Source: Lacisediminihabitans profunda (lineage in GTDB: Bacteria; Actinomycetota; Actinomycetes; Actinomycetales; Microbacteriaceae). Taken from it: a stretch of DNA of 64,000 bases. Below are positions 1-64,000 of the stretch, piece after piece. The DNA lies in NCBI RefSeq assembly GCF_008040105.1, contig NZ_VRMG01000007.1, forward strand, positions 186,001 through 250,000, written 5' to 3'. Below the pieces are notes generated by a model. The model saw only the letters and a program-made list of their open reading frames with translations. It was not told the origin of the DNA and searched no databases. Each line of letters opens with the position of its first letter. The stretch's first letter is position 1. The position numbers and the translations under genes are program-made.

Positions 1-193
1 ACCGGTGGCCAGTGCAGCGTGTCACCGTCTCCGGGTAGATCAGCAGCACCCCGCGCGCCAGGCGGTCCCGCGCGACCATGCCCGCGCCGGACAACAACAG
101 TTTCTCGGTGTCTCCCGACGTGTCAGATGCGTCATGAACTCCCAGCTATTGGATCGTCAGGTCGAGATTCGCGCGTGACGCCCGCCCCACAGG
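1..193. other. Left edge; possible end-truncated minus-strand ORF
   Basis: No confident gene. On the minus strand a frame stays open from a stop near 150 to the left edge. Its translation looks moderately protein-like (it includes GAGMVARDRLARGVLLIYPE) and has an in-frame ATG at 79, but no ribosome binding site and no family I recognise. It may be the start of a gene lying mostly outside the window. Confidence 0.3.
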
Positions 194-784
194 TCATACG
201 AACATCCCGGCAGTCATCGCGCTGATGGCCGCCGCCATGAGGGCATGGTCGACGAGGTCGACCGGCGCGGGGGCGGGCGAAATCCCTTCGGCCTGCGTCG
301 CAGCAGCTCGGCCTCGGGCGCTCAAAACCATCAGCCGAGTCGACAGGGCGAGGAACACCACCACTCCAAGCAGCAGGAAGTTGTTGAGGGAACCAGTGCC
401 CGAAGCACCCATCCCCATGCTCTGATCGCCCGGGACCGTCACGGGTGCGCCAGACGCCGAGTGGCCACACATGACGAGAGCGGCCATCACGATCATCCCG
501 ACCGCATGGATGGAGGGCGAGTGGCCCGACAGGACTCCCGTCGAACGGGACATCCGGGCGGAGACGAAGGCCGAGGCAACTCCGGCGAGCCCGAGTAGAG
601 TCGCCCAGCCGACGGCAGGAATCAGCCGTCCCCCGATGGCAAGGTCGAGCATCGCGACCAGCATCAGAGCGTCGCAGCCGAGTCGAACGACCGCGCGGCT
701 GCCTGCCGAGATGAACCGCACGAGCCCGGTCACTACCGCGCCGGTGCCGGCGCCGAGAGTGACCAGTTGAAGCGCCGGGTTCAC
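194..784 (-). CDS. Small polytopic membrane protein (DUF5134-like)
   Basis: This encodes 196 residues from a GTG start 4 bp after the stop of the upstream ferredoxin-type reductase, so the two are probably co-transcribed. About five hydrophobic segments are visible: residues about 5-25, 35-70, 90-108, 134-155 and 178-196. The short loops are rich in Met, His and Gly, including GHSASG and a DQSMGMGASG stretch. The overall look, small size and the C-terminal HALMAAAISAMTAGM stretch resemble actinobacterial DUF5134 membrane proteins, but this is recognition from memory only. No catalytic motif is visible. Its place beside an electron-transfer reductase might mean a role in the same pathway, or simple read-through. 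Function unknown. Confidence 0.65.
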   Translation of the reverse strand: MNPALQLVTLGAGTGAVVTGLVRFISAGSRAVVRLGCDALMLVAMLDLAIGGRLIPAVGWATLLGLAGVASAFVSARMSRSTGVLSGHSPSIHAVGMIVMAALVMCGHSASGAPVTVPGDQSMGMGASGTGSLNNFLLLGVVVFLALSTRLMVLSARGRAAATQAEGISPAPAPVDLVDHALMAAAISAMTAGMFV

Positions 785-788
785 CCGA

Positions 789-1751
789 TCAGAGCCCCAG
801 CACGAGAATGGGGCAGGTCGAGCGAGAGACGCAGATCATCATGCAGCCGCTCTCCTCCTTCTCTCGGTCGGTGAGCACGAAGTCGCGGTGGTCGACGGTG
901 CCCGAGAGGACTGCGGTCTCGCAGCTTCCGCAGATGCCCTCAGCGCAGTCATGCATCACGTCGATCCCGGCTTCAAGCACCGTGTCGAGGATTGACACTC
1001 CCGCGGGAACCACAAGGTCCAGACCGGACTCGGCAAGATGTACTGTGAAGGAGCCGTCGTCCTCGGGCCGATCGTCGGGTGACACCGGGGCCGCGAACAG
1101 CTCGAATCTCAACCGATCAGTGCGGTCCTCGAGTCGCAGCACCCTTGCGCAGTCTTCGGAGAGCCGCGGAGGTCCGCAGACATAGACGAGAGAGTCCGAG
1201 GGATGGGCGTTGAGTGCATCGTCCACGGTGAGTGGCGCTGCGTCGTCCTTCGTGATGACGGTGACGGCGGAGCCAAGGGCTTCGAGTTCCTCGAGGAAAG
1301 CGAGCGACGAGCGCCGTCGGCCGAAATAGTAGAGATGCCACGGAATTCCCGCGCGTTCTGCGGCGTCGAGCATCGGGAGCATCGGGGTGATCCCGATTCC
1401 CCCGGCCACGAACACGTAGCTCGGCGCCGACTCAAGTCGGAAGTGATTGCGCGGGCCCGAGATGGTGAGCCTTGCCCCCGGTCGCACGCCCGTGTGAAGA
1501 TACTCGCTTCCGCCGCGCCCGGCCGGTTCCCGCAAGACGGAAATGCGGTAGCCGTTGCCCGCCGAACCATTGAGGGAGTATTGCCGACTCGTGCCGTCGT
1601 CGAGATGCACGTCGATATGGGCGCCGGGCTCCCAAGAGGGAAGCTCCTGGCCTGCTAGCGGCTCAAGCGCGAGGGACACCACATCGTCGGCTTGCCAGGT
1701 GACAGAGCGCACGAGAACCTCGGCTGACTTCAGGGAGGGAGGTGCAGCCAT
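789..1751 (-). CDS. PDR/VanB-type oxygenase reductase (FMN/NAD plus 2Fe-2S)
   Basis: A 320-residue one-chain reductase of the phthalate dioxygenase reductase/VanB type. The order is an N-terminal flavin domain with RQYSLNGS near residue 56, an NAD domain with VAGGIGITPM near 115 and YVCGPP near 190, and a C-terminal plant-type ferredoxin domain. The ferredoxin ligands are visible as DCAEGICGSC (C-x4-C-x2-C) and a distal Cys in the MMICVSRS segment. Such proteins pass electrons from NADH to a Rieske oxygenase. The only Rieske oxygenase in the window is at 22980-24320, about 21 kb away but apparently under the same operator type, so it is the likely partner (inference). The ATG start is preceded by AAGGGG. 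A divergent control region with paired operators lies directly upstream. Confidence 0.88.
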   Translation of the reverse strand: MAAPPSLKSAEVLVRSVTWQADDVVSLALEPLAGQELPSWEPGAHIDVHLDDGTSRQYSLNGSAGNGYRISVLREPAGRGGSEYLHTGVRPGARLTISGPRNHFRLESAPSYVFVAGGIGITPMLPMLDAAERAGIPWHLYYFGRRRSSLAFLEELEALGSAVTVITKDDAAPLTVDDALNAHPSDSLVYVCGPPRLSEDCARVLRLEDRTDRLRFELFAAPVSPDDRPEDDGSFTVHLAESGLDLVVPAGVSILDTVLEAGIDVMHDCAEGICGSCETAVLSGTVDHRDFVLTDREKEESGCMMICVSRSTCPILVLGL

Positions 1752-1803
1752 TCTCGCCCCTTCATTCGATTTGTCTGGTCGCCGATCCCCGACGGATCGA
1801 CTG

Positions 1804-1836
1804 ATTGGATCCTAGAACATAAATCTAGGATCCACA
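1804..1836. promoter_or_regulatory. Paired GntR-type operator, divergent reductase/cupin promoter
   Basis: Two 12-bp sites, ATTGGATCCTAG (1804-1815) and CTAGGATCCACA (1825-1836), form an inverted repeat whose GGATCCTAG/CTAGGATCC arms match perfectly. Their centres are 21 bp apart, two helical turns, as in the other pairs of this island. The site sits between the minus-strand reductase and the plus-strand cupin and could control both. Assignment to the local GntR protein is inferred. Confidence 0.7.
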
Positions 1837-1898
1837 CCGTAGGATGCCTTTCACCGGGTGTGGTCCACACAAGCCGGATCCGAGACAGAGGGAACACC

Positions 1899-2261
1899 AT
1901 GACCACCATCGTCAAGCCAGCGGAGGTCGCTGCGGCGGACCTCACCGAGAAACTCCTGACACCCCCGAGCGCCGAACCGCTCGACGGCGACATCCTCATT
2001 CGCAGTCGAGTGTATTTTGCGACGGAGGACCGGCGGATCGTGTCCGGAGTCTGGGAAAGCGACCCTGGACGCTCGCGCTGGGAATTCGAATCGCGCGGCG
2101 AACTCATCCATGTCGTGTCGGGTCGAATGACGGTGCACCGCGACGGCGGAGAACCGGTGGAAATCACTCCCGGAACCACCGCGTACTTCCCGATCGGCTG
2201 GACCGGCGTCTGGGAGGTACACGAAACCCTGCGCAAGTTCTTCGTCGTCTACAAACCGTAG
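1899..2261 (+). CDS. Cupin-domain protein (DUF861/EutQ-like)
   Basis: A 120-residue single-domain cupin. The start is the ATG at 1899 because AGAGGGA precedes it by about 5 bases; an in-frame upstream ATG at 1860 has no such site. The core carries the two cupin strands, with GELIHVVSGRMTVHRDGG and ITPGTTAYFPIGWTGVWEVHE. The usual first metal motif (HxH) is reduced to one His (LIHVVSG), and one further His sits in VWEVHE, so metal binding is uncertain. DUF861 cupins include ureidoglycine aminohydrolase-like proteins and many small proteins of unknown role in amine and amide catabolism. It is the first plus-strand gene of the island and its promoter carries paired operators. Confidence 0.75.
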   Translation: MTTIVKPAEVAAADLTEKLLTPPSAEPLDGDILIRSRVYFATEDRRIVSGVWESDPGRSRWEFESRGELIHVVSGRMTVHRDGGEPVEITPGTTAYFPIGWTGVWEVHETLRKFFVVYKP

Positions 2262-2337
2262 CCGGAACGCGAGGCCAGCGCGGTCAGAAACGTAACCGCG
2301 CTGTTACACGCCAGAAACTTAAGCCCAGATAGCTTGT

Positions 2338-2370
2338 CGTGTATCACTTTTTGAAGATATTGTATCCAAT
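2338..2370. promoter_or_regulatory. Paired GntR-type operator upstream of ABC importer
   Basis: A strong site, ATTGTATCCAAT (2359-2370), lies 35 bp upstream of the binding-protein start. It is identical to the site at 24357-24368. A weaker copy, CGTGTATCACTT (2338-2349), has its centre exactly 21 bp upstream and matches at 7 of 12 positions. The pair probably controls the importer operon (inference). Confidence 0.62.
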
Positions 2371-2404
2371 TACATTCATGTTCCGTGACCCAATGGAGAT
2401 GGCA

Positions 2405-4087
2405 ATGCCCCAGGAGAAGTTCGATCCCGTATCCCAACTGACACCACCAGCAGAAGGTGGGCTGTCGCGCCGCACCGTGATCCAGACCGCGGGAGCCTTG
2501 GGGCTTGGCGCTGGAGTCCTCGCATTCCTCTCCGCCTGCGGAGTCTCCAGCTCGACGGGGAGCACCGCCGTTGCAGGCGCGAAGGGCGGAACCTTGACGC
2601 TCGGCGTCGACGCAACCGCCGGAGTCTTCGACCCGGCGTTCTACTCGAGTCTCGGCGACTGGATGGTCGTCGACAGCGTCTGCCGCGGGCTCACGAAGAT
2701 CACCTTCGACAGCAATGAGCCCAAACCGGACCTCGCCACCGGGTGGACCATCAGCGACGATGGTCTCACCTACGTCTTCTCCCTGCGCAAGAATGTCAAG
2801 ATGCACGACGGCACGATCTTCTCCTCCGCAGACGTGCTCCGTTCCTACCAGCGCCAGTTCGACCCGAAGGACGTGACGCTCCCGAAGGGGGCATCCCGCC
2901 AGATCGCAAGTGTCGGACTCAACGTCGCGAGCATGACGGCCACGGATGCCAACACCTTCACCATGGTGCTCAAGAACAAGGACATGCGGCTCCCGGCTCG
3001 ACTCTCCGACGTCGGCGGCCGCATCATCTCCGCCGCGGCCATCGAGAAGTACGGCGCCGACATCGGCAAGCACCTCGTCGGCAGCGGTCCGTTTTCCTTT
3101 GTTTCCGCAACGGCCGGCCAGCAGGCCGTGCTCGCCGCCTTCCCCGGCTATTGGGCTGGTCGCCCGAAGATCGACCGACTCGTAATGCAGCAGGTGCAGG
3201 ACCAGTCCACGATCATCAGCTCGCTCATCAGCGGAGACATCTCGGCGACCCAGTTCACGCCGTTCTCCTCAGTGGCGCAGCTGAAGGCGAACAAGGCCGT
3301 CACGGTCTACAAGACACCGGACGGAGCAGACGCGATCCTCATGATGGACACTCGAAAAGAGTCCCTCAAGGAGCTCGAGGTGCGCCAGGCGATCAACCTC
3401 GCGATCGACCGGAAGGCGATCCTCAACAAGGCGTTCTACGGTGCCGGCGCCGTCCCCAAGGGCTATTGCATCCCTCCGTCCCAGGCCGGGTACGACGACA
3501 GTCTCGCCGCGATCTCCGTTCAGAACGTGGCGAAGGCCAAGGCGCTCCTCGCGAAGGTGGGCGCGGTCGGCCGCACTGTCAAGCTCATCTCGGCGAGCGA
3601 CAGTTGGCACGTGACCGCGGCACAGATCATCGCGCAGAATCTCACCGACATCGGGCTCGTCGTCGTCTCGGAGAGCGTGTCGCCTGCGTCCTACGCCGGG
3701 CGGTTGTTCAACCCGGCAGACGCGAGCCACGAACTGATGATCTGGGAACGCAACTCCTACGTTCCCGACCCCGACAACATGATCGGGTCGCTTGCGAGCC
3801 CGACGAGCGTCTACGGAAACTTCCTTTCCGGATGGGGAACCACCTACCCGGCGGATCAGGCGGCGTTCTTCGCGACCGCCCTCGCCACCGCCCGCAACAC
3901 GAAGGACGGACCCGACCGAACGGCCCAGTACACGAAGATTCAACAGAAGTTCGCCGACGAGGTCATGGTGGTTGCCATGCTCGGCAACTTCACCAACCCC
4001 GTGGTGTCGTCCTCGAAGGTCAAGGGCATCAATGTGGCGGCTCTCAGCGCACACCGATGTTTCATGGAGATGGCGACCGTCAACTGA
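2405..4087 (+). CDS. ABC importer substrate-binding lipoprotein, family 5 (DppA/OppA-like)
   Basis: A 560-residue extracytoplasmic solute-binding protein of the peptide/nickel family. ATG 2405 is chosen because TGGAGATGGCA puts GGAG six bases upstream; in-frame upstream starts lack this. The N-terminus has a Tat-type signal, SRR at 21-23 followed by a hydrophobic stretch, ending in the lipobox LSAC with Cys45. It is therefore probably exported folded and lipid-anchored. The mature protein has family signatures such as LATGWTISDDGLTYVFSLRK and the segment IGKHLVGSGPFSFV. Such proteins bind di- or oligopeptides, but relatives bind many other amines and glycosides. It is the first gene of an operon continuing with permeases and ATPases; its stop overlaps the next start. 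Confidence 0.9.
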   Translation: MPQEKFDPVSQLTPPAEGGLSRRTVIQTAGALGLGAGVLAFLSACGVSSSTGSTAVAGAKGGTLTLGVDATAGVFDPAFYSSLGDWMVVDSVCRGLTKITFDSNEPKPDLATGWTISDDGLTYVFSLRKNVKMHDGTIFSSADVLRSYQRQFDPKDVTLPKGASRQIASVGLNVASMTATDANTFTMVLKNKDMRLPARLSDVGGRIISAAAIEKYGADIGKHLVGSGPFSFVSATAGQQAVLAAFPGYWAGRPKIDRLVMQQVQDQSTIISSLISGDISATQFTPFSSVAQLKANKAVTVYKTPDGADAILMMDTRKESLKELEVRQAINLAIDRKAILNKAFYGAGAVPKGYCIPPSQAGYDDSLAAISVQNVAKAKALLAKVGAVGRTVKLISASDSWHVTAAQIIAQNLTDIGLVVVSESVSPASYAGRLFNPADASHELMIWERNSYVPDPDNMIGSLASPTSVYGNFLSGWGTTYPADQAAFFATALATARNTKDGPDRTAQYTKIQQKFADEVMVVAMLGNFTNPVVSSSKVKGINVAALSAHRCFMEMATVN

Positions 4088-4962
4088 TGCGAGTCACCCA
4101 GCCGTCCGACTCCGTTCCGCTCTCGCTGCGCTCGCTCGCAGCGAGGCGGTTCGGAGCCGTGTCGTGGGTCGGGTTCGCGGCGTGGATCATCGTGATCGCG
4201 TTCCTGCTCCTGGCGGTATTCGGCCCGCTGTTCATCGCCACCGACCCCCTCCGTCAGACCCCCGGCGCGCTGCTCCCCATCGGATCGCCCGGGCATCCGC
4301 TTGGCACCGACAACCTCGGACGTGACGAGCTCTCCAGACTCGTGCATGGCGCGCGGCCTCTGATCGGTATCGCGCTCCTGTCGACGCTGTTCGCCGCACT
4401 GATCGGAACGACAATCGGTCTCATTGCCGGCTATTCGGGAGGGTGGATCGACCAGCTGCTGATGCGCACCACCGACCTGGTGCTCGCCTTCCCCTCGCTC
4501 CTGCTGATCATCCTGCTCGTCTCGGTCACCGGAGCGGGGCCCTTCCCTCTCGTCACCGGCATCACCGTCGCGATGGCGCCGAGTTTCGCACGTCTGGTGC
4601 GAGCCCTCTGCGCGCGCGAGATGGCGCGGGACTATGTGACCTCCGCGACCCTCGCCGGCACTCGGGCGCCCCGAATCATGCTCGTCGAGATCCTTCCCAA
4701 CCTCACGGGCCCCCTGCTGGTGCAGGTGATGACGACGATCTCCGTCGCGGCCGGCTTCTCGGCAGGTATGAGTTACATCGGCCTGGGCATCCAACCGCCG
4801 CAGCCCGACTGGGGATACATGGTGCAGGCCGCACAACAATTCATCTACTCGCAGCCGTCGCTGATCATCCTCCCCGCGACGTGCACCCTGCTCTTCGTCG
4901 TCGCGTGCAACTTCGTCGGCGACGACCTGCGGGACCGCTTCGACCTGAGGAGAGACCTGTGA
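4087..4962 (+). CDS. ABC importer permease (DppC-like)
   Basis: A 291-residue inner-membrane permease. The ATG at 4087 overlaps the binding-protein stop by one base (TGATG), so the two are translationally coupled. After an N-terminal membrane segment and a periplasmic stretch containing the GTDNLGRDELSRLVHGAR family motif come about five more membrane segments. A cytoplasmic coupling region sits around REMARDYVTSATLAGT, followed by the typical PQPDWGYMVQAA tail. In this family DppC pairs with DppB, encoded next, to form the channel. Part of the same presumed operator-controlled operon. Confidence 0.92.
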   Translation: MRVTQPSDSVPLSLRSLAARRFGAVSWVGFAAWIIVIAFLLLAVFGPLFIATDPLRQTPGALLPIGSPGHPLGTDNLGRDELSRLVHGARPLIGIALLSTLFAALIGTTIGLIAGYSGGWIDQLLMRTTDLVLAFPSLLLIILLVSVTGAGPFPLVTGITVAMAPSFARLVRALCAREMARDYVTSATLAGTRAPRIMLVEILPNLTGPLLVQVMTTISVAAGFSAGMSYIGLGIQPPQPDWGYMVQAAQQFIYSQPSLIILPATCTLLFVVACNFVGDDLRDRFDLRRDL

Positions 4963-6029
4963 CCCTCGTCATGAGACTCAGCCGACCGTTGCGCAGCCGA
5001 ACCCTCGGCATGCTCATCGTGCGTCGACTTCTGCTGGTACCCCTCGTACTCTTCGCCGTGGTGACCATCGTCTTCTTCGCGATGCGCCTGATCCCGGGCT
5101 CACCGGCCACGACACTCGGGGTCGCCGGCACTGAGGGGCTATCGAGCAAGCAGATTCAGGAAAACATCGACGCCCTCACCAAGACCCTCGGCCTGGATCG
5201 GCCCTTGCTCGAACAGTTCGGCACCTACCTGCTGGCGGTATCGCGCCTCGACCTCGGATACTCGTTCTTCGGCAGCAACAGTGTCGTTTCGCTCCTGAAG
5301 AATACCCTTCCGGCCACGATCGAGTTGGTCTTCACCGCGATGATCATCGCGGTGATCCTCGGGGTCGTCACGGGAGTCGTCGCCGCGATGCGTCGCGGCA
5401 AGGCGCTCGACTCGATCATCCTGGCCTTCGCGACGGTGAGCTTCTCGCTCCCCTGGTTCGCCCTCGGCGTGCTCGGCATCATCGTGTTCTCGGTACAGCT
5501 CGGGTGGCTGCCGGTGCTCGGAAGGCTTCCCACCTCGCTCGGCTACCAGCCCACCACGAACTTCGTCCTTCTCGACGCGATCCTGCAGAACCGGCCGGAT
5601 CTCGTGCTGCCGTGGATCGAACACCTCATCCTTCCGGCTCTGACGCTCGCGATTTCGATGGCGGGATTCATCACCCGGATGGTGCGGGCCTCAGTTCTGG
5701 AGGTGCTCGGGGACGACTTCATCCGCACCGCGCGCATGAAAGGTCTCGACGAGTGGCACATCATGAGCGGCCACGTTCTGCGCAACTCCTCGTTGCCTGT
5801 CGTCACGGTGCTCGGGCTGCAGTTCGGTTCGCTCCTGGGTGGCTCGGTCATCACCGAGACGGTGTTCTCGTATCCCGGCGTCGGCAACCTGCTCGTCAGT
5901 GCCGTGAACCAGCACGACTACCTGCTTGTGCAGGGTGCGGTGTTCGCCGTCGCGCTGCTCTTCATCCTCACCAACGTCGTAGTCGACATCCTCTACTACG
6001 TTCTCGATCCCCGACTTCGAAAGGCCTGA
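4959..6029 (+). CDS. ABC importer permease (DppB-like)
   Basis: A 356-residue membrane permease that pairs with the preceding DppC-like protein. The GTG start at 4959 overlaps the upstream stop (GTGA) and is preceded by GAGGAGAG. The N-terminus IVRRLLLVPLVLFAVVTIVF is the usual first membrane segment. The loop containing LGLDRPLLEQFGTYL and the coupling helix FIRTARMKGLDEWHIMSGHV are characteristic of DppB/OppB. The C-terminal part carries GSVITETVFSYPGVGNLL, the most conserved segment of the family. Gene order differs from the common B-then-C order. No odd features. Confidence 0.92.
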   Translation: MTLVMRLSRPLRSRTLGMLIVRRLLLVPLVLFAVVTIVFFAMRLIPGSPATTLGVAGTEGLSSKQIQENIDALTKTLGLDRPLLEQFGTYLLAVSRLDLGYSFFGSNSVVSLLKNTLPATIELVFTAMIIAVILGVVTGVVAAMRRGKALDSIILAFATVSFSLPWFALGVLGIIVFSVQLGWLPVLGRLPTSLGYQPTTNFVLLDAILQNRPDLVLPWIEHLILPALTLAISMAGFITRMVRASVLEVLGDDFIRTARMKGLDEWHIMSGHVLRNSSLPVVTVLGLQFGSLLGGSVITETVFSYPGVGNLLVSAVNQHDYLLVQGAVFAVALLFILTNVVVDILYYVLDPRLRKA

Positions 6030-6030
6030 G

Positions 6031-6729
6031 ATGCACATCGTTCTCGTTCATGGATCTGGCGGAACCCCGTCGACGTGGAGTGCTGTCACTCCGGTGCTCG
6101 ACGCCCGCGGCCTCGAGTACACCCTCGTGACCAACTCCCTGCACTCGCTGGAGGAGGATGTGGCGAACACCGCCGCCGTCGTGGACGCCATCGACGATGA
6201 CGTGCTCCTCGTTGGTCACTCGTATGGCGGCGCAGTCATCACCAATGTCGGGCACCGCCCGACAGTTCGCGGGCTCGTCTACGTCGCGGCGTTCGCCCCC
6301 GAGGAGGGTGAGAGCGTCAGCGACATCGTCGGGCGCTACGACCCGGCGCCGGTCTCCGCCTATATGCGCCGCGGCGAGAATGGGGAGTGGTTCACTGACC
6401 GTGGCGGGCGTTTCTGGGAGGAGATCGGCTGGGACGTGCCGCCGCACCACCAGGCCTCGCTCATCGCCGAGACGGGCAAGTCGTCGAATGCGATCTTCAG
6501 CCAGAAATCGGGCACGCCGGCGTGGAAGGTCAAGCCCACCTGGTATCTCGTCGCCACGCGCGACGGAACCCTCCGCACCGACACCCAGCGCGACATGGCC
6601 AAGCGAGCCGGTGCGATCACGAGCGAGATCGAGACCAGCCACTTCACCCCCCGAGTGCGGCCCGACGAGGTCGCCGATCTCATCGAGGTGGCGTTGAAGG
6701 CGAGCGAAGCCGATGGCGACCAGTCCTGA
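6031..6729 (+). CDS. Alpha/beta-fold hydrolase (esterase-like)
   Basis: A 232-residue intracellular alpha/beta hydrolase placed between the permease and ATPase genes of the importer. The N-terminal MHIVLVHGSGG provides the oxyanion-hole loop. The nucleophile elbow GHSYGG (Ser near residue 65) and the late His in ETSHFTPRV complete a plausible triad with an Asp between them. It resembles small actinobacterial esterases and hydroxynitrile-lyase-like proteins, many unassigned. Encoded inside the transport operon, it may cleave an ester, amide or similar bond in the imported compound (inference). The stop overlaps the following ATPase start by 17 bases. Confidence 0.85.
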   Translation: MHIVLVHGSGGTPSTWSAVTPVLDARGLEYTLVTNSLHSLEEDVANTAAVVDAIDDDVLLVGHSYGGAVITNVGHRPTVRGLVYVAAFAPEEGESVSDIVGRYDPAPVSAYMRRGENGEWFTDRGGRFWEEIGWDVPPHHQASLIAETGKSSNAIFSQKSGTPAWKVKPTWYLVATRDGTLRTDTQRDMAKRAGAITSEIETSHFTPRVRPDEVADLIEVALKASEADGDQS

Positions 6730-7777
6730 GCAGAGCAGCTCAGGCGCGGACGGCAGCTCCGCCGCTCGCGAACCGATACTGAGCGTCCGCGACCTCCGCG
6801 TCGGATTCCGCACCCGATCCGGAGTCGTTCCGGCCGTCGACGGAGTCGATCTCGACCTGTATGCGGGTGAGGTCCTCGCCATCGTCGGCGAGTCCGGCTC
6901 CGGAAAGTCGGCGATGTCGATGAGCCTCGTCGGCCTCAACCGCGGCCCGCGCACGATGATCAGTGGCACGGCCCATTTTCGAGGGATCGAACTCATCTCC
7001 GCCTCGGAACGACAACTGCGATCGGTGCGGGGCAAGCACATCGCCGTCGTCTTCCAGGATGCCCTTGCGGCCCTCAACCCGTTGCACCGGATCGGCAAGC
7101 AGGTCGCCGAGATGATCACGCTGCACCAGAAGGTTTCCGGGCGACGCGCGAAGGACATGGCCGTCCAAATGCTTGGCGACGTCGGCATCTCGAACCCGAG
7201 ACACAACGCGGAGGCCTACCCGCACCAGTTTTCGGGCGGAATGCGCCAGCGGGCGATGACGGCAATCGCGCTCGCGAACGACCCGACGGTGCTCATCGCG
7301 GACGAACCGACGACGGCCCTCGACGTCACCATTCAGGCCCAGATCCTCGACCTGCTCAAGTCGCTTCAGCGCGAACTCGGCACTGCCGTGGTCATCGTCA
7401 CCCACGACCTCGGCGTGGTGGCCGACATCGCCGACCGCGTCGCGGTGATGTATTCGGGTCGAATCGTCGAGATCGGAACAACGGAGCAGGTGCTCTACGC
7501 GCCCAAGCATCCGTACACCCGGGGGCTCCTGGCCTCGACCCCAGGAGTCACCGGCCCGATCCCGGCCAGCCTCCCGACCATCCCGGGGAGCCCTCCGATG
7601 GGCGCAGAACGGCCGGATGGCTGCTCTTTCGCCCCCCGATGCGCGTTCGTCCTTCGGGAGTGCGCGACCACCCCGATACTCGCGTCCCACGATCCTTCCG
7701 ATTCTGGACACCAGGATGCGTGCTGGCTCGGCGAGCTGACCATCCCAGTCCCCGACGAGAGCCGGAGCACCCTGTGA
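6713..7777 (+). CDS. ABC importer ATPase (DppD-like)
   Basis: A 354-residue cytoplasmic ATPase of the oligopeptide importer class. Walker A is GESGSGKS near residue 63, the signature is FSGGMRQR near 174, and Walker B is [11 protein letters not shown] near 195, followed by the switch His in VTHDLGVV. The C-terminal oligopeptide extension has the Cys motif [14 protein letters not shown] seen in this subfamily, where it can bind an iron-sulfur cluster. It pairs with the following DppF-like ATPase to energise uptake. The ATG lies inside the end of the hydrolase gene. Confidence 0.92.
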
Positions 7778-8823
7778 ACACCCGGCGACCTCCTCTGCTC
7801 AGCGCCTCCGGCCTCTCCGTGACCTACGGCGGATCCGTCACCGCCGTCTGCGAGGTAGACCTCGAGGTCGCGGAGGGCGAGACTCTCGCTCTCGTCGGGG
7901 AGTCCGGGTGCGGAAAGTCGACGCTGGGGCGAGCGCTGCTGCGTCTCGAACCGGCGAGCGCCGGAACGATCACGTTCGCCGGTACCGATATCTCGAGGCT
8001 CTCGCGAGCCGGGCTCCGACTCGCCCGAGCCGACATGCAAATGGTCTTCCAGGATCCGATGGGCTCCCTCAACCCTCGTCGGAGCATCGGAGCGATCATC
8101 GCCGAACCGCTCAGGCAGACAAGGGGAGTGTCGGTCGCCGACGCTCTGCGTCGCGCTCGAGAGTTGCTGGAACGGGTCGGATTGAGCGCGTCGATGGCCG
8201 ATCGTCGGCCACACGAATTCTCGGGCGGCCAGCGTCAGCGCATCGGCATCGCCCGCGCCCTGGCGTCGTCGCCACGGTTCATCGTGGCGGATGAACCGGT
8301 CTCGGCGCTCGATGTGTCCGTACAGGCGCAGGTGATCAACCTCCTCGGCGACCTCACCCGCCAGGAGAACCTCACGATGGTCTTCATCTCGCACGACCTC
8401 GGTGTCGTGCGTCATGTCGCCACGCGCGTCGCAGTGATGTACCTGGGCCAGATCGTCGAGATCGCCGACCGCGACGATTTCTTCGCCGGCCCGGAGCATC
8501 CATACAGCGAGGCGCTGCTCTCGGCGGTTCCCGCGTTGCGCGGCGACCCGTCCGAGGTGGTCCGCGAGCGGATCGTGCTGCGCGGCGAATTGCCGAACCC
8601 CGCCGCGCCACCGGCCGGCTGCCGCTTCAACACCCGCTGCGCATACGCGACCGACCTCTGCCTCACCGAGACACCAGCCCTTCGCGAGATCACCGAGGGA
8701 CGGATGGTGCGTTGCCACTTTCCGGCGTCGGATCCGGACGGCCGGGCGGTTGCCGCCGTCGATCGCGACGAGGACCCGATCGAGCACACAGCCATCAGTT
8801 CACCAACAAAGGAGATCGCGTGA
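7774..8823 (+). CDS. ABC importer ATPase (DppF-like)
   Basis: The second ATPase, 349 residues. The GTG start at 7774 overlaps the upstream stop (GTGA); a longer in-frame extension to 7639 would lie inside the previous gene. Motifs are GESGCGKST (Walker A), FSGGQRQRIGIARAL (signature), FIVADEPVSALD (Walker B) and ISHDLGVV (switch). The C-terminal oligopeptide domain has CRFNTRCAYATDLC. With the genes at 2405-7777 it completes a five-part dipeptide-type importer. The gene end contains AAAGGAG, which serves as the ribosome binding site of the next gene. Confidence 0.92.
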   Translation: MNTRRPPLLSASGLSVTYGGSVTAVCEVDLEVAEGETLALVGESGCGKSTLGRALLRLEPASAGTITFAGTDISRLSRAGLRLARADMQMVFQDPMGSLNPRRSIGAIIAEPLRQTRGVSVADALRRARELLERVGLSASMADRRPHEFSGGQRQRIGIARALASSPRFIVADEPVSALDVSVQAQVINLLGDLTRQENLTMVFISHDLGVVRHVATRVAVMYLGQIVEIADRDDFFAGPEHPYSEALLSAVPALRGDPSEVVRERIVLRGELPNPAAPPAGCRFNTRCAYATDLCLTETPALREITEGRMVRCHFPASDPDGRAVAAVDRDEDPIEHTAISSPTKEIA

Positions 8824-9581
8824 TCATCGACGCGTACAACACCACCCAGGACGTCCGCGGACGCTCCGACTACCTCACCGGCAGCAAGCCGGGTGAAGAG
8901 CCGCCACCCTACGTTCCGTTCGACCCTCAGCGCATTCTGTCCCGCATGGATGCGGCAGGAGTCGACAAGGCGATGGTTTGTTCGCTCGCGCAGCGCATCG
9001 AGAACGACTTCATCATCGACCTCGTCGATAGTCATCCTGACCGGCTCTTCGGCTTCGGTCAGGTTCGGCCACAGGATGACGACGCTCTCTACGAGATCGA
9101 GCGCATGGCGGAGGCCGGAATCAGCGGACTCAAGCTTCACCCGAGCATGCACGGCTATCACGTCGCCGATCACGGACTCCTCGACCCCGTCTTCCGGGCC
9201 TGCGCGAAATTCAACCTTCCCGTTCTGATTAACGCGCTCGACGACGCGTTCTGCGCGCCGTTCTCGATCGAGGAGATCGCGAAGGGACACCCGGACGTGC
9301 CGACGATCATCGCCCACATGGGAGCAGTCTGGAACGTGCCGGAGGCGATCATCGTGTCGGAGCGCCAGCCCCACATCTACCTGGAGACGTCGGCCACCCT
9401 CATCGCGGACGTGCGCCGTGCGTACGCGCGGGTCGGCCCGGAGAAGATCCTGTTCGGCTCAGAGTGGCCAGGGTCCGACTTCGACCTCGAGCGGATGAAG
9501 ATTGCGAAGGCGATTCCTGACGAGGCCGATCGCGCTCTGGTCGAAGGCGGGAACATGGCTCGCATCCTCGGCTGGACATGA
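8820..9581 (+). CDS. Amidohydrolase-2 family protein with lost metal ligands
   Basis: A 253-residue TIM-barrel protein of the amidohydrolase 2 (ACMSD-like) family. The GTG at 8820 is preceded by AAAGGAG at ideal spacing and overlaps the previous stop. Family landmarks are GLKLHPSMHGY near residue 107, IIAHMGAVW near 163 and LFGSEWPGSDF near 211. The metal-binding HxH that normally follows the first strand is absent: the start reads MIIDAYNTTQ, with Tyr6 and Thr8 where His would be expected. The strand-8 Asp is also replaced by Glu in GSEWP. It may be metal-free, non-catalytic or changed in reaction. It sits in the island between transport and hydrolase genes. Confidence 0.78.
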   Translation: MIIDAYNTTQDVRGRSDYLTGSKPGEEPPPYVPFDPQRILSRMDAAGVDKAMVCSLAQRIENDFIIDLVDSHPDRLFGFGQVRPQDDDALYEIERMAEAGISGLKLHPSMHGYHVADHGLLDPVFRACAKFNLPVLINALDDAFCAPFSIEEIAKGHPDVPTIIAHMGAVWNVPEAIIVSERQPHIYLETSATLIADVRRAYARVGPEKILFGSEWPGSDFDLERMKIAKAIPDEADRALVEGGNMARILGWT

Positions 9582-10039
9582 TGCCTCCGTCGACGAGGCC
9601 GCTGCTCACCGGCACACCGGAGGGGATGAGCGAGTCGGATGCGGAACTCCTCGCCCTCGCGACCGAGTTGCTGGTCCGGGTCTACGAGCCGGGCCGGCAC
9701 GAGGTCGCTGCGGCAATGAGAACCAGCGACGGCTCGACCTATGTCGGCGTCCATGTCGATGGGTCCGCCCGCAGGAGCACTGTGTGCGCCGAGGGCGTCG
9801 CGATGGGAAACGCGGTTGCCGGATCCGCGCCGTCGGGAACCCGCCTGCAGATCGAGGCATCGGTGAGCGTGCTCCGCGCGCGGTCTGGCACCCTGCACCT
9901 AATCGAGCCGTGCGGGGTCTGCAGCGAACTACTCACCGACTACTCGCCGAGCGCTCGGGTGTGGATCACCGAGGGCGACGAGGTCAAGGCGGTCACGGCA
10001 CGCCAGTTGCTGCCAGCAAAGAGAGAACGCGTCTGGTGA
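9578..10039 (+). CDS. Cytidine-deaminase-fold protein
   Basis: A 153-residue protein of the cytidine deaminase superfamily. The zinc and proton-shuttle motif appears as VCAEGVAMG (Cys ligand, Ala, catalytic Glu) and the second zinc motif as PCGVCSEL, the small tetrameric CDA/blasticidin-S-deaminase pattern. It would remove an amino group from a pyrimidine-like or guanidino-like ring. The ATG overlaps the previous stop. Homologues serve pyrimidine salvage, but this copy sits inside a catabolic operon, so it may act on the pathway substrate or a breakdown product (inference). The substrate cannot be read from the sequence. Confidence 0.8.
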   Translation: MMPPSTRPLLTGTPEGMSESDAELLALATELLVRVYEPGRHEVAAAMRTSDGSTYVGVHVDGSARRSTVCAEGVAMGNAVAGSAPSGTRLQIEASVSVLRARSGTLHLIEPCGVCSELLTDYSPSARVWITEGDEVKAVTARQLLPAKRERVW

Positions 10040-10064
10040 CTTCCACCGGCGCCGAGAGGACACA

Positions 10065-10877
10065 ATGACCGAATTGCCGAACACCGCCCTCGATGTCGAG
10101 GCACTCGCCGCCGAGCTCGGGGGCACCGGGAGACCGGTGCTCTGGGAGCGACTCAGCTGGACGGAGGTTGCCGAGGAGGTTGCTAAGACCCGCGCCGTCA
10201 TCATCCCCGTCGGGGCGACGGAGCAGCACGGCGCCCACCTTCCCCTCTCGGTTGACACCGAGATCGACACGGCGGTGGCCCTCGTCGTCTCCGCCCTCAC
10301 CGGAGTGCCCGTCGTGCCAGTGATCCCCTATGGCGTCTCCGCCTCGCATGGCGACTTCGCCGGAACGCTGACCCTCCGTCCGGAGACGATGATCGCGGTG
10401 ATGCAGGACCTCATCGATTCGCTCTACACCAGCGGGGTGAGGCAATTCGTGCTGCTGAACGGTCACATCTGGAACAACGGCGCGCTGGACGTGTCGGCCG
10501 AGAAGCTCCGGGTGAAGTATCCGGATGCCCGGGTGCGCGCCATCGGGTACGTGACGATGTACCCGGGGCCAGAGGTCAACGGCCACGTGCAGTTCGGTCG
10601 AGGTTTGATGCACGCGAACTACTTCGAGACGAGCGTGCTGCTTCACCTCAAGCCCGAGCTCGTACACATGGACCGGGTGACTTCGCACCTCGACATCGAT
10701 TCCTTCTGGGACTACCGAATGGACCAGGTGAGCGAGACCGGAGTCTGGGGCCGCGATGTCGAGCAGGCGTCTGCCGAACAGGGTCAGATCGAGTTCGATC
10801 GCTCGGTCCTGACGACGGCGCGGGCGATTGCGGCCGCCATCAAGGAACCGAGCCCGGACCCGCGCCATCGTCCGTGA
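10065..10877 (+). CDS. Creatininase-family amidohydrolase
   Basis: A 270-residue protein of the creatininase family, metal hydrolases that open cyclic amides or cleave C-N bonds. GAGAGGA precedes the ATG. Typical motifs are VGATEQHGAHLPLSVDTEID (metal-binding Glu, His and Asp), YGVSASHGDF, LLNGHIWNN (usually NGHGGN) and HANYFETS (usually HAGxxETS). The departures from the creatinine-hydrolase pattern suggest another substrate. Family members act on creatinine, formamide-like compounds, 3-dehydro sugar lactones or precursor peptides. The neighbouring amidohydrolases suggest a role in amide or lactam opening within the island (inference). Confidence 0.85.
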   Translation: MTELPNTALDVEALAAELGGTGRPVLWERLSWTEVAEEVAKTRAVIIPVGATEQHGAHLPLSVDTEIDTAVALVVSALTGVPVVPVIPYGVSASHGDFAGTLTLRPETMIAVMQDLIDSLYTSGVRQFVLLNGHIWNNGALDVSAEKLRVKYPDARVRAIGYVTMYPGPEVNGHVQFGRGLMHANYFETSVLLHLKPELVHMDRVTSHLDIDSFWDYRMDQVSETGVWGRDVEQASAEQGQIEFDRSVLTTARAIAAAIKEPSPDPRHRP

Positions 10878-12405
10878 GCCTTCACCGCGAACGATAGTCA
10901 CCGGTTCGATCCACACCCTCGGTGACGCGGGTGTGGTCGAGGCGATCGGCATCGCCGGCGGGACCGTCGCACAGGTCGGCACGCTCGCCGACGTGCGCGC
11001 GGCCTCGCCGAGCGGCACGCCCATCATCGAGGCCGGCCTGGTTGTCCCCGCCTTTGTCGACAGCCACATTCACGCTCTTTGGCTCGGCAGGGCCAGAAGT
11101 CGCGTCACCCTCCGCGGCAGTCCTGACATTCCGCACGCCCTCGCCCGCCTGCGCGCGGCGGCGCAATCCCTTGCCCCGGGGGAATGGCTCCTCGGTGATG
11201 CTGAGATAGACGGTGCCGAGCTCGCTGAGGGACGCCTGCCGACCATCGACGAACTCGATGAAGCCGCCCTCGGGCATCCACTGCTGCTCGACCGCCGATC
11301 CCACGATGCGCTCGCCAACCGCGCGGCGCTCGCGGCGGCAGGGGCTCTCGACCGTAGCGAGAACGCCACCGCGGTCGGCGATCCGACCGACGGGCGGATC
11401 GAGCGTGACTCGACCGGACGGCCGACCGGCCTTCTGATCGAACGTGCTGCCGTGGCCATTGTCGAGCGTGTGGTTCCTCCTCCCGGGGAGGCAAGCCTGA
11501 GACGGTGGATCCGCGAAGCGCACCAGGCCCTTCGATCGGTCGGCACGACGACGGCGGCGGATCCGGCACTCAGCCCCGTAGAAATAGCCGCGTACGTCGC
11601 CGCCGCCGCCGACGGGCTCTCCGTGCGCTCCGTGCTGTTCCCGCTCGGCGGTAATGGAATCGATCCACGACGGCTCCACGCGGACGCAGAGTCCACCGGA
11701 ATCGCCGCCTGCGATCCGCGGACTCTGCGACTCGGAGCGGTGAAGCTCTTTCTCGATGGCGGGGGCTCGCTCGGGACCGCGCTCCGCCACGAACCCTGGC
11801 CGTCCACGGAGTTGGCCGGCATACAGTCGACCGAGACGGAGACCCTTATCGAGTACCTCGAGTGGTCGAAGTCGACCGGGCAGCCCCTCGCCGTTCACGC
11901 GGTGGGTCCGCGAGCGGTCGAACTGTTGGTGCAGACCGCTGCCTTCGTCTCCGACACGTGGCCGCTGGGACAGCTGCACCTCATCCATGCCTATCTCGAG
12001 CAGGATGACGCCGTGATGCGTCGCGCGGCTGGACTCGGCATAGCAGCGGCGATTCAGCCCGCTCTGCATCGCGCGGTTCGCGGTGCCGTCAAGCGGCGAA
12101 TCGGTCGAGTGGCAGCCGACGGCCTCGGCGATGTCCGCCGCTGGCTCGACTCGGGAGCTCTCGTCGGAGGGGGCTCGGACGCCCCGGGTCCCGACCATGA
12201 TCCGCTGCCATACATCGCCGAGCTTGTGCCGCTCATCGGGGCCGAGCGGGCTCTGCGGCTCTTCACTGCAGACGCCGCGCGGCTGATCGGCTCACCCACC
12301 GGTCGCTTGGTGATCGGGGCGCCGGCCGACATTCTCGAGCTCGAGCTAGCCCACATCGAGGAGCTGGCGAGCGGCACTGCCATGCGCCTGCTCGCCGGCC
12401 CCTGA
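10828..12405 (+). CDS. YtcJ-type amidohydrolase (amidohydrolase 3); start uncertain
   Basis: A metal-dependent amidohydrolase 3 family protein of about 510-525 residues. Visible elements are VVPAFVDSHIHALWLG (HxH), a Lys/Asp stretch AVKLFLDGGGS, AVHAVGPRAVE, LIHAYLEQDDAV and the C-terminal metal Asp in VGGGSDAPGPDHDPL. Relatives hydrolyse N-substituted amides and exo-cyclic formamides. The start is odd. A GTG at 10874 overlaps the creatininase stop (GTGA) as in the rest of this operon, but it is one base out of frame and stops after seven codons. In frame the only start before the conserved TIVTGSIHTL is a TTG at 10828 inside the creatininase gene. Either TTG is used or the sequence has a one-base indel near 10874-10900. 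Confidence 0.82.
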   Translation: MRPPSRNRARTRAIVREPSPRTIVTGSIHTLGDAGVVEAIGIAGGTVAQVGTLADVRAASPSGTPIIEAGLVVPAFVDSHIHALWLGRARSRVTLRGSPDIPHALARLRAAAQSLAPGEWLLGDAEIDGAELAEGRLPTIDELDEAALGHPLLLDRRSHDALANRAALAAAGALDRSENATAVGDPTDGRIERDSTGRPTGLLIERAAVAIVERVVPPPGEASLRRWIREAHQALRSVGTTTAADPALSPVEIAAYVAAAADGLSVRSVLFPLGGNGIDPRRLHADAESTGIAACDPRTLRLGAVKLFLDGGGSLGTALRHEPWPSTELAGIQSTETETLIEYLEWSKSTGQPLAVHAVGPRAVELLVQTAAFVSDTWPLGQLHLIHAYLEQDDAVMRRAAGLGIAAAIQPALHRAVRGAVKRRIGRVAADGLGDVRRWLDSGALVGGGSDAPGPDHDPLPYIAELVPLIGAERALRLFTADAARLIGSPTGRLVIGAPADILELELAHIEELASGTAMRLLAGP

Positions 12406-12426
12406 TATCCGGCTACCCGCGACGCA

Positions 12427-14391
12427 TCAGCAGTCGCACTTCCCGTCACCGTGGTGCGCGCAGTGCGAAACTGGGACCCCGGCTGGCACGTCGAGAGAGG
12501 GATTGCGGTCGAAGAATCCGTCCGGTTCGAGCCGCAGCCCGATCCTGGCCACCGGCATTATCGGCCACTCCTCCGGTCGCGGGTAGTGGTGAACGCCGAG
12601 CACGGGCCACAGCACGAGCTTCGCCCCATCGAGCGACCTGTTGGCCGCCTGCCACGCGGTCACCCCCTCCGCCTCGAGCGGCGCCTGGTTCGGGAATTCA
12701 CCGGCGATGAATCGCTCGGCGGGGTCGTAGGGCGTCGCCCAGAGGTGCTTGGCCACGAAAGGCGCCTTTCGCTCGACGATGCTTCCCGGCTTCACGAAGA
12801 GGTTTGTCGTGTCGCCGATCGACAGGCGGTACGCCGTGCGGTCTCCGAAACGGTTGTCGGTGGATTCGCTCTCCACTCGCCAATGCAGGGCGCGAGACGG
12901 ATCAGCGCGTCGCCCACCATTCGCCTCGTCGAGGATCGGGGTCTCGACCATCCGACACGCGTTGCCCCAGGGGTTGAGAGAGTCATCGGGCTCTGATTCG
13001 GCGTATACCTCCACGAGACGATTGATCTCACCGTCGATTGCGGTGTCGAGCCGTACCCCGAAGTAGTGCTGATGGATGGGCGCTTGCACGTTGGGGGCGA
13101 CCATCCGCCCATGATGGGCCGTGTGCCCGTCGTCGATGCCGGAGACCGAGAGGATGCCGGTGAGCTTCACCTCGAGTTCGACGGCACCGTCCTGGTGGAG
13201 GGTCCAGTAGAAGCCGTAGTCGTAGTTCGCGACGGTGGCGAAGGCTGAGATCACGAGCTTGCGGGAACGGCGGACCTCCGAGTTTCTGGTGCGTCCGTTG
13301 ACGTGGCGCCAAAGAACGCTGTCATCCTCCTCGTGCAGGCAGATGGCGTTCTTGATCGTGAAGACCTCGCCGTCGCCGTTGAGGGCGTGCGCGTCGAAGT
13401 AGCGGATCTCGCCGAGGCAGTCGCAGCCGAGTTCCAGCGACGAGGTGAGCGGTCCGGCGCCATATTCGCCCCAGTCGAAGAAGTTCTTTCGGTAGGCGGT
13501 CGGGTCGGGGTCGAGATAGGGCACGTACATCTCGTTGATTGACGCGCGGCGAAGAACTGAGCGTGTCTTGCCCGCGTCAGTGTAGGCGATGTCATGGAGT
13601 ACCAAGCCCTCGCGGTGCGTGAACCCGATGCGGAAGGTCCAGTTCTGCCAACTGACCCGGTGGCCGTCGATCTCGAACCCTGGACCGTTCGGCTGGACGA
13701 TGTCGAGAGCGGACACTTCGCGATCCGGCCCCCACGCACCCGAGCCGTAGTTGCCGATCTCGGGAGGGATCGGCGTGACGCCGTGGTCCTCGATCTTCAC
13801 GACCTCGAGGGTCTCGAGGTCGACGATCGGGACGAGCCCGGGGATCGGTCGCGAATAACCGTTGTCTTCCGGATTCTCGACGTACCAGAGGGTCGCCCAA
13901 GATAGACGTCGTTCGGTGAGCCCCTCCGGCTCGAAGCCGGTGATCGATTCGGGATCGACCCAGACCTGGGCGGCATCCGTGATGCCGCGGGCAGCGAGCG
14001 CGGCGAGAACTCCGGCATCGGCTCGCACCGCCCGCCCGACCGCTCGTGCCTCCTCGGACGAGACTCCCGGCCGCTTGGCATCCACGGGAGTCCACGAGTG
14101 CAGCCTCGCCGCGTCGGCCGCCGTCGCCGTCCAGCCTGTGACCTCCCACGCCGCGTGTGCAAGGGGGTTCATCACCACCAGGCGAACCGGTCGTGACGCG
14201 TCGGCCGGCAGATGGCGGGCGACGTCTTCGTCGAGGGCGATCCCCCAGAATCTCGGAGTCACACCAATTCGCCCGTCCGCACGGACGAGCGCGATGACAC
14301 TCTCGATCTCGGCAGGGGTGAGCGGGTCCAGAGCATGCCGTGTTCTGGAGGCAGGTGCATCCAGCCGCTCGATCGGCACGTGACTATTCAT
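12427..14391 (-). CDS. Copper-containing primary amine oxidase
   Basis: A 654-residue copper/topaquinone amine oxidase, about the usual bacterial length (arylethylamine/histamine oxidase type). It converts a primary amine, O2 and water into aldehyde, ammonia and H2O2. The cofactor site is VANYDYGFYW, near residue 390, whose Tyr becomes topaquinone. Copper ligands are the HQH in APIHQHYFGVRLD and a later His in VLGVHHYPRPEEWPIMP. The C-terminus ends in an unusual Cys/His-rich tail (VSHCAHHGDGKCDC). The ATG is preceded by AAGGAGA and overlaps the stop of the gamma-glutamyltransferase gene (ATGA), so it is the last gene of the minus-strand operon beginning with the cyclase. The aldehyde product could feed the island's aldehyde dehydrogenase. 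Confidence 0.93.
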   Translation of the reverse strand: MNSHVPIERLDAPASRTRHALDPLTPAEIESVIALVRADGRIGVTPRFWGIALDEDVARHLPADASRPVRLVVMNPLAHAAWEVTGWTATAADAARLHSWTPVDAKRPGVSSEEARAVGRAVRADAGVLAALAARGITDAAQVWVDPESITGFEPEGLTERRLSWATLWYVENPEDNGYSRPIPGLVPIVDLETLEVVKIEDHGVTPIPPEIGNYGSGAWGPDREVSALDIVQPNGPGFEIDGHRVSWQNWTFRIGFTHREGLVLHDIAYTDAGKTRSVLRRASINEMYVPYLDPDPTAYRKNFFDWGEYGAGPLTSSLELGCDCLGEIRYFDAHALNGDGEVFTIKNAICLHEEDDSVLWRHVNGRTRNSEVRRSRKLVISAFATVANYDYGFYWTLHQDGAVELEVKLTGILSVSGIDDGHTAHHGRMVAPNVQAPIHQHYFGVRLDTAIDGEINRLVEVYAESEPDDSLNPWGNACRMVETPILDEANGGRRADPSRALHWRVESESTDNRFGDRTAYRLSIGDTTNLFVKPGSIVERKAPFVAKHLWATPYDPAERFIAGEFPNQAPLEAEGVTAWQAANRSLDGAKLVLWPVLGVHHYPRPEEWPIMPVARIGLRLEPDGFFDRNPSLDVPAGVPVSHCAHHGDGKCDC

Positions 14392-15977
14392 GATTCTCCT
14401 TGGGGTGTGAACTCGGCGAGTCCGCGGGGGACACGCACGATCGCTACGCTGCCATCCGCGCGGGGATCGCTTGCCGCGTCGAAGTCGAGACTGCCCGGCA
14501 CGCGGCGCACTACCTGCACGTGCCCGGCCTCGTCGATGAACCCGTCGCGGCGGTCGACGGCGATTCCCTGGGCGCGGCCAGCCGCGACTGCGACCTCGCA
14601 CCCCGGTTCGGCGACAACCGTCAGCACGGAGTGGCCGAGATCCTGCGACCCGATCACCCACCGTGGTCGGCCGAGAACTTCGACCGGGTCGCTGTGCCGA
14701 TCCATCAGGGCGCTCGCCACTTGGGCGAGGATCCAGGGCTGGGCGCTGCCTCCCTGGCAGCCGAACGCGACGGTCAGTTCGGGACTGTCTCCGATCAGCG
14801 GACATAGGGTGTGCGGTGGACGTAGACCACCGCCGACGCGGGCCGGATGACGCGGGTCGGTACTGAACGCGGAGCCGCGGTTGTGCAGAACGATTCCGGT
14901 GGCCGGGTCGAGGATCCCCGATCCGAACCACTGGTACACACTCTGAATGAGGCTGACGACGGTGCCGTCTGAGTCCTGCACGGTGATGGCGACCGTGTCC
15001 CCGAGCGCATGCCCCGGGCGCGGAAACGCTCCGGTCGCCTCGCCCAGCGAGTCGCCGAGCAATGCCGTTTCGTCGATAGGGCCACCGCGTGGGTCACCGA
15101 GGTTGCGCTGCCGAGAGTCCGCTGCCGCGACGAAAGCCGCGAGAAGGCGTTGCGTGGCGTCGGAGTCTGCCTCTTCCCCTGACCAGACGGCCTCCGTCAG
15201 CGCGGCGGGCAACACTCCGAAGAGCACGAGCCCCTGAGTTGGCGGTGGCGCCACGAACCACGTCGTGCCCGAGATCTCGGCGCTGACGGCGTCGGTGGTC
15301 TCGGCCCGGTGCGCTGCGAAGTCGGCAGGAGAAAGAGAACCGCCGAGAGATCCGATGCGAGCGGCAATGGCCTCGGCCGGGGCTCCCGTGTACATCGCCG
15401 ACGGGTCGGCAGCGAGGGTGCGCAGCGTCGCGGCGAGGGCGGGCTGCGGCAGCGCCATCCCTTCCGTCAGGGGCTCGCCGTCGCTCGTGAAGATCTCGGC
15501 GAGGCCCGGGTCCGCCAGCACGTTCTCTCGCCGCTCCTCGATCGCCCGGGCGAGGCCGGCAGAAACGACGGTCCCGCCGTCCGCGAGTGTCGCGGCGCGT
15601 TCGAAGGCCGCTGCGAGAGGAAGCACCGCTCCGAGCTCGGCCAGTGCGAGCCAGCCGGCGACGACACCGGGAACGGTCACCGTGTCCGGCCCCTGCCGCG
15701 GCATCCGACTCTCGGTGGCGAGCCGGGCGACATCGATCGCGGCCGGTGCCGAACCGACCGAGACGACGGCCCGGGTGTGACCACCCCGCCGGACCAAGGC
15801 GACGAGGTCACCGCCGAGCGAGCATTGGTGCGGATAGACGACGGTGAGCGCGACGGCGGCGGCGATGGCTGCGTCAATCGCCGTTCCGCCGTCGAGCACG
15901 GCCTGCCGCGCGGAGTCGATCGCCGCACGGTGTGGTGCGGCGATCGCAACCGTCAGCGGGGCGGGCGAGCCGGTCAT
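14388..15977 (-). CDS. Gamma-glutamyltransferase-like Ntn hydrolase
   Basis: A 529-residue protein of the gamma-glutamyltranspeptidase family, made as a proenzyme that cuts itself before a nucleophilic Thr. The N-terminal half has the family pattern VLDGGTAIDAAIAAAVAL and HQCSLGGDL. The cleavage site is probably the Thr in HALGDTVAITVQDSDGTVVS, near residue 327. No signal peptide is visible, so it is probably cytoplasmic, unlike classical GGT. Many such homologues hydrolyse gamma-glutamyl or acyl amides. In this island a gamma-glutamylamide ligase is also encoded, so this protein is a candidate for removing the glutamyl group (inference). Its start overlaps the cyclase stop (ATGA). Confidence 0.87.
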   Translation of the reverse strand: MTGSPAPLTVAIAAPHRAAIDSARQAVLDGGTAIDAAIAAAVALTVVYPHQCSLGGDLVALVRRGGHTRAVVSVGSAPAAIDVARLATESRMPRQGPDTVTVPGVVAGWLALAELGAVLPLAAAFERAATLADGGTVVSAGLARAIEERRENVLADPGLAEIFTSDGEPLTEGMALPQPALAATLRTLAADPSAMYTGAPAEAIAARIGSLGGSLSPADFAAHRAETTDAVSAEISGTTWFVAPPPTQGLVLFGVLPAALTEAVWSGEEADSDATQRLLAAFVAAADSRQRNLGDPRGGPIDETALLGDSLGEATGAFPRPGHALGDTVAITVQDSDGTVVSLIQSVYQWFGSGILDPATGIVLHNRGSAFSTDPRHPARVGGGLRPPHTLCPLIGDSPELTVAFGCQGGSAQPWILAQVASALMDRHSDPVEVLGRPRWVIGSQDLGHSVLTVVAEPGCEVAVAAGRAQGIAVDRRDGFIDEAGHVQVVRRVPGSLDFDAASDPRADGSVAIVRVPRGLAEFTPQGES

Positions 15978-16618
15978 GCGGCCGGGAGGCGGAAGAGCAC
16001 CGTCGGAGCCGGCGCGGCCTCCATACCGGCGAACGGCACAGGGAGGCAGACCATCTGGTAGTCACCCGAGTCGACATCCGCGAGGTTCGCGTTCTCCAGG
16101 ATGACGACGCCTGCCCCGCACAGGATGTGGTGGGTCGGCCACTCGACGACGTGCGCAGGCGCTTCGATTGTCATGTAGTCGTTGCCTGCGAAGAGCACGC
16201 CGCGGTCGACGAGCAATTGCGCGGCATCCGGCCCGAGGCCGACCCACGTCTCCGACTTCACGTTGCGGGTGAGGGCGTCGGTCGAGTTGCGGGTCTTGAA
16301 CAGCACACGCTTGGCGTCTCCGAGGCCGGCGTTCTCCAGGTCTTCGGCGCTGATCTCGGCGACCACTTGGCGGAGGTCCAGCACACGGGCTACTCCCACG
16401 GTCGAGTTGAGATCGATCTTGTCGACACTCGCTCCGCCCTCGATGAAGTGGGAAGGGGCGTCGATGTGGGTTCCGGTGTGGGCGCCGATCAGCCAACGGG
16501 AGACGTCCGAGGCGTCACCATTCGCTCGGGACTCTACGATCTCGTAGGTGGGGCGGCGGCCCCAGTGCAGCATGTCGCCATGAATGGGGATATTGATGTC
16601 GATCTGCTCAGCGGTCAT
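15974..16618 (-). CDS. Cyclase/kynurenine-formamidase-like hydrolase
   Basis: A 214-residue protein of the cyclase family (PF04199-type, relatives of bacterial kynurenine formamidase and isatin hydrolase). The metal site is AHTGTHIDAPSHF, matching HxGTHxDxPxH. The ATG at 16618 is chosen because GGAGGG lies five bases upstream; the frame is open to 16675, but that extension would run through the operator. Family members hydrolyse N-formyl groups or cyclic amides. It is the first gene of the operon that continues with the GGT-like and copper amine oxidase genes. Confidence 0.87.
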   Translation of the reverse strand: MTAEQIDINIPIHGDMLHWGRRPTYEIVESRANGDASDVSRWLIGAHTGTHIDAPSHFIEGGASVDKIDLNSTVGVARVLDLRQVVAEISAEDLENAGLGDAKRVLFKTRNSTDALTRNVKSETWVGLGPDAAQLLVDRGVLFAGNDYMTIEAPAHVVEWPTHHILCGAGVVILENANLADVDSGDYQMVCLPVPFAGMEAAPAPTVLFRLPAA

Positions 16619-16654
16619 GGCGCCCTCCGGGGTCTGGTGTGTCAATCCTAGCAA

Positions 16655-16687
16655 ACTAGATCCAATCATGCGCAAATTGGATCCATT
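16655..16687. promoter_or_regulatory. Paired GntR-type operator upstream of cyclase operon
   Basis: Two sites, ACTAGATCCAAT (16655-16666) and ATTGGATCCATT (16676-16687), have centres 21 bp apart. They fill the 67-bp gap between the FAD-oxidase stop and the cyclase start, just upstream of the cyclase ribosome binding site. This is the probable promoter/operator of the cyclase-GGT-amine oxidase operon (inference). Confidence 0.7.
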
Positions 16688-17807
16688 ATTGTGCGACGAA
16701 TCTGTCGAGCGCGAACATGTCTAGGTCGGGTCGGTCCACGCCTCCGCAAAGATCGGCGATGGCCTCGCCCACGGCCGGTCCGAATTTGAAGCCATGGCCT
16801 GAGCAGGCGGTGGCGACGATGACCCTCGGCTTGTCGGGGAGAGCTCCGACCACGAAACGGCGATCCGGCGTCATCGTATAGAGGCAGGCGGCCGCCTCGC
16901 TTCCCGCAGTGTCGATTCCGGGAACGAGGTCACGCATGAGCCGAGCGAGCTCCGCCGTCTCGGCGATGGTTGGCGGCGGATTCGGCACATTGGGATCCCA
17001 GACCGGCCCGGCATCCACCCCGATCTTCAGCCCGATGGTGCCGATACCATCGATGGCGACCTCGGGGATTCCGAACACAAGGCCCTCCGCGCGGTCTATA
17101 GAAAATGTCCCGAGGCTCGGGCTCTGCGCGACGGCCTGCCCGGGAGTGGCCGTGAGGGTGACGATGCGCCATACCTCCAGGGCCCCGGCGAGCTGCGGCA
17201 CGACGGCCCCCGTCCACGGGCCGGTCGCGAGCACGAGGCGGCCCACTCGGATGGTGCGAGACGTTGTCTCGACGGTCACTCCACCGTCGTCCGCGGACCA
17301 CCTCGTCATCGCCTCGCCGTAGGAGAGGCTGGCCCCGGCGGCTCTCGCCGCCGTGCGGGCAAAGTCGAGGGCTGCGGATGCGGCGACGACGCCGGCCGCC
17401 GGATCGGCGACCGCGAAGTAGCCGTCGGGCGCGCGGAGGCCTGGCATGGCGGTCGCCATCTGCCCTGGTGCAACGGCAACGCAGCCCGGGCCCTGCAGGC
17501 GGCCGGGTTCCGCGGCGGCGTAGAGGCCTCCCGTCACGCTGATGAAGGACCGCCCGGCTCGCTCCGCCCAGCGATCCCAGCCCGCGAAGGCCCGCTCTAC
17601 CAGGGAGTTCCAAGCCTCCGACGGATACGCGCGGCGGGTCATCCGTGTGGCGCCGTGCGAAGACCCGAAAGCGTGCCCGGCGTCGAAACGCTCGATCCCG
17701 ATCACCGAGATTCCGCGACTGGCGAGCTCGAGGGCGGCAGCCGTGCCATGGATCCCGAGGCCGACGATGAGGACGGAGGCATCGTGCGTCAGTTGCGTGG
17801 TCCTCAT
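16686..17807 (-). CDS. MSOX/DAO-family FAD amine oxidase (sarcosine oxidase-like)
   Basis: A 373-residue FAD oxidoreductase related to monomeric sarcosine oxidase, N-methyltryptophan oxidase and PuuB-type oxidases. The FAD-binding motif GLGIHG is at residues 16-21. The C-terminal part has AACLYTMTPDRRF, whose Cys is at the position that binds FAD covalently in monomeric sarcosine oxidase, and CSGHGFKFGPAVGE, the family hallmark. It would oxidise a secondary amine or N-methyl amine to an aldehyde and H2O2. The ATG at 17807 overlaps the upstream aminotransferase stop (ATGA); a longer frame to 17939 lies inside that gene. It is translationally coupled to the aminotransferase and dehydrogenase genes. 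Confidence 0.9.
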   Translation of the reverse strand: MRTTQLTHDASVLIVGLGIHGTAAALELASRGISVIGIERFDAGHAFGSSHGATRMTRRAYPSEAWNSLVERAFAGWDRWAERAGRSFISVTGGLYAAAEPGRLQGPGCVAVAPGQMATAMPGLRAPDGYFAVADPAAGVVAASAALDFARTAARAAGASLSYGEAMTRWSADDGGVTVETTSRTIRVGRLVLATGPWTGAVVPQLAGALEVWRIVTLTATPGQAVAQSPSLGTFSIDRAEGLVFGIPEVAIDGIGTIGLKIGVDAGPVWDPNVPNPPPTIAETAELARLMRDLVPGIDTAGSEAAACLYTMTPDRRFVVGALPDKPRVIVATACSGHGFKFGPAVGEAIADLCGGVDRPDLDMFALDRFVAQ

Positions 17808-19027
17808 GCGCCGCGGACCACGGTCGTCGCCGCAATCTCGCGAACCTCGCTCAGCAACTCGTCGATCTCGTCCTCGCGGTTGTAGACGTGCACGGAAGCG
17901 CGCACGACAGCGGGGATGCTGCGGGCCCCCAGATCCCACTGCCCGTGCGAGGCCGGCACCGAAGTGAGCCGAGTGCCGAGGGAACGCAGTCGAAGCACCG
18001 CGTCCCTGGCATCGATGCCGTCCACCGCAAACGTGACGATTCCGGATGCCGCGGCCGCCGGGTCGGTGACCGTCACCCCGCGGATCTTCGAGAGCCCGTC
18101 GCGCAGCGGCGCAGCAAGGGAATCGATGGTGGCGTTGATGCGGTCAACACCGATCTCGAGGGCCTGGTCGATGGCCGATCCGAGACCGAGGCGCGCTGCC
18201 ACCGAATGCTCCCAGGTCTCGAACCGCACGGCGCCGGGAACCGAGCTCCAGGACTTGTCGGCATCCCAGACCGTTCCGCGCACGTCGAGGATGTGGCGCG
18301 CGAGTCGTGCCGACGCCGAGGATCGAACGTACGCGAATCCGGTGCCACGCGGGCCGCGCAAGAACTTGCGCCCAGTGCCCACGAGCACATCGCAGCCGAT
18401 CGCGTCGACGTCGATCTCGATCTGCCCGACCGACTGGGTGGCGTCGACGAGATAGAGGGCACCGTACTCGCGGGCAAGCACTCCCACGGCAGTCACCGGC
18501 TCCACGAGCCCGGAGGAGGTCGGGACGTGCGCCACAGAGAGCAGACTGGGGGCGCCTGCCGCCCTGCTGAGGGCCGCCTTGAGGAGTTCAAGATCGATGG
18601 AGCCATCCGGCCCGGCGTCGACCACCTGCAGGGTGAGCTGGTGCGACCGTGCGAGCGACATGAGATGGAGCGCGTGGCTCACATACGTCGAGCGGGACAC
18701 GATGATATGGGAGCCCGGTTCGAAAACCCAGGAATCGATGACGGTGCGAAGCGCATTGCTCGCGCTGTCGAACATTCCGATCTCGGAGGCCGAGCCGCCG
18801 ACGAGCCTCGCGACACTCGAATACACGGCCGACGTGCGCTCGACGGCGGCCGTGGCCGCCTCGTAGCCGCCCTCCGACCCCTCGAGGATCAGGTGGCGGA
18901 AGACGGTGTCGAGTGTCTCGGAACTCGGCAATGAACATCCGGCCGCGTTGAAATGCCGGTAGACCGCTGCACCTGGAGTGCGTGCGCGTTCCGTCTCGGG
19001 ATCAACCCGCACGGCGGCGCCAGTCAC
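17804..19027 (-). CDS. Class V aminotransferase / cysteine-desulfurase-like PLP enzyme
   Basis: A 407-residue PLP enzyme of the class V aminotransferase group (EgtE, isopenicillin-N epimerase and SufS-like relatives). The PLP Lys lies in GTGRKFLRGPRGTGF near residue 219, and the Asp/Gln of VDATQSVGQIEID contact the cofactor. There is no active-site Cys loop like that of true desulfurases, so a transaminase, epimerase or C-S lyase role is more likely. The GTG start overlaps the aldehyde dehydrogenase stop (GTGA), so all three genes from 20469 to 16686 form one operon. Its reaction in the pathway is not evident. Confidence 0.86.
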   Translation of the reverse strand: MTGAAVRVDPETERARTPGAAVYRHFNAAGCSLPSSETLDTVFRHLILEGSEGGYEAATAAVERTSAVYSSVARLVGGSASEIGMFDSASNALRTVIDSWVFEPGSHIIVSRSTYVSHALHLMSLARSHQLTLQVVDAGPDGSIDLELLKAALSRAAGAPSLLSVAHVPTSSGLVEPVTAVGVLAREYGALYLVDATQSVGQIEIDVDAIGCDVLVGTGRKFLRGPRGTGFAYVRSSASARLARHILDVRGTVWDADKSWSSVPGAVRFETWEHSVAARLGLGSAIDQALEIGVDRINATIDSLAAPLRDGLSKIRGVTVTDPAAAASGIVTFAVDGIDARDAVLRLRSLGTRLTSVPASHGQWDLGARSIPAVVRASVHVYNREDEIDELLSEVREIAATTVVRGA

Positions 19028-20469
19028 GGAACGACCACGACGTTCTTGAGTTCGGTGAAGACTTCGAGACCCTCGTCGCCGAGGTCGCGCCCGAATCCGG
19101 ACTGCTTTGCTCCGCCGAACGCCAGCGCCCCGTCGAAGACGTTATAGGTGTTTACCCACACCGTGCCCGTCTCGAGAGCCGCCGCGACTCGGTGGGCGCG
19201 GCCGAGGTTACTGGTCCAGACTCCCGCGGCGAGGCCGTACTCTACCGAGTTCGCGAGTTCGATGACCTCCTCCTCGGAGGTGAAGGACTGGATGCCCACC
19301 ACCGGACCGAAGATCTCCTCCTGGGCGATCCGCATTGACTGCTCGACTCCACCGAACACCGTCGGTGCGATGAAGTATCCCGGGCGGTCCACCCGCGCGC
19401 CCCCGGCCAGCACGGTCGCACCTTCCGCGACGCCGATGTCGATGTAGTCGAGAATCCGGCTGTATTGCTCTTCGGAGGCGACGGGGCCGACGGTCACCCC
19501 TCCTTCGTCTCCCGCACCCACCTTGACTCTCGACACGGCCTCGAGGAGCCGAGCGGTGAACTCTTCTCGAACGGTCTCCTGAACGAAGAGCCTGCTTCCG
19601 GCCGTGCACATCTGGCCCGAGTGGCCGAAGGAGGCGCGGATCGCCATGGTGACGGCGGCATCGAGGTCGGCGTCATCGAAGACGATGTTCGCGTTCTTGC
19701 CGCCCAGTTCAAGGGTGAGCTTCTTCAGCGTCGCAGCGGCCGAGATCATGATCTTTCTCCCGACCTCCGTGGATCCGGTGAATGAGACTGCCGCGACGCG
19801 AGGGTGGGCGACGAGCGCGGCACCGGTTCGACCGTCGCCGGTGACGACGTTGATCACCCCCTCCGGTACGCCGGCTTCGAGGGCGAGTGCGGCGAGGCGG
19901 AGGGTGGTCATCGGAGTCTGCTCCGCTGGCTTCATCACCACCGTGCACCCCGCGGCCAGCGCGGCGGCCAGCTTCCACGCGGCCGTCATGAAGGGAAAAT
20001 TCCAGGGCAGAATCAGGGCAGCCACGCCGACCGGTTCGCGGCGGCCGTAGATGACGGTTCCATCACCGGTCGGCTGGGACTGACCGCGCAGCCGCTGCGG
20101 GGCGCCCGAGTAATAGCGAATGCCGTCGATGGCCAGCGCGATGTCGCCGAGGGACCTCTCGATCGGCTTGCCCATGTCCTTCGTCTCGAGCGCGGCGATC
20201 TCCGCCTTGTCATCGTCGATGAGCTGGGCGAGCCTGATCAGGACATCGCGCCGTGCGGCAGGCGAGAGGCCAGACCACCGACGGTCGCGGTGAGCGGCAT
20301 AGGCGGATTCAACGGCGGCGAAAACTTCACTGTCTGTCGCCTGCGGAACCCGCCCGAAGCTTTCGCCGGTGGCCGGGTCGATGACCGTGATTTTCTCCGA
20401 GCCAGCGCCGACTGTCCAATCGGCGCCGATAAGCATCGGGATGACGTCGTGCTCGGTAACCTGTGGCAT
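19024..20469 (-). CDS. NAD(P)-dependent aldehyde dehydrogenase
   Basis: A 481-residue aldehyde dehydrogenase, close to the family norm. The catalytic Cys is in GHSGQMCTAGSR near residue 288, the catalytic Glu in LTLELGGKNANIV, and the cofactor region includes PWNFPFMTAAWK and FTGSTEVGRK. The order resembles betaine-aldehyde and gamma-glutamyl-aminobutyraldehyde dehydrogenases. ATG 20469 is preferred; a GTG at 20520 is in frame but would sit next to the paired operator. It would oxidise aldehydes released by the two amine oxidases of the island. It starts the operon with the aminotransferase and FAD oxidase. Confidence 0.92.
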   Translation of the reverse strand: MPQVTEHDVIPMLIGADWTVGAGSEKITVIDPATGESFGRVPQATDSEVFAAVESAYAAHRDRRWSGLSPAARRDVLIRLAQLIDDDKAEIAALETKDMGKPIERSLGDIALAIDGIRYYSGAPQRLRGQSQPTGDGTVIYGRREPVGVAALILPWNFPFMTAAWKLAAALAAGCTVVMKPAEQTPMTTLRLAALALEAGVPEGVINVVTGDGRTGAALVAHPRVAAVSFTGSTEVGRKIMISAAATLKKLTLELGGKNANIVFDDADLDAAVTMAIRASFGHSGQMCTAGSRLFVQETVREEFTARLLEAVSRVKVGAGDEGGVTVGPVASEEQYSRILDYIDIGVAEGATVLAGGARVDRPGYFIAPTVFGGVEQSMRIAQEEIFGPVVGIQSFTSEEEVIELANSVEYGLAAGVWTSNLGRAHRVAAALETGTVWVNTYNVFDGALAFGGAKQSGFGRDLGDEGLEVFTELKNVVVVP

Positions 20470-20522
20470 TCGCAGATCCGCTTCTCTCGTCCAGTGATCT
20501 TCTGGTTCGAGAATACCCACTT

Positions 20523-20555
20523 TTCGGATCCGATACGACCATTTGTGGATCCAAT
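20523..20555. promoter_or_regulatory. Paired GntR-type operator upstream of aldehyde dehydrogenase operon
   Basis: Two sites, TTCGGATCCGAT (20523-20534) and TGTGGATCCAAT (20544-20555), have centres 21 bp apart in the gap between the regulator stop and the aldehyde dehydrogenase. The first 12-mer is identical to the one at 24336-24347. Confidence 0.7.
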
Positions 20556-20580
20556 CTTCAGATCCGCTCCCGAGAACCTG

Positions 20581-21297
20581 TCAGCGCTTGTCCAGGAGGA
20601 TGGTCCTCGACCGCCGTTCGTACCAGTGCGCCAGGTGTTCTCCCGCGTTAAGCACGTGTGCACTCATCTCCGCGCGCGCAGTCTTGGCGTCCCCGGCTTC
20701 AAGAGCGTCAATGATTCGCTCGTGCTCCTGATAGTTGTCTTCGCGGTGCCGTGGGTCGTCCATGAGCACGAGCGACGAGACGTTACGGGGAAAGGCCTCG
20801 TTGATCTCGCTGATGGCCCGCGCAAGCCGCGCATTGCCAGAGGTGGCCAGAATCAACTCGTGGAATGCGTCGTTGCCCTCGCCCTCGGCGACCGGCGATT
20901 CCCCCCTCGCAGTCGCGTCGGCCAGCGCGCGGGAGTGTTCCCACATCCTCGCGTTGGCCTCACGCAGACTCGCGATGGTCTCCCGGCTGATCCTTGAGAC
21001 GGCACGCTCGGTCGCGAGCGCCTCGAGTTCGGCGCGAACCTCGTAGGCCTCCCGAACCTCCCACGGGATAGGGACACGCACGATCGCACCGCGATTCGGC
21101 ACGACCTCGATGAGCCCGCCGCTCTGCAGTTGGCGCAGCGCCTCTCGGATGGGGGTACGGCTGATGTTGAACTGGCTCGCGAGTTCCGCCTGCCGCAACT
21201 GTGCGCCGATCGGGATCTCGCCCGACATGATCATGGCCCGGATCCGCGCCGTGATGTCATCAACCAGGGCATTTCCAGAAGTATCAAGGGTGCTCAT
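20581..21297 (-). CDS. GntR-family regulator, FadR/FCD (VanR) type
   Basis: A 238-residue transcription regulator. Residues about 10-75 form the winged helix: AELASQFNISRTPIREALRQL, with the wing VVPNRGAIVRV. The C-terminal FCD domain keeps the usual metal/effector residues: Asp and His in NDAFHELI, His in QEHERIIDAL and His in SAHVLNAGEH. FCD regulators bind small acids or amine-derived ligands, usually leaving the operator when bound. It is the only regulator in the island, and seven nearby promoters carry paired palindromic sites of a form that suits this family, including its own. It is therefore the likely master regulator (inference). Confidence 0.93.
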   Translation of the reverse strand: MSTLDTSGNALVDDITARIRAMIMSGEIPIGAQLRQAELASQFNISRTPIREALRQLQSGGLIEVVPNRGAIVRVPIPWEVREAYEVRAELEALATERAVSRISRETIASLREANARMWEHSRALADATARGESPVAEGEGNDAFHELILATSGNARLARAISEINEAFPRNVSSLVLMDDPRHREDNYQEHERIIDALEAGDAKTARAEMSAHVLNAGEHLAHWYERRSRTILLDKR

Positions 21298-21399
21298 TGA
21301 AGCGCCTCCGCGTCAAGACAAATGAAAAATGTTCGACTCCACCGTACAGTCTGCACCTCGAAGTATTCAATTTCTAGAAACAGGTGCACACTGCAAGTA

Positions 21400-21432
21400 A
21401 TTGGATCCCATTATGCACCGGATGGATGGCGT
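21400..21432. promoter_or_regulatory. GntR-type operator at the regulator's own promoter
   Basis: One good site, ATTGGATCCCAT (21400-21411), lies about 100 bp upstream of the regulator start. A degenerate partner, GATGGATGGCGT (21421-21432), has its centre 21 bp away and matches at 7 of 12 positions. It suggests autoregulation (inference). Confidence 0.55.
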
Positions 21433-21463
21433 GTGCGTCGGGACGGCCGGAAATCGTGTCGGG

Positions 21464-22993
21464 TCACAGCATCCCGAAGTACTCCCGTTGCTCCCAGTCC
21501 GAGACGTGCGCGAGGTACCGGGCATACTCGGACCGCTTGATCTTGAGGTACCACTCGATGACCCGGTCGCCGAAGGCCTCACCGAAGACCGGATCGAGCT
21601 CGAGCGCCCCCAGTGCCTCGCCGAGGGTCGAGGGGAGACGTTCGGCGTCGTCCTGGTACGGATTCTCGGTCGGTGGACCCGCCTCGAGTTGGCGATCGAT
21701 CCCGTCGAGGCCGCTGACGATCTGCGACGCGATGTAGAGGTAGGGATTCGCGCCCGGCTCACCGGACCTGTTCTCCAGGCGCGATGCCGGGTCCCCGACC
21801 GCACACACCGCCCGCACCATCGCGCCCTTGTTATCGATGCCCCAGAGCACCCGGTCCGGGGCGAGCGAGTACGGCTGGTACCGCTTGTACCCGTTCACGG
21901 TCGGCGTGGCAAACGACGCGGATGCCGCGGCATGGGCGAGGAGCCCCGCGAGATAATGCATTCCGACGGGCGAGAGCGCGGCGTCGCCGGCGCACGGAAC
22001 GAAGACATTCTCGCCGCTCGACAGTCGTCTCATCGATTGGTGCAGGTGCCAGCCGGTCGACGCCGTCTCGGCCCCGACGGGGCGCGACATGAAGGTGGCG
22101 TGATAGCCGAGTCGGCGGCAGATTTGGCGGATGGCGGTGCGAGCAAAGACCACGGCGTCGGCCACGGCTGAAGCGTCTCCCGCCTCCATCGTGATCTCGA
22201 GCTGATTCGGACCGAACTCCAGCTCGATCGAGCGGAGCGGCAGGTCCATCAGGGTGAGGCCCGAGTACAGCTCCTGAACCAGTTCGTCGAGAGTGTCGAG
22301 CGACTCGTCGTGCAGCAACTGGGAACCGCTCGTTGTGGGATGGACGGCGACAGGGAGGCCGGGCTGCCCCGGTCGACCCACCCGAGAATCCGCGAGCAGG
22401 GAATCCGCAAGCCGGAAGACATGGAATTCGAGTTCGGCTCCGACGGTGAGGGCGAGATCACGCTCCGCGAGCTTCTTCACCTCGCGGCGGAGAATGGACC
22501 TGGTGCAGAACGGCACCTCGGCGCCGTTGGGGAAGCGAACGTCGCAGAGGACCATGCCCGTGCGCCTCGACCACGGAAGCACCCGAAACGTCCCAGGATC
22601 CGGCACCATTACGATGTCGCCGGCGCCCGAGAAACCGTCGACGTTGCTGACCGTGTCGCTCTCGAATACCGCGTACACCGACTTGCCCGCGCTGTCCTTG
22701 AGAAGGAGGGACGACGGTGCCGTCACCCCGGAGCGGAGCGCTGCGGCGACCGATGCCCGAGTGAGAGTCTTGCCACGGATCACGCCGTGCTGGTCGACGA
22801 AGCAGAATCGCACCATCTCGATGCCGACCTCGTCCATCACCCGGCGCATCTGCGCCGCGCTGGCGTACTGGGATTCCGTCCACAGATCGTGCCGGTCGAT
22901 GAACCCGCCGCGTTCAGCCTCCAGCATTGGACGAGCACTGGTCCCGCCGCCGCCTTCGGCAACGGTCCGCTCGTCGGTGTTACGCATCGGCAT
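21464..22993 (-). CDS. Glutamine-synthetase-family gamma-glutamylamide ligase (PuuA/IpuC-like)
   Basis: A 509-residue glutamine-synthetase homologue with the catalytic fold intact: GAELEFHVF, SIELEFGPNQLEITMEAGD, TGWHLHQSM and NGYKRYQPYSLAPDRVLWGIDNKG. It lacks the ammonia-pathway signatures of GlnA and fits the group joining glutamate to an amine with ATP (gamma-glutamylputrescine, isopropylamide, anilide or ethanolamine synthetases). The start (ATG 22993, or 22987) overlaps the end of the Rieske oxygenase gene, so the two are co-translated. That pairing recalls the aniline and isopropylamine routes, where an amine is glutamylated before oxygenation. Substrate unknown. Confidence 0.9.
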   Translation of the reverse strand: MPMRNTDERTVAEGGGGTSARPMLEAERGGFIDRHDLWTESQYASAAQMRRVMDEVGIEMVRFCFVDQHGVIRGKTLTRASVAAALRSGVTAPSSLLLKDSAGKSVYAVFESDTVSNVDGFSGAGDIVMVPDPGTFRVLPWSRRTGMVLCDVRFPNGAEVPFCTRSILRREVKKLAERDLALTVGAELEFHVFRLADSLLADSRVGRPGQPGLPVAVHPTTSGSQLLHDESLDTLDELVQELYSGLTLMDLPLRSIELEFGPNQLEITMEAGDASAVADAVVFARTAIRQICRRLGYHATFMSRPVGAETASTGWHLHQSMRRLSSGENVFVPCAGDAALSPVGMHYLAGLLAHAAASASFATPTVNGYKRYQPYSLAPDRVLWGIDNKGAMVRAVCAVGDPASRLENRSGEPGANPYLYIASQIVSGLDGIDRQLEAGPPTENPYQDDAERLPSTLGEALGALELDPVFGEAFGDRVIEWYLKIKRSEYARYLAHVSDWEQREYFGML

Positions 22994-24320
22994 CGGCTTT
23001 CGCGGGTGCGGAGGCGGCCCAAGGCGACTGCTCCCGGCGTTCGAGTTCCCGCTCGCGCCACCGCTGCTGCCAGCCCTCGGAAGGCGCGATGGTATCGACC
23101 GCGAGGGGACCGGTCAGCTTGCTCGCCTCCTCGCGGTCGATCGGCTGGGACGGAAGCGACGATCCGGTCGCGAAGGCATCGATCGACTTGAGGAGAAGGC
23201 GGCGGTTTGCGGTGACTGCCCGGTCGGAGACACCGAGGCGCTCGACCGTTCGATCCTGGATCGGGCCCATGCTCTCGACGGCCCACTGGTCGTGCACATT
23301 GATGTCCAGCCCCATCCCGGTGTAGGTGAGTTCCTTCTGCTCGGTCGCGTCGAACCCCCAGTTGTTGTCGCGATTGCGCAATGGCCGGTACTCGGGCAGG
23401 CTGACCTCCGAGAGGCGCTGGGCAAGGAGGGTCTCCTTGTCGGTCTTGTCCTGGAAGTCATACAGGATCATGAACCAGTAGTGGTGTTCATCGTCCACGG
23501 GAACGTGCCACTGCACGAATACCTTCGAGTTGCCGAACGGAACGACGAAAGCGTTGGGGAACATCAGGTTCGTGATTCGGACGTGCTTGACCTCGTCGGT
23601 CAGTTGCCTGATTGCGAAAACCCGGAGGCCGTGCTCGGCGCTCTCAACTTCGATGTCTGGCCGGAAGTTCTCGCCCACGAGGATTGACAGCTTCTTGCCG
23701 GTGCCTTCCACCTCTTCGCTGAATTGCTGGCCGTAGACCTCGCGCGGATCCTCCTGGATGAAGCGGTGCAGGAACGAGACATGACTCGGGTCGATACCGC
23801 CCTCGAGGCCCTGCAGCCAGTTGCAGTCCCAGCGCCCCTTGAACGCGAAGGTGTATTCCTCGGGCGCGACGAAGCAGTCGTAGTCGGGAAACGGCGGCGG
23901 ATCCCCGGCGCCGAGGTAGGCGAAGATTATCCCGTTTCGCTCCTCGCAGGCGTAGTTCGAGATCTTTATCTTGCCGAGGAACTTGCTGTGGTCCGGCTCG
24001 GCTGGCTGATCAATGCAGCGCCCGTCGGCGCCGTAGAGCCAACCGTGGTACAGGCACCGGAGGCCACCATCCTCGAGGCGGCCGAAGGAGAGGTCGACAC
24101 CGCGATGCGCGCAGAATCGGCTGATCAAGGCCCAGCCGCCCGTCTCCTCGCGCTTGAAGAGCACGAGGTCTTCGCTCATGATGCGTACTTGCTTGACCGG
24201 ACGTTCCTCCGGCATCTCCGAGACGAGTGCTACCGGTTGCCAGTATGACCGCAGCAATTGGCCGAGAGGGGTACCCGGCCCGCTCTGAGTGAGTTTCTCA
24301 TTATCTTCACGCTTCAGCAC
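22980..24320 (-). CDS. Rieske non-heme iron oxygenase, large subunit (phthalate-dioxygenase type)
   Basis: A 446-residue ring-hydroxylating/dealkylating oxygenase. The GTG at 24320 is chosen because the protein then opens MLKREDNEKLTQSGPGTPLG, the standard opening of this subfamily; upstream the frame runs into the operator. The Rieske ligands are C70-x-H72 and C89-x2-H92, within FCAHRG and CLYHGW. The mononuclear iron His pair is H180 and H185 in DPSHVSFLHRF. This type is an alpha-only oxygenase fed by a PDR-type reductase, most likely the one at 789-1751. It performs hydroxylation, N- or O-dealkylation or ring dihydroxylation. It leads a two-gene operon with the gamma-glutamylamide ligase, so the glutamylated amine may be its substrate (inference). 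Confidence 0.92.
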   Translation of the reverse strand: MLKREDNEKLTQSGPGTPLGQLLRSYWQPVALVSEMPEERPVKQVRIMSEDLVLFKREETGGWALISRFCAHRGVDLSFGRLEDGGLRCLYHGWLYGADGRCIDQPAEPDHSKFLGKIKISNYACEERNGIIFAYLGAGDPPPFPDYDCFVAPEEYTFAFKGRWDCNWLQGLEGGIDPSHVSFLHRFIQEDPREVYGQQFSEEVEGTGKKLSILVGENFRPDIEVESAEHGLRVFAIRQLTDEVKHVRITNLMFPNAFVVPFGNSKVFVQWHVPVDDEHHYWFMILYDFQDKTDKETLLAQRLSEVSLPEYRPLRNRDNNWGFDATEQKELTYTGMGLDINVHDQWAVESMGPIQDRTVERLGVSDRAVTANRRLLLKSIDAFATGSSLPSQPIDREEASKLTGPLAVDTIAPSEGWQQRWRERELERREQSPWAASAPAKADADA

Positions 24321-24335
24321 GCCAGTGTCCCATCG

Positions 24336-24368
24336 TTCGGATCCGATCAAGTGTTTATTGTATCCAAT
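24336..24368. promoter_or_regulatory. Paired GntR-type operator upstream of Rieske oxygenase
   Basis: Sites TTCGGATCCGAT (24336-24347) and ATTGTATCCAAT (24357-24368) have centres 21 bp apart, 16-48 bp upstream of the oxygenase start. The second sits in the longer near-palindrome TTATTGTATCCAATAA. Both 12-mers recur exactly elsewhere, at 20523 and 2359. Confidence 0.72.
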
Positions 24369-24678
24369 AATGGCACCTGCGGGCGACGGACGCCAGCGCA
24401 AACGCGAAACCCGGCATCCCGCCCGGCAACGTCGGCCGCGGGCTCCCACTCACAGTTACAGCTTCCTTCCATCACCCAGCGCAGCCATTCCCAGTGGGTC
24501 GTTCCGGCCTCGTGCCCTGGAAGCCGAGCCACCTTCACCGCGGGGAAGGGCTAGGGCGGAACACTCCGAGTACCCGCCACGCCCCGGCGTAGCCGCCCCC
24601 CAAGCCCTCCGGTGGTCGGCGAGTCGCCTCTGTGAAGGACGGGCTGCGACGGCGAGCGGTGGAGGCGAGGCGCACAAC
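24369..24678. other. Intergenic stretch between divergent catabolic operons
   Basis: About 310 bases between two operator pairs. No convincing gene. A 63-codon minus-strand frame (24347-24538, GTG start) encodes a Trp- and Cys-containing peptide (TTHWEWLRWVMEGSCNCEW), but it has no ribosome binding site and its end overlaps the operator. It may be a remnant or chance. Confidence 0.4.
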
Positions 24679-24711
24679 TATGGATACAATTCCAATATTA
24701 CGGGACACAAA
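24679..24711. promoter_or_regulatory. Paired GntR-type operator upstream of GMC oxidoreductase
   Basis: TATGGATACAAT (24679-24690; the other strand reads ATTGTATCCATA) and the weaker ACGGGACACAAA (24700-24711) share the core GGAYACAA with centres 21 bp apart. They end 34 bp before the GTG start of the oxidoreductase. Confidence 0.58.
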
Positions 24712-24745
24712 ATCCTCATTAGTGAACTCGGGAGGGGACCCGATC

Positions 24746-26170
24746 GTGACGGATGTGGTCGTTGTGGGGTTGGGACCGGCCGGGATCATCGCCGCTGCGG
24801 TGCTCGCAGACGGCGGGCTGTCCGTCACCGCCATCCAGGCCGATGCACGGGACCACCTCCGCGCTCCACTCGTGTCGCCCCCGCCGACGCTCCGATCGAC
24901 TGCCGTCGAGGAGGCGATCGCGCAGGCGACGGCTCAGGCCGGGCTCGACGGCGTGGGCGGCTCGAAACGGCTCGCTGCGCCCCAGGCGTACCGACTTGAC
25001 GCGTGGTCGCTGCGCACCCGCAGCGCTACGCTCTCGCGCTATGGGGCACTTCCCTCCGACGCCGACCTCACCGATTGGCCCATCGAGCTTGAGGAGCTTG
25101 CCCGCTGGTACGACGTGGTCGAGCATGCCACAGCGGTCGGCCCACGCCCCGCGACGGTGTGGACCGAGCGCATGAACCGGGCCGCAGCGACGCTGGGCTG
25201 GAGCCCCTTCCCCGCCCCAGCCGCAGCCCAGACAGACGCCTCGTTCCTGCTCGACGGCCGCGGCGTGCACATCGTTCGGGCAAGCGTCACCGAGATCCTG
25301 CGAGGTTCGACAGGCGAGGTCACTGGCGTGGTCCTCGTTGACGCCGACGGGAGCCAGCGATCCTTGAACTGCGGTGTGGTCGTGGTGGCCGCATCGGTCA
25401 TCCCGACGGTGCGTCTGCTGCTGCTTTCGGGCATCACCGGAGCAGATGTCGTCGGTCGATGGTTCATGTCGCACAACGCCTTCGTCGTCCACGGCGACTT
25501 CGATGGGCAAGACCTGGGGCGTCGGCACGCCGGGCCCGCGACCGCTGTCGCAGTGGACGCGTTCGAGGGCGACCGGTTCGACCACACGGGTGTTGGCTTT
25601 CTCGGCGGGTCGATCCTTCAAGCGGCCATGACCGGGACCTGGCCACCGGAACGCCTCGCCGACGCGGCCGTCGGGCTGGGTGTGGAGGCCACGAGGGGGG
25701 CAGACGCGCTGGATTGGGTCCGCGCCCACCAGGCCTCGATCGGCACGGTGTGGGCGCAACCCGACCAGCTTCCCCGTCGCCAGAACGCTATCGACCTCGA
25801 CCCCACCCACCGCGACGTCACTGGCCGACCGGTTGCGCGTGTGACCTTTTCGCTCGCCCCGGACGATGTGCGCCGGTGGGAATTCCTCGCCGCCCGGATG
25901 ACGGAATGGCTTGACGCCGCAGGTGCGCGCTGTACGTGGATGCCACCGCTGGCGCCCCAGCCGCTGGGAACCCACCTGTACGGTGGCGTGCGAATGGGAA
26001 TTGACCCACGGACCTCGGCCGTGGACTCATATGGTCGCTTCCACGACGTGCCGGGCCTTGTCGTGGTCGGATCGTCGACGTTCCCGACGACGGGCGGCCG
26101 CGGTCCGCTCGAGACGATCGAGGCACTGACCTGGCGTAACGCCGACCACCTTGCCGCCGAACTGAGGTGA
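24746..26170 (+). CDS. GMC-family FAD oxidoreductase
   Basis: A 474-residue flavoprotein. The GTG at 24746 is preceded by GGAGGGG at eight bases and immediately gives the FAD motif VVVVGLGPAG; an in-frame extension to 24632 would run through the operator. The C-terminal GMC segment is complete, with GTHLYGGVRMGIDP and VVVGSSTFPTTGGRGPLETIEA. It fits alcohol or sugar oxidases/dehydrogenases, many of which oxidise a primary alcohol or glycoside hydroxyl. The first half is short for the family and has long variable parts. Its operator pair puts it in the island's regulon; it may oxidise an alcohol intermediate. Confidence 0.85.
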   Translation: MTDVVVVGLGPAGIIAAAVLADGGLSVTAIQADARDHLRAPLVSPPPTLRSTAVEEAIAQATAQAGLDGVGGSKRLAAPQAYRLDAWSLRTRSATLSRYGALPSDADLTDWPIELEELARWYDVVEHATAVGPRPATVWTERMNRAAATLGWSPFPAPAAAQTDASFLLDGRGVHIVRASVTEILRGSTGEVTGVVLVDADGSQRSLNCGVVVVAASVIPTVRLLLLSGITGADVVGRWFMSHNAFVVHGDFDGQDLGRRHAGPATAVAVDAFEGDRFDHTGVGFLGGSILQAAMTGTWPPERLADAAVGLGVEATRGADALDWVRAHQASIGTVWAQPDQLPRRQNAIDLDPTHRDVTGRPVARVTFSLAPDDVRRWEFLAARMTEWLDAAGARCTWMPPLAPQPLGTHLYGGVRMGIDPRTSAVDSYGRFHDVPGLVVVGSSTFPTTGGRGPLETIEALTWRNADHLAAELR

Positions 26171-26275
26171 TCACCGGCCGGGTTCTCGGCACACGCACAC
26201 GGTGACGCTCGTCTCCAGCTGGATGTGCCGAAATATCAATGTCATGTGTTTCATGTTCCGGAAAGGAGGGTTCAA

Positions 26276-27064
26276 CTGTCACGGATGCTGGGCTATGTCG
26301 CCCCACGAGCACATCGCACGTCGGAGGCGATCGGAACGGACACGCTCGCCCAATTCACCGCCCTCGCTCACCTGCACGCGGACGGATGGGGAGTGGCGAC
26401 TCTCGATGCCTCCGGCGATGTGGGCGTCACAGGGGGCCGATCACAGGCGTCGCCCGCCGAACTCGCGCCTCACGTTGACCCGCCGGCTCGCGCGCGAACG
26501 ATCTACCTGCGCTTCGCGAGCAGGGGTTCGCCACCTACTCCGGAAAACACTCAGCCCTTCTTGCGCGATCGACTGGCCTTCCAGCACAACGGGCTCATGG
26601 CCCCTCGCGATCGTGCACTCGAGATGCTCTCCGTCGAAGACCGATTGCACCTGCGCGGGACGACGGACAGCGAGGTGTATTTCGCGGTCCTGAGAAGCGA
26701 GCTGCAAGGACAACCCACCGGCGACCCGGGCCTGAGCGACGTCGCACGTGCCGTGACGCGCCTGCGAGCGCAGTACCCCGCGTCCTGTCTGAATGCGTTG
26801 CTGCTCACGAAGCACGGGCTCATCGTCGTGCATTCGGCGGGAACGGCGTCCGCTCCCCTTGCCGCCTTCGCCGCGCGGGAAGCCGATCCGACCCGACTTC
26901 CGCCAGGGCACGGCAGCGACTACAACATTCTGCGCTACACCTCGACCGAGTCTGGGGCACACGTGGTGTCGACGACCGGTGTCGAACAGGACGGTTGGAC
27001 GGACCTGCCGGCAGACTCGATCAGTCTCATCACCGCAGCGGCTGTGATACACCTCGCGCTGTGA
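26276..27064 (+). CDS. Class II glutamine-amidotransferase-like protein, Ser in place of catalytic Cys
   Basis: A 262-residue Ntn-type protein related to YafJ/EgtC amidotransferases. Conserved blocks are RMLGYVAPR, HLHADGWGVA, IYLRFASRG, NTQPF and LAFQHNGLM. Homologues begin Met-Cys-Arg, and the Cys becomes the N-terminal nucleophile. Here GGAAAGGAGGG stands six bases before CTG TCA CGG ATG, so starting at CTG 26276 gives Met-Ser-Arg-Met, with Ser at the nucleophile position. Starting at ATG 26285 would place the ribosome binding site about 15 bases away and remove the nucleophile altogether. Ser can serve in other Ntn hydrolases. It may hydrolyse a gamma-glutamyl amide made by the nearby ligase (inference). 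No operator pair was seen upstream. Confidence 0.75.
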   Translation: MSRMLGYVAPRAHRTSEAIGTDTLAQFTALAHLHADGWGVATLDASGDVGVTGGRSQASPAELAPHVDPPARARTIYLRFASRGSPPTPENTQPFLRDRLAFQHNGLMAPRDRALEMLSVEDRLHLRGTTDSEVYFAVLRSELQGQPTGDPGLSDVARAVTRLRAQYPASCLNALLLTKHGLIVVHSAGTASAPLAAFAAREADPTRLPPGHGSDYNILRYTSTESGAHVVSTTGVEQDGWTDLPADSISLITAAAVIHLAL

Positions 27065-27478
27065 TTCAGCCGCCGGAACGGCTCCCTCACTGTGCTGTCT
27101 GGATGAGTGAATCCCAATTCTTGGGTCTTGTCAGGCCGCTCAGCCTGAAGGAGATCGCCCCGATCGAACCGTTCGCGATGCACGGCAGCCACGACCGGCC
27201 GGTTGGCGATTCCACGCAACTCGTAGATGGCGATGCCGATCACGGGGGCGGCGACCGGGACGGGTCTAGGCCGACCCAAGGCGGCCCCATTTTCTCGCGA
27301 GATCGAAAGTTCACTGGATCGACGCTGGTCGGAGCCACCGTTCCATTTCCCGGCTGGGCCGCGCCCCAGGTGGGCACCGGGAGCAGCCCGGCAATCCCCC
27401 GGGTTCCTCAGAGACAGCACCCGCCGCTTGATGTTCGAGCCGGGACGCAGGACGATGGGCCACGGAGCGGAGCACCAG
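27065..27478. other. Intergenic stretch without recognised gene
   Basis: About 410 bases between the amidotransferase-like and glycosidase genes. Open frames exist on both strands, but none matches a family, has a ribosome binding site, or looks better than chance for this base composition. No operator pair of the island type is seen. Confidence 0.5.
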
Positions 27479-29842
27479 ATGAGCACGACGGCGGCTGATC
27501 ACGCGGCACTGACGCTGGAGCAGCAGATCTCCCTGCTGTCCGGCGCAGACTTCTGGCGCACGCGCGCGCTCCCGGGCATCCCCGCCATCCGGCTGGCCGA
27601 CGGTCCCCACGGCTTACGCGTGCAGGCGAACGATGCCGACCACCTGGGGATCTACGGCAGCGTGCCGTCGACCTGCTTCCCGCCCGCGGTGACCCTGGCG
27701 AGCAGCTGGGACCTCGGCCTCGTGCGAGAGGTGGGCGAGGCGGTCGGACGAGAGGCCAGAGCTCTCGGCGTCGGAGTCGTGCTCGGTCCCGGCTTGAACA
27801 TCAAGCGGCATCCGCTCTGTGGCCGCAACTTCGAGTACTACTCCGAGGATCCGCTGCTCTCCGGTCGCCTCGCTTCGGCGGCCGTGCTCGGCATCCAGAG
27901 CACCGGGGTGGGCGCCTGCATCAAGCACCTGGCCGTGAACAACCAGGAGCACCGTCGCTTCGTGATCGACGCCATCGTGGACGAGCGAACTCGACGAGAG
28001 TTGTACCTTCGCGGGTTTGAGATCGCGGTGCGCGAGTCCCGTCCGCGAATGGTGATGGCCGCCTACAACCGCGTGAACGGCGTGCACTGTGCAGACGACC
28101 CGCAACTGCTCACCGGTGTGCTGCGCGACGAGTGGGGCTTCGAAGGTGTCGTCGTGAGCGACTGGGGCGCCGAAGCCGACCGAGTCACGGGAATCGGCGC
28201 GGGCATGGACCTGGAGATGCCGGGAGGGCTGGACCGCCGGAGCGAGCTGCTGGCGGCGGTCGCCGCCGGGGCTCTCGGGATCGAGGCGATCGGCACCAGC
28301 GTGGCACGGATCGGGGCGCTCGCGAACGCGCTTCCCGGGCAGGAGGGCGCGCTCGACGAGCTCGTGGATGCCCACGACGCCCTGTCGAGGCGGGCTGCCG
28401 CGGCGAGCGCCGTGGTCCTCGCCAACGATGGAGTGCTTCCGCTGGACCGCAGCCAGAGCATCGCGGTGATCGGCGCCTTCGCGGGGCAGCCCCGCTACCA
28501 GGGCGGCGGAAGCTCTCTCGTCACCCCCACTCGCGTCACCACCATGCTCGACGCCTTCACCGCGGCGGGCGTCGACGCGGTCTTCGCGGCGGGGTACGAC
28601 CCCGATCGGTCGGAGCCGGATGCGACGCTGATCGAAGGTGCCGTCGCCGTCGCCGCCCACGCGGACGTGGCGATCGTGATGGTGGGACTTCCCGGCCTCC
28701 TGGAGAGCGAGGGCTTCGATCGCACCACGCTGTCGTTGCCCCGCCAGCACGACGACCTCGTTGCGGCCGTCGCGGCGGCGAACCCGCGAACGGTCGTGGT
28801 CCTGAGCAACGGAGCGCCCGTGCTCATGCCGTGGCAAACCCGCGTGTCGGCGATTCTCGAGTGCTACCTGGGTGGCCAGGCGAGTGGGGGAGCCGCCGTC
28901 GACGCCCTGCTCGGCATCGTCGAGCCGGCCGGTCGTCTCGCCGAGACATTCCCGGCGGCTCGGCAGGATGTGGCGGCCGACCCGTTCTTCCCGGGCGGCA
29001 CGCACCAGGTCGAATACCGGGAGGGCATCTTCGTGGGCTATCGGCACGCGACGACCGCCGGCGTGGCGCCCCTGTTCCCGTTCGGCCACGGCCTCGGCTA
29101 CGGCGCCACCACGTGGTCCGGCGCGGGCGTGGACCGCACTGACATCCCCTCGGGCGAGGGCGTCGTCGTGTCCGTGAGTGTCGATAATGTCGGTGATCGA
29201 GCCACGAGCGACGTGGTGCAGGTCTACTCGCGCGACCTGACGGCGACCGTGCTGCGGCCGCGCCGCGAACTGGCGGGCTTCGCGAGAGTGCGCCTCGAGC
29301 CCGGCGAGCGGCGCCGGGTCGATATCGAGGTCGACCCGCGATCCTTCGCCTTCTGGGACGTCCGCGTTCAGGACTGGCGTACGCCGAGCGGTGCCTTCGA
29401 CCTCGAGGTCGCACGCTCGAGCGAGAAGGTGGTCGCCGCGCTGACCGTCGTCGTGCACGGGGACTGCTCGGATTCCGCAGAGCCGCCGACCACGCCGACC
29501 ATCGCTACCGACGACGAGGACTTCGAGCGCCGGCTCGGCCGCGCCATCCCGGAGCCCGCGCCCACGAGACCGTTCACCAGGGAGACCACCGTCGGCGACC
29601 TCTCGGTGACCGTCGTCGGACGGATGCTGCGCGCCGTCATCCGGCGAACCGCCACGTTTCCCGAGGAGTCCAGGCAGGACCCGGCGACCATGGAGATGAT
29701 CAAGCGCACCACGGATGAGCTTCCCTTGCGCGCGCTGGTGCAGTTCTCGAACGGGAGCGCGTCCTGGGCTGCCCTCGATTCCCTGATCGCCCTCGCCAAC
29801 GGGCGGCCGTTCGCCGCAGTGAGGGCGCTTTTTCGGCGTTAG
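27479..29842 (+). CDS. Glycoside hydrolase family 3 beta-glycosidase
   Basis: A 787-residue GH3 enzyme without signal peptide, so probably cytoplasmic. The ATG at 27479 has GGAG six bases upstream. Domains in order: GH3 N-terminal barrel (about 1-300) with LGPGLNIKRHPLCGRNFEY, KHLAVNNQEHRR and the nucleophile Asp228 in VVVSDWGAE; GH3 C-terminal domain (about 320-550); a fibronectin-III-like domain (about 560-660); and a further C-terminal segment of about 120 residues that I do not recognise. It releases sugars from beta-glucosides, xylosides or similar. It follows the catabolic island but has no island-type operator. Confidence 0.92.
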   Translation: MSTTAADHAALTLEQQISLLSGADFWRTRALPGIPAIRLADGPHGLRVQANDADHLGIYGSVPSTCFPPAVTLASSWDLGLVREVGEAVGREARALGVGVVLGPGLNIKRHPLCGRNFEYYSEDPLLSGRLASAAVLGIQSTGVGACIKHLAVNNQEHRRFVIDAIVDERTRRELYLRGFEIAVRESRPRMVMAAYNRVNGVHCADDPQLLTGVLRDEWGFEGVVVSDWGAEADRVTGIGAGMDLEMPGGLDRRSELLAAVAAGALGIEAIGTSVARIGALANALPGQEGALDELVDAHDALSRRAAAASAVVLANDGVLPLDRSQSIAVIGAFAGQPRYQGGGSSLVTPTRVTTMLDAFTAAGVDAVFAAGYDPDRSEPDATLIEGAVAVAAHADVAIVMVGLPGLLESEGFDRTTLSLPRQHDDLVAAVAAANPRTVVVLSNGAPVLMPWQTRVSAILECYLGGQASGGAAVDALLGIVEPAGRLAETFPAARQDVAADPFFPGGTHQVEYREGIFVGYRHATTAGVAPLFPFGHGLGYGATTWSGAGVDRTDIPSGEGVVVSVSVDNVGDRATSDVVQVYSRDLTATVLRPRRELAGFARVRLEPGERRRVDIEVDPRSFAFWDVRVQDWRTPSGAFDLEVARSSEKVVAALTVVVHGDCSDSAEPPTTPTIATDDEDFERRLGRAIPEPAPTRPFTRETTVGDLSVTVVGRMLRAVIRRTATFPEESRQDPATMEMIKRTTDELPLRALVQFSNGSASWAALDSLIALANGRPFAAVRALFRR

Positions 29843-29857
29843 ACCCCTCCCGGCGCC

Positions 29858-30646
29858 CTACAGCGACGGCCGGGTGCCGATGACGACCGTCGCGTCGAGG
29901 TCCTCCGAGTTGGCGATTCTGGGGATCAGCCCGGCACGCGAGAAGATCTCGGCGGTGAGCGGCGCCTGCCTCTCACTCGCCTCCACGAGCAGGTGGCCGC
30001 CCGGTGCGAGCCAGCGTGGCGCCTCGGCGGCCACCCGCCGCTGCACGGCCAGGCCATCCGCTCCGCCGTCGAGCGTCACCCGCGGCTCATGCAGGCGGGC
30101 CTCCGGCGGCATCGTCGCGATCCTGTCGGTCGGCACGTACGGCGTGTTGCAGAGCAGGATGTCGATGCGCCCGGCGAGCGACCGGGGAAGCGGGCCGAAG
30201 ATATCTCCCTCGAACACGCGGCGGGGATCGAGGTTGCGGCGGGCGCACGCCACGGCGGCTGGTTCGATGTCAGACGCATACAGGTCGAGCCCGTCGACTT
30301 CGGACATCAACGCCTTGCCGAGCGCGCCGCTCCCGCAGCACAGGTCGAGGGCCACCGACCCGGGACGGGCGAGCGCCGCCGCCTCCTGCACGAGGAACTC
30401 CGTGCGGCGTCGCGGAACGAACACCCCGGGGCCGACGGCGATCCGCAGTCCACGGAATTCGGCCCAACCGAGGATGTGCTCGAGGGGGAACCCGGCGACG
30501 CGGCGCGCGACCATGCCTTCGAGTTCGGCGGGGGACGCCCCGGCCGCCAGCAGCAGCCGGGCCTCGTCCTCGGCGAAGACGCAGCCCGCGGCCCGGAGGG
30601 TGGACACGATGGCGGGCTCGGAGAGAGCGGCTGAGGGACGTGACAT
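29858..30646 (-). CDS. PrmC/HemK-like protein N5-glutamine methyltransferase
   Basis: A 262-residue SAM-dependent methyltransferase of the HemK group. The SAM motif is ALDLCCGSGALGKAL. The substrate motif, usually NPPY, reads LLCNTPYVPTDRI; NAPY or NTPY variants are usual in the shorter actinobacterial subgroup annotated as putative protein N(5)-glutamine methyltransferase. Its target may be a glutamine of a protein other than the release factors. It stands alone, convergent with the glycosidase 15 bases away. Confidence 0.82.
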   Translation of the reverse strand: MSRPSAALSEPAIVSTLRAAGCVFAEDEARLLLAAGASPAELEGMVARRVAGFPLEHILGWAEFRGLRIAVGPGVFVPRRRTEFLVQEAAALARPGSVALDLCCGSGALGKALMSEVDGLDLYASDIEPAAVACARRNLDPRRVFEGDIFGPLPRSLAGRIDILLCNTPYVPTDRIATMPPEARLHEPRVTLDGGADGLAVQRRVAAEAPRWLAPGGHLLVEASERQAPLTAEIFSRAGLIPRIANSEDLDATVVIGTRPSL

Positions 30647-30722
30647 GTCGGCGCCTTTCGTCAGTGCGCGTGGGGCCGCTCCAAGAATATGCGGACGATG
30701 TCGACGACGGATGCCCTGCGCC

Positions 30723-31136
30723 CTACCCCAGGTCGGTCTCGCCGATGCTGACGATGTCCGGCTCGCTGACGGTTCCCTTCACCACGCAGGAGGCGATGGC
30801 TCCGTAGACGGGGTTCTGGGCGGTGCCGCCCGGGGGTTGAAAGCTCACCTGGACGGTGAAGCTGCCGTCGCTCTCGGCCTTCACGTTTGACGCGTCGTAC
30901 GGAGCGAAGACGGTCCCCGGGTTCTGCAGGCCGTAGTTCGCCCGCTCGGCGGCCGAGCAGGCGAGCCAGGCGTCGAGGCTGGTCAAGGAGTCGTTGGGAG
31001 AGCGAGGAACGGGTGACGCCGTCACCGTGGCGGTGACAGTGGGGGCCGGGGACGGCCCGGCGGCCGTCGTGGCGCAGCCGGAGAGCGCGGCGAGTCCCGC
31101 CGCCAGCACCAAAATCCGAACCGGAGACTTCGCATT
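30723..31136 (-). CDS. Small lipoprotein, unknown function; start frame uncertain
   Basis: A secreted lipoprotein of about 137 residues: a hydrophobic stretch RILVLAAGLAALSGC with a lipobox Cys, a Thr/Ala/Pro linker, and a C-terminal domain of about 90 residues containing NPVYGAIASCVVKGTVSEPD with a Cys pair. No family recognised. The start is a puzzle. GAGGGGGA is followed by an ATG at 31135, ideally spaced, but it is one base out of frame with the signal peptide. In frame there is no normal start between the ribosome binding site and the hydrophobic segment. A one-base sequence error or frameshift near 31100-31135 would explain it. Coordinates give the supported frame only. Confidence 0.6.
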   Translation of the reverse strand, partial: NAKSPVRILVLAAGLAALSGCATTAAGPSPAPTVTATVTASPVPRSPNDSLTSLDAWLACSAAERANYGLQNPGTVFAPYDASNVKAESDGSFTVQVSFQPPGGTAQNPVYGAIASCVVKGTVSEPDIVSIGETDLG

Positions 31137-31245
31137 CCCCCCTCGCCGTGGATGCGGCCAGCCTACGGCCGATCCGTGACCGATCGGCGTAATCCGTGCC
31201 TCGCGGTTGCTGGTGGTTGTCGGTTGCTGAGGCAACAATGGGGCC

Positions 31246-31944
31246 ATGTGCGGACGCTTTTCGATGGACAAGTCCACGGACGACCTGATCGAGGAATTCG
31301 TGGCAGTCGGCGGCGACTTTCGGGACTGGCGTCCGGGGTGGAACATCCGACCGACCGATCCGATCCTCACCGTGATCGAGTCGAGCAAGGGTGGGGGCGA
31401 GCCGGTGCGCCGGCTCGAGCTCGCCCGCTGGTCGCTCACGCCGTCCTGGTCCAAGACGCTCAAGATGAAGGTGCCCACGTTCAACGCGAGGAGCGAGAGC
31501 GCGGCGGATAAATCGTCGTTCGCGGCGGCGGTCAAGTCCAAGAGGGCCCTGATTCCGGCGTCGGGATACTACGAGTGGCAGACCGATCCGGTGACCAATA
31601 AGAAGACCCCGTTCTACATCCACCCGGGCGAGGGCGAGGTGCTGGCCTTCGCCGGACTGTACTCCTGGTGGAAGGACCACACGCTCGCCGAAGGCGACCC
31701 CAACCTCTGGACCCTCACCGTGACGATGCTCACGGCCGATTCGGTGCACACCCTCGACTACATCCACGACCGCAACCCGGTGCCGCTTCCGCGCGAGCTG
31801 TGGGCCGACTGGCTGGATCCCCGCATCGAGGGCGACCAATCGCTCGTCGACGCTGCGGTGGCCGCCGCGATCCCGGTCGCGGAGGCCCTCGAAATCACCG
31901 AGGTCGTGGCCGTGACGGATGACGCGCCCCGGCCGGCGGCGTGA
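31246..31944 (+). CDS. SRAP/YedK-HMCES abasic-site protein
   Basis: A 232-residue SOS-response-associated peptidase family protein. The required Met-Cys start (MCGRFS) leaves Cys2 as N-terminal nucleophile, which crosslinks to abasic sites in single-stranded DNA. Other family residues are WNIRPTDPI, FNARSES, IPASGYYEWQ and the His of IHDRNPVPL (commonly HxRMPV). Length is usual. It stands alone between the lipoprotein and thioredoxin. Confidence 0.92.
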   Translation: MCGRFSMDKSTDDLIEEFVAVGGDFRDWRPGWNIRPTDPILTVIESSKGGGEPVRRLELARWSLTPSWSKTLKMKVPTFNARSESAADKSSFAAAVKSKRALIPASGYYEWQTDPVTNKKTPFYIHPGEGEVLAFAGLYSWWKDHTLAEGDPNLWTLTVTMLTADSVHTLDYIHDRNPVPLPRELWADWLDPRIEGDQSLVDAAVAAAIPVAEALEITEVVAVTDDAPRPAA

Positions 31945-31964
31945 CCGGCACGGGCCGGGGATTA

Positions 31965-32017
31965 TTTTCGACCGGTTTTTTGCTCTATACAGTGACAGCA
32001 AAGATTTTCGATCGAAA
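31965..32017 (+). promoter_or_regulatory. Probable thioredoxin promoter with repeated TTTTCGAYCG element
   Basis: TTTTCGACCGG (31965) and TTTTCGATCGA (32005) are repeated 40 bp apart, about four helical turns; the second includes the palindrome TTTCGATCGAAA. TATACA near 31987 could be a -10 element. No known regulator is implied by sequence alone. Confidence 0.4.
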
Positions 32018-32025
32018 GGGGCCCC

Positions 32026-32403
32026 ATGGCTACCGTTGAACTTACCTACGACGCATTCGAGAAGACCGTCGCAAGCGAGGGCATCACCCTCGTCGACTTC
32101 TGGGCCGACTGGTGCGGCCCGTGCAAGATGTTCGGACCGATCTACGACGCGGCGAGCGAGCAGCACTCCGACGTCACCTTCGGCAAGGTCGACACCGAGG
32201 CCGAGCAGCAGTTGGCCGGTGCGGCCGGCATCACGTCGATCCCCACGCTCATGGCGTTCCGTGACGGGATCCTCGTGTTCTCGCAGCCCGGCGCACTTCC
32301 CGCCCCGGCCCTCGAGCAGGTAATCACCGCCGTGAAGGGTCTCGACATGGACAAGGTACGCGCCGAGATTGCCTCGCAGGAGGCGGCGGGCACCCCCGAG
32401 TAA
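32026..32403 (+). CDS. trxA: Thioredoxin
   Basis: A 125-residue thioredoxin with the active site WCGPC at residues 29-33 inside VDFWADWCGPCKMFG, and the cis-Pro loop SIPTLMAF. It reduces disulfides in the cytoplasm. The C-terminal end is about 15 residues longer than E. coli TrxA. GAAAGGGG precedes the ATG. It is monocistronic, convergent with the MarR gene. Confidence 0.93.
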   Translation: MATVELTYDAFEKTVASEGITLVDFWADWCGPCKMFGPIYDAASEQHSDVTFGKVDTEAEQQLAGAAGITSIPTLMAFRDGILVFSQPGALPAPALEQVITAVKGLDMDKVRAEIASQEAAGTPE

Positions 32404-32415
32404 CCGAGTCGACGT

Positions 32416-32451
32416 CCGCCGACCGCTAGTCGTCCGCCCAGCGGTCGGCGG
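32416..32451. terminator. Inverted repeat between convergent trxA and marR genes
   Basis: A perfect 12-base inverted repeat, CCGCCGACCGCT (32416-32427) and AGCGGTCGGCGG (32440-32451), with a 12-base loop, lies between convergent genes and covers the last codons of the MarR gene. It can form a strong hairpin in both directions but has no T-run. Confidence 0.5.
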
Positions 32452-32875
32452 TGGTGGTGCGGATGATTTCGAGCAGGCTGGCGCGCATCTGGGCGTTGTC
32501 GGCGATGCTGGGGAAGAGGTCCGCCTCCAGGTTCCTCGCCGCCGCCCATACCTCCTGGCCCTTGTCGGTTCGGGTGACGACGTGTCGTCGCCCGTCATCC
32601 GGGTGTTTGTGGCGCGCCACGTACCCCTCACGCTCGAGCCGCTCGAGCGTGCGTGACATGGTCTGCGTCTCCACCCGCGCCCGGTGGGCGAGTTCCGTCT
32701 GGCTGAGTGCGCCGGATCCGAGCAGATGCAGCACGATGAGCCCCGCGTGCGTGAGCCCGAGTTGCTCGAGGGCATCCACCCAGACGTGTTCGACGAGCCT
32801 CGCGGCGGTCGAGAGCAGTCGGCCGGTGGGCCAGGACGCCATGGCGTCGGATTGCTCGTTCTGCGTCTCGACCAT
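32426..32875 (-). CDS. MarR-family regulator
   Basis: A 149-residue MarR-type repressor with the winged helix LSQTELAHRARVETQTMSRT (in part) and the wing YVARHKHPDDGRRHVVTRT, containing the usual DxRxxxV pattern. It is divergent from the TspO-like/MFS pair, and a perfect palindrome lies between them, so it probably represses those genes and itself and responds to a small aromatic or drug-like ligand (inference). Confidence 0.9.
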   Translation of the reverse strand: MVETQNEQSDAMASWPTGRLLSTAARLVEHVWVDALEQLGLTHAGLIVLHLLGSGALSQTELAHRARVETQTMSRTLERLEREGYVARHKHPDDGRRHVVTRTDKGQEVWAAARNLEADLFPSIADNAQMRASLLEIIRTTTADRWADD

Positions 32876-32904
32876 GTGACCAATTTACTGCTACCGTGAA
32901 TTAG

Positions 32905-32916
32905 TCAGCTAGCTGA
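32905..32916. promoter_or_regulatory. MarR operator palindrome
   Basis: TCAGCTAGCTGA is a perfect 12-bp palindrome centred in the 86-bp gap between the divergent marR and TspO-like genes, with imperfect outer symmetry (ATTAG/TGAAT). Size and position fit a MarR dimer site. Confidence 0.68.
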
Positions 32917-32961
32917 TGAATAAGATCCGATCATTGACAGCCGTTCGCGAGGGAGTCTGCA

Positions 32962-33753
32962 GTGGATGAGGGCCGCGACACCGTCCGACAGTCCGCCGTG
33001 CTCGCGAGCGCGGTGATCGCCGTCGTGGGCGCGTTCATCGGGTCGGGGGCCGCGGGAGGCACGCCCATCCAGAAAGCCGCCGGGGGCGCACTGGCCGCCG
33101 ACGCCACCCCGATCGCACCGGGAGGCCCGGCGTTCGCCATCTGGACGCCGATTTACCTCGGCCTCCTGGCCTACGCGATCTGGCAGTCGCTGCCCGCCCA
33201 GAAGGCAGACCCCCGACAACGCCGCCTCGGCTACCCGATCGCCGCCTCGCTCATTCTCAACGCCGCCTGGATCCTCAGCATCCAGTTCGGCTTCCTCGCC
33301 GCGAGCGTCCCGGTGATCGTGGCTCTGCTCGCGGTGCTCGTCTGGGCGTTCCGGATCACCCGCTCCTCCCCGCCGAAGAATCTCGTCGAGACCGTCGTCG
33401 CCGACGGCACCGTCGGCCTGTACCTGGGCTGGGTGTGCGTGGCCACGGCGGCGAACATCACCGCACTGCTCGTGGCAGTGGGGTTCACCGGCTTCGGACT
33501 CTCGGCGGATGCGTGGTCCGTGCTGATCATTGCGATCGCCGGGCTCGTCGGCGCGTTTCTCGCCATCAGCGGCCGGGGACGTCTCACCCCGACGCTCTCG
33601 CTCTGCTGGGGCCTGGCCTGGGTCGCCGTCGCTCGACTGACCGGCGACCTGCTCTCCACCCCTACCGCGATCGCGGCAATCGCCGCCGCCACGGCCGTCG
33701 TCCTCCTCACCGTGTTCGCCCGCATCCGCTCCCCGAAGGTGGCACTCCCATGA
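32962..33753 (+). CDS. TspO/MBR-like multi-pass membrane protein
   Basis: A 263-residue membrane protein starting at GTG with AGGGAG upstream. About seven hydrophobic segments are visible. The stretch GGPAFAIWTPIYLGLLAYAIWQ resembles the tryptophan-containing first part of TspO/MBR proteins, but the protein is longer and less Trp-rich. It may bind porphyrins or hydrophobic ligands. Its stop overlaps the MFS transporter start, so both are one unit controlled by the MarR protein. Confidence 0.72.
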   Translation: MDEGRDTVRQSAVLASAVIAVVGAFIGSGAAGGTPIQKAAGGALAADATPIAPGGPAFAIWTPIYLGLLAYAIWQSLPAQKADPRQRRLGYPIAASLILNAAWILSIQFGFLAASVPVIVALLAVLVWAFRITRSSPPKNLVETVVADGTVGLYLGWVCVATAANITALLVAVGFTGFGLSADAWSVLIIAIAGLVGAFLAISGRGRLTPTLSLCWGLAWVAVARLTGDLLSTPTAIAAIAAATAVVLLTVFARIRSPKVALP

Positions 33754-35354
33754 CGTCAGCCCGCAGACGCTGGATCGGTCTCGTCTTCATCAGCATCGCC
33801 GTCGCCCTCATCATCGTCGACTCGACGATCGTGAATGTGGCGATCCCGTCGATCATCAAGGACCTCGGCATCACCTCGACCCAGGTGCAGTGGGTGCAGG
33901 AGAGTTACACCCTCGTCTTCGCCGCCCTGCTGCTCGTGTTCGGCACGCTCGCCGACCGCTACGGCCGTCGCCGGATGCTGCTCATCGGCGTCACCATCTT
34001 CGGCCTCGCCTCGATTCTCGCCGCGTTCGCCCAGACCGGCGATCTGCTCATCGGTTCGCGCGTGATCCAGGGCATCGGCGGGGCGATGGTACTGCCGACC
34101 ACGCTCTCGATCATCAACGCCACCTTCCGCGGTCGCGACCGCGGAATCGCCTTCGCCGTGTGGGGCTCGACGATCGGTGGAATGGTGGCGGTCGGTCCGC
34201 TCCTCGGCGGCTGGCTCACCACCTACTTCTCCTGGCGCTGGGCGTTCGGCATCAATGTGCCGCTCGGCATCGTCATCATCGTCGGCACGCTGCTCTTCGT
34301 GCTCGAGTCCAAGGAGTCGGCCGACCCACGGCGGGTGGATGTCGTGGGCGCGATCCTCTCCATCGTCACGAGCGCGACGCTCGTCTTCGGCCTCATCGAG
34401 GGCCGCACCTACGGCTGGTGGCTCACCAACAAGACACTGAAGATCGGCGACTGGACCTGGCCGTTCGACCTGTCGATCATCCCCCTCACCTTCGCCGTCA
34501 CACTCGTGGCCGGCACGGCCTTCGTGCTCTGGGGCCTCCACCGGCAGAGGGTCGGCAAGACCACCCTCCTCGCCTTCAGCCTCTTCAGGATCGCGTCGTT
34601 CCGCAACGGCAACATCGCCGCCCTCATCGTGTCGCTCGGCGAGTTCGGCATCATCCTTTCCCTCCCGCTGTGGCTCCAGAGTGTGCTTGGCTACGACGCT
34701 CTGCAGACCGGCTTCGTGCTGCTCGCCCTCGCCATCGGCTCGTTCGTCGCGAGCGGTTTCGCCGGCGCATTCGGCCACCGGGTCTCCCCCATCACTGTCG
34801 TGCGGGTCGGGCTGCTGGCGGAGATCATCGGCGTCGCCGGTCTCGGATCGGTCATCTCGATCGACGCCGGCTGGCTGTCGATCGTGCCCTTCCTCTTCGT
34901 CTACGGCTTCGGCGTCGGCCTGGCCACCGCCCAGCTGAGCGGCGTGGTGCTGAAGGACGTTCCGGTCGACCAGAGCGGCCAGGGCTCGGGCACCTCGAGC
35001 ACGGCGCGCCAGATCGGCTCGGCGCTCGGCATCGCCATCCTCGGCACGATCCTCTTCACGAGTGCCGGCACCGCACTCGATGCCCGCCTGGCCGACCGCA
35101 ACCTGCCGGAATCGGCTCGAACACAGGTGGTGAACGCCGTCGTGGACAGCGCCGGCGCCGCCATTCCGGCTCTGACGAAGCAGAACGCGGATGTCGGCAG
35201 GGACGCGAAGATCGCCTTCAGCGACGCGACGCGATACGCGGCATATTCGGCGGCGGGGTTCCTCGTGCTCGGCCTGCTCGCCTCGCTGCGTCTCAACGGA
35301 GTGTCCACCCGGCGGGAAGAGCAACTCGCGGCCGCCGCGGCTCCGCTCCCGTAG
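33750..35354 (+). CDS. MFS drug efflux transporter, DHA2 (14-TM) type
   Basis: A 534-residue proton-driven exporter of the EmrB/QacA group. The ATG at 33750 overlaps the previous stop. The first membrane helix ends with the group signature VALIIVDSTIVNVAIPSI; the loop 2-3 motif GTLADRYGRRRMLL and motif C-like GGAMVLPTTLSIINA follow. About fourteen membrane segments are present. Repressed, by inference, by the divergent MarR protein. Its stop codon lies in a palindrome shared with the convergent acyl-CoA dehydrogenase gene. Confidence 0.92.
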   Translation: MTSARRRWIGLVFISIAVALIIVDSTIVNVAIPSIIKDLGITSTQVQWVQESYTLVFAALLLVFGTLADRYGRRRMLLIGVTIFGLASILAAFAQTGDLLIGSRVIQGIGGAMVLPTTLSIINATFRGRDRGIAFAVWGSTIGGMVAVGPLLGGWLTTYFSWRWAFGINVPLGIVIIVGTLLFVLESKESADPRRVDVVGAILSIVTSATLVFGLIEGRTYGWWLTNKTLKIGDWTWPFDLSIIPLTFAVTLVAGTAFVLWGLHRQRVGKTTLLAFSLFRIASFRNGNIAALIVSLGEFGIILSLPLWLQSVLGYDALQTGFVLLALAIGSFVASGFAGAFGHRVSPITVVRVGLLAEIIGVAGLGSVISIDAGWLSIVPFLFVYGFGVGLATAQLSGVVLKDVPVDQSGQGSGTSSTARQIGSALGIAILGTILFTSAGTALDARLADRNLPESARTQVVNAVVDSAGAAIPALTKQNADVGRDAKIAFSDATRYAAYSAAGFLVLGLLASLRLNGVSTRREEQLAAAAAPLP

Positions 35355-35362
35355 CCGGCTAC
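35351..35362. other. Palindrome spanning two convergent stop codons
   Basis: GTAGCCGGCTAC is a perfect 12-bp palindrome that contains the TAG stops of both the MFS gene and the convergent acyl-CoA dehydrogenase gene. The arms are short; a terminator role is possible but unsupported. Confidence 0.4.
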
Positions 35363-37440
35363 AGGGCGGGCTTGCGCACCTTGAGGGTCTTCTCATCGAT
35401 CGGCTTGACGCCGCTCGCACGCAGTTCGTCGTAGTACGCCCGCGCCTCATCCTGTCGTGCGCGCTCGGCACCGAGCGCGATCGGAGCGAGAAGGTGCTCC
35501 GGCGTGAACTCGAACGCCGCGACCAGGTCGAGGGCGTTGGCGCGCAGCCGAGGCAACAGCCTCTCGTCGATGTACGCGGTGATCGCGAGAGCGCGCTGCG
35601 ACGACAGCCTGCCGTGGATGAGATACCACGCGGCGTTCTTCTCGATCAGGCCGAGCCCGAACAGGTCGCGGAGCCAGGTGAGCACCGTTCGCGTGCCCGC
35701 GTCCCGCACAGACTCGAGGGCCTCGGTGAACGCCTCCCACTGCAGCAGTTCGGCGTGCGCCCGCGCCGCCTCGATGAGCTCGTTCTGATTGCGGTTGAAG
35801 AGTTCGGCCGCCTCCCGAGTGCCGAGCTTGGAGGCCCCCTTCAGCCGACCGGCCACCTCAGCGACCATGGTCTGCACACGGTCGGTGAGCAACTGCCGCT
35901 GAGAGTCGCTGTCGCGCACATAGCCCACCGAGCGCGCCGTCGATCCGAAGTCGGCGACGGTCTGCCCGAGGCGACGCAGTCCCGAGCGGTTGATCGCCGC
36001 CTGCCCGACCTGGTCCGCCACGTACTGGGCGAGCGCGCCCGCGTTCGCGCCGGCGAACTTGCGGCTGTAATCGGTAAGCAGCCGCTTCGCGACCAGCTGG
36101 AGCAAGACGTTGTTGTCTCCCTCGAACGTCACGTACACGTCGAGGTCCGCGCGAAGGCTCGTCAGCCGATTCTCGGCGAGGAAGCCCGCTCCCCCACAGG
36201 CCTCGCGGGATTCCTGAATGATGTCGAGGGCGCTCCAGGTGCTCAGCGGCTTGAGAGCCGCGGCGAGGGTTTCGAGATCCTGGCGGTCGGCATCCGTGTC
36301 GTGGAGTCCGGAGAACACACCGTCGAACTTGGCGAGCAGTTTCTCGTGAGCGAAGGACATGGCATACGTCGTGGCGAGGCGGGGCAGCAGCCGGCGCTGG
36401 TGGCGCTGGTAGTCGAGGATGACCTCCTCCTCGACCGTGCTCGATCCGGTGAACTGCCGACGCTCCGACCCATAGGTGATCGCGATCGTGAGGGCGAGCT
36501 TGCTCGCGACGACCGCGGCGCCGTCGAGGGAGACCCTGCCCTGCACGAGAGTGCCGATCATGGTGAAGAACCGCCGACCCGGGCTGTCGATCGATGAGCT
36601 GTATCCGCCGTTCTCCGCGACGTCGCCGTAGCGGTTCAGCAGGTTCGCGCGCGGCACGCGAACTCCCGAGAAGTGCAGGCGCCCATTGTCGATCCCGTTC
36701 AGGCCGCCCTTGAGGCCGTCGTCCTCGCCCCCGACTCCGGGCAGGAACGCGCCGCTCGCGTCGCGGATCGGCACGAAGAAGGCATGCACGCCGTGGTTCA
36801 CGCCGAGAGTGATCAGCTGCGCGAAGACGACCGCGGCCCGGCCGTGGAGGGCCGCATTGCCGAGGTAGTCCTTCCACGCGGCACGGAACGGGGTGTGGAT
36901 CACGAACTCCTGGGCGTCGACGTCGTAGGTCGCCGTCGTGCCGATGCTCGCGACATCCGAGCCGTGCCCCGTCTCCGTCATGGCAAACACGCCTGGAGTC
37001 TCGAGGGCCATGATTCCGGGCAGGAATTCGCTGTGGTGATACTCGGTGCCGAGATGCATCACCGCCGCGCCGAAGAGCCCCCACTGCACTCCGGACTTGA
37101 TCTGGAGGGACGGGTCGGCGATCACCAGCTCTTCGAATCCGGCGACGTTGCCGCCGTGGTCCTCCGAGCCGCCGACCGAGCTCGGAAAGGCGCGGTGCAC
37201 CGACCCGTCGTCGACGAGCATGCCGAGCTGACCGAGCACGCGTGCGCGATGGTCGGCCATCGACAGGCCCTCGACCCGACGGAATTCGGGCCGCGCCACG
37301 AGCTCGCGCGAGTGGCGCCGGGCCTCGGCCCAGGTTCCGAGCAACAACTGGCCGAGGGCGACGACGTCCACGCCCTGGGCCGTTGTGGGTGTCGGCGTGG
37401 AGGCGTTCTCGGTCGCTGGGCGGTCGGTCAATTGCGTCAT
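35359..37440 (-). CDS. Large acyl-CoA dehydrogenase/oxidase
   Basis: A 693-residue flavoprotein of the acyl-CoA oxidase/dehydrogenase family, longer than typical dehydrogenases (about 400) and near acyl-CoA oxidase size. Family motifs are FAMTETGHGSDVASIGTTA (FAD/substrate binding), RRQFTGSSTVEEEVILDYQ and SREACGGAGFLAENRLTSLR near the C-terminal third. The ATG at 37440 opens MTQLTDRPATENAS. It oxidises acyl-CoA to 2-enoyl-CoA. No neighbouring beta-oxidation genes are present. A short convergent gap separates it from the MFS gene. Confidence 0.9.
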   Translation of the reverse strand: MTQLTDRPATENASTPTPTTAQGVDVVALGQLLLGTWAEARRHSRELVARPEFRRVEGLSMADHRARVLGQLGMLVDDGSVHRAFPSSVGGSEDHGGNVAGFEELVIADPSLQIKSGVQWGLFGAAVMHLGTEYHHSEFLPGIMALETPGVFAMTETGHGSDVASIGTTATYDVDAQEFVIHTPFRAAWKDYLGNAALHGRAAVVFAQLITLGVNHGVHAFFVPIRDASGAFLPGVGGEDDGLKGGLNGIDNGRLHFSGVRVPRANLLNRYGDVAENGGYSSSIDSPGRRFFTMIGTLVQGRVSLDGAAVVASKLALTIAITYGSERRQFTGSSTVEEEVILDYQRHQRRLLPRLATTYAMSFAHEKLLAKFDGVFSGLHDTDADRQDLETLAAALKPLSTWSALDIIQESREACGGAGFLAENRLTSLRADLDVYVTFEGDNNVLLQLVAKRLLTDYSRKFAGANAGALAQYVADQVGQAAINRSGLRRLGQTVADFGSTARSVGYVRDSDSQRQLLTDRVQTMVAEVAGRLKGASKLGTREAAELFNRNQNELIEAARAHAELLQWEAFTEALESVRDAGTRTVLTWLRDLFGLGLIEKNAAWYLIHGRLSSQRALAITAYIDERLLPRLRANALDLVAAFEFTPEHLLAPIALGAERARQDEARAYYDELRASGVKPIDEKTLKVRKPAL

Positions 37441-37590
37441 TGTGAGTCCATTCGCGCGGCAATAGCGGGTCGCTTCAACGCTACGAGCGTCGGCGGGCTT
37501 CGACAATGTCACGGTACGTCTTGCACCAAGTCCGGGCCGCGGATGCGCCGGGCCTTTGTGGGAACCAGACGAATCGTCGCGATGAAGGGG

Positions 37591-38298
37591 CTAGGTGCGC
37601 TCCCGGCGGAAGAACCGCCGCACCCGTTCGGTGACGTTCGCCGGGGGCGGCTCGTTGTACACGCCGGCCAGGGGCTGGCCGCTCATGGCCTGGATCGCGC
37701 CCATGATCTCGTCGGTGGCCGCGCGCCTGGCGCGACCGGATTCGGCCGAACCGTGGCGGCTCACGTCGAGCGGAGCCCCGAACTCCACGGTCACCCGAGC
37801 GAACCGCGGGAGTTTCGAGCCGACCGGCTGCAGGTTCTGGGTGCCGGTGAGGGCGACCGGCACCACGAGGGCGCCCGAGGTGAGGGCGAGCCACGCCACA
37901 CCGGTTCGCCCCTTGTACAGTCGACCATCGAGGGATCGCGTGCCCTCGGGGTAGATCGAGAAGGCCTCGCCGCGGTTCAGCACCTCGAGTCCGCTGTCGA
38001 GCGCGAGCTGGGCGGCGGATCCGGCACCTCGCTCGACCGGGATCGCGCCGACCCCGGTGAAGAAGGCGCGGGAGAGCCAGCCGCGCACGCCTGTTCCGGT
38101 GAAGTAGCTCGATTTCGCCAGAAAGGAGACCGAACGTGGGGCGACGAGCGTGATCACCACGCTGTCGATGAACGACAGATGGTTGCTCGCGAGGATCACC
38201 GGGCCGGTGCTGGGCACATTCGACCGCCCGATGATTCGAGGCCGAAAGAGCAGGCGGGCCAGGGGTGCGAGGAAGATCCTCGACAGTCGTTTCAGCAC
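37591..38298 (-). CDS. 1-acyl-glycerol-3-phosphate acyltransferase (PlsC-like)
   Basis: A 235-residue membrane-associated acyltransferase. The catalytic HxxxxD motif is ASNHLSFIDSVV and the glycerol-phosphate motif is YPEGTRSLDG. An N-terminal hydrophobic part anchors it. It transfers an acyl chain to a lysophospholipid or related acceptor. The C-terminal tail is basic (VRRFFRRERT). Confidence 0.9.
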   Translation of the reverse strand: MLKRLSRIFLAPLARLLFRPRIIGRSNVPSTGPVILASNHLSFIDSVVITLVAPRSVSFLAKSSYFTGTGVRGWLSRAFFTGVGAIPVERGAGSAAQLALDSGLEVLNRGEAFSIYPEGTRSLDGRLYKGRTGVAWLALTSGALVVPVALTGTQNLQPVGSKLPRFARVTVEFGAPLDVSRHGSAESGRARRAATDEIMGAIQAMSGQPLAGVYNEPPPANVTERVRRFFRRERT

Positions 38299-38714
38299 TC
38301 ACGCCTCCCGTGTAGATTGCTCGCTCCACCCTACGGAGCCCCCCATGCCCCGAGCAGCATATTCGGCGTATTCGCGGCACCCTGGTGGCTATGATTCGGG
38401 CCGAATTCGTCGGTGCAAATCGGGGGTGTCCAGGGGGTGGACGGACCCCAAAATGGGGGCCACCACAATGGTGAGAGAAGCGCTACTCTAGGTCGAATCG
38501 AGTGATTACTGATCGTTCGTTCCGGCTTACCCCGCTGGAACGTCGTGAGAGCCATCTCGCGTGAGCAGTGGTCATCCGATTTCCCTGTAAACCCGAACTA
38601 CAGGAATGATTCAATGACCCGAACATTGACGACCCATTCAAGGTTTTTTCCGCGCCCTCATGGTGCTGGATTGTGCCTACCCGCGAGCCGCAAGGTGTCA
38701 CCGGTGGGTGAATC
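38299..38714. other. Long leader/promoter region before the polysaccharide locus
   Basis: About 415 bases between the divergent PlsC-like gene and the first polysaccharide gene. No coding frame is convincing. The GC-rich part at 38422-38463 has stacked inverted repeats, GTCCA-GGGGG-TGGAC (38428-38442) and CCCC-AAAAT-GGGG (38447-38459). The segment nearer the start is more AT-rich and could hold the promoter. The long untranslated leader may be regulatory. Confidence 0.5.
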
Positions 38715-40250
38715 ATGAGCGAGCTCGGCAACATCCTTCCCGCTCGTGACATTACCCAGTCGGCCTATCGAGAGCGGTATCGACACGCCGACACGCCGAA
38801 TTCGACGACGGCGACTTTCGCCGCGACCGGAGTTTCCTGGGCTCGACACTTTCGCAGGCAGCTCCTCGTCTCCGACAGCGTGGTGATCATCGTCGCGGTC
38901 GCCAGCTCGCTGGTCGCGCGATTCGCCCTGGCCGCCGGTCCCGCCGGCGGTTCCGGCATCACGGCCGAATACGCCGGCATCGCCGTCGTCATTGCAGGCG
39001 CCTGGATGGTGATGCTCGCGGCGTACCACTCGCGAGACGCTCGTGTCATCGGCGTCGGACTCGCCGAATACAAGAGCGTGGTCAACGCGAGTTCCCTCAC
39101 CTTCGGGCTGCTGGCGATCGGCTTCCTCGTGTTCCAGGTCCCGATCGCCCGCGGCTTCTTCATCGTGGCGCTCCCGGCCGGTCTCGGCGGACTCCTGCTC
39201 GAGCGGTGGCTCTGGCGACGCTGGCTCAACCACAACCGGGGAGAGGGCCACTACCTGTCGCGAGCGATCGTCGTCGGCGAGGCATCCGACGTCAGCTACG
39301 TCGTGCGGCAGATCGACAAGAAGTCCGGCGCCGCCTACAACGTGGTCGGCGTGGCCCTCCCGTCGAACGAGCGTCTCCCGATGCAATTCGCGAAGCACTC
39401 GGTCCCGGTGGTCTCCGACCTCGAGAGCGTCGGAGCCGCGGTGCGCAACATGGGTGCGGATGCCGTCATCGTCGCCGGCGAACCCGCCGGTCGGGGGCAC
39501 TACATCCGTGACCTGGGGTGGGAACTCGAGGGAACCGGCGCAGAACTCGTCGTCGCCTCCAGTCTCACGAACGTGGCCGGCCCGCGCATCCACTTCCGTC
39601 CGGTCGAGGGCCTGCCGCTCATGCACGTGGAGTTGCCGCAATTCGAGGGCGGAAAGCACCTGCTCAAGCGGATATTCGACGTGACGATGTCGGGCCTCGC
39701 CCTGCTCGCGCTCTTCCCCGTCTTCGCGATCATCGCGCTCGCCATCCGGCGGGACAGCGAGGGCCCCGTGCTCTTCCGGCAAGAACGGGTCGGCCGCAAC
39801 GGCAAGACCTTCAAGATGCTCAAGTTCCGCTCGATGGTGCAGACGGCCGAGACGGATCTCGCCATGCTGCTCGACAAGAACGAGGGGTCCGGGCCGCTGT
39901 TCAAGCTCAAGAACGACCCGCGCGTGACGAAGGTTGGCCAGGTGCTCCGCCGGTTCTCCCTCGACGAATTGCCCCAGTTCTGGAATGTGTTCACCGGAGA
40001 GATGAGCCTCGTCGGTCCTCGGCCGCCGCTTCAGACCGAGGTGGAGGACTATGAGCGCCACGTTCACCGCCGCCTCTACATCAAGCCGGGGCTCACGGGC
40101 ATGTGGCAGGTGAACGGTCGCTCAGACCTGAGCTGGGAGGAGAGCGTTCGCCTCGACCTGTACTACGTGGAGAACTGGTCCCTCACCGGAGACCTGATCA
40201 TTCTGTGGCGCACCCTCCGGGTGTTCGCCCGCCCCGTCGGGGCGTACTGA
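38715..40250 (+). CDS. Polyprenyl glycosylphosphotransferase (WbaP/WcaJ-like)
   Basis: A 511-residue initiating enzyme for exopolysaccharide synthesis. It transfers a sugar-1-phosphate to undecaprenyl phosphate at the inner membrane. The N-terminal half has about four membrane segments and a CoA-binding-like domain; a further segment (GLALLALFPVFAIIALAI) precedes the catalytic domain with GPVLFRQERVGRNGKTFKML, PRVTKVGQVLRRFSLDELPQ and KPGLTGMWQVNGRSDLSWEE. The ATG has only a weak ribosome binding site (GGTGGGTG). First gene of the polysaccharide region; its stop overlaps the next start. Confidence 0.93.
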   Translation: MSELGNILPARDITQSAYRERYRHADTPNSTTATFAATGVSWARHFRRQLLVSDSVVIIVAVASSLVARFALAAGPAGGSGITAEYAGIAVVIAGAWMVMLAAYHSRDARVIGVGLAEYKSVVNASSLTFGLLAIGFLVFQVPIARGFFIVALPAGLGGLLLERWLWRRWLNHNRGEGHYLSRAIVVGEASDVSYVVRQIDKKSGAAYNVVGVALPSNERLPMQFAKHSVPVVSDLESVGAAVRNMGADAVIVAGEPAGRGHYIRDLGWELEGTGAELVVASSLTNVAGPRIHFRPVEGLPLMHVELPQFEGGKHLLKRIFDVTMSGLALLALFPVFAIIALAIRRDSEGPVLFRQERVGRNGKTFKMLKFRSMVQTAETDLAMLLDKNEGSGPLFKLKNDPRVTKVGQVLRRFSLDELPQFWNVFTGEMSLVGPRPPLQTEVEDYERHVHRRLYIKPGLTGMWQVNGRSDLSWEESVRLDLYYVENWSLTGDLIILWRTLRVFARPVGAY

Positions 40251-40894
40251 TGATCGACCACGCGCGCGCAGAGACGGTGCGAGGCGCCTCGCGACCCGAG
40301 GAGGTGCCGGCGCAGATTGCCGCGTCGGCGGACATCGACCCGCGTTGCCGGATCGGCCCGGGCAGCCTCGTCTGGCATCTCGCCCAGGTGCGCGAGTTCG
40401 CGCAGATCGGCTCGGGCACCATCATCGGTCGGGGCGTGTACATCGGCCCGGGAGTCATCATCGGACGTAACTGCAAGATCCAGAACTACGCACTCGTCTA
40501 CGAACCGGCGTTGCTCGAGAACGGAGTGTTCGTGGGGCCGGGTGTCGTGTTCACCAACGACGTCTTTCCGCGGGCGATCAACGTCGACGGGAGCCGAAAG
40601 TCCAACGACGACTGGGAGGCCGTGGGGGTCACCGTTCGCACCGGGGCATCCATCGGGGCGAGGGCGGTCTGTGTAGCCCCTCTCACGATCGGACGCTGGT
40701 CACTCATTGCCGCCGGCGCGGTGGTCACCAAGGACGTGCAGGACTATGCCCTCGTCGCCGGAGTCCCGGCAAAGAGGATCGGTTGGGTCGGCCGTGCCGG
40801 AGCGGCGCTGCGCGACGAGGGTGACGGAGTCTTCGTCTGCCCGGCGACCGGAGAGAAGTACCTGGAATCGGGCGGAGCGTTGGGGTTGGCATGA
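40250..40894 (+). CDS. Hexapeptide-repeat sugar N- or O-acetyltransferase (WlbB-like)
   Basis: A 214-residue left-handed beta-helix acyltransferase; repeats such as IGSGTIIGRGVYIGPGVIIG are visible from about residue 40 to 170. The FVGPGVVFTNDVFPRA segment and the C-terminal part with FVCPATGEKY resemble acetyltransferases acting on UDP-3-amino sugars in O-antigen synthesis. It acts in the cytoplasm on a nucleotide sugar. The ATG overlaps the upstream stop. Confidence 0.87.
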   Translation: MIDHARAETVRGASRPEEVPAQIAASADIDPRCRIGPGSLVWHLAQVREFAQIGSGTIIGRGVYIGPGVIIGRNCKIQNYALVYEPALLENGVFVGPGVVFTNDVFPRAINVDGSRKSNDDWEAVGVTVRTGASIGARAVCVAPLTIGRWSLIAAGAVVTKDVQDYALVAGVPAKRIGWVGRAGAALRDEGDGVFVCPATGEKYLESGGALGLA

Positions 40895-41583
40895 CGAGCT
40901 CTTGGGGAGACAAGTCGAAGGTCGCGCGCCGCGCAATCATCAGCGGGCTGGCCGCCGCGGCCGTCATCGTCGGCGTGACCCTGGTCGCCAGTTCGCTGAA
41001 CTCCGCTCCGGCGACGCCGTCCGCCCAGACGACACCGAGCGCGCGGGCTACGGCTCCCACGGACTCCACCGCGGCGCCGGCCCCGACGGCCGACCCCGGC
41101 GCCGCGCCGACCGCGGCTCCCGCTCCCGGCCCGAGCCCGACGGCACCGCGCACGTCAACCGAAGTCCAGAAGGGGACCACCGCCGGAGCGGCGCTGCCAC
41201 CGGCGGCTCCGCTTCCCGTCCTGTTCAGCGGTCCAATGCCGAGGTCGGCCTCCGCCGTCGGCAAGCTCGTCGCGGAGTTCCCGGCGGTGATCCCGGTGGC
41301 CCCGGGCTCCACGATCACCGACTCCTCCGTCTCGTCGAGTGGCAACTTCCTTCAGGCGACGCTCTCGGCTAAGACTTCGCTGTCGCCGCAGGCGGTGATC
41401 GCCTTCTACCAGTCCGAGTTCACGAAGGTGAGTCTGCCGGAGGCACCACTGCCCGCCGTCGGCGGATCCACGGCGTTCGACTTCGCTCGCGACGGCAATT
41501 CGATCACCCTGACGGTATCGCCGTCGGGATCGGGGGGCTCCACCTACACAGTGCTCGGTGTGCTGCGCGCGTCGTCGTCGTAG
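40891..41583 (+). CDS. Membrane-anchored secreted protein, unknown function
   Basis: A 230-residue protein with one N-terminal membrane segment (residues about 15-35), a long Pro/Ala/Thr linker (about 38-105) and a C-terminal extracytoplasmic domain of about 120 residues including SPQAVIAFYQSEFTKVSLPE. I do not recognise the domain. The ATG overlaps the upstream stop (ATGA), so it is co-expressed with the polysaccharide genes and may act at the cell surface. Confidence 0.75.
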   Translation: MTSSWGDKSKVARRAIISGLAAAAVIVGVTLVASSLNSAPATPSAQTTPSARATAPTDSTAAPAPTADPGAAPTAAPAPGPSPTAPRTSTEVQKGTTAGAALPPAAPLPVLFSGPMPRSASAVGKLVAEFPAVIPVAPGSTITDSSVSSSGNFLQATLSAKTSLSPQAVIAFYQSEFTKVSLPEAPLPAVGGSTAFDFARDGNSITLTVSPSGSGGSTYTVLGVLRASSS

Positions 41584-41698
41584 TCGATAGCTCGGGGAAT
41601 CGGTTCGTGTACAGATCGTTGCGCGACCGGGGCAGCAGCAATAATGCCCCAGGCGCAGGCGCCGCGCCGAGGGTGTCCGGCGTGGCCGTGAGGGCGGC

Positions 41699-42715
41699 AT
41701 GAACCGGGCGCGGCTCATCATCGCCGCGGCGATCACCGTGATCCTCCTCGGCGGCGCGATCGTCTACGCGGCGGTCGCATTCACCAACTACGAGCGCCGC
41801 CAGAACAATCCGGTCGCACCGCAGGCCGAGGCGCGGTCGAGCGTGGCCTTCGACGGGTCGCCCAGAATCGTCTTTCGGAACACGACTCCGGATTCCGCGT
41901 ACGGTCTCGTCGCCAGCGTCCCGCTTTCGGCGCCCTCGGGCGCACGCTCCATCACCACGGTGCCCTGCGATCGCGTCTATGCGACGACCAGGTACTCGAT
42001 GTGCCTTCGCATCGACCGCGGTGTCGTGACCACCTTCTCGGCGAACCTGTTGGATTCGACAGGCAAGACGGTGCACAGGTGGCCGCTGCCGGGCATCCCG
42101 AGCCGGACCCGGATCTCCCCGGACTCGAGACTCGTCGGATTCACCGCCTTCGTGACGGGGGCGGCCTACGGCTCCGTGGGAGTCTCGACCGAGACCGAGA
42201 TCTCGAGCACCTCTGGTCACGACTTCGGCAACCTGGAGGACTTCGCTTTCATGGTGGATGGAACCCGGAACACGGCGACCGACCGCAACTTCTGGGGCGT
42301 GACCTTCACCTCGGACGACAACGAGTTCTACGCGACGGCGGCCTCGGGCGGCCGCACCTGGCTCGTGCGAGGCGATCTCGCCGCACGCACTCTCACGGCG
42401 ATCAAGGAGACGGCGGAGTGCCCATCCGTCTCCCCGGATGGACGCCGCGTCGCGTACAAGAAGAACGTCTCGACCACGGCATCCGCGTACTGGTCGATCG
42501 CCGTGCTCGACCTGGCGACGGGCAAAGAGACCGTGCTTCCCGAGAAGCGGAACGTGGATGACCAGGTGGAATGGCTCGACGACTCGACGCTGCTCTATGG
42601 GCTGCCGAGAACCGACTCCCCCGGCGACAGCGACATCTGGTCGATACCTTCCGACGGGGCGTCGAAAGGTAGACGGTTTGTCCAGCACGCCTGGTCTCCC
42701 TCCGTTGTGGACTGA
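41699..42715 (+). CDS. TolB-like beta-propeller membrane-anchored protein
   Basis: A 338-residue protein with an N-terminal membrane anchor (about 5-28) and a repeat domain reminiscent of WD40-like/PD40 propellers: ISPDSRLVGFTAFV, CPSVSPDGRRVAYKK and DDQVEWLDDSTLLYGL are successive blade-like units ending in FVQHAWSPSVVD. Such proteins usually bind partners or oligosaccharides outside the membrane. No catalytic residues identified. Located in the polysaccharide region. Confidence 0.78.
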   Translation: MNRARLIIAAAITVILLGGAIVYAAVAFTNYERRQNNPVAPQAEARSSVAFDGSPRIVFRNTTPDSAYGLVASVPLSAPSGARSITTVPCDRVYATTRYSMCLRIDRGVVTTFSANLLDSTGKTVHRWPLPGIPSRTRISPDSRLVGFTAFVTGAAYGSVGVSTETEISSTSGHDFGNLEDFAFMVDGTRNTATDRNFWGVTFTSDDNEFYATAASGGRTWLVRGDLAARTLTAIKETAECPSVSPDGRRVAYKKNVSTTASAYWSIAVLDLATGKETVLPEKRNVDDQVEWLDDSTLLYGLPRTDSPGDSDIWSIPSDGASKGRRFVQHAWSPSVVD

Positions 42716-42887
42716 TGAGCTCGCCGCTCGATGATCCGTCCGTGCCGCGATATGTCTTCATTCAGGCCTGGGATCGGGCGTGCGCGATCATCGAGGTGAC
42801 GATGTCTCTGAGAATGAATGCCGTTAGTCTGACTCGTGTGTGGGGACACCGCCCACCCGGCGGCCGCGCTCGATCCAGGGAGACGTG

Positions 42888-43832
42888 ATGACCACACCTC
42901 GGGTGGCGATCTGTGTTGTCACTTACAACAGCGCACCCCTCATCGCGGATCTTGTCGGCTCACTCGAGCGTGGAGCTGCGGGGGTCGACTGGTCTCTGGT
43001 CGTTGCCGACAATGCTTCGGCCGACGGCACGCTGTCCGAACTGGAACGCCATGCGCCCCACGCCACAGTGGTCCGCAACGAGCAAAACCTCGGATACGCG
43101 GCGGGAGTCAATGCAGCGGTGCGTGCGGCCGGGCCGCACGACGCCTATCTGATCCTGAACGCAGATGTCCGCCTCGATCCGGGATGCGTACTGGCCTTGG
43201 TCGAAACACTGACGCCCGCCATCGGCATCGTCGTTCCGCGATTGACGGATGCCGAGGGGGCACGGATCTCGTCACTGCGTCGGGCACCGACCGTGCTGCG
43301 CGCCTGGGGAGACGCGTTGCTCGGCGCCGGACGCGCCGGTCGGTTCCCCCGGCTCGGGGAGATCGTCAGCGACTCGAAAGCGTATGAGACCGAGCACTCG
43401 ACGGATTGGGCCGAGGGGTCAACCCAGTTGATCAGCTCCGATTGTTGGAACGCCTGTGGCACGTGGGACGAGTCGTACTTCCTCTACTCCGAGGAGACCG
43501 AGTACGACCTCAGGGTTCGAGACTTCGGCAGGGTGGTGTGGTACCAGCCGCGTGCGACCGCTCAGCATCTCGAGGGAGGCTCGGCCGACAATCCCCGGCA
43601 ATGGTCGCTGCTTGTCGCCAATCGGGTCAAGCTCTTCCGCGCAACCCACGGCAGAGCCTCGACCGTCGGCTTCTGGTGCGCGACAATCATTCGTGAAGGG
43701 AGCCGGTCATTGCTCGGGAAGCGCACGAGCAGAGCAGCGCTGCGCGATCTCATTCGACCGGCACGGCTCCGCCAGCATCGCGGCCCGCAGTGGCTTGCCG
43801 ACGTCAAGCTTCCTGCGCCCGACCGATCTTGA
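42888..43832 (+). CDS. Glycosyltransferase family 2 (rhamnosyltransferase-like)
   Basis: A 314-residue GT-A glycosyltransferase. The ATG at 42888 has AGGGAGA upstream. Motifs are VAICVVTYNS at the start, VVADNASADGT, the acceptor-side NADVRLDPG (metal-binding DxD-like) and YFLYSEETEYDLRVRDFG. This is the dTDP-rhamnosyltransferase-like pattern. It adds a sugar to the lipid-linked repeat unit. Its last 29 bases overlap the end of the convergent polymerase gene. Confidence 0.9.
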   Translation: MTTPRVAICVVTYNSAPLIADLVGSLERGAAGVDWSLVVADNASADGTLSELERHAPHATVVRNEQNLGYAAGVNAAVRAAGPHDAYLILNADVRLDPGCVLALVETLTPAIGIVVPRLTDAEGARISSLRRAPTVLRAWGDALLGAGRAGRFPRLGEIVSDSKAYETEHSTDWAEGSTQLISSDCWNACGTWDESYFLYSEETEYDLRVRDFGRVVWYQPRATAQHLEGGSADNPRQWSLLVANRVKLFRATHGRASTVGFWCATIIREGSRSLLGKRTSRAALRDLIRPARLRQHRGPQWLADVKLPAPDRS

Positions 43833-45147
43833 GGGTCGCCCCGCAGAGGCCTGCGATCAGGAAGAACATTCCACCCGACTGCGGGAACGACAGACCGTCG
43901 AAGAAGGCGAACAGGACGGCGATGTTCACCACCGAAGCGGCGAGTGCGTACCCAAGAAGACTGATTCCCGGATCGTTTGACCGGTACCGGGCCGTGATGC
44001 CGCTCCAGATCGCCGCCAGAAAGATGGAGCCGAAGGCGACGACACCTAGCACTCCGAGCTCGATGGCAACCAGGACCCACGCGTTGTCAAAGATGTAGTA
44101 GCGGGGCAAGAACGTACCGAAACCGACACCCACCAGGGGCGAGGCACTGATGAACTCCGGGGCTCGGGCAAGGCCACCCGTGCGGGACTGCGTGCTGGGA
44201 TCGTTTGACGCGCCGGCGAACAGATTCACTGTCGTCGCCAACAGGCCCGGAATCGCGGCGACGGCGACAAACGCCAGCGCGAGGCCCCCGACGATCACGA
44301 GAGCGCGATGTCGTCGCGGAAGTACGGGGATCATGGTCAGCGCGGCGACGCCGAACCCGATGATGGCCGAGCGCGACACTCCGATCAACGCGGACAGCGA
44401 GATCAATGCGGCCGGAATCCACCAACCATACTTGCCCTTCCTCAGGTTCCAGCGCAGCCCGTGGCTAACCGCGGCGGCGATGACGAGCGGAAGGGCAGCA
44501 TTGAGGACGGTCGCATATTCGAGCGGATGGATCGCGGTTCCGGGAACACGAGAGACTCCGCCACGTTCAGCCACCTCCACAAACGACATCGTGATGCCCG
44601 GAATCGAGCTGAAGAAGTCAAGGAGCGAAGTCTTCGTGACGAACTGCGCGATGCCGAATGCGGCCAGCAGGCCCGCACCGATGCCGATGCGTCGCACGAT
44701 TCGCTCGAGATCACCCTTGGCGCCAATTCCATCGATGGAGATCAGGAGCACCCCCGACCACGACAGCATCCGAACGAGGGCGGTGAATGCCGGGCTGATC
44801 TGGTCGGCTGGCTGGCCCCGGAACATTGCCACCGCGAAACTGATCAAAGCGACGATGATGAAGACGATGAAGGTGAAACGAACTGGCTGACGCACAGGGT
44901 ACAGGCCGGCATCACGACTCTGGAGTTTTGCGATGACCCACCACAGGACCATCAGGATGCCCCAGATCATCGATGGACGGCCCAAGGATCCGAGCGCAGT
45001 GATTGTTACACTCGACGGGATCGCGAGCAGCAGGAACAGGTACACGGTGAGCATGGACACGGCGTGCAGTCCGCGCCACTTGGGCGAACCCTGCTGCATC
45101 GCGGCAGGGAGTCGCTCAGTTGCCCGGGGATCGCTCGCCACGGTCAC
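43804..45147 (-). CDS. O-antigen ligase/polymerase-like membrane protein (Wzy-type)
   Basis: A 447-residue protein with about eleven membrane segments and a periplasmic loop containing RTGGLARAPEFISASPLVGVGFGTFLP, matching the Wzy_C/O-antigen ligase pattern. It would polymerise lipid-linked repeat units outside the membrane. The GTG start overlaps the upstream Wzz-like gene stop (GTGA), forming a three-gene minus-strand unit with the two chain-length proteins. Confidence 0.83.
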   Translation of the reverse strand: MTVASDPRATERLPAAMQQGSPKWRGLHAVSMLTVYLFLLLAIPSSVTITALGSLGRPSMIWGILMVLWWVIAKLQSRDAGLYPVRQPVRFTFIVFIIVALISFAVAMFRGQPADQISPAFTALVRMLSWSGVLLISIDGIGAKGDLERIVRRIGIGAGLLAAFGIAQFVTKTSLLDFFSSIPGITMSFVEVAERGGVSRVPGTAIHPLEYATVLNAALPLVIAAAVSHGLRWNLRKGKYGWWIPAALISLSALIGVSRSAIIGFGVAALTMIPVLPRRHRALVIVGGLALAFVAVAAIPGLLATTVNLFAGASNDPSTQSRTGGLARAPEFISASPLVGVGFGTFLPRYYIFDNAWVLVAIELGVLGVVAFGSIFLAAIWSGITARYRSNDPGISLLGYALAASVVNIAVLFAFFDGLSFPQSGGMFFLIAGLCGATLKIGRAQEA

Positions 45148-45899
45148 CGATTTCGACGAAGAGCTCGCCGTTGTCGCGCGAGCGGGCGCGTCGGCACCCG
45201 GCGACCAATATGACTTTCAGACGGCAAAGCGACCACATCGTCCTGGGCCGGGGATTGCTCGTCCTCCAGCTCAGGTGTGGCCGCGTCAGTCCAACGACGT
45301 CGTCGCTTGCGAGTGCTCAGTCCCTCGACGAGACCCGCCACGATGAGCGTGAGCAACAACGCGACCAGCGCCACCCCCGCGGCACTCAGCACTCTCGTCT
45401 TCTGAATCGGGGTGCTTTGGTTGTCGACCGTGATCGTTTTGATTCCAATCCGATTCCCGGCGGTGATCCCATCGACGTCCTGCAGACTGTCGAGCATCTG
45501 TGTCGTTCTGACAATGGCGGCGTCCAGGATCTCACCCGCCTCGGCATCACTACGCGCGGTAACGGTCGTGAGGATCTGCGGGCCGGACGTCAAAGGATCC
45601 CGCTCGATTGTGATCTGGGCGCCCGCATGGCCGGCCAGGAGGGAGTTTTGCTCGAAGTCCGACGACATAGCGGTGACCAGAACATCGGACGCCTGCGAAA
45701 GCCCGCCCAGGTAGAGGTACGGATTGCCTGCTTCGGGGATGCTCGCCGTCCCGGGCAACAGGAGTTGAGTTCCGGTTCGCTGGTATTCGGGCTTAATCGC
45801 CTGCCAGGCCGCGAGAGCGACGACAATTGTGAGTATCAGCCCCGGGATGACGATGTACCACCGTCGCCAAAGACCTCGCAGAGTATCCGCAAGATTCAT
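45144..45899 (-). CDS. Wzz-like polysaccharide co-polymerase (second copy)
   Basis: A 251-residue protein with a membrane segment near residues 15-38, a periplasmic domain, and a second membrane segment near 175-198 followed by a basic cytoplasmic tail rich in Arg and acidic residues. The architecture matches chain-length determinant proteins that control polymer length with Wzy. The start at 45899 overlaps the upstream stop (ATGA). There is no fused or adjacent tyrosine kinase domain. Confidence 0.78.
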   Translation of the reverse strand: MNLADTLRGLWRRWYIVIPGLILTIVVALAAWQAIKPEYQRTGTQLLLPGTASIPEAGNPYLYLGGLSQASDVLVTAMSSDFEQNSLLAGHAGAQITIERDPLTSGPQILTTVTARSDAEAGEILDAAIVRTTQMLDSLQDVDGITAGNRIGIKTITVDNQSTPIQKTRVLSAAGVALVALLLTLIVAGLVEGLSTRKRRRRWTDAATPELEDEQSPAQDDVVALPSESHIGRRVPTRPLARQRRALRRNR

Positions 45900-46564
45900 C
45901 GTTCCGGCCCTTCGTTCGCTGTGATCTTCAATCTGCGTCTCGTGCGATCCACGATGACTGCTGCCCACCCTCCGACCAAGAGCGCCGCGATGAGGAGCGC
46001 GATCGACGCCGAGATCGCTAACGTGCGGGAAGGGGCGACACGAGAAATCTTCTTCGTCGAGGACTCTGGAGATGCGTGAATGCGGGCCGTCTCCGAGGCA
46101 ACCGACGCCTGTTGCGCGTTCGTGATCTGAACGACCTGAGACAGCAACTTGCTCTGCACCCGTGCAACCCACCGCTCAGACGGGCCGACGATCTGCAGCA
46201 CGACCTCAGCGCGTTGGTAGCTCGTCGCGAACTGATTCCCGCCATTCGGTATCGAGACGGCCACGCCCTGCCTGACACCAGCCCCATAGAGGGGCGCGTC
46301 GTAAACGGAATAGATCGCCGGAGTCTGGCCGTTGTTCACCTTGCGAGCGACGAGCCCGGCGAAGGCGATCAGATTCGCATCCTTCAGACCGTTGTTGGGC
46401 GAAAGGGCTTTCTGGTTCGGAAGCAGAAAGGAAACCACCGTCTCGGTCGTGTACACGCCTTGTCCGCGCTGAAGAATGTAACTTCCGACGACAGCGATGA
46501 GCAACGCAACGGTGACCACGTACCATCGACGCATCAGAGCATCGACCAATTCGCGTGCCGTCAT
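45896..46564 (-). CDS. Wzz-like polysaccharide co-polymerase (first copy)
   Basis: A 222-residue protein with the same plan as its neighbour: an N-terminal membrane segment near 15-35, a periplasmic domain of about 140 residues, and a second segment near 180-200 with a basic tail. It is clearly different in sequence, so they are paralogues or partners. ATG 46564 is chosen because GGGGG lies eight bases upstream; a GTG at 46573 is also in frame. First gene of the wzz-wzz-wzy unit. Confidence 0.78.
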   Translation of the reverse strand: MTARELVDALMRRWYVVTVALLIAVVGSYILQRGQGVYTTETVVSFLLPNQKALSPNNGLKDANLIAFAGLVARKVNNGQTPAIYSVYDAPLYGAGVRQGVAVSIPNGGNQFATSYQRAEVVLQIVGPSERWVARVQSKLLSQVVQITNAQQASVASETARIHASPESSTKKISRVAPSRTLAISASIALLIAALLVGGWAAVIVDRTRRRLKITANEGPER

Positions 46565-46762
46565 CGTAGTCACCCCCGCTCAAAACGAGAATAGCGGGCG
46601 TGCCCGGATTCACCCTCCACGGCGCGAACCTGCTCCGCGACGCCGTGCTGGGCTGATTAGTTTCCTTGGCCTGCGCATTCGATCGTTGAGCCAGTGCGAA
46701 CCGGCTGTCCGTTTCCATCTAGCCTACGACTTGGGCCTGGCAAAGCGAGACGACCGAACAGT

Positions 46763-47126
46763 TCACGTCGACCGGTGCGTAGACCCAGCTGCCGTGATGA
46801 CAGTGCCGTCCGTGATCCGCATTTCCTGAATCACAGCGTCCGCCTGCCGCACATAGAAATCACCGGTTACCTGCTGCGTCGGTTGCCACCCACTGGGCAA
46901 CCCTGCACTCGCTCGCGTGGGGAATCCAGTGGAAGACGCTGGTGGCTGCGGGGTTGCCGGCGTGGATGGCGTAGGCGATGTGGGAGTCGACGTCGGAGTC
47001 GGAGTCGGAGCCTGTGGCCCCGTCTTCGCGTTGATCGTAGACACCGGAGACAACCCGCCCATGACTGATCGCCGCGCTGCCCAGGATGCCAGTAAGCACC
47101 AACAGGCACGCCGTCAGGATCGCCAC
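46763..47126 (-). pseudogene. Truncated, frameshifted remnant of a parallel beta-helix surface protein
   Basis: Three traces fit one broken gene. In one frame from 47126, a signal-peptide-like stretch reads AILTACLLVLTGILGSAAI. One base out of frame, from about 47062, a Pro/Thr linker (PTPTPTSTPTSPTP) runs into GFPTRASAGLPSGWQ and VTGDFYVRQADAVIQEMRIT, which resembles the start of the beta-helix domain of the intact neighbour (NLSGDTFVNAPDVVIKNSVV). It stops at 46763, before the repeated coils. A one-base frameshift plus loss of the C-terminal half explains this. It lies directly downstream of the intact paralogue. Confidence 0.6.
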
Positions 47127-47173
47127 GAAAAATGGACCCCCCGGATCTCTCCAGGGGGTCCAACTTTTCACCC

Positions 47174-48655
47174 TCAGTTGATCGGCTTGCCTGCTGCGTC
47201 TGTGTTGCCACTCCATGCCGCAGTGCCCTGATCGGTGTAGGGTCCATACACCCAATTGGAGATGACGTTATCTGTCACCTGAACATTCTTCGCAGTCGAT
47301 CCGCCTAGATACAACGGGTAGCCACCGCCGACGAATCTGTTGTTCCGGATCAGCACCGCATCCCAGTTACCCTGCCCCTCGAACATGCTGATACATCCAG
47401 TGTCCGGGGTCGTGATGTAGTTATGGATGAACTTCCAGTTGCTGCCGTCGTATGCCTGAATCCCATCGTTATGGGAGGTAGAGGTTTGCGAGAGTCCGTG
47501 GATGAACGAATCCTGAATCAGTCGACTTGCACCGCTGAGCTTCATACCATCTGTAGAACCTGAGATGTTCACACGAACATAGCTGACGTTATTGGCATAA
47601 CCGTCATCCATGATCGCGGAGTTGTCTCCACCGAGGAAAGTCGTATCCTGCACGATCAGGTTGGTCGCATTGGGACCGACTTCGATTCCCCAGTTGCCGC
47701 CGTGAACAACACTGTTTTTGATAACGACATCAGGCGCATTTACGAAAGTGTCGCCGCTAAGGTTCACATGGTCGATTACCGTACCCGCCGAGGTAATGCT
47801 AGGGATACTCTTCGCTACTAGGTCCGCTGTACTTCCGAGATACCCGGTATTAGAGGCATCAGGCCACCCAGTTACGGGCGCCGGAGCCGGAGCCGGAACC
47901 GGAACGGGAACCGAAGCCCGAACCGGAACCGGAACCGGAGTCGGAACGGGAACGGGAACCGGAACCGGAGTCGGAGTCGGCGTCGGAGTCGGCGTGCTCG
48001 TTGACGATGGCAATGGCGTCGCACTCTTCGGCGGCGCAGGCTGTGAATACCCGCCCGATCCACCCGGAACGAAGGTCACATCTGCCCAGTACTGACTCGA
48101 GTGCCATTTAGAGCGGGGGTACGTGCTCGCCGCACCGTACGAGTAGACGCCTGAGTCTCGCTGGGACACTTTCAGGACCGACGACTCCGACTTTCCCGTG
48201 AAGTTGGCCGTTGTCGCATAACGACCTCCGGCAGTCACCCGGTACGACACGGTGTAGTGGGTTCCCGACTTCAATGCCACCGGATTTTTCAGCGATGCCG
48301 TCTGCCATCCGGCCGAACTCTCGTTCTTGAAGGTAACCATTGCCAGTCGGGTGCCATTTGGCGCCCAGAGAGAACCCGTGTGTGTGCCGGTCTGACCGAC
48401 CAATTTGTAGAACCGAATCGCCGTCACGCGGCCATCGGTCGCGGGGGTGAAGGTGGTTCCCAGTTCCGCCCCGCTTTTGTCGTGGTCCAGCGAGACGGCG
48501 ACCGGTTTCGATTTTCCCCAGATCGTCGTGGGGGAAGCGGCTGACGCGCTCGCAGTTATGAAGACGACCGCGCCGACCAGCGCAAGCATCAGCGCAACGA
48601 CGATAGCAATGGCACTTTGTTGGCGCGTTTTAACCAGTCTGAATGAGTTTCGCAT
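47174..48655 (-). CDS. Secreted DUF4082 plus parallel beta-helix protein
   Basis: A 493-residue exported protein. ATG 48655 has AAGGA six bases upstream. A signal peptide (residues about 15-43, ending in ASASA) is followed by a DUF4082-like beta-sandwich (about 45-190: LGTTFTPATDGRVTAIRFYK, GTHYTVSYRV), a Pro-Val/Pro-Thr linker (about 200-260), and a right-handed parallel beta-helix (about 265-490) with coils such as DTFVNAPDVVIKNSVVHGG and RFVGGGYPLYLGGSTAKNVQ. The plan suits a surface glycan-binding, lyase-like or carbohydrate-modifying protein; no catalytic residues can be assigned. The upstream region holds tandem repeats. Confidence 0.85.
   Translation of the reverse strand: MRNSFRLVKTRQQSAIAIVVALMLALVGAVVFITASASAASPTTIWGKSKPVAVSLDHDKSGAELGTTFTPATDGRVTAIRFYKLVGQTGTHTGSLWAPNGTRLAMVTFKNESSAGWQTASLKNPVALKSGTHYTVSYRVTAGGRYATTANFTGKSESSVLKVSQRDSGVYSYGAASTYPRSKWHSSQYWADVTFVPGGSGGYSQPAPPKSATPLPSSTSTPTPTPTPTPVPVPVPVPTPVPVPVRASVPVPVPAPAPAPVTGWPDASNTGYLGSTADLVAKSIPSITSAGTVIDHVNLSGDTFVNAPDVVIKNSVVHGGNWGIEVGPNATNLIVQDTTFLGGDNSAIMDDGYANNVSYVRVNISGSTDGMKLSGASRLIQDSFIHGLSQTSTSHNDGIQAYDGSNWKFIHNYITTPDTGCISMFEGQGNWDAVLIRNNRFVGGGYPLYLGGSTAKNVQVTDNVISNWVYGPYTDQGTAAWSGNTDAAGKPIN
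47871..47998. repeat. Low-complexity linker-coding repeat
   Basis: The DNA is a run of related hexamers (GGAACC, GGAGTC, GGAACG) encoding the PV/PT linker of the beta-helix protein. It is prone to slippage, so linker length may vary between isolates. Confidence 0.8.
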
Positions 48656-48667
48656 GTAATGTCCTTG

Positions 48668-48757
48668 AGGGGGAGCGTCCGGTTCTGACCGACCAGGGGG
48701 AGCGTCTGGTTCTGACCGATGAGGGGAAGACGAGGGGGAGCGTCCGGTTCTGACCGA
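48668..48757. repeat. Three direct repeats of about 25 bp upstream of the beta-helix gene
   Basis: The core AGGGGGAGCGTCYGGTTC plus TGACCGA occurs at 48668-48692, 48695-48719 and 48733-48757, with offsets of 27 and 38 bp and one mismatch. They lie just upstream of the ribosome binding site, in the leader or promoter of the minus-strand gene. The first lies 13 bases from the start codon. Confidence 0.75.
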
Positions 48758-48978
48758 CCATACTACACACCCCACCTCCTGTCCCTGAGAGATCGCTGGC
48801 GGTTCCGGCGCGAATATCGAGCCTTCGCCACCTCGGAATCCCCGTGGTCGACTTCAGCCAAGACATCACTGCCCGCTAGAATCTTGCTCGGTGGCTGCAC
48901 CGCGGTCCGCCATTCGCCGGTGCGGTCGACGGTTCGTGCGTTCCTCTCATCGAGAGAGTCGCGGAGAGGTCCGGGGCA

Positions 48979-50178
48979 ATGAATGCATCAACCGATTCGA
49001 GAATTCCAGTCTCGATCGTGTGTGTCTTCAACGATCCGGATGTTCTCGAGAGCTGTCTCGCCCGCTCGGTAATGGCAGGCATCGGCGACGCCCCACAGAC
49101 CGAATTCCTGCCCGTGGACAACCGAGATGGCGAGTTCTCTACCGCGGGAGCCGCGCTCAATCATGGGGCGCGCCTCGCGCGTAACGCGGTCATCATCTTC
49201 GTCCACCAGGACGTCGTTTTGCACTCGATAGCCGAGTTGGAGCGTGCAGCAGGCATCCTCGTTGGTCAATGTGAGATCGGCATCATCGGCGCCGTCGGAA
49301 TCGATCATCGACGCCACATCGTCGGGCGCATGCGCGACCGCGTGGTTCAAATCGGTGAGTCCGCATCGGTTCCACGCGACGTCGACAGTGTGGACGAGGT
49401 GTTGTTCATGATTCGGCGGGAACTCGTGCTCAGCAGCCCTCTCAGCGAAGACCCCTTTCTCGCGTGGCACGCGTACGGAGTTGAGTACTGCGCTCGTGTC
49501 CGCCGGGCAGGGATGCGTGCGACAGCGATGGATCTGGGGCTCACCCACAACAGCTTGACCACCAATCTCGATCGTCTGGATCTCGCCCATCGGAAGGTCG
49601 GCGAGTACTACCCCGAACTGCTCCCCCTTCGCACCACGTGCGGCACGGTGTACAAAGGCGACGGCCCGGGCGGACTGAACCGCACTTTACGTCGTGCCCG
49701 CGGTGCTGCAATCTGGTGGGGGGAGTCCTGGGAGGCGCTCGCGCTCGGTCGCCAAACACGAAGGCCGATAGTGCTCGCGGACATCCGGCTTGTGGTCGAC
49801 GAGGCGGTGCGGCGCGGCCAGAAGCGCGGCCTGCGAGTGGTTGACGTCGCATCGGCACCGGAAACCTCGGTGGATGGGCTTGTGCGATTTGACCGGGGTT
49901 ACGAGGTGAACGCCGCCACGATTTCCGGCGCGCGGAAGTTCGTCGAGGAGCGTTCCGCGGACGAGGCTGTCCTCGTCTCGGGATTGCATCGTCACGACCT
50001 CCTGCAGCTGCGCATTTCTCGAGACACTCCGCACACGATCGGGCTCTGGCGCGACACGGGATTGTGGGTCTTGGTTGGAATCGAATCGAAGGCGCTCGCA
50101 CCCCTCTGGGCAACGGCCCGGAGTCGGCCGTTTGCGGGCGTGATGCCGGGACGCTGGATCAGCGCGTGGACAGATTGA
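48979..50178 (+). CDS. Family-2-like glycosyltransferase with extra C-terminal domain
   Basis: A 399-residue protein. The N-terminal part (about 10-220) has a GT-A look: VSIVCVFNDPDVLESCL, LPVDNRD, and VIIFVHQDVVLHSIAELERA, where HQDV is a DxD-like metal site; AWHAYGVEYCARVRRAG follows. The last about 150 residues (VDEAVRRGQKRGLRVVDVAS and onward) match no domain I know. It probably transfers a sugar in polysaccharide synthesis. It lies two bases upstream of a GT4 gene, so they form one unit. Confidence 0.75.
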   Translation: MNASTDSRIPVSIVCVFNDPDVLESCLARSVMAGIGDAPQTEFLPVDNRDGEFSTAGAALNHGARLARNAVIIFVHQDVVLHSIAELERAAGILVGQCEIGIIGAVGIDHRRHIVGRMRDRVVQIGESASVPRDVDSVDEVLFMIRRELVLSSPLSEDPFLAWHAYGVEYCARVRRAGMRATAMDLGLTHNSLTTNLDRLDLAHRKVGEYYPELLPLRTTCGTVYKGDGPGGLNRTLRRARGAAIWWGESWEALALGRQTRRPIVLADIRLVVDEAVRRGQKRGLRVVDVASAPETSVDGLVRFDRGYEVNAATISGARKFVEERSADEAVLVSGLHRHDLLQLRISRDTPHTIGLWRDTGLWVLVGIESKALAPLWATARSRPFAGVMPGRWISAWTD

Positions 50179-50179
50179 G

Positions 50180-51583
50180 GTGAAACGCTCAGAAGGAAGG
50201 CCTCATTTTCGGGCGTCATCCTTCGGCGCTCTGTTCTTCGGCACCGTCGTCACACTGACCGACCTCCTCCCTCCGCGGTTGCGCTATGGCTACGCTCATC
50301 GGATAGCGCGCTCGCTGTTCTCGGGATCGCTTCCCGCCGTTGACCGCGCCGTCTCGCGCACGGTCGCCTCGGGCGAGGCTCGCCCCTCACCAAGTCCCGA
50401 TGTCACGTGCGCAATTCTTGCCGACCACTTGGACGTGGGCGGTATCGGCGCGGTGGTCGAAATGCTGGCAACCAACTTCGAGACCGAGGGTGTGCGCCCC
50501 GTCGTCGTCTGCCAGGGCGACGGCGAGCGGGCACAGAGGCTTCGCCGACTCGGTATCGATGTCCGATCCGTCACCGACAGCGCTTCGGCACATGCCGCGC
50601 TGTCCAGTTCAGGCGCGGGAGTTCTTCAATTGCACAGCGCGCCCGACTACCTCGAGCGGGCCGGGATGGCGACGGGCCTTCCGATGGTGACGGTCATGCA
50701 CAACACGGAGATCCACTACACCGCGCGAAAATGGATGTCGTTCACGACACTGCTGGAGAATTCGGCCGTCGGCGTCGCGGTGAGTGAAACGGTGCGCGAA
50801 TATCACATGCGCCACTTGTCGCCCGAACTCGCGCGGCGGATTACGGTCGTTCCGAACGGAGCACCATCGCTCTCGTCCGCGACGGCGGAGGGTCGACAGG
50901 AGGCGCGTTCCGCAGTATCTCGTGCTATCGGCGTGACCATTGACCGCGAGGTGCTCTTCGTCTGCCTCGCCCGGTACGACTCACAGAAGAACATCGCCGG
51001 CACGACCGTTGCATTTGCTCGTGCGTCGCGGCAGTGCGACGACATCCATTTGATCTTCGCGGGCGATCCATCCGACTGGGCAGAGCTGCGTCGCGCGCAG
51101 GCATTGCGCGACCAGACTCACGGACCGCGCCGCATCCACTTCCTCGGCAACTCTGACGCTGTGACTCTGCTCACCGCCGGTGATGCGTTCTTGCTCAACT
51201 CGTTCTTCGAGGGGTGGCCGGTCGCCGCAACGGAGGCATCGGCGGCGGGGCTCCCTCTGATCTTGAGCGAAGCAGGCGGCGCGACGGAACTCGTGTCTCG
51301 CGATTCTGAGTTCTCGATCATGACCCCCAACCCGGCCGGTGAGGCTGCCGGGATCAGCGACAAGCTCGTGCGCACGGCACGCAGACGAATTCGCAACCAG
51401 CCAGGGGCACAAGCCCTCGAAGCCGCTGTGATCAGCGTCGCTTCACGAGTAAGAGAGTCAGCTCTTCCCCTGTCGCCTCGCTCGGCGGGAGGTGTGGCCG
51501 ACATGCTGCACGCTCACGCCAGAGTTTTGCGCGATGCCGTGCAGACGCACGCTAACGCATCCTCTTCACCAGGCTCGCCGTGA
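50180..51583 (+). CDS. Glycosyltransferase family 4
   Basis: A 467-residue GT-B enzyme. The start is GTG 50180, one base after the upstream stop, with only a GAGG element nearby. The N-terminal acceptor part has LADHLDVGGIGAVVEMLATN, and the C-terminal donor part has VLFVCLARYDSQKNIAGT, IHFLGNSDAVTLLTAGD and the EX7E-like stretch EGWPVAATEASAAGLPLILSE. It uses a nucleotide sugar to extend the lipid-linked oligosaccharide. Its last 32 bases overlap the end of the convergent deacetylase gene. Confidence 0.9.
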   Translation: MKRSEGRPHFRASSFGALFFGTVVTLTDLLPPRLRYGYAHRIARSLFSGSLPAVDRAVSRTVASGEARPSPSPDVTCAILADHLDVGGIGAVVEMLATNFETEGVRPVVVCQGDGERAQRLRRLGIDVRSVTDSASAHAALSSSGAGVLQLHSAPDYLERAGMATGLPMVTVMHNTEIHYTARKWMSFTTLLENSAVGVAVSETVREYHMRHLSPELARRITVVPNGAPSLSSATAEGRQEARSAVSRAIGVTIDREVLFVCLARYDSQKNIAGTTVAFARASRQCDDIHLIFAGDPSDWAELRRAQALRDQTHGPRRIHFLGNSDAVTLLTAGDAFLLNSFFEGWPVAATEASAAGLPLILSEAGGATELVSRDSEFSIMTPNPAGEAAGISDKLVRTARRRIRNQPGAQALEAAVISVASRVRESALPLSPRSAGGVADMLHAHARVLRDAVQTHANASSSPGSP

Positions 51584-52205
51584 CCATGCGCACCTCGGAA
51601 ACTGAGGTGGGGCGCGTCAATAGGTTGCGAATCGAGTCCGCCGTGTCCAACGAGGTGACGCTATAACGTGCCTGCAGCCAGGCGTTGGGGCGGGCCCGAA
51701 ACCGATCGCTCGTGAACACCGTGCGATAGGCCGCCCCTCGTAATTGCGAGAGAAGTTTTCGGTCGTAGCGGCCAAGCGGCAACGCCGCGTCTGCAATTTC
51801 TCCGCCGCTGGCCTCGACGAGTGCCTCGCGAGCTTCGATCAACTCGCGGCGCGCATCGGCCGGAGAAAGACCCCGCCACGGGATGTGCGACCATCCATGG
51901 CTGCCGACGGCCATCCCGTGTGCTCGGAGAGTGCGCAGGTCGGCCGGACTCAGGCTGGACGGATCGTCCAGTCGCCCCGCGAGCGCGAAGAACGTCGCGC
52001 TCAGATTCCGCTCCTGGAGTGCCGGAAGCGCGATAGCCACGTCGGATCGATTGCCGTCGTCGAAACTGATCTTCACGTCCGGGCGATCGAGCGTCTCGTC
52101 GAGAATGCCGTGGAACGCGTCGGCGGAGACCCAGTATCTCGCCTCGCCGGCCTCGCGTTCCTGTGTGCACACGCCGATCCCGTGGAAGCAGAGATTTGTA
52201 ATCAT
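51552..52205 (-). CDS. Polysaccharide deacetylase (NodB-like)
   Basis: A 217-residue carbohydrate esterase 4-type protein. The metal/catalytic motif 1 is VKISFDDGN, motif 2 is GSHGWSHIPW (HxxxH-like), and RYDRKLL corresponds to motif 3. No signal peptide is evident, so it may act in the cytoplasm or on membrane-bound precursors. It would remove N-acetyl groups from sugars. The ATG overlaps the stop of the upstream glycosyltransferase by one base. Confidence 0.86.
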   Translation of the reverse strand: MITNLCFHGIGVCTQEREAGEARYWVSADAFHGILDETLDRPDVKISFDDGNRSDVAIALPALQERNLSATFFALAGRLDDPSSLSPADLRTLRAHGMAVGSHGWSHIPWRGLSPADARRELIEAREALVEASGGEIADAALPLGRYDRKLLSQLRGAAYRTVFTSDRFRARPNAWLQARYSVTSLDTADSIRNLLTRPTSVSEVRMVTASLVKRMR

Positions 52206-53071
52206 CAGTTGTCCTCTCCCGACGCTGTCGAGCGTTCGCGCGTGCTCTCGTCCCGACCCCAGTCGACACTCGATGCAGTCCGACGAGCTCGCCGCGAGGC
52301 GACCAGCGTTATCGCGACATAAGGGATCGCCGCGACGATCAGACGCGGCTCCCGTGCCACGACCCGGAGCCAGGCACGCTTGTCGGAGGTGCGCACCGAC
52401 GACTCGACCTCTCCTGCTCGTGCGGCCTCACGCATCTCGCTGTTGCCTCGGCGAACGCGAACGAGCCGACGCATCAAATCAGCGGTGGTGAACGGCGCCT
52501 CGACCACGACCTCCAGCGTTGGCACGGTCACCTTCTCCTCGACCGAGAACAGTGAATCGAGGAAGAGATCGTCCGCGACCAACTCGGGAAACTGCTCGAA
52601 CCTGGCCCGCCCCTCAGAGGACAGGGCGATAATGCCGCGACCGAACAGACCGTCGGTGAAGGCAGGAAGTCGCTCGTTGATGGAGAAGTACGCGCGCACA
52701 AGCCAGGGCCGTCCCCGCGTGTTCAATTTCCGTCGCGGAACCGCAGCGAGAACGCCCCCGGGCCGGGCGAGCGCCGCGACGAGCTCCGCAATCGCATTCT
52801 GCGGCACAACTATGTCCGCGTCGAGATAGATGCGGGGAAACCCGTGCGCCACGTGCTCGCCCGCATTGAGCGCGGCGGCCTTGCCGCTGAGCGGCCGATC
52901 GACGACGGTGGCCCCGCCGGCGCGGGCGATGTCGACGGTGGCATCCGTACAGGCATTGGCGCTCACCACGATGTCGAGCGGACCATCGATTCCCGTCTGC
53001 ACCGACAGCGCATCGAGGCACGCGCGGATCACGCCCTCCTCATTGTGGGCCGCGATGATGACGCTCGTCAT
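52205..53071 (-). CDS. Glycosyltransferase family 2
   Basis: A 288-residue GT-A enzyme: TSVIIAAHNEEGVIRACLDAL at the start, VVSANACTDATVDIA, RIYLDADIVVPQNAI (DxD metal motif) and a later region with a membrane-associated segment near residues 240-260 (LIVAAIPYVAITLVAS). It transfers a sugar at the membrane. Coupled to the deacetylase gene. Confidence 0.88.
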   Translation of the reverse strand: MTSVIIAAHNEEGVIRACLDALSVQTGIDGPLDIVVSANACTDATVDIARAGGATVVDRPLSGKAAALNAGEHVAHGFPRIYLDADIVVPQNAIAELVAALARPGGVLAAVPRRKLNTRGRPWLVRAYFSINERLPAFTDGLFGRGIIALSSEGRARFEQFPELVADDLFLDSLFSVEEKVTVPTLEVVVEAPFTTADLMRRLVRVRRGNSEMREAARAGEVESSVRTSDKRAWLRVVAREPRLIVAAIPYVAITLVASRRARRTASSVDWGRDESTRERSTASGEDN

Positions 53072-53121
53072 CCGGGCCTCCCGACTCCGGTGCCGGCCCG
53101 CTGTCCCCCTAGGCTGTGGTC

Positions 53122-53988
53122 ATGTCGAACTCCGGCGTCTCGACGCATCCGATTCACTCGGAAGACTCCATCGCGGTCAGTGAATTCCTGCACGAGCACC
53201 TCGACACTCGCGTGTCGAGCGCAGCGTGGAGGCAGCTCATTCTCCCGCCGTGGAAGCAGACCGGCCCGAATCATGGATTCCAGCTCGTCACCGACGACGG
53301 AACCATCGTCGGTGTGTACGCCGCGGTGTACTCGCAGCGCGACATCGATGGGGCCACGATCGACGTCTGCAACCTCGCGGCATTCTGCGTGCTCGAGCCC
53401 TATCGCGCGCACAGCCTCAGACTCATTCGCGCCCTTCTCAAACAACCGGGATTCGTCTTCACCGACCTGTCCCCCAGCGGGAACGTCGTCGCGATGAACG
53501 AGCGATTGGGCTTTCATCGCGTCGACACCGCCACTCGCCTCGTGGTCAACCTCCCCCACTTCTCCCCGCGCGGCCTTCGGCTGACGAGCGCGCCCGACGA
53601 CCTGGAGCGTGTTCTGGTCGATCGTGATGCGGAGGTGTACCGCGATCACCGGGGCGCGGCAGCCGTCGAACATCTGCTTGTCGAGGGGCTCGGAGAATAC
53701 GGATATCTGATGTTTCGACGCGATCGTCGAAAGGGACTTCGACTGTTCGCCACGCCTCTTTTCGTCGGCGGCTCGGCGGCATGCATCGAGTCCGCGTGGG
53801 GGGCGATCCGATCCCACCTCCTGGGCAAAGGACTCCCGTTCACGCTCGCCGAACACCGGGTTCTCGGGTTCTCCCGAGGACTCGGCACCGAGTTGAGCAA
53901 CCCGCGGAACAAGATGTTCCGAGGGAACGGCATGCGGGCCGAGGACGTCGACTACCTGTACAGCGAACTCACGCTTGTGGCGTGGTGA
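53122..53988 (+). CDS. GNAT-family N-acyltransferase
   Basis: A 288-residue protein. The first half has a GNAT-like core: GFQLVTDDGTIVGVYAAVYS, the acyl-CoA loop in FCVLEPYRAHSLRLIRALL and the terminal NERLGFHRVD. The second half (about 150-288) is unassigned and ends in EDVDYLYSELTLVAW. It could transfer an acyl or aminoacyl group onto a sugar amine. It converges on the carrier-protein gene 16 bases away, which suggests but does not prove a shared role. Confidence 0.75.
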   Translation: MSNSGVSTHPIHSEDSIAVSEFLHEHLDTRVSSAAWRQLILPPWKQTGPNHGFQLVTDDGTIVGVYAAVYSQRDIDGATIDVCNLAAFCVLEPYRAHSLRLIRALLKQPGFVFTDLSPSGNVVAMNERLGFHRVDTATRLVVNLPHFSPRGLRLTSAPDDLERVLVDRDAEVYRDHRGAAAVEHLLVEGLGEYGYLMFRRDRRKGLRLFATPLFVGGSAACIESAWGAIRSHLLGKGLPFTLAEHRVLGFSRGLGTELSNPRNKMFRGNGMRAEDVDYLYSELTLVAW

Positions 53989-54004
53989 GGCGAGCACGAG
54001 CCGG

Positions 54005-54262
54005 CTAGACCGAAGCGAGTTTGGAATCGACGAAGTCCGTCAGCGTACCGACCGTCTCGAACAGGTCGGCACCGAACTCGTCGTCATCGATCGTGATGTC
54101 GAAGCGCTCCTCGAGCTCGGTGACCAGTTGGACGACCCCGAACGAATCGAGCTCGGGAAGGGCTCCGAACAACGGGGTATCACGGTTGAGTTCCGTCGGC
54201 TGTTGCGTGAGCTCGAGTGTCTCGATCAGCACGCTTCGGACGGCATCTAGGGTTTCGGTCAT
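54005..54262 (-). CDS. Acyl carrier protein
   Basis: An 85-residue carrier protein. The phosphopantetheine site is LDSFGVVQLV with Ser40 (DSF rather than the common DSL). It has the four-helix acidic pattern (EELEERFDITIDDDEFG). It is the last gene of the right-hand minus-strand operon, after the PLP decarboxylase and AMP-ligase. It is probably the tether on which an amino or acyl group is loaded and decarboxylated. Confidence 0.9.
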   Translation of the reverse strand: MTETLDAVRSVLIETLELTQQPTELNRDTPLFGALPELDSFGVVQLVTELEERFDITIDDDEFGADLFETVGTLTDFVDSKLASV

Positions 54263-54279
54263 GGCTGCTCCGTTCGATA

Positions 54280-55506
54280 TCAAACGAGCACCTCTGCGGG
54301 TGCAGGGTGCCCGAGGAAGGCTGTCGGGCTGGCGGTCAAACCATACGCCCCCTGTTGGAAGATGACGATCAGGTCGTCGATCTCTGCCAGTGGCAGCTCG
54401 ACGTCGTCGCCAAGCAGGTCGAGCGGCGTGCAGAGGCAGCCGACGACAGTCGCGTTCTCGTCGACGGGAGTGTCCGCGCGGTTGCCCACGATTAGAGGAT
54501 AGTTGCGCCGGATCGCCTGGCCGAAGTTCCCGGAGGCGGCCAACTGATGGTGCATCCCGCCATCCACGACCAGGTAGGTCTTCCCGCGCGAGACCTTGCG
54601 ATCCAACACCCGGGTCACGTAGACACCGCACTCCCCCACGAGATAGCGGCCAAGTTCGACCACCGGGGTGGCCTCGGGAAGCCGTTCAGCGATCGGGCCG
54701 TCGATGAGCGCGTGGAGACCGGCGGCCACGGCCTCGAGATCCAACGGCCGGTCCTTCTCCGTGTACGGGATGCCGAAGCCACCCCCGAGGTTCAGATAGC
54801 GCACCGGCGTGGGCAGGTACTCGGCGAGCTCGCTCACCAGATCGACCGTGCGTCGCTGCGCTTCGGCGATGATCTCCGCGTTGAGATTCTGCGATCCCGC
54901 GAAGATGTGGAAGCCCAGGATGTCGAGTCCCGCTGAGGCGTAGTGCTTCAGAACATCGGGGACTTGCTCTGCGTCGATCCCGAACTGCTGCGGACCACCG
55001 CCCATGCGCATGCCCGAGCCCTTGACCGCGAAGTCTGGATTGACCCGGATCGCGATCCGGGGTGTGACGCCGAGTTCGTCGCCCGCGGCGATCACCCGCT
55101 TGATCTCCGTGGTGGATTCGACTTCGACGATGATCCCCGCAGCGACGGCTTGGCGGATCTCTGCCGGCGCCTTCCCTGGGCCGGCGAAACTCACCCGTTC
55201 GGGTCGGATGGTGCTGTCCAGTGCCGCCTGCATTTCCAGGGCCGATGCAACGTCGATGCGATCGACGCGCGTGGCGAGGTGCTGCACCACTGCGGGCATC
55301 GGGTTGGCCTTCATCGCGTAGCTGAGCTCCACCCGAGAGGGGAGCGCGGCACGCAGGAGATCGACACGGGCGTCGAGGATGCCGCGGTCGTAAGCGAAGA
55401 ATGGGGTCGATCCCACCCGCGCCGCCAGTCTCGACAGCGGCATTCCACCGAGGCGGAGTTCACCATCCAACGTGCCGAACGCGGCTGCGTGCTCGTGGGG
55501 CTTCAT
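54280..55506 (-). CDS. PLP-dependent decarboxylase, exosortase-associated/BtrK-like type
   Basis: A 408-residue fold III PLP enzyme of the ornithine/diaminopimelate decarboxylase group. The PLP Lys is in VELSYAMKANPMP, the phosphate loop is NLGGGFGIPY, and the catalytic Cys is in VVGCLCTPLDLL. The sequence looks like the subgroup annotated in exosortase systems and like BtrK, which decarboxylates glutamate while bound to a carrier protein. The carrier gene is 17 bases downstream and the AMP-ligase overlaps upstream (ATGA). A carrier-bound amino acid is therefore a likely substrate (inference); a free amino acid is the alternative. Confidence 0.87.
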   Translation of the reverse strand: MKPHEHAAAFGTLDGELRLGGMPLSRLAARVGSTPFFAYDRGILDARVDLLRAALPSRVELSYAMKANPMPAVVQHLATRVDRIDVASALEMQAALDSTIRPERVSFAGPGKAPAEIRQAVAAGIIVEVESTTEIKRVIAAGDELGVTPRIAIRVNPDFAVKGSGMRMGGGPQQFGIDAEQVPDVLKHYASAGLDILGFHIFAGSQNLNAEIIAEAQRRTVDLVSELAEYLPTPVRYLNLGGGFGIPYTEKDRPLDLEAVAAGLHALIDGPIAERLPEATPVVELGRYLVGECGVYVTRVLDRKVSRGKTYLVVDGGMHHQLAASGNFGQAIRRNYPLIVGNRADTPVDENATVVGCLCTPLDLLGDDVELPLAEIDDLIVIFQQGAYGLTASPTAFLGHPAPAEVLV

Positions 55507-57074
55507 ACCGATACCTGTGCCTTCAAGAGATTCCGGTCGAACTTGCCGTTCGGTGAACGTGGCAACTCGTCGCGGGCGTGGATCTGCGACGGCACCATGT
55601 AGAGCGGCAGCACCTGACGGAGGGCACCGAGCAGTACTGTCGTGTCGAGCTCGCCGTCCGTCGCCGTCGCGAACAGGACCACGCGGTGCCCGATCCCGAC
55701 TTCCTCGATGCCGAGCGCAACGGCATCCCGCACAACACCGGTCGCGTACGCCGCCTCTTCGATCTCGCTCGGACTCACGCGGTACCCCGAGGTCTTGATC
55801 ATGTCGTCGGTGCGGCCGACGAAGTAGAGGAAACCCTCCTCGTCGGCGACGACGGTGTCACCCGACCAGACGGCCAGTTCCGGGGCGCGCCACGGCTGAC
55901 CGGGATGATGCACAGGACGGTACCTCTCGGCTGTGCGCTCCGGGTCGTTCCAGTACCCGAGCGCGACGAGCGCCCCGCGATGGACGAGTTCGCCCTCCTC
56001 GCCGGGCTCGCAGCGCGTGCCATCGGGACGCAGCACGAGGATTTCCGCATTGGGGATCGCCTTGCCGATCGAATCGGGGTGACGGTCGACTTCGCTCGGG
56101 TCGAGGTAGGTGGAACGGAATGCCTCGGTCAGTCCGTACATCAGGTACGGGTCGGCCTTCGTGAAGACGCTGCGAAGTCGGTCGAGCACCGTGCGCGGCA
56201 TCCGGCCCCCCGTGTTCGCCCAGTAGCGCACGCGCGCGGCGACCTCCTCGGGCCAGTCCACGTCCACGATCTGAAGCCAGAGCGGAGGCACCCCCGTGAT
56301 GCCGGTCACCCCGTGCTGCGCGCACAGTCTCGGTACATCCCGAGGCAGCAGGTAGTTCATCAGAACGCAGTGGGCGCCGACGGCGAACGCGGTCGTCACC
56401 TGGCTCAGCCCCGCGTCGAAGCTCAGCGGCAGGACGCTCAGGATGACGTCGTCGCTCGTGTTGTGCAGGTAGCTGCTCACGCTCTCGGCACCGACGATGA
56501 GGTTGCGATGGCTCAGCACGACGCCCTTGGGCTTTCCGGTGCTGCCCGAGGTGTAGAGGATCGCGGCCGGGTCGATGTCGATGGCGCCGGCCTCGGCTGG
56601 CTCGGCGGTGGAATCCGCCGACCCCGGGCCGCGCAGCGGCGACACCCGGTACCCAGTGGTGTCTGCCCCCTCCGCGCCGACCAGCAAGACGTGCTCCACC
56701 GATCCGTCGGCGAGGACGGCGGTCAGCTGAGCGAGCCGGTCCGCCGAGGTCACCAGGAATCGCGCGGCGCTGTCATTCACGATATGCCCGAGCTGCGCCG
56801 GCTTGAGAACGTGATTGATCGGGACGAACACGCCCCCCGCCGCGGATGTCGCGAACATGGCGACCACCACTTCGATGCGCTTCTCGAGATAGATCGCCAC
56901 CCGGTCACCGCGCTGGAGACCGAGCTCCTGCAACTGGACGGCGGCAGCACGCGCGGCGCGCCAGAGCGCCTCATAGGCCACCGTCTCCTTCTTGTAGCTG
57001 AGCGCCGGCGAGCCTGGCGCGGCGGCCGCGGCCTGCGACAGGAGGTCATGGACGTTGACGCGGATCGGGATCAC
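55503..57074 (-). CDS. AMP-forming acyl-CoA/aminoacyl ligase
   Basis: A 523-residue adenylate-forming enzyme. Core motifs are ILYTSGSTGKPKGVVLSHRN (A3), YLMYGLTEAFRSTYL (A5), the Asp of WSGDTVVADEEGFLYFVGR (A7/A8) and the C-terminal catalytic Lys in SPNGKFDRNLL (A10). It activates a carboxylate and loads it on CoA or, more likely here, on the carrier protein encoded two genes downstream. It resembles the exosortase-A-associated ligase subgroup. The GTG start overlaps the glycosyltransferase stop (GTGA). Confidence 0.88.
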   Translation of the reverse strand: MIPIRVNVHDLLSQAAAAAPGSPALSYKKETVAYEALWRAARAAAVQLQELGLQRGDRVAIYLEKRIEVVVAMFATSAAGGVFVPINHVLKPAQLGHIVNDSAARFLVTSADRLAQLTAVLADGSVEHVLLVGAEGADTTGYRVSPLRGPGSADSTAEPAEAGAIDIDPAAILYTSGSTGKPKGVVLSHRNLIVGAESVSSYLHNTSDDVILSVLPLSFDAGLSQVTTAFAVGAHCVLMNYLLPRDVPRLCAQHGVTGITGVPPLWLQIVDVDWPEEVAARVRYWANTGGRMPRTVLDRLRSVFTKADPYLMYGLTEAFRSTYLDPSEVDRHPDSIGKAIPNAEILVLRPDGTRCEPGEEGELVHRGALVALGYWNDPERTAERYRPVHHPGQPWRAPELAVWSGDTVVADEEGFLYFVGRTDDMIKTSGYRVSPSEIEEAAYATGVVRDAVALGIEEVGIGHRVVLFATATDGELDTTVLLGALRQVLPLYMVPSQIHARDELPRSPNGKFDRNLLKAQVSV

Positions 57075-58408
57075 GGGGCCCTCCGCTCACGAAGAAAGCG
57101 CGCGAACTCCACGGCGTCGTCGAGGTCGACGTATCGTCGCCCCTGCGCGTCGCACTCGGGCTTCGTCCCGTCATCCGGGACGGCAGGTCCTGGCTGACTG
57201 AATCCGGAGACCTCGTCGAACACGGCGACATAGGCCTCCGCCTGCGGACGCCAGTCGAGCTGCGTCGAGACCCGCTCGCGTGCCTTCTCGCCGAGGGCCA
57301 CGCGGAGGGTCGGGTCGTCGATCAGCTTCTCCACCGCGTCCGCGAAGGCGGCGATGTCGCCGGACGGCACGTACAGCAGCGTGTCCCCGCCGGAGACGCG
57401 GGTCTCCACGAGGTCGAAGGACACGGCGGGGAGCCCGTAGGACATGTACTCCATGGTCTTGTTCATGGTGGAGAGATCGTTGAGCGGCGTCTTCAGATCC
57501 GGGCACAGGCCGATGTCGGCGCGACTGAGGTGCTCCGCGATCGCGACCCGGTCGACGCGTCCCGTGAAGGTCACGTGATCGTCGAGACCGAGCGCCGTCG
57601 ATTGCTTCCTGAGGTCTTCGAGGCAATCCCCGAAACCGAGCAGAGTCGCCGTCACCTGAGTGAGACCGCGCCGGTGGACGAGTTCGTCCATCACGAGCAA
57701 GACCTGATCGACTCCATCCTGCGGACCCATGATGCCGAGGTAGGTGAGATTTATCCCGTCAGCCGGGCGAGGATTCGCCGGATAGATCGGGCGCATCTGC
57801 TTGGTATCCGGCCCGCTGCGCACCACGGTCACCTCGTCGGGCCGCCTCCCTCCACGACGCACGGCCACCGCCTTGTACGACTCGTTCGTCGACGTGATCC
57901 GTTGGGCGGTGCGGAACGACCGCCGCTCCAGCCAGCTCAGTCCTCGGTACTGGAGTCGCTGCCCGAATTCCGTCGGCTCGCCGAACCTCGAGAGGAACAA
58001 CTCGGGATTGAGGTCGTGGTGGTCGAAGATGAACTTCACGCCCCGGATCCTCCAGAGGAGCGCCAGAAACCAGAACGTGTCCGGCGGGTTGCAGGCCTGG
58101 ATGATGTCGAAGGGGCGGTGGCGCCAGGCCGCCAGCGACAGCCACGCGGTACGCACCCAGCTGTACGCGAACTCCCAGACGAAGCCGAGCAGTCCTTCCG
58201 CTTCGGGGGCTGGCGTGTACTTGTAGATGTCGACGCCGTCGATGTGCTGACGGGCCGGATCACCGGGGCCCTTCGGGCAGATCACGCTGACGCGGTAGCC
58301 GCGCGCCAGGAGCGCCTGGCACTCCAACCAGACGCGACGGTCTAGAGGGACCGGGAGGTTCTGCACGATGATCAGCACGTGCGGCGCGGTGGACATTCCT
58401 CGGGTCAC
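57071..58408 (-). CDS. Glycosyltransferase family 4
   Basis: A 445-residue GT-B enzyme. GTG 58408 is chosen because AAGGGGG stands five bases upstream; the ATG at 58396 has its GAGGA too close. Motifs: HVLIIVQNLPVPLDRRVWLE at the start, FIFDHHDLNPEL, and the donor site LNDLSTMNKTMEYMSYGLPA (EX7E-like). Relatives with the same opening act in exopolysaccharide loci. It is coupled to the flippase gene upstream and the ligase gene downstream. Confidence 0.9.
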   Translation of the reverse strand: MTRGMSTAPHVLIIVQNLPVPLDRRVWLECQALLARGYRVSVICPKGPGDPARQHIDGVDIYKYTPAPEAEGLLGFVWEFAYSWVRTAWLSLAAWRHRPFDIIQACNPPDTFWFLALLWRIRGVKFIFDHHDLNPELFLSRFGEPTEFGQRLQYRGLSWLERRSFRTAQRITSTNESYKAVAVRRGGRRPDEVTVVRSGPDTKQMRPIYPANPRPADGINLTYLGIMGPQDGVDQVLLVMDELVHRRGLTQVTATLLGFGDCLEDLRKQSTALGLDDHVTFTGRVDRVAIAEHLSRADIGLCPDLKTPLNDLSTMNKTMEYMSYGLPAVSFDLVETRVSGGDTLLYVPSGDIAAFADAVEKLIDDPTLRVALGEKARERVSTQLDWRPQAEAYVAVFDEVSGFSQPGPAVPDDGTKPECDAQGRRYVDLDDAVEFARFLRERRAP

Positions 58409-60000
58409 GGTTTCCCCCTTCGGCTTCGGAGGATCGGAATTCGACTCCCCCACTTGGAGCGGGCCAGCAAGGCGAGTCCTTCCGAGAGCACCGTCGGTGC
58501 GAGAAGGCGGGTCGCCGTGAGGTGCACGATCGTCACACCCACCGCGATCAGAATGATCGAAACCACTCGGGGCATCCCCTGCGTGAGGAGCATGACACCC
58601 CAGCCCGCGGCGCCGGACGTCAGCGCGGCAGCGAGGACGAACATGAACGGACCGGCCACAACGCGGACCCGGGATGACAGGATCCTCGCCACGAGGAACC
58701 ACCGGCTGATCGTCGCGAGCACGCACACCCCGAGGAAGCCCCATGCGACGAAGATCAGCCCGATGTGGGCGAGGACCGCGGTCGTGCCGAACGTTATCGC
58801 GTCGATGATGAGCGCGTACACGAACCACCCGCCCGGCTTGCCGATGCCGTAGAACAGACCGTGATCGAGCGACGCTCCGACGGTGAGGAGGCCCGCGAGG
58901 GCCAGGATCTGCGCGACGGTGTAGGTCGCTTCCCATCCCTTGCCGAACACGATCGGAATCATCAGCGGAGCCGCCACCGCGACGATGGTGAGCGGAAGCG
59001 ACAGCACGGCATATGACAGGCGCAAGGCGCGCAAGTACGCGTTGAGCAGGCGTTCCGCATCCTCCCGGATCCTGGCGAACGCGACCGTCGTCACCGGCAC
59101 GATCGCGCTTCCGGTGAGCTCCTGAACGACTTGGACCAGGCGCTGCGCGATGTTCATGTAGCCGAGTGCCGCGAGTCCGAGGGTGGACGAGATCACGGCC
59201 GCCTCGCCGGATGCCCGGAGCATCGCGACGAACTCGACCCCCAGAACCTGCCCGCCGAACCGCGTCATTATCGCGAACTCGCTCCGCGAGAACTCCAGAT
59301 TCGGATGCCAGCGGGTGCTGATCCACGCCAGGATCGAGGTGATCACGGGGGCGATGAGGCTCTGGCCGACGAGGGCCCACACCCCGAAGCCGCTGAAGGC
59401 CAGCACCATCGCGGCGACCTGGGCGATCACCGCGGCGATCGCGCCCTGTCCTGCGAGGACGGCGAAGCGCATGTCCCGCCGGAGGATGGCCATCGGCGCG
59501 GAGCCGAACGCCGTGAAGATCACCCACAGGGCCAGCGCCTGCAGCACCGGAACGACTCCGGGGTCGCCGAAGATCACTCCCATCAGTGGCGCAATGGCGA
59601 CCAGCGCCGCGCAGAGCACCACTCCGGCACTCAACGAGAACCAGAACGCGGTGCTGAGCATCCGCTGGTCGACCTTGGCCACCTGCACGATGTACGCGGC
59701 AAACCCCAGGTCTGCCAGCAGGTAGAAGAACGGCAGGATCGTCGACGCTGCCGCCACCGTGCCGAAGTCCTGCGGGCTCAGCAGGCGAGTCAGCACCGCG
59801 ATCGTGACGAAGCCGAGAAGGCGGGTCGCCCACTTCTGCGCGGTGAGCCAGAACACCCCCGAGGCGGCTCGGCCTCCGACCGTGCTGTTCGCCGCCGGCG
59901 AGGCGAGCGGCTCCGCGGTCGGAATGGCGCTCGGTGGAGACCACTCGCTCGCCAGCGACTCGAGGGTCGGCTCAGGCCCCTCCGAAGATCTGCCCGTCAT
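58405..60000 (-). CDS. Oligosaccharide flippase (Wzx/MVIM-type)
   Basis: A 531-residue membrane protein with about fourteen segments of the polysaccharide-transport (MOP) superfamily. The opening TAQKWATRLLGFVTIAVLTR LLSPQDFGTVAAA region (split here) is the classic Wzx start. It moves the undecaprenyl-linked repeat unit across the membrane. About 50 residues precede the first segment and are predicted cytoplasmic. ATG 60000 overlaps the upstream stop. Confidence 0.9.
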   Translation of the reverse strand: MTGRSSEGPEPTLESLASEWSPPSAIPTAEPLASPAANSTVGGRAASGVFWLTAQKWATRLLGFVTIAVLTRLLSPQDFGTVAAASTILPFFYLLADLGFAAYIVQVAKVDQRMLSTAFWFSLSAGVVLCAALVAIAPLMGVIFGDPGVVPVLQALALWVIFTAFGSAPMAILRRDMRFAVLAGQGAIAAVIAQVAAMVLAFSGFGVWALVGQSLIAPVITSILAWISTRWHPNLEFSRSEFAIMTRFGGQVLGVEFVAMLRASGEAAVISSTLGLAALGYMNIAQRLVQVVQELTGSAIVPVTTVAFARIREDAERLLNAYLRALRLSYAVLSLPLTIVAVAAPLMIPIVFGKGWEATYTVAQILALAGLLTVGASLDHGLFYGIGKPGGWFVYALIIDAITFGTTAVLAHIGLIFVAWGFLGVCVLATISRWFLVARILSSRVRVVAGPFMFVLAAALTSGAAGWGVMLLTQGMPRVVSIILIAVGVTIVHLTATRLLAPTVLSEGLALLARSKWGSRIPILRSRRGKP

Positions 60001-61076
60001 AGTCCGTATCGGCGCCAGATGCGCCACCTGATCCGTCCGCTCAGGTCGCGTCGCAGTCGTTCCACACGCACCGCAAGGCCGTTGAACGGGAGACCGGCGG
60101 TGCGCTTGTAGCTGTTCTTCCAGCTCGACGTCCGCGCGATGTCGGGGCGAAGGTCGACCGCCTCGTCGAGGAACTCCTGAGCCGATCTGCCGTCTTCCAG
60201 CTCCTCGAACGCGCGTCGGACGGCGTCGCTCGCCAGGGCGCGACGATTGGCACGCCGCAAGCTCTCCACGCCAGCGACGCGGCCCCCCGCTTCGCTGAAG
60301 AACGCGTCGAACGCCGAGCGCCTCGCGTGAAAATCGACGATCTTCCCGGCATGGATCGTGTGTTGCATGCTGAGCGAATGCACGCGGTAGAGGCCCTGCA
60401 CCACGCCACCGATCCGCGCCACCGATCCAAGTGACGCCAATCGCAGCCACAGGTTGAAGTCGCTCGCCGCCGGCAGGTCAGCCCGATGCCCGCCCGACAC
60501 GGCCAGGGCCGAGGTGCGGATCATCACCTCCGGCTGCGAGATGACGTTCTCGACCCGCTTGACCCGGAGCTCGATCCAGCGTCCGCCGGGCCACACCTTA
60601 AGCCGACGTCGTCCGACCGCCGTCGGGTGGGTCGGCACCGCGCCGTTGAAGTTCACCACCGGCCCGTAGACGAACGCAACGTCGGGGTGCGCGTCGAGCA
60701 CCTCCGCCGATCGACGGAGGGCGCCATCCGGCAGGATGTCGTCCGGATCGAGCTTCACGACGTAAGGGGCGGTCGCACTCTCCAAGGCGTCGTTGAAGGT
60801 GATGATGTGGCCCTTGTTCGTCTCGTGCGCGACGACTCGGACGCGAGGATCCTGGGATTCCCACTCCCGGGCGATCCTCAGACTGCCATCGGTCGATGCG
60901 TCGTCGACGATCGTGACGTCGACGATGACCCCGGTCTGGGAGAGCGCGGAGTCGACGGCTTCGCTGAGGTACTGGGCGTAGTTGTGACACGGGATGACCA
61001 CCGAGACACGCGGAAGCGAGTGGTTCGCATTCTCCGCGATCTCGGTCGTTTCCGCGCCGGTATCAGACGTCGACAT
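59997..61076 (-). CDS. Glycosyltransferase family 2
   Basis: A 359-residue GT-A enzyme: VSVVIPCHNYAQYLSEAVDS, VTIVDDASTDGS and YVVKLDPDDILPDG (DxD metal site). It resembles its neighbour at 61092-62171 over the whole length, so the two are probably duplicates with different acceptors or donors. Confidence 0.9.
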   Translation of the reverse strand: MSTSDTGAETTEIAENANHSLPRVSVVIPCHNYAQYLSEAVDSALSQTGVIVDVTIVDDASTDGSLRIAREWESQDPRVRVVAHETNKGHIITFNDALESATAPYVVKLDPDDILPDGALRRSAEVLDAHPDVAFVYGPVVNFNGAVPTHPTAVGRRRLKVWPGGRWIELRVKRVENVISQPEVMIRTSALAVSGGHRADLPAASDFNLWLRLASLGSVARIGGVVQGLYRVHSLSMQHTIHAGKIVDFHARRSAFDAFFSEAGGRVAGVESLRRANRRALASDAVRRAFEELEDGRSAQEFLDEAVDLRPDIARTSSWKNSYKRTAGLPFNGLAVRVERLRRDLSGRIRWRIWRRYGL

Positions 61077-61091
61077 CGTTCTCCTCTCCGC

Positions 61092-62171
61092 TCATCCCGG
61101 CAGCCCGACCTCGGTGGCATGTCGCCATGCCGCGGAGTTCCGCAGGGTCAGCATCTTCTCGCGGGCGACGAAGAACGGGTTCCTCCGGGACAGCCGAACA
61201 CCGAGCCTGCGTCGACGCCGATAGGCGCGCCCGGCGCGGCTTCGATCGATCGCGGGATCGCAGTTGCGCGCGAACCCCAGCAGCTCGGGCACGGGCCACG
61301 TTCCGGTGAGACCCCACACGTAGGCACGAGACGCCAGATCCATCGCCTCGACGGCCTCCGCGTGTTGGATCATCGTGACGAGTTCCTGGGCGTTCGGGAA
61401 CGACTTCGACGCCGAGGTGAAGGCGTCGAGACGGTGTTCGAGGTCGGTGATCATGCCGCGCGCCTGGTCCGAGCCGAAGACCGAGCTGTGCATGTTCTGA
61501 TCGTGCTGTCGATAGAACGCCTGCACGGTGCCCGGGAGGTACCCGACGTCCGAGACGGCCGCGACCCTGAGCCACATCTGCAGGTCTCCGGCATGCGGGT
61601 GATCGGGGTCGTACAGCCCTACCTGGCGTAAGACGCTGCCGCGCACGATCGCCTCCGGCGAGCGGATGACGTTGGCGCCGAAGCCGAACACGCGGCGTGC
61701 CCAGTCGCCCCCCTGCCAGAGGACCCAAGCCGACCCATCGGGGACCTCGACCTCGGGGACGGTCTCGCCGAACACGACGACGGGGCCGTAGACGAGTCCG
61801 ACTTCGGGATGCCGCTCCATCAGCGCCACGGCCCTCGTGATCGAGTTCTTCGTCAGCAGGTCATCGGCGGAGAGCAGGATGACGTAGTCGCCCGCCGCCT
61901 CGGCGAGGCCGTCGTTGTAGGTCAGGATGTGGCGCTTGTTGCTCGCGTGCGCGATCAGGCGCACCCGAGAATCACGGTCCGCCAGCCCGCGCGCCACCTC
62001 GGCACTGCCATCCGGCGAGGCATCGTCGACGATGATGACTTCCACGTCGACGCCCTCCTGATCCAGCGCCGAGGCGACCGCGGCGGGCAGGAAGTGACCG
62101 TAGTTGTAGCACGGAATCACGACCGTCACCAGAGGCCGCGTGGCGAGGGCGAGGTGTTCTAGAGTCTGCAT
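61092..62171 (-). CDS. Glycosyltransferase family 2 (paralogue of neighbour)
   Basis: A 359-residue GT-A enzyme: VTVVIPCYNYGHFLPAAVAS, VIIVDDASPDGS and YVILLSADDLLTKNS, where the metal motif is ADD. It shares length and order of motifs with the enzyme at 59997-61076. ATG 62171 is used; the frame extends upstream to 62228 without support. Confidence 0.9.
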   Translation of the reverse strand: MQTLEHLALATRPLVTVVIPCYNYGHFLPAAVASALDQEGVDVEVIIVDDASPDGSAEVARGLADRDSRVRLIAHASNKRHILTYNDGLAEAAGDYVILLSADDLLTKNSITRAVALMERHPEVGLVYGPVVVFGETVPEVEVPDGSAWVLWQGGDWARRVFGFGANVIRSPEAIVRGSVLRQVGLYDPDHPHAGDLQMWLRVAAVSDVGYLPGTVQAFYRQHDQNMHSSVFGSDQARGMITDLEHRLDAFTSASKSFPNAQELVTMIQHAEAVEAMDLASRAYVWGLTGTWPVPELLGFARNCDPAIDRSRAGRAYRRRRRLGVRLSRRNPFFVAREKMLTLRNSAAWRHATEVGLPG

Positions 62172-62187
62172 GCGCGTCCGCGACCGA

Positions 62188-63300
62188 TCACGACGTCGAC
62201 GCGACCGCGGAGTGCAAGGCCTCGGCAACGCTCTCCTGCTGGGCGTAGGTCAGGTGCGGGAACATCGGCAGAGAAAGGATGCGGTCGGCTGCGGCCTCGG
62301 TGACCGGGAACTGGCCACGCCGATAGCCGAGCCCGGCGTACGCCTCGGTGAGATGCACCGGCGTCGGGTAGTGGATGCCGGATCCGACGCCCGCTGCGGA
62401 CAGCTCGACCATCACGCGCTCGCGGTCCTCGACCCGGACGACGTACAGGTGCCAGACGTCGGTGTTGCCCGGCCGCACACTGGGCAGACGGACGCCTTCG
62501 ATGTCGGCGAGGAGCTCGGCGTAGCGGTCGGCAGCCGCGCGGCGGGCCGCATTCCATCCCTCGAGCCGCGCGAGCTTCGCCCGCAGGACGGGAGCCTGGA
62601 TCGCGTCGAGCCGGGCGTTCATCCCGATCTGATCGTGCACGTACTTCACCGAGCTGCCGTGCGCGGCCACGTTGCGGATGAACGCGGCGATGTCCGCGTC
62701 ATTCGTCATCACGGCACCCGCGTCACCGGCCGCGCCGAGGTTCTTGCCGGGGTAGAAGCTCGTCGCCGCCACGCGCGCCAAGGCTCCGGCGCGACCGGCG
62801 GAGGACGACGCGCCCTGCGACTGCGCGGCATCCTCGACGACGACCAGCCCGTGCTTCTCGGCGATCGGAAGGATGAGCTCGACCGGCGCGGTCTGCCCGA
62901 AAAGGTGCACCGGCGCGATGACCCGCGTCCGCTCGGTGATGGCGGCCTCGACCGCGTCGGGATCGATGAGCAGGTGCTCGACGTCGACATCCACGAAGAC
63001 CGGCACGGCGCCGATGCGCGAAACGGCCTCGGCCGTGGCGATGAAGGTGTTCGCCGGCATGATGACCTCGTCACCGGGCCCCACACCAACCGCACGGTAG
63101 GCGAGCTCGAGCGCATCCGTCCCGTTCGAGACGCCGATCACGTGCTCGACCCCGATGTACTCGGCGTACTCCTGTTCGAAGGCACCGATCTCGCTGCCGC
63201 CGATAAATCCTGCGCTCTCGAACAGCCGCTGCCACACGGGCAGCACCTCCTCGGCGATCTCGGCGCTCTGCGCGGCCAGGTCCAGGAATGGAACGCTCAC
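62188..63300 (-). CDS. DegT/DnrJ/EryC1-type sugar aminotransferase
   Basis: A 370-residue PLP enzyme. The PLP Lys is in SFYPGKNLGAAGDAG (SxxxxKN), with GVSNGTDAL binding phosphate and VVEDAAQSQGAS near the cofactor; the C-terminal IHYPTPVHLTEAY is typical. It makes amino sugars from 3- or 4-keto nucleotide sugars. GTG 63300 overlaps the stop of the acetyltransferase (GTGA). Together with the NeuD-like gene it implies an N-acetylated amino sugar in the polymer. Confidence 0.92.
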   Translation of the reverse strand: MSVPFLDLAAQSAEIAEEVLPVWQRLFESAGFIGGSEIGAFEQEYAEYIGVEHVIGVSNGTDALELAYRAVGVGPGDEVIMPANTFIATAEAVSRIGAVPVFVDVDVEHLLIDPDAVEAAITERTRVIAPVHLFGQTAPVELILPIAEKHGLVVVEDAAQSQGASSSAGRAGALARVAATSFYPGKNLGAAGDAGAVMTNDADIAAFIRNVAAHGSSVKYVHDQIGMNARLDAIQAPVLRAKLARLEGWNAARRAAADRYAELLADIEGVRLPSVRPGNTDVWHLYVVRVEDRERVMVELSAAGVGSGIHYPTPVHLTEAYAGLGYRRGQFPVTEAAADRILSLPMFPHLTYAQQESVAEALHSAVASTS

Positions 63301-63935
63301 GCCGTCACTCCCAACGGACGAGCGGGGACGCCGGCCCATGTCTCTGAATCGTGGATGTCGCTGAGGACGACCGCGCCCATCCCGACGGTGACGCCGGCTC
63401 CGATGGAGAGGCCTTGGCGCACCGAGGCGTTCATCCCCAGGTAGGCACCGCGCCCGATCCGGACTCCCCCGCCCAGGGCGACCCCGGCCGCGAAGGTGGC
63501 GAAGTCGTCGATCAGGCAGTCGTGCGTGATGGTGACCCGCGGCATCGCGACGACGTGGGATCCGATCACGGCATCCGCGGTGATCACCACGTGGGCGAGC
63601 AGGATCGAGCCCGCCCCGACCGCGCAGGCCCCGGGGTTGCGGACCGACGGATCGATGACCGTGGCGTAGCGTGACGCGTCGACGCCGAGCGCACCGAGTC
63701 TCGCAACCACGCTCTCACGTCCGAGACCCGAGCCGACGCAGACGAGGACGTCTGCATCCGGATAGAGCGGGATGTCGTCGATGCCGCCGAGCACGGGCGC
63801 ACCGCCGATGGTGCGCGGCAGCTCCTCGTGCCGATCATCGAGGAATCCGAGGACGTCCTTCCCGGACTCGCGCAGGACCGGCAGCACCTCGCGGGCCAGA
63901 CCGCTGGCCGCGATGAGCAGGACGGGACGGCTCAT
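63297..63935 (-). CDS. NeuD/PglD-type sugar acetyltransferase
   Basis: A 212-residue acyltransferase with an N-terminal nucleotide-sugar-binding domain (MSRPVLLIAASGLAREVLPV) and a C-terminal left-handed beta-helix with hexapeptide repeats (IGSHVVAMPRVTITHDCLID, GGGVRIGRGAYLGMN). It acetylates the amino sugar made by the aminotransferase. The start overlaps the stop of the next upstream partial gene (ATGA). Confidence 0.9.
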   Translation of the reverse strand: MSRPVLLIAASGLAREVLPVLRESGKDVLGFLDDRHEELPRTIGGAPVLGGIDDIPLYPDADVLVCVGSGLGRESVVARLGALGVDASRYATVIDPSVRNPGACAVGAGSILLAHVVITADAVIGSHVVAMPRVTITHDCLIDDFATFAAGVALGGGVRIGRGAYLGMNASVRQGLSIGAGVTVGMGAVVLSDIHDSETWAGVPARPLGVTA

Positions 63936-64000
63936 GCCGCAGCCCCCGCAGAGCCGTTCACCGCCCCGAGGAGCGCGTCGACGACCTGCGTGAGCTCGGC
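63932..64000 (-). CDS. Partial gene, C-terminal end only
   Basis: The last 22 codons of a gene running off the right edge: AELTQVVDALLGAVNGSAGA and then a short Ala end before TGA. It is too short to name. It continues the operon upstream of the NeuD-like gene by overlap. Confidence 0.6.
   Translation of the reverse strand, partial: AELTQVVDALLGAVNGSAGAAA

Follow-up and report, generated by a model that had tools for sequence, protein, structure and literature searches.

RESULTS

A Ser-type amidotransferase gene at the edge of a probable amine-catabolic cluster

The window, by which we mean the whole 64,000-nucleotide stretch of the Lacisediminihabitans profunda genome that was analyzed, carries between positions 789 and 27064 all gene types of a cluster that probably degrades an amine through gamma-glutamyl intermediates. 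At the right-hand end of this region lies a gene for a class II amidotransferase-like protein with serine at residue 2, referred to below as the Ser gene. The features are as follows:

789..1751, minus strand: ferredoxin-type reductase for the Rieske oxygenase, assigned partly from a relative's annotation
1805..1835, unstranded: double operator between the reductase and transporter genes
12427..14391, minus strand: copper amine oxidase
14388..15977, minus strand: gamma-glutamyltranspeptidase (GGT)-like protein, PF01019, a second Ntn hydrolase
15974..16675, minus strand: cyclase/arylformamidase-like hydrolase, PF04199
16656..16686, unstranded: imperfect double-box operator 5' of the cyclase gene
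16686..17807, minus strand: FAD amine oxidase of the DAO family, sarcosine/N-methyltryptophan oxidase-like (relative, L118)
17804..19027, minus strand: class V PLP enzyme, SufS/EgtE-like; divergent neighbor of the Ser gene in other genomes
19024..20520, minus strand: aldehyde dehydrogenase
20524..20554, unstranded: double operator 5' of the aldehyde dehydrogenase gene
20581..21297, minus strand: GntR/FCD regulator
21464..22993, minus strand: glutamine-synthetase (GS)-like, predicted gamma-glutamyl-amine ligase; best solved relative 8wwu
22980..24320, minus strand: Rieske oxygenase with LigXa_C/Rieske domains, 76-92% identical to counterparts in other clusters
24337..24367, unstranded: double operator, two TTGGATCCAA-like boxes 21 bp apart, between the Rieske and GMC genes
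24632..26170, plus strand: GMC-type oxidoreductase, 5' of the Ser gene across a 105-bp gap, 65-69% identity to counterparts in other clusters
26260..26270, plus strand: Shine-Dalgarno site GGAAAGGAGGG, with a 7-nt AAGGAGG match 6 nt 5' of the CTG
26276..26284, plus strand: CTG TCA CGG, start codon, putative nucleophile Ser2, and invariant Arg3
26276..27064, plus strand: Ser2 class II amidotransferase-like protein, 262 amino acids, CTG start, TGA stop

The first-pass annotation had described the Ser gene without mention of a cluster, and the conserved amine-catabolic neighborhood was found here. One LigXa-type Rieske protein is accompanied by one Fer2 reductase. The GS-like protein scored 441 bits against PDB 8wwu, which we take to be the 1-naphthylamine glutamylating enzyme NpaA1, versus at most 173 bits against ordinary glutamine synthetases, and on this basis it is a predicted gamma-glutamyl organic amide synthetase. 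Two further details concern other members of the cluster: ATG 24680 may be the true start of the GMC gene, and the GGT-like protein, inspected by eye, has GDTVAITVQD where typical gamma-glutamyltranspeptidases carry a TTH motif and might therefore be an amidohydrolase with a different specificity.

Translation very probably begins at CTG 26276

The earlier reading of a strong Shine-Dalgarno site six bases before CTG TCA CGG ATG agrees with the window sequence, in which GGAAAGGAGGG occupies 26260-26270 and the four codons occupy 26276-26287. Chance alone would place AGGAGG at a spacing of 5-9 before about 0.2% of positions. From CTG 26276 the frame is open for 262 codons to the TGA at 27062-27064, and its translation contains the motif blocks as they had been quoted (RMLGYVAP, HADGWGVA, RFASRG, NTQPF, and FQHNG). 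The codon aligned with the window CTG is the start, either ATG or GTG, in all 17 close relatives, and in seven close relatives from named genomes the start lies exactly at the CTG position; CTG 26276 is therefore very probably the start codon, as had been proposed, with serine as residue 2. Among the 18 distinct members of the clade described below, 12 genes start with ATG, five with GTG, and only the window gene with CTG, which bears out the view that this start is unusual. The CTG start was seen only in the window genome, whereas Ser2 is found throughout the clade. The AAGGAGG of the window gene is among the longest Shine-Dalgarno matches in the clade and is paired with its weakest start codon; in the other genes with a 7-nt match, the match is separated from the start by only 2 nt.

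Two other start codons were considered and rejected. GTG 26225, upstream and in frame, would add 17 residues before the common start of all relatives. ATG 26285, which the first-pass annotation had named as the start that would overturn its reading, lies 15 nt from the Shine-Dalgarno site, and its use would remove the invariant Ser2 and Arg3. Because these alternatives clash with alignment or spacing, initiation at CTG is strongly indicated, short of proof.

Serine at residue 2 defines a clade

Profile searches covered 398 genomes of the family Microbacteriaceae, 396 from the order, 247 from the same genus, and 297 at class level, after which N-termini were extracted. Residue 2 was Ser in all 18 distinct members of one Microbacteriaceae group and Cys in 78/78 other distinct relatives, with no third residue. 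Profile scores separated the two cleanly (253-420 bits for Ser proteins and at most 222 bits for Cys proteins), and all Ser proteins fell in one clade of the tree with support of 100/99, which was still 99 after removal of the discriminating columns. The simplest reading of this distribution would be one Cys-to-Ser event, retained since. TCA, TCC, TCG, and TCT are all used at position 2 across the clade; a sequencing error concealing a Cys codon, which the first-pass annotation had given as a ground for withdrawing its claim, is thus ruled out for the clade. The alignment of homologues that it had called for found Ser fixed in all 18 members. Its description of the substitution as unusual holds as a statement of rarity against the uniform Cys2 of the other relatives, but not as a peculiarity of one gene.

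Several observations pertain to individual family members. In Microbacterium sp. BR1 (L002, 6001-7161), the Ser protein has an open C-terminal extension of about 120 residues. L093 and L102, two Cys relatives, carry long extensions at the C-terminus and run to over 560 residues in all. Cys-type relatives L058, at 1498, and L017, on the minus strand (genomes G491 and G391), read ATC TGC AGG and ATC TGT CGT at the aligned start and may use ATC as a start codon; another, L061 (G580), has an apparent frameshift near the N-terminus, around 1474. A plasmid origin was rejected, the only plasmid match being one distant Streptomyces protein at 35% identity. In the open literature, no description was found of a Ser class II amidotransferase or of the cluster.

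The fold and binding pocket of the family are retained

The window protein scored 34.7 bits against Pfam PF13230 (GATase_4; cut-off, 23), and this, together with an EgtC-like predicted fold, upholds the earlier assignment to class II amidotransferases of EgtC/YafJ type. It is not an EgtC orthologue, since its score against NCBIfam EgtC TIGR03442 (39.4 bits) is far under the equivalog cut-off of 218.65. Class II glutamine amidotransferases are characterized by an N-terminal Cys, and the window protein and its 17 relatives have Ser2 instead, so they belong to the fold family and not among its Cys-dependent glutaminases. The AlphaFold model (pLDDT 95.8) found EgtC as its best solved match (Z 25.1), followed by GlmS (22.4) and PurF (22.1). 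Residue 2 of the model is the first to align and falls at the nucleophile position, matching residue 2 of EgtC and residue 1 of GlmS.

Across the Ser and Cys sets, R3, D36-G-W-G, R79, P94-F95, N105-G106, D131, and N173 are invariant. Four of these, R79, N105, G106, and D131, align with GlmS R73, N98, G99, and D123, which we take to be the known glutamine-binding and oxyanion residues. Four further columns switched together with residue 2 and are fixed within each group: 77 from H to Y, 93 from H to Q, 217 from Y/F to N, and 233 from S to T. For close pairs, dN/dS was 0.2-0.5, which suggests purifying selection with only moderate constraint. Simple gene decay is not favored given 18 intact frames and dN/dS below 1, and the overall pattern is more that of a retuned enzyme than of a decayed one.

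The Ser gene belongs to a conserved, operator-marked gene set

In 12 of the 17 other Ser loci, the Ser gene is divergent from, and lies within about 100-160 bp of, a conserved operon encoding the class V PLP enzyme, FAD oxidase, GGT-like protein, and copper amine oxidase, then GntR, reductase, and Rieske proteins. None of seven Cys2 control contexts carries these genes. In extended regions the GS-like ligase and aldehyde dehydrogenase come next, with cyclase, amidohydrolase, and GMC genes farther out. Of the five Ser loci without the local operon, four come from genomes that carry the cluster at another site; P. yzui is the exception. The ligase co-occurs with the Ser gene in 17/18 Ser genomes, P. 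yzui having the Ser gene without it. Within the best-sampled genus, both genes occur together in 13 genomes, the Ser gene alone in none, the ligase alone in two, and neither in 232 (p 7e-20, a value that ignores shared descent and joint transfer). Four genomes carry the ligase without the Ser gene (G901 and G321, 98-99% complete, and G995 and G176, 81-86% complete); the Ser gene is thus not essential to the cluster and is probably accessory. The cluster of G321 (C17:310500-333400; L156 and L157) has the Rieske protein and the ligase nearest to those of the window, at 92% and 79% identity, and no Ser amidotransferase was found near it or genome-wide at E 1e-10.

The double operators, TTGGATCCAA-like boxes paired 21 bp apart, further mark this gene set. 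A genome-wide pattern search of the 4.0-Mb L. profunda genome found the double box three times, all inside the cluster, and a control pattern zero times; in other Ser genomes, most double-box sites likewise lie within the cluster. Eleven of the 17 other loci have a double operator before the Ser gene; P. yzui is one of them, and the site there, directly before the gene, is the only one in that genome. These paired boxes are GGATCC-centered palindromes that mark amine-cluster promoters in the window and in L073, L120-L122, L068, L113-L117, and L071, and they are nearly cluster-specific in each genome. Directly before the window Ser gene there is no GGATCC double operator, nor did the gap to the GMC gene yield a promoter; the Ser gene is probably controlled together with the upstream GMC gene from the operator at 24337-24367. 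The cluster's GntR/FCD protein is a likely candidate ligand of the double operators. Taken together, membership of the Ser gene in the amine-catabolic regulon is well supported.

DISCUSSION

Proposed mechanism and alternatives

Aniline and 1-naphthylamine degradation systems combine a GS-like ligase and a Rieske oxygenase with a GAT-like hydrolase that is dispensable. For 1-naphthylamine, the enzyme NpaA1 and its structure have been described together with the system as a whole, in which the GAT-like hydrolase reverses gamma-glutamylation and so holds a toxic intermediate low (PMC11335346). We propose that the Ser protein may play a similar role in a GntR-controlled amine-degradation pathway. 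The CTG start would be read as Met in a stand-alone hydrolase of the class II amidotransferase (Ntn) fold, and methionine aminopeptidase would take off this Met to leave Ser with a free alpha-amino group. Arg79 and Asp131 would hold a gamma-glutamyl amide, Asn105/Gly106 would form the oxyanion hole, and the alpha-amine would activate the Ser hydroxyl to attack the gamma-carbonyl of that amide. Hydrolysis of the resulting glutamyl-Ser ester would yield glutamate and the free amine. In this way the protein might trim or reset gamma-glutamylated amines made by the neighboring ligase, before or after Rieske oxidation. Its absence from G901, G321, G995, and G176 agrees with the role of a dispensable helper. 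The presence of a copper amine oxidase and an aldehyde dehydrogenase points to the eventual release of a primary amine and its oxidation.

Judged from sequence, the balance leans toward Ser catalysis on a gamma-glutamyl amide, and we give somewhat better than even chances to the Ser protein being an active N-terminal-Ser hydrolase of such amides in amine catabolism. Several points weigh against this role: laboratory variants of such enzymes usually lose function when the nucleophile is exchanged from Cys to Ser, the GGT-like Ntn hydrolase of the cluster could do the same job, four ligase-bearing genomes lack the Ser gene while P. yzui has it without the ligase, constraint on the sequence is only moderate, and the window Ser gene has no double operator directly before it. 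The first-pass annotation had left open whether the protein is an active Ser variant or a binding protein. We favor the active option because the invariants of the Cys family are kept, other fixed columns have changed along with residue 2, purifying selection is apparent, and the gene sits in a gamma-glutamyl-amine regulon. A sensor, carrier, or inhibitor that binds a gamma-glutamyl compound without cleaving it nonetheless seems unlikely rather than implausible: the Cys nucleophile is lost, dN/dS is moderate, the fixed pocket changes H77Y, H93Q, Y/F217N, and S233T could signal a new binding role, and the fold matches include beta-lactam synthetase, an example of a class II domain that has lost glutaminase activity. 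Such a protein would not be expected to keep Ser at residue 2 in 18/18 members, with no drift to Ala, Gly, or Thr, or to retain every oxyanion and glutamate-binding residue; moreover, Ser is usable as an Ntn nucleophile, and every start in the clade leaves it at residue 2.

An active Ser enzyme with other chemistry (an acyltransferase, an esterase, or an amidase acting on a non-gamma-glutamyl substrate) would accommodate the changes at columns 77, 93, 217, and 233 alongside the nucleophile, Ser favors ester-type intermediates, and the cluster's substrate leaves room for it. We consider it quite improbable, in that Arg79 and Asp131 are invariant and correspond to the GlmS residues holding the alpha-carboxylate and alpha-amino groups of glutamine, and a gamma-glutamyl ligase is encoded in the cluster. 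That the start is misread, with ATG 26285 or GTG 26225 as the real one and an inactive or decayed copy without N-terminal Ser in this genome, gains some credence from the great rarity of CTG start codons in bacteria and the single CTG in the clade; it is very hard to reconcile with the Shine-Dalgarno spacing, the exact alignment with 17 relatives, an invariant Ser2-Arg3 pair in frame, and a gene free of other lesions. The full proposal, namely that a fixed natural Cys-to-Ser switch produced an active N-terminal-Ser gamma-glutamyl amidase of an undescribed Microbacteriaceae amine pathway, initiated here at CTG, is put forward tentatively, with slightly less than even odds of holding in every part.

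Textbooks present class II amidotransferases as Cys enzymes. A natural exchange of Cys for Ser, with a kept pocket and co-changed columns, offers a direct test of the way in which a nucleophile switch becomes workable, and S2C together with the four companion columns provides defined variants for this question. The Ser gene further leads to a conserved catabolic cluster that is marked by operators and includes a predicted gamma-glutamyl-amine ligase, and the window start is a good candidate for natural CTG initiation.

Comparison with known systems

EgtC (PDB 4zfj/4zfk/4zfl) is the closest solved fold, superimposing over 214 residues at 2.4 A. Like the window protein, it is a stand-alone class II amidohydrolase fold with the R-x-x-x, HNG, and D motifs, and it removes gamma-glutamate; the two differ in that identity is only 20% and the EgtC nucleophile is Cys. 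An ergothioneine role is not evident here, even though the cluster's class V PLP enzyme bears a distant likeness to EgtE; neither EgtB nor EgtD was found among the neighbors annotated by Pfam/NCBIfam. Nearest in sequence, at about 30-40% identity, are the actinobacterial Cys2 class II amidotransferases (PF13230, YafJ-like), which share the invariant residues with the Ser proteins except at the switch columns, having Cys2, His77, His93, Tyr/Phe217, and Ser233 in place of Ser2, Tyr77, Gln93, Asn217, and Thr233, and which lack the catabolic cluster in all seven contexts compared.

Ntn hydrolases of the penicillin/cephalosporin acylase type rely on the alpha-amino group of their N-terminal Ser, as the Ser protein would. 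They belong to other families, and their Ser is bared by precursor autoproteolysis, whereas in the Ser clade loss of the initiator Met would expose it. AtdA2, presumably of class I type, and NpaA2 are the corresponding hydrolases of the aniline and 1-naphthylamine systems. The likeness of these hydrolases to the Ser protein is one of setting: a GS-like ligase and a Rieske oxygenase with reductase, joined by a dispensable hydrolase (PMC11335346), a part that the Ser protein would play here. Aniline-type systems are characterized by a two-component (alpha and beta) Rieske dioxygenase with reductase; in the cluster described here, one LigXa-type Rieske protein and one reductase were identified, and the cluster adds a copper amine oxidase, a GGT-like protein, an FAD oxidase, a class V PLP enzyme, and an aldehyde dehydrogenase.
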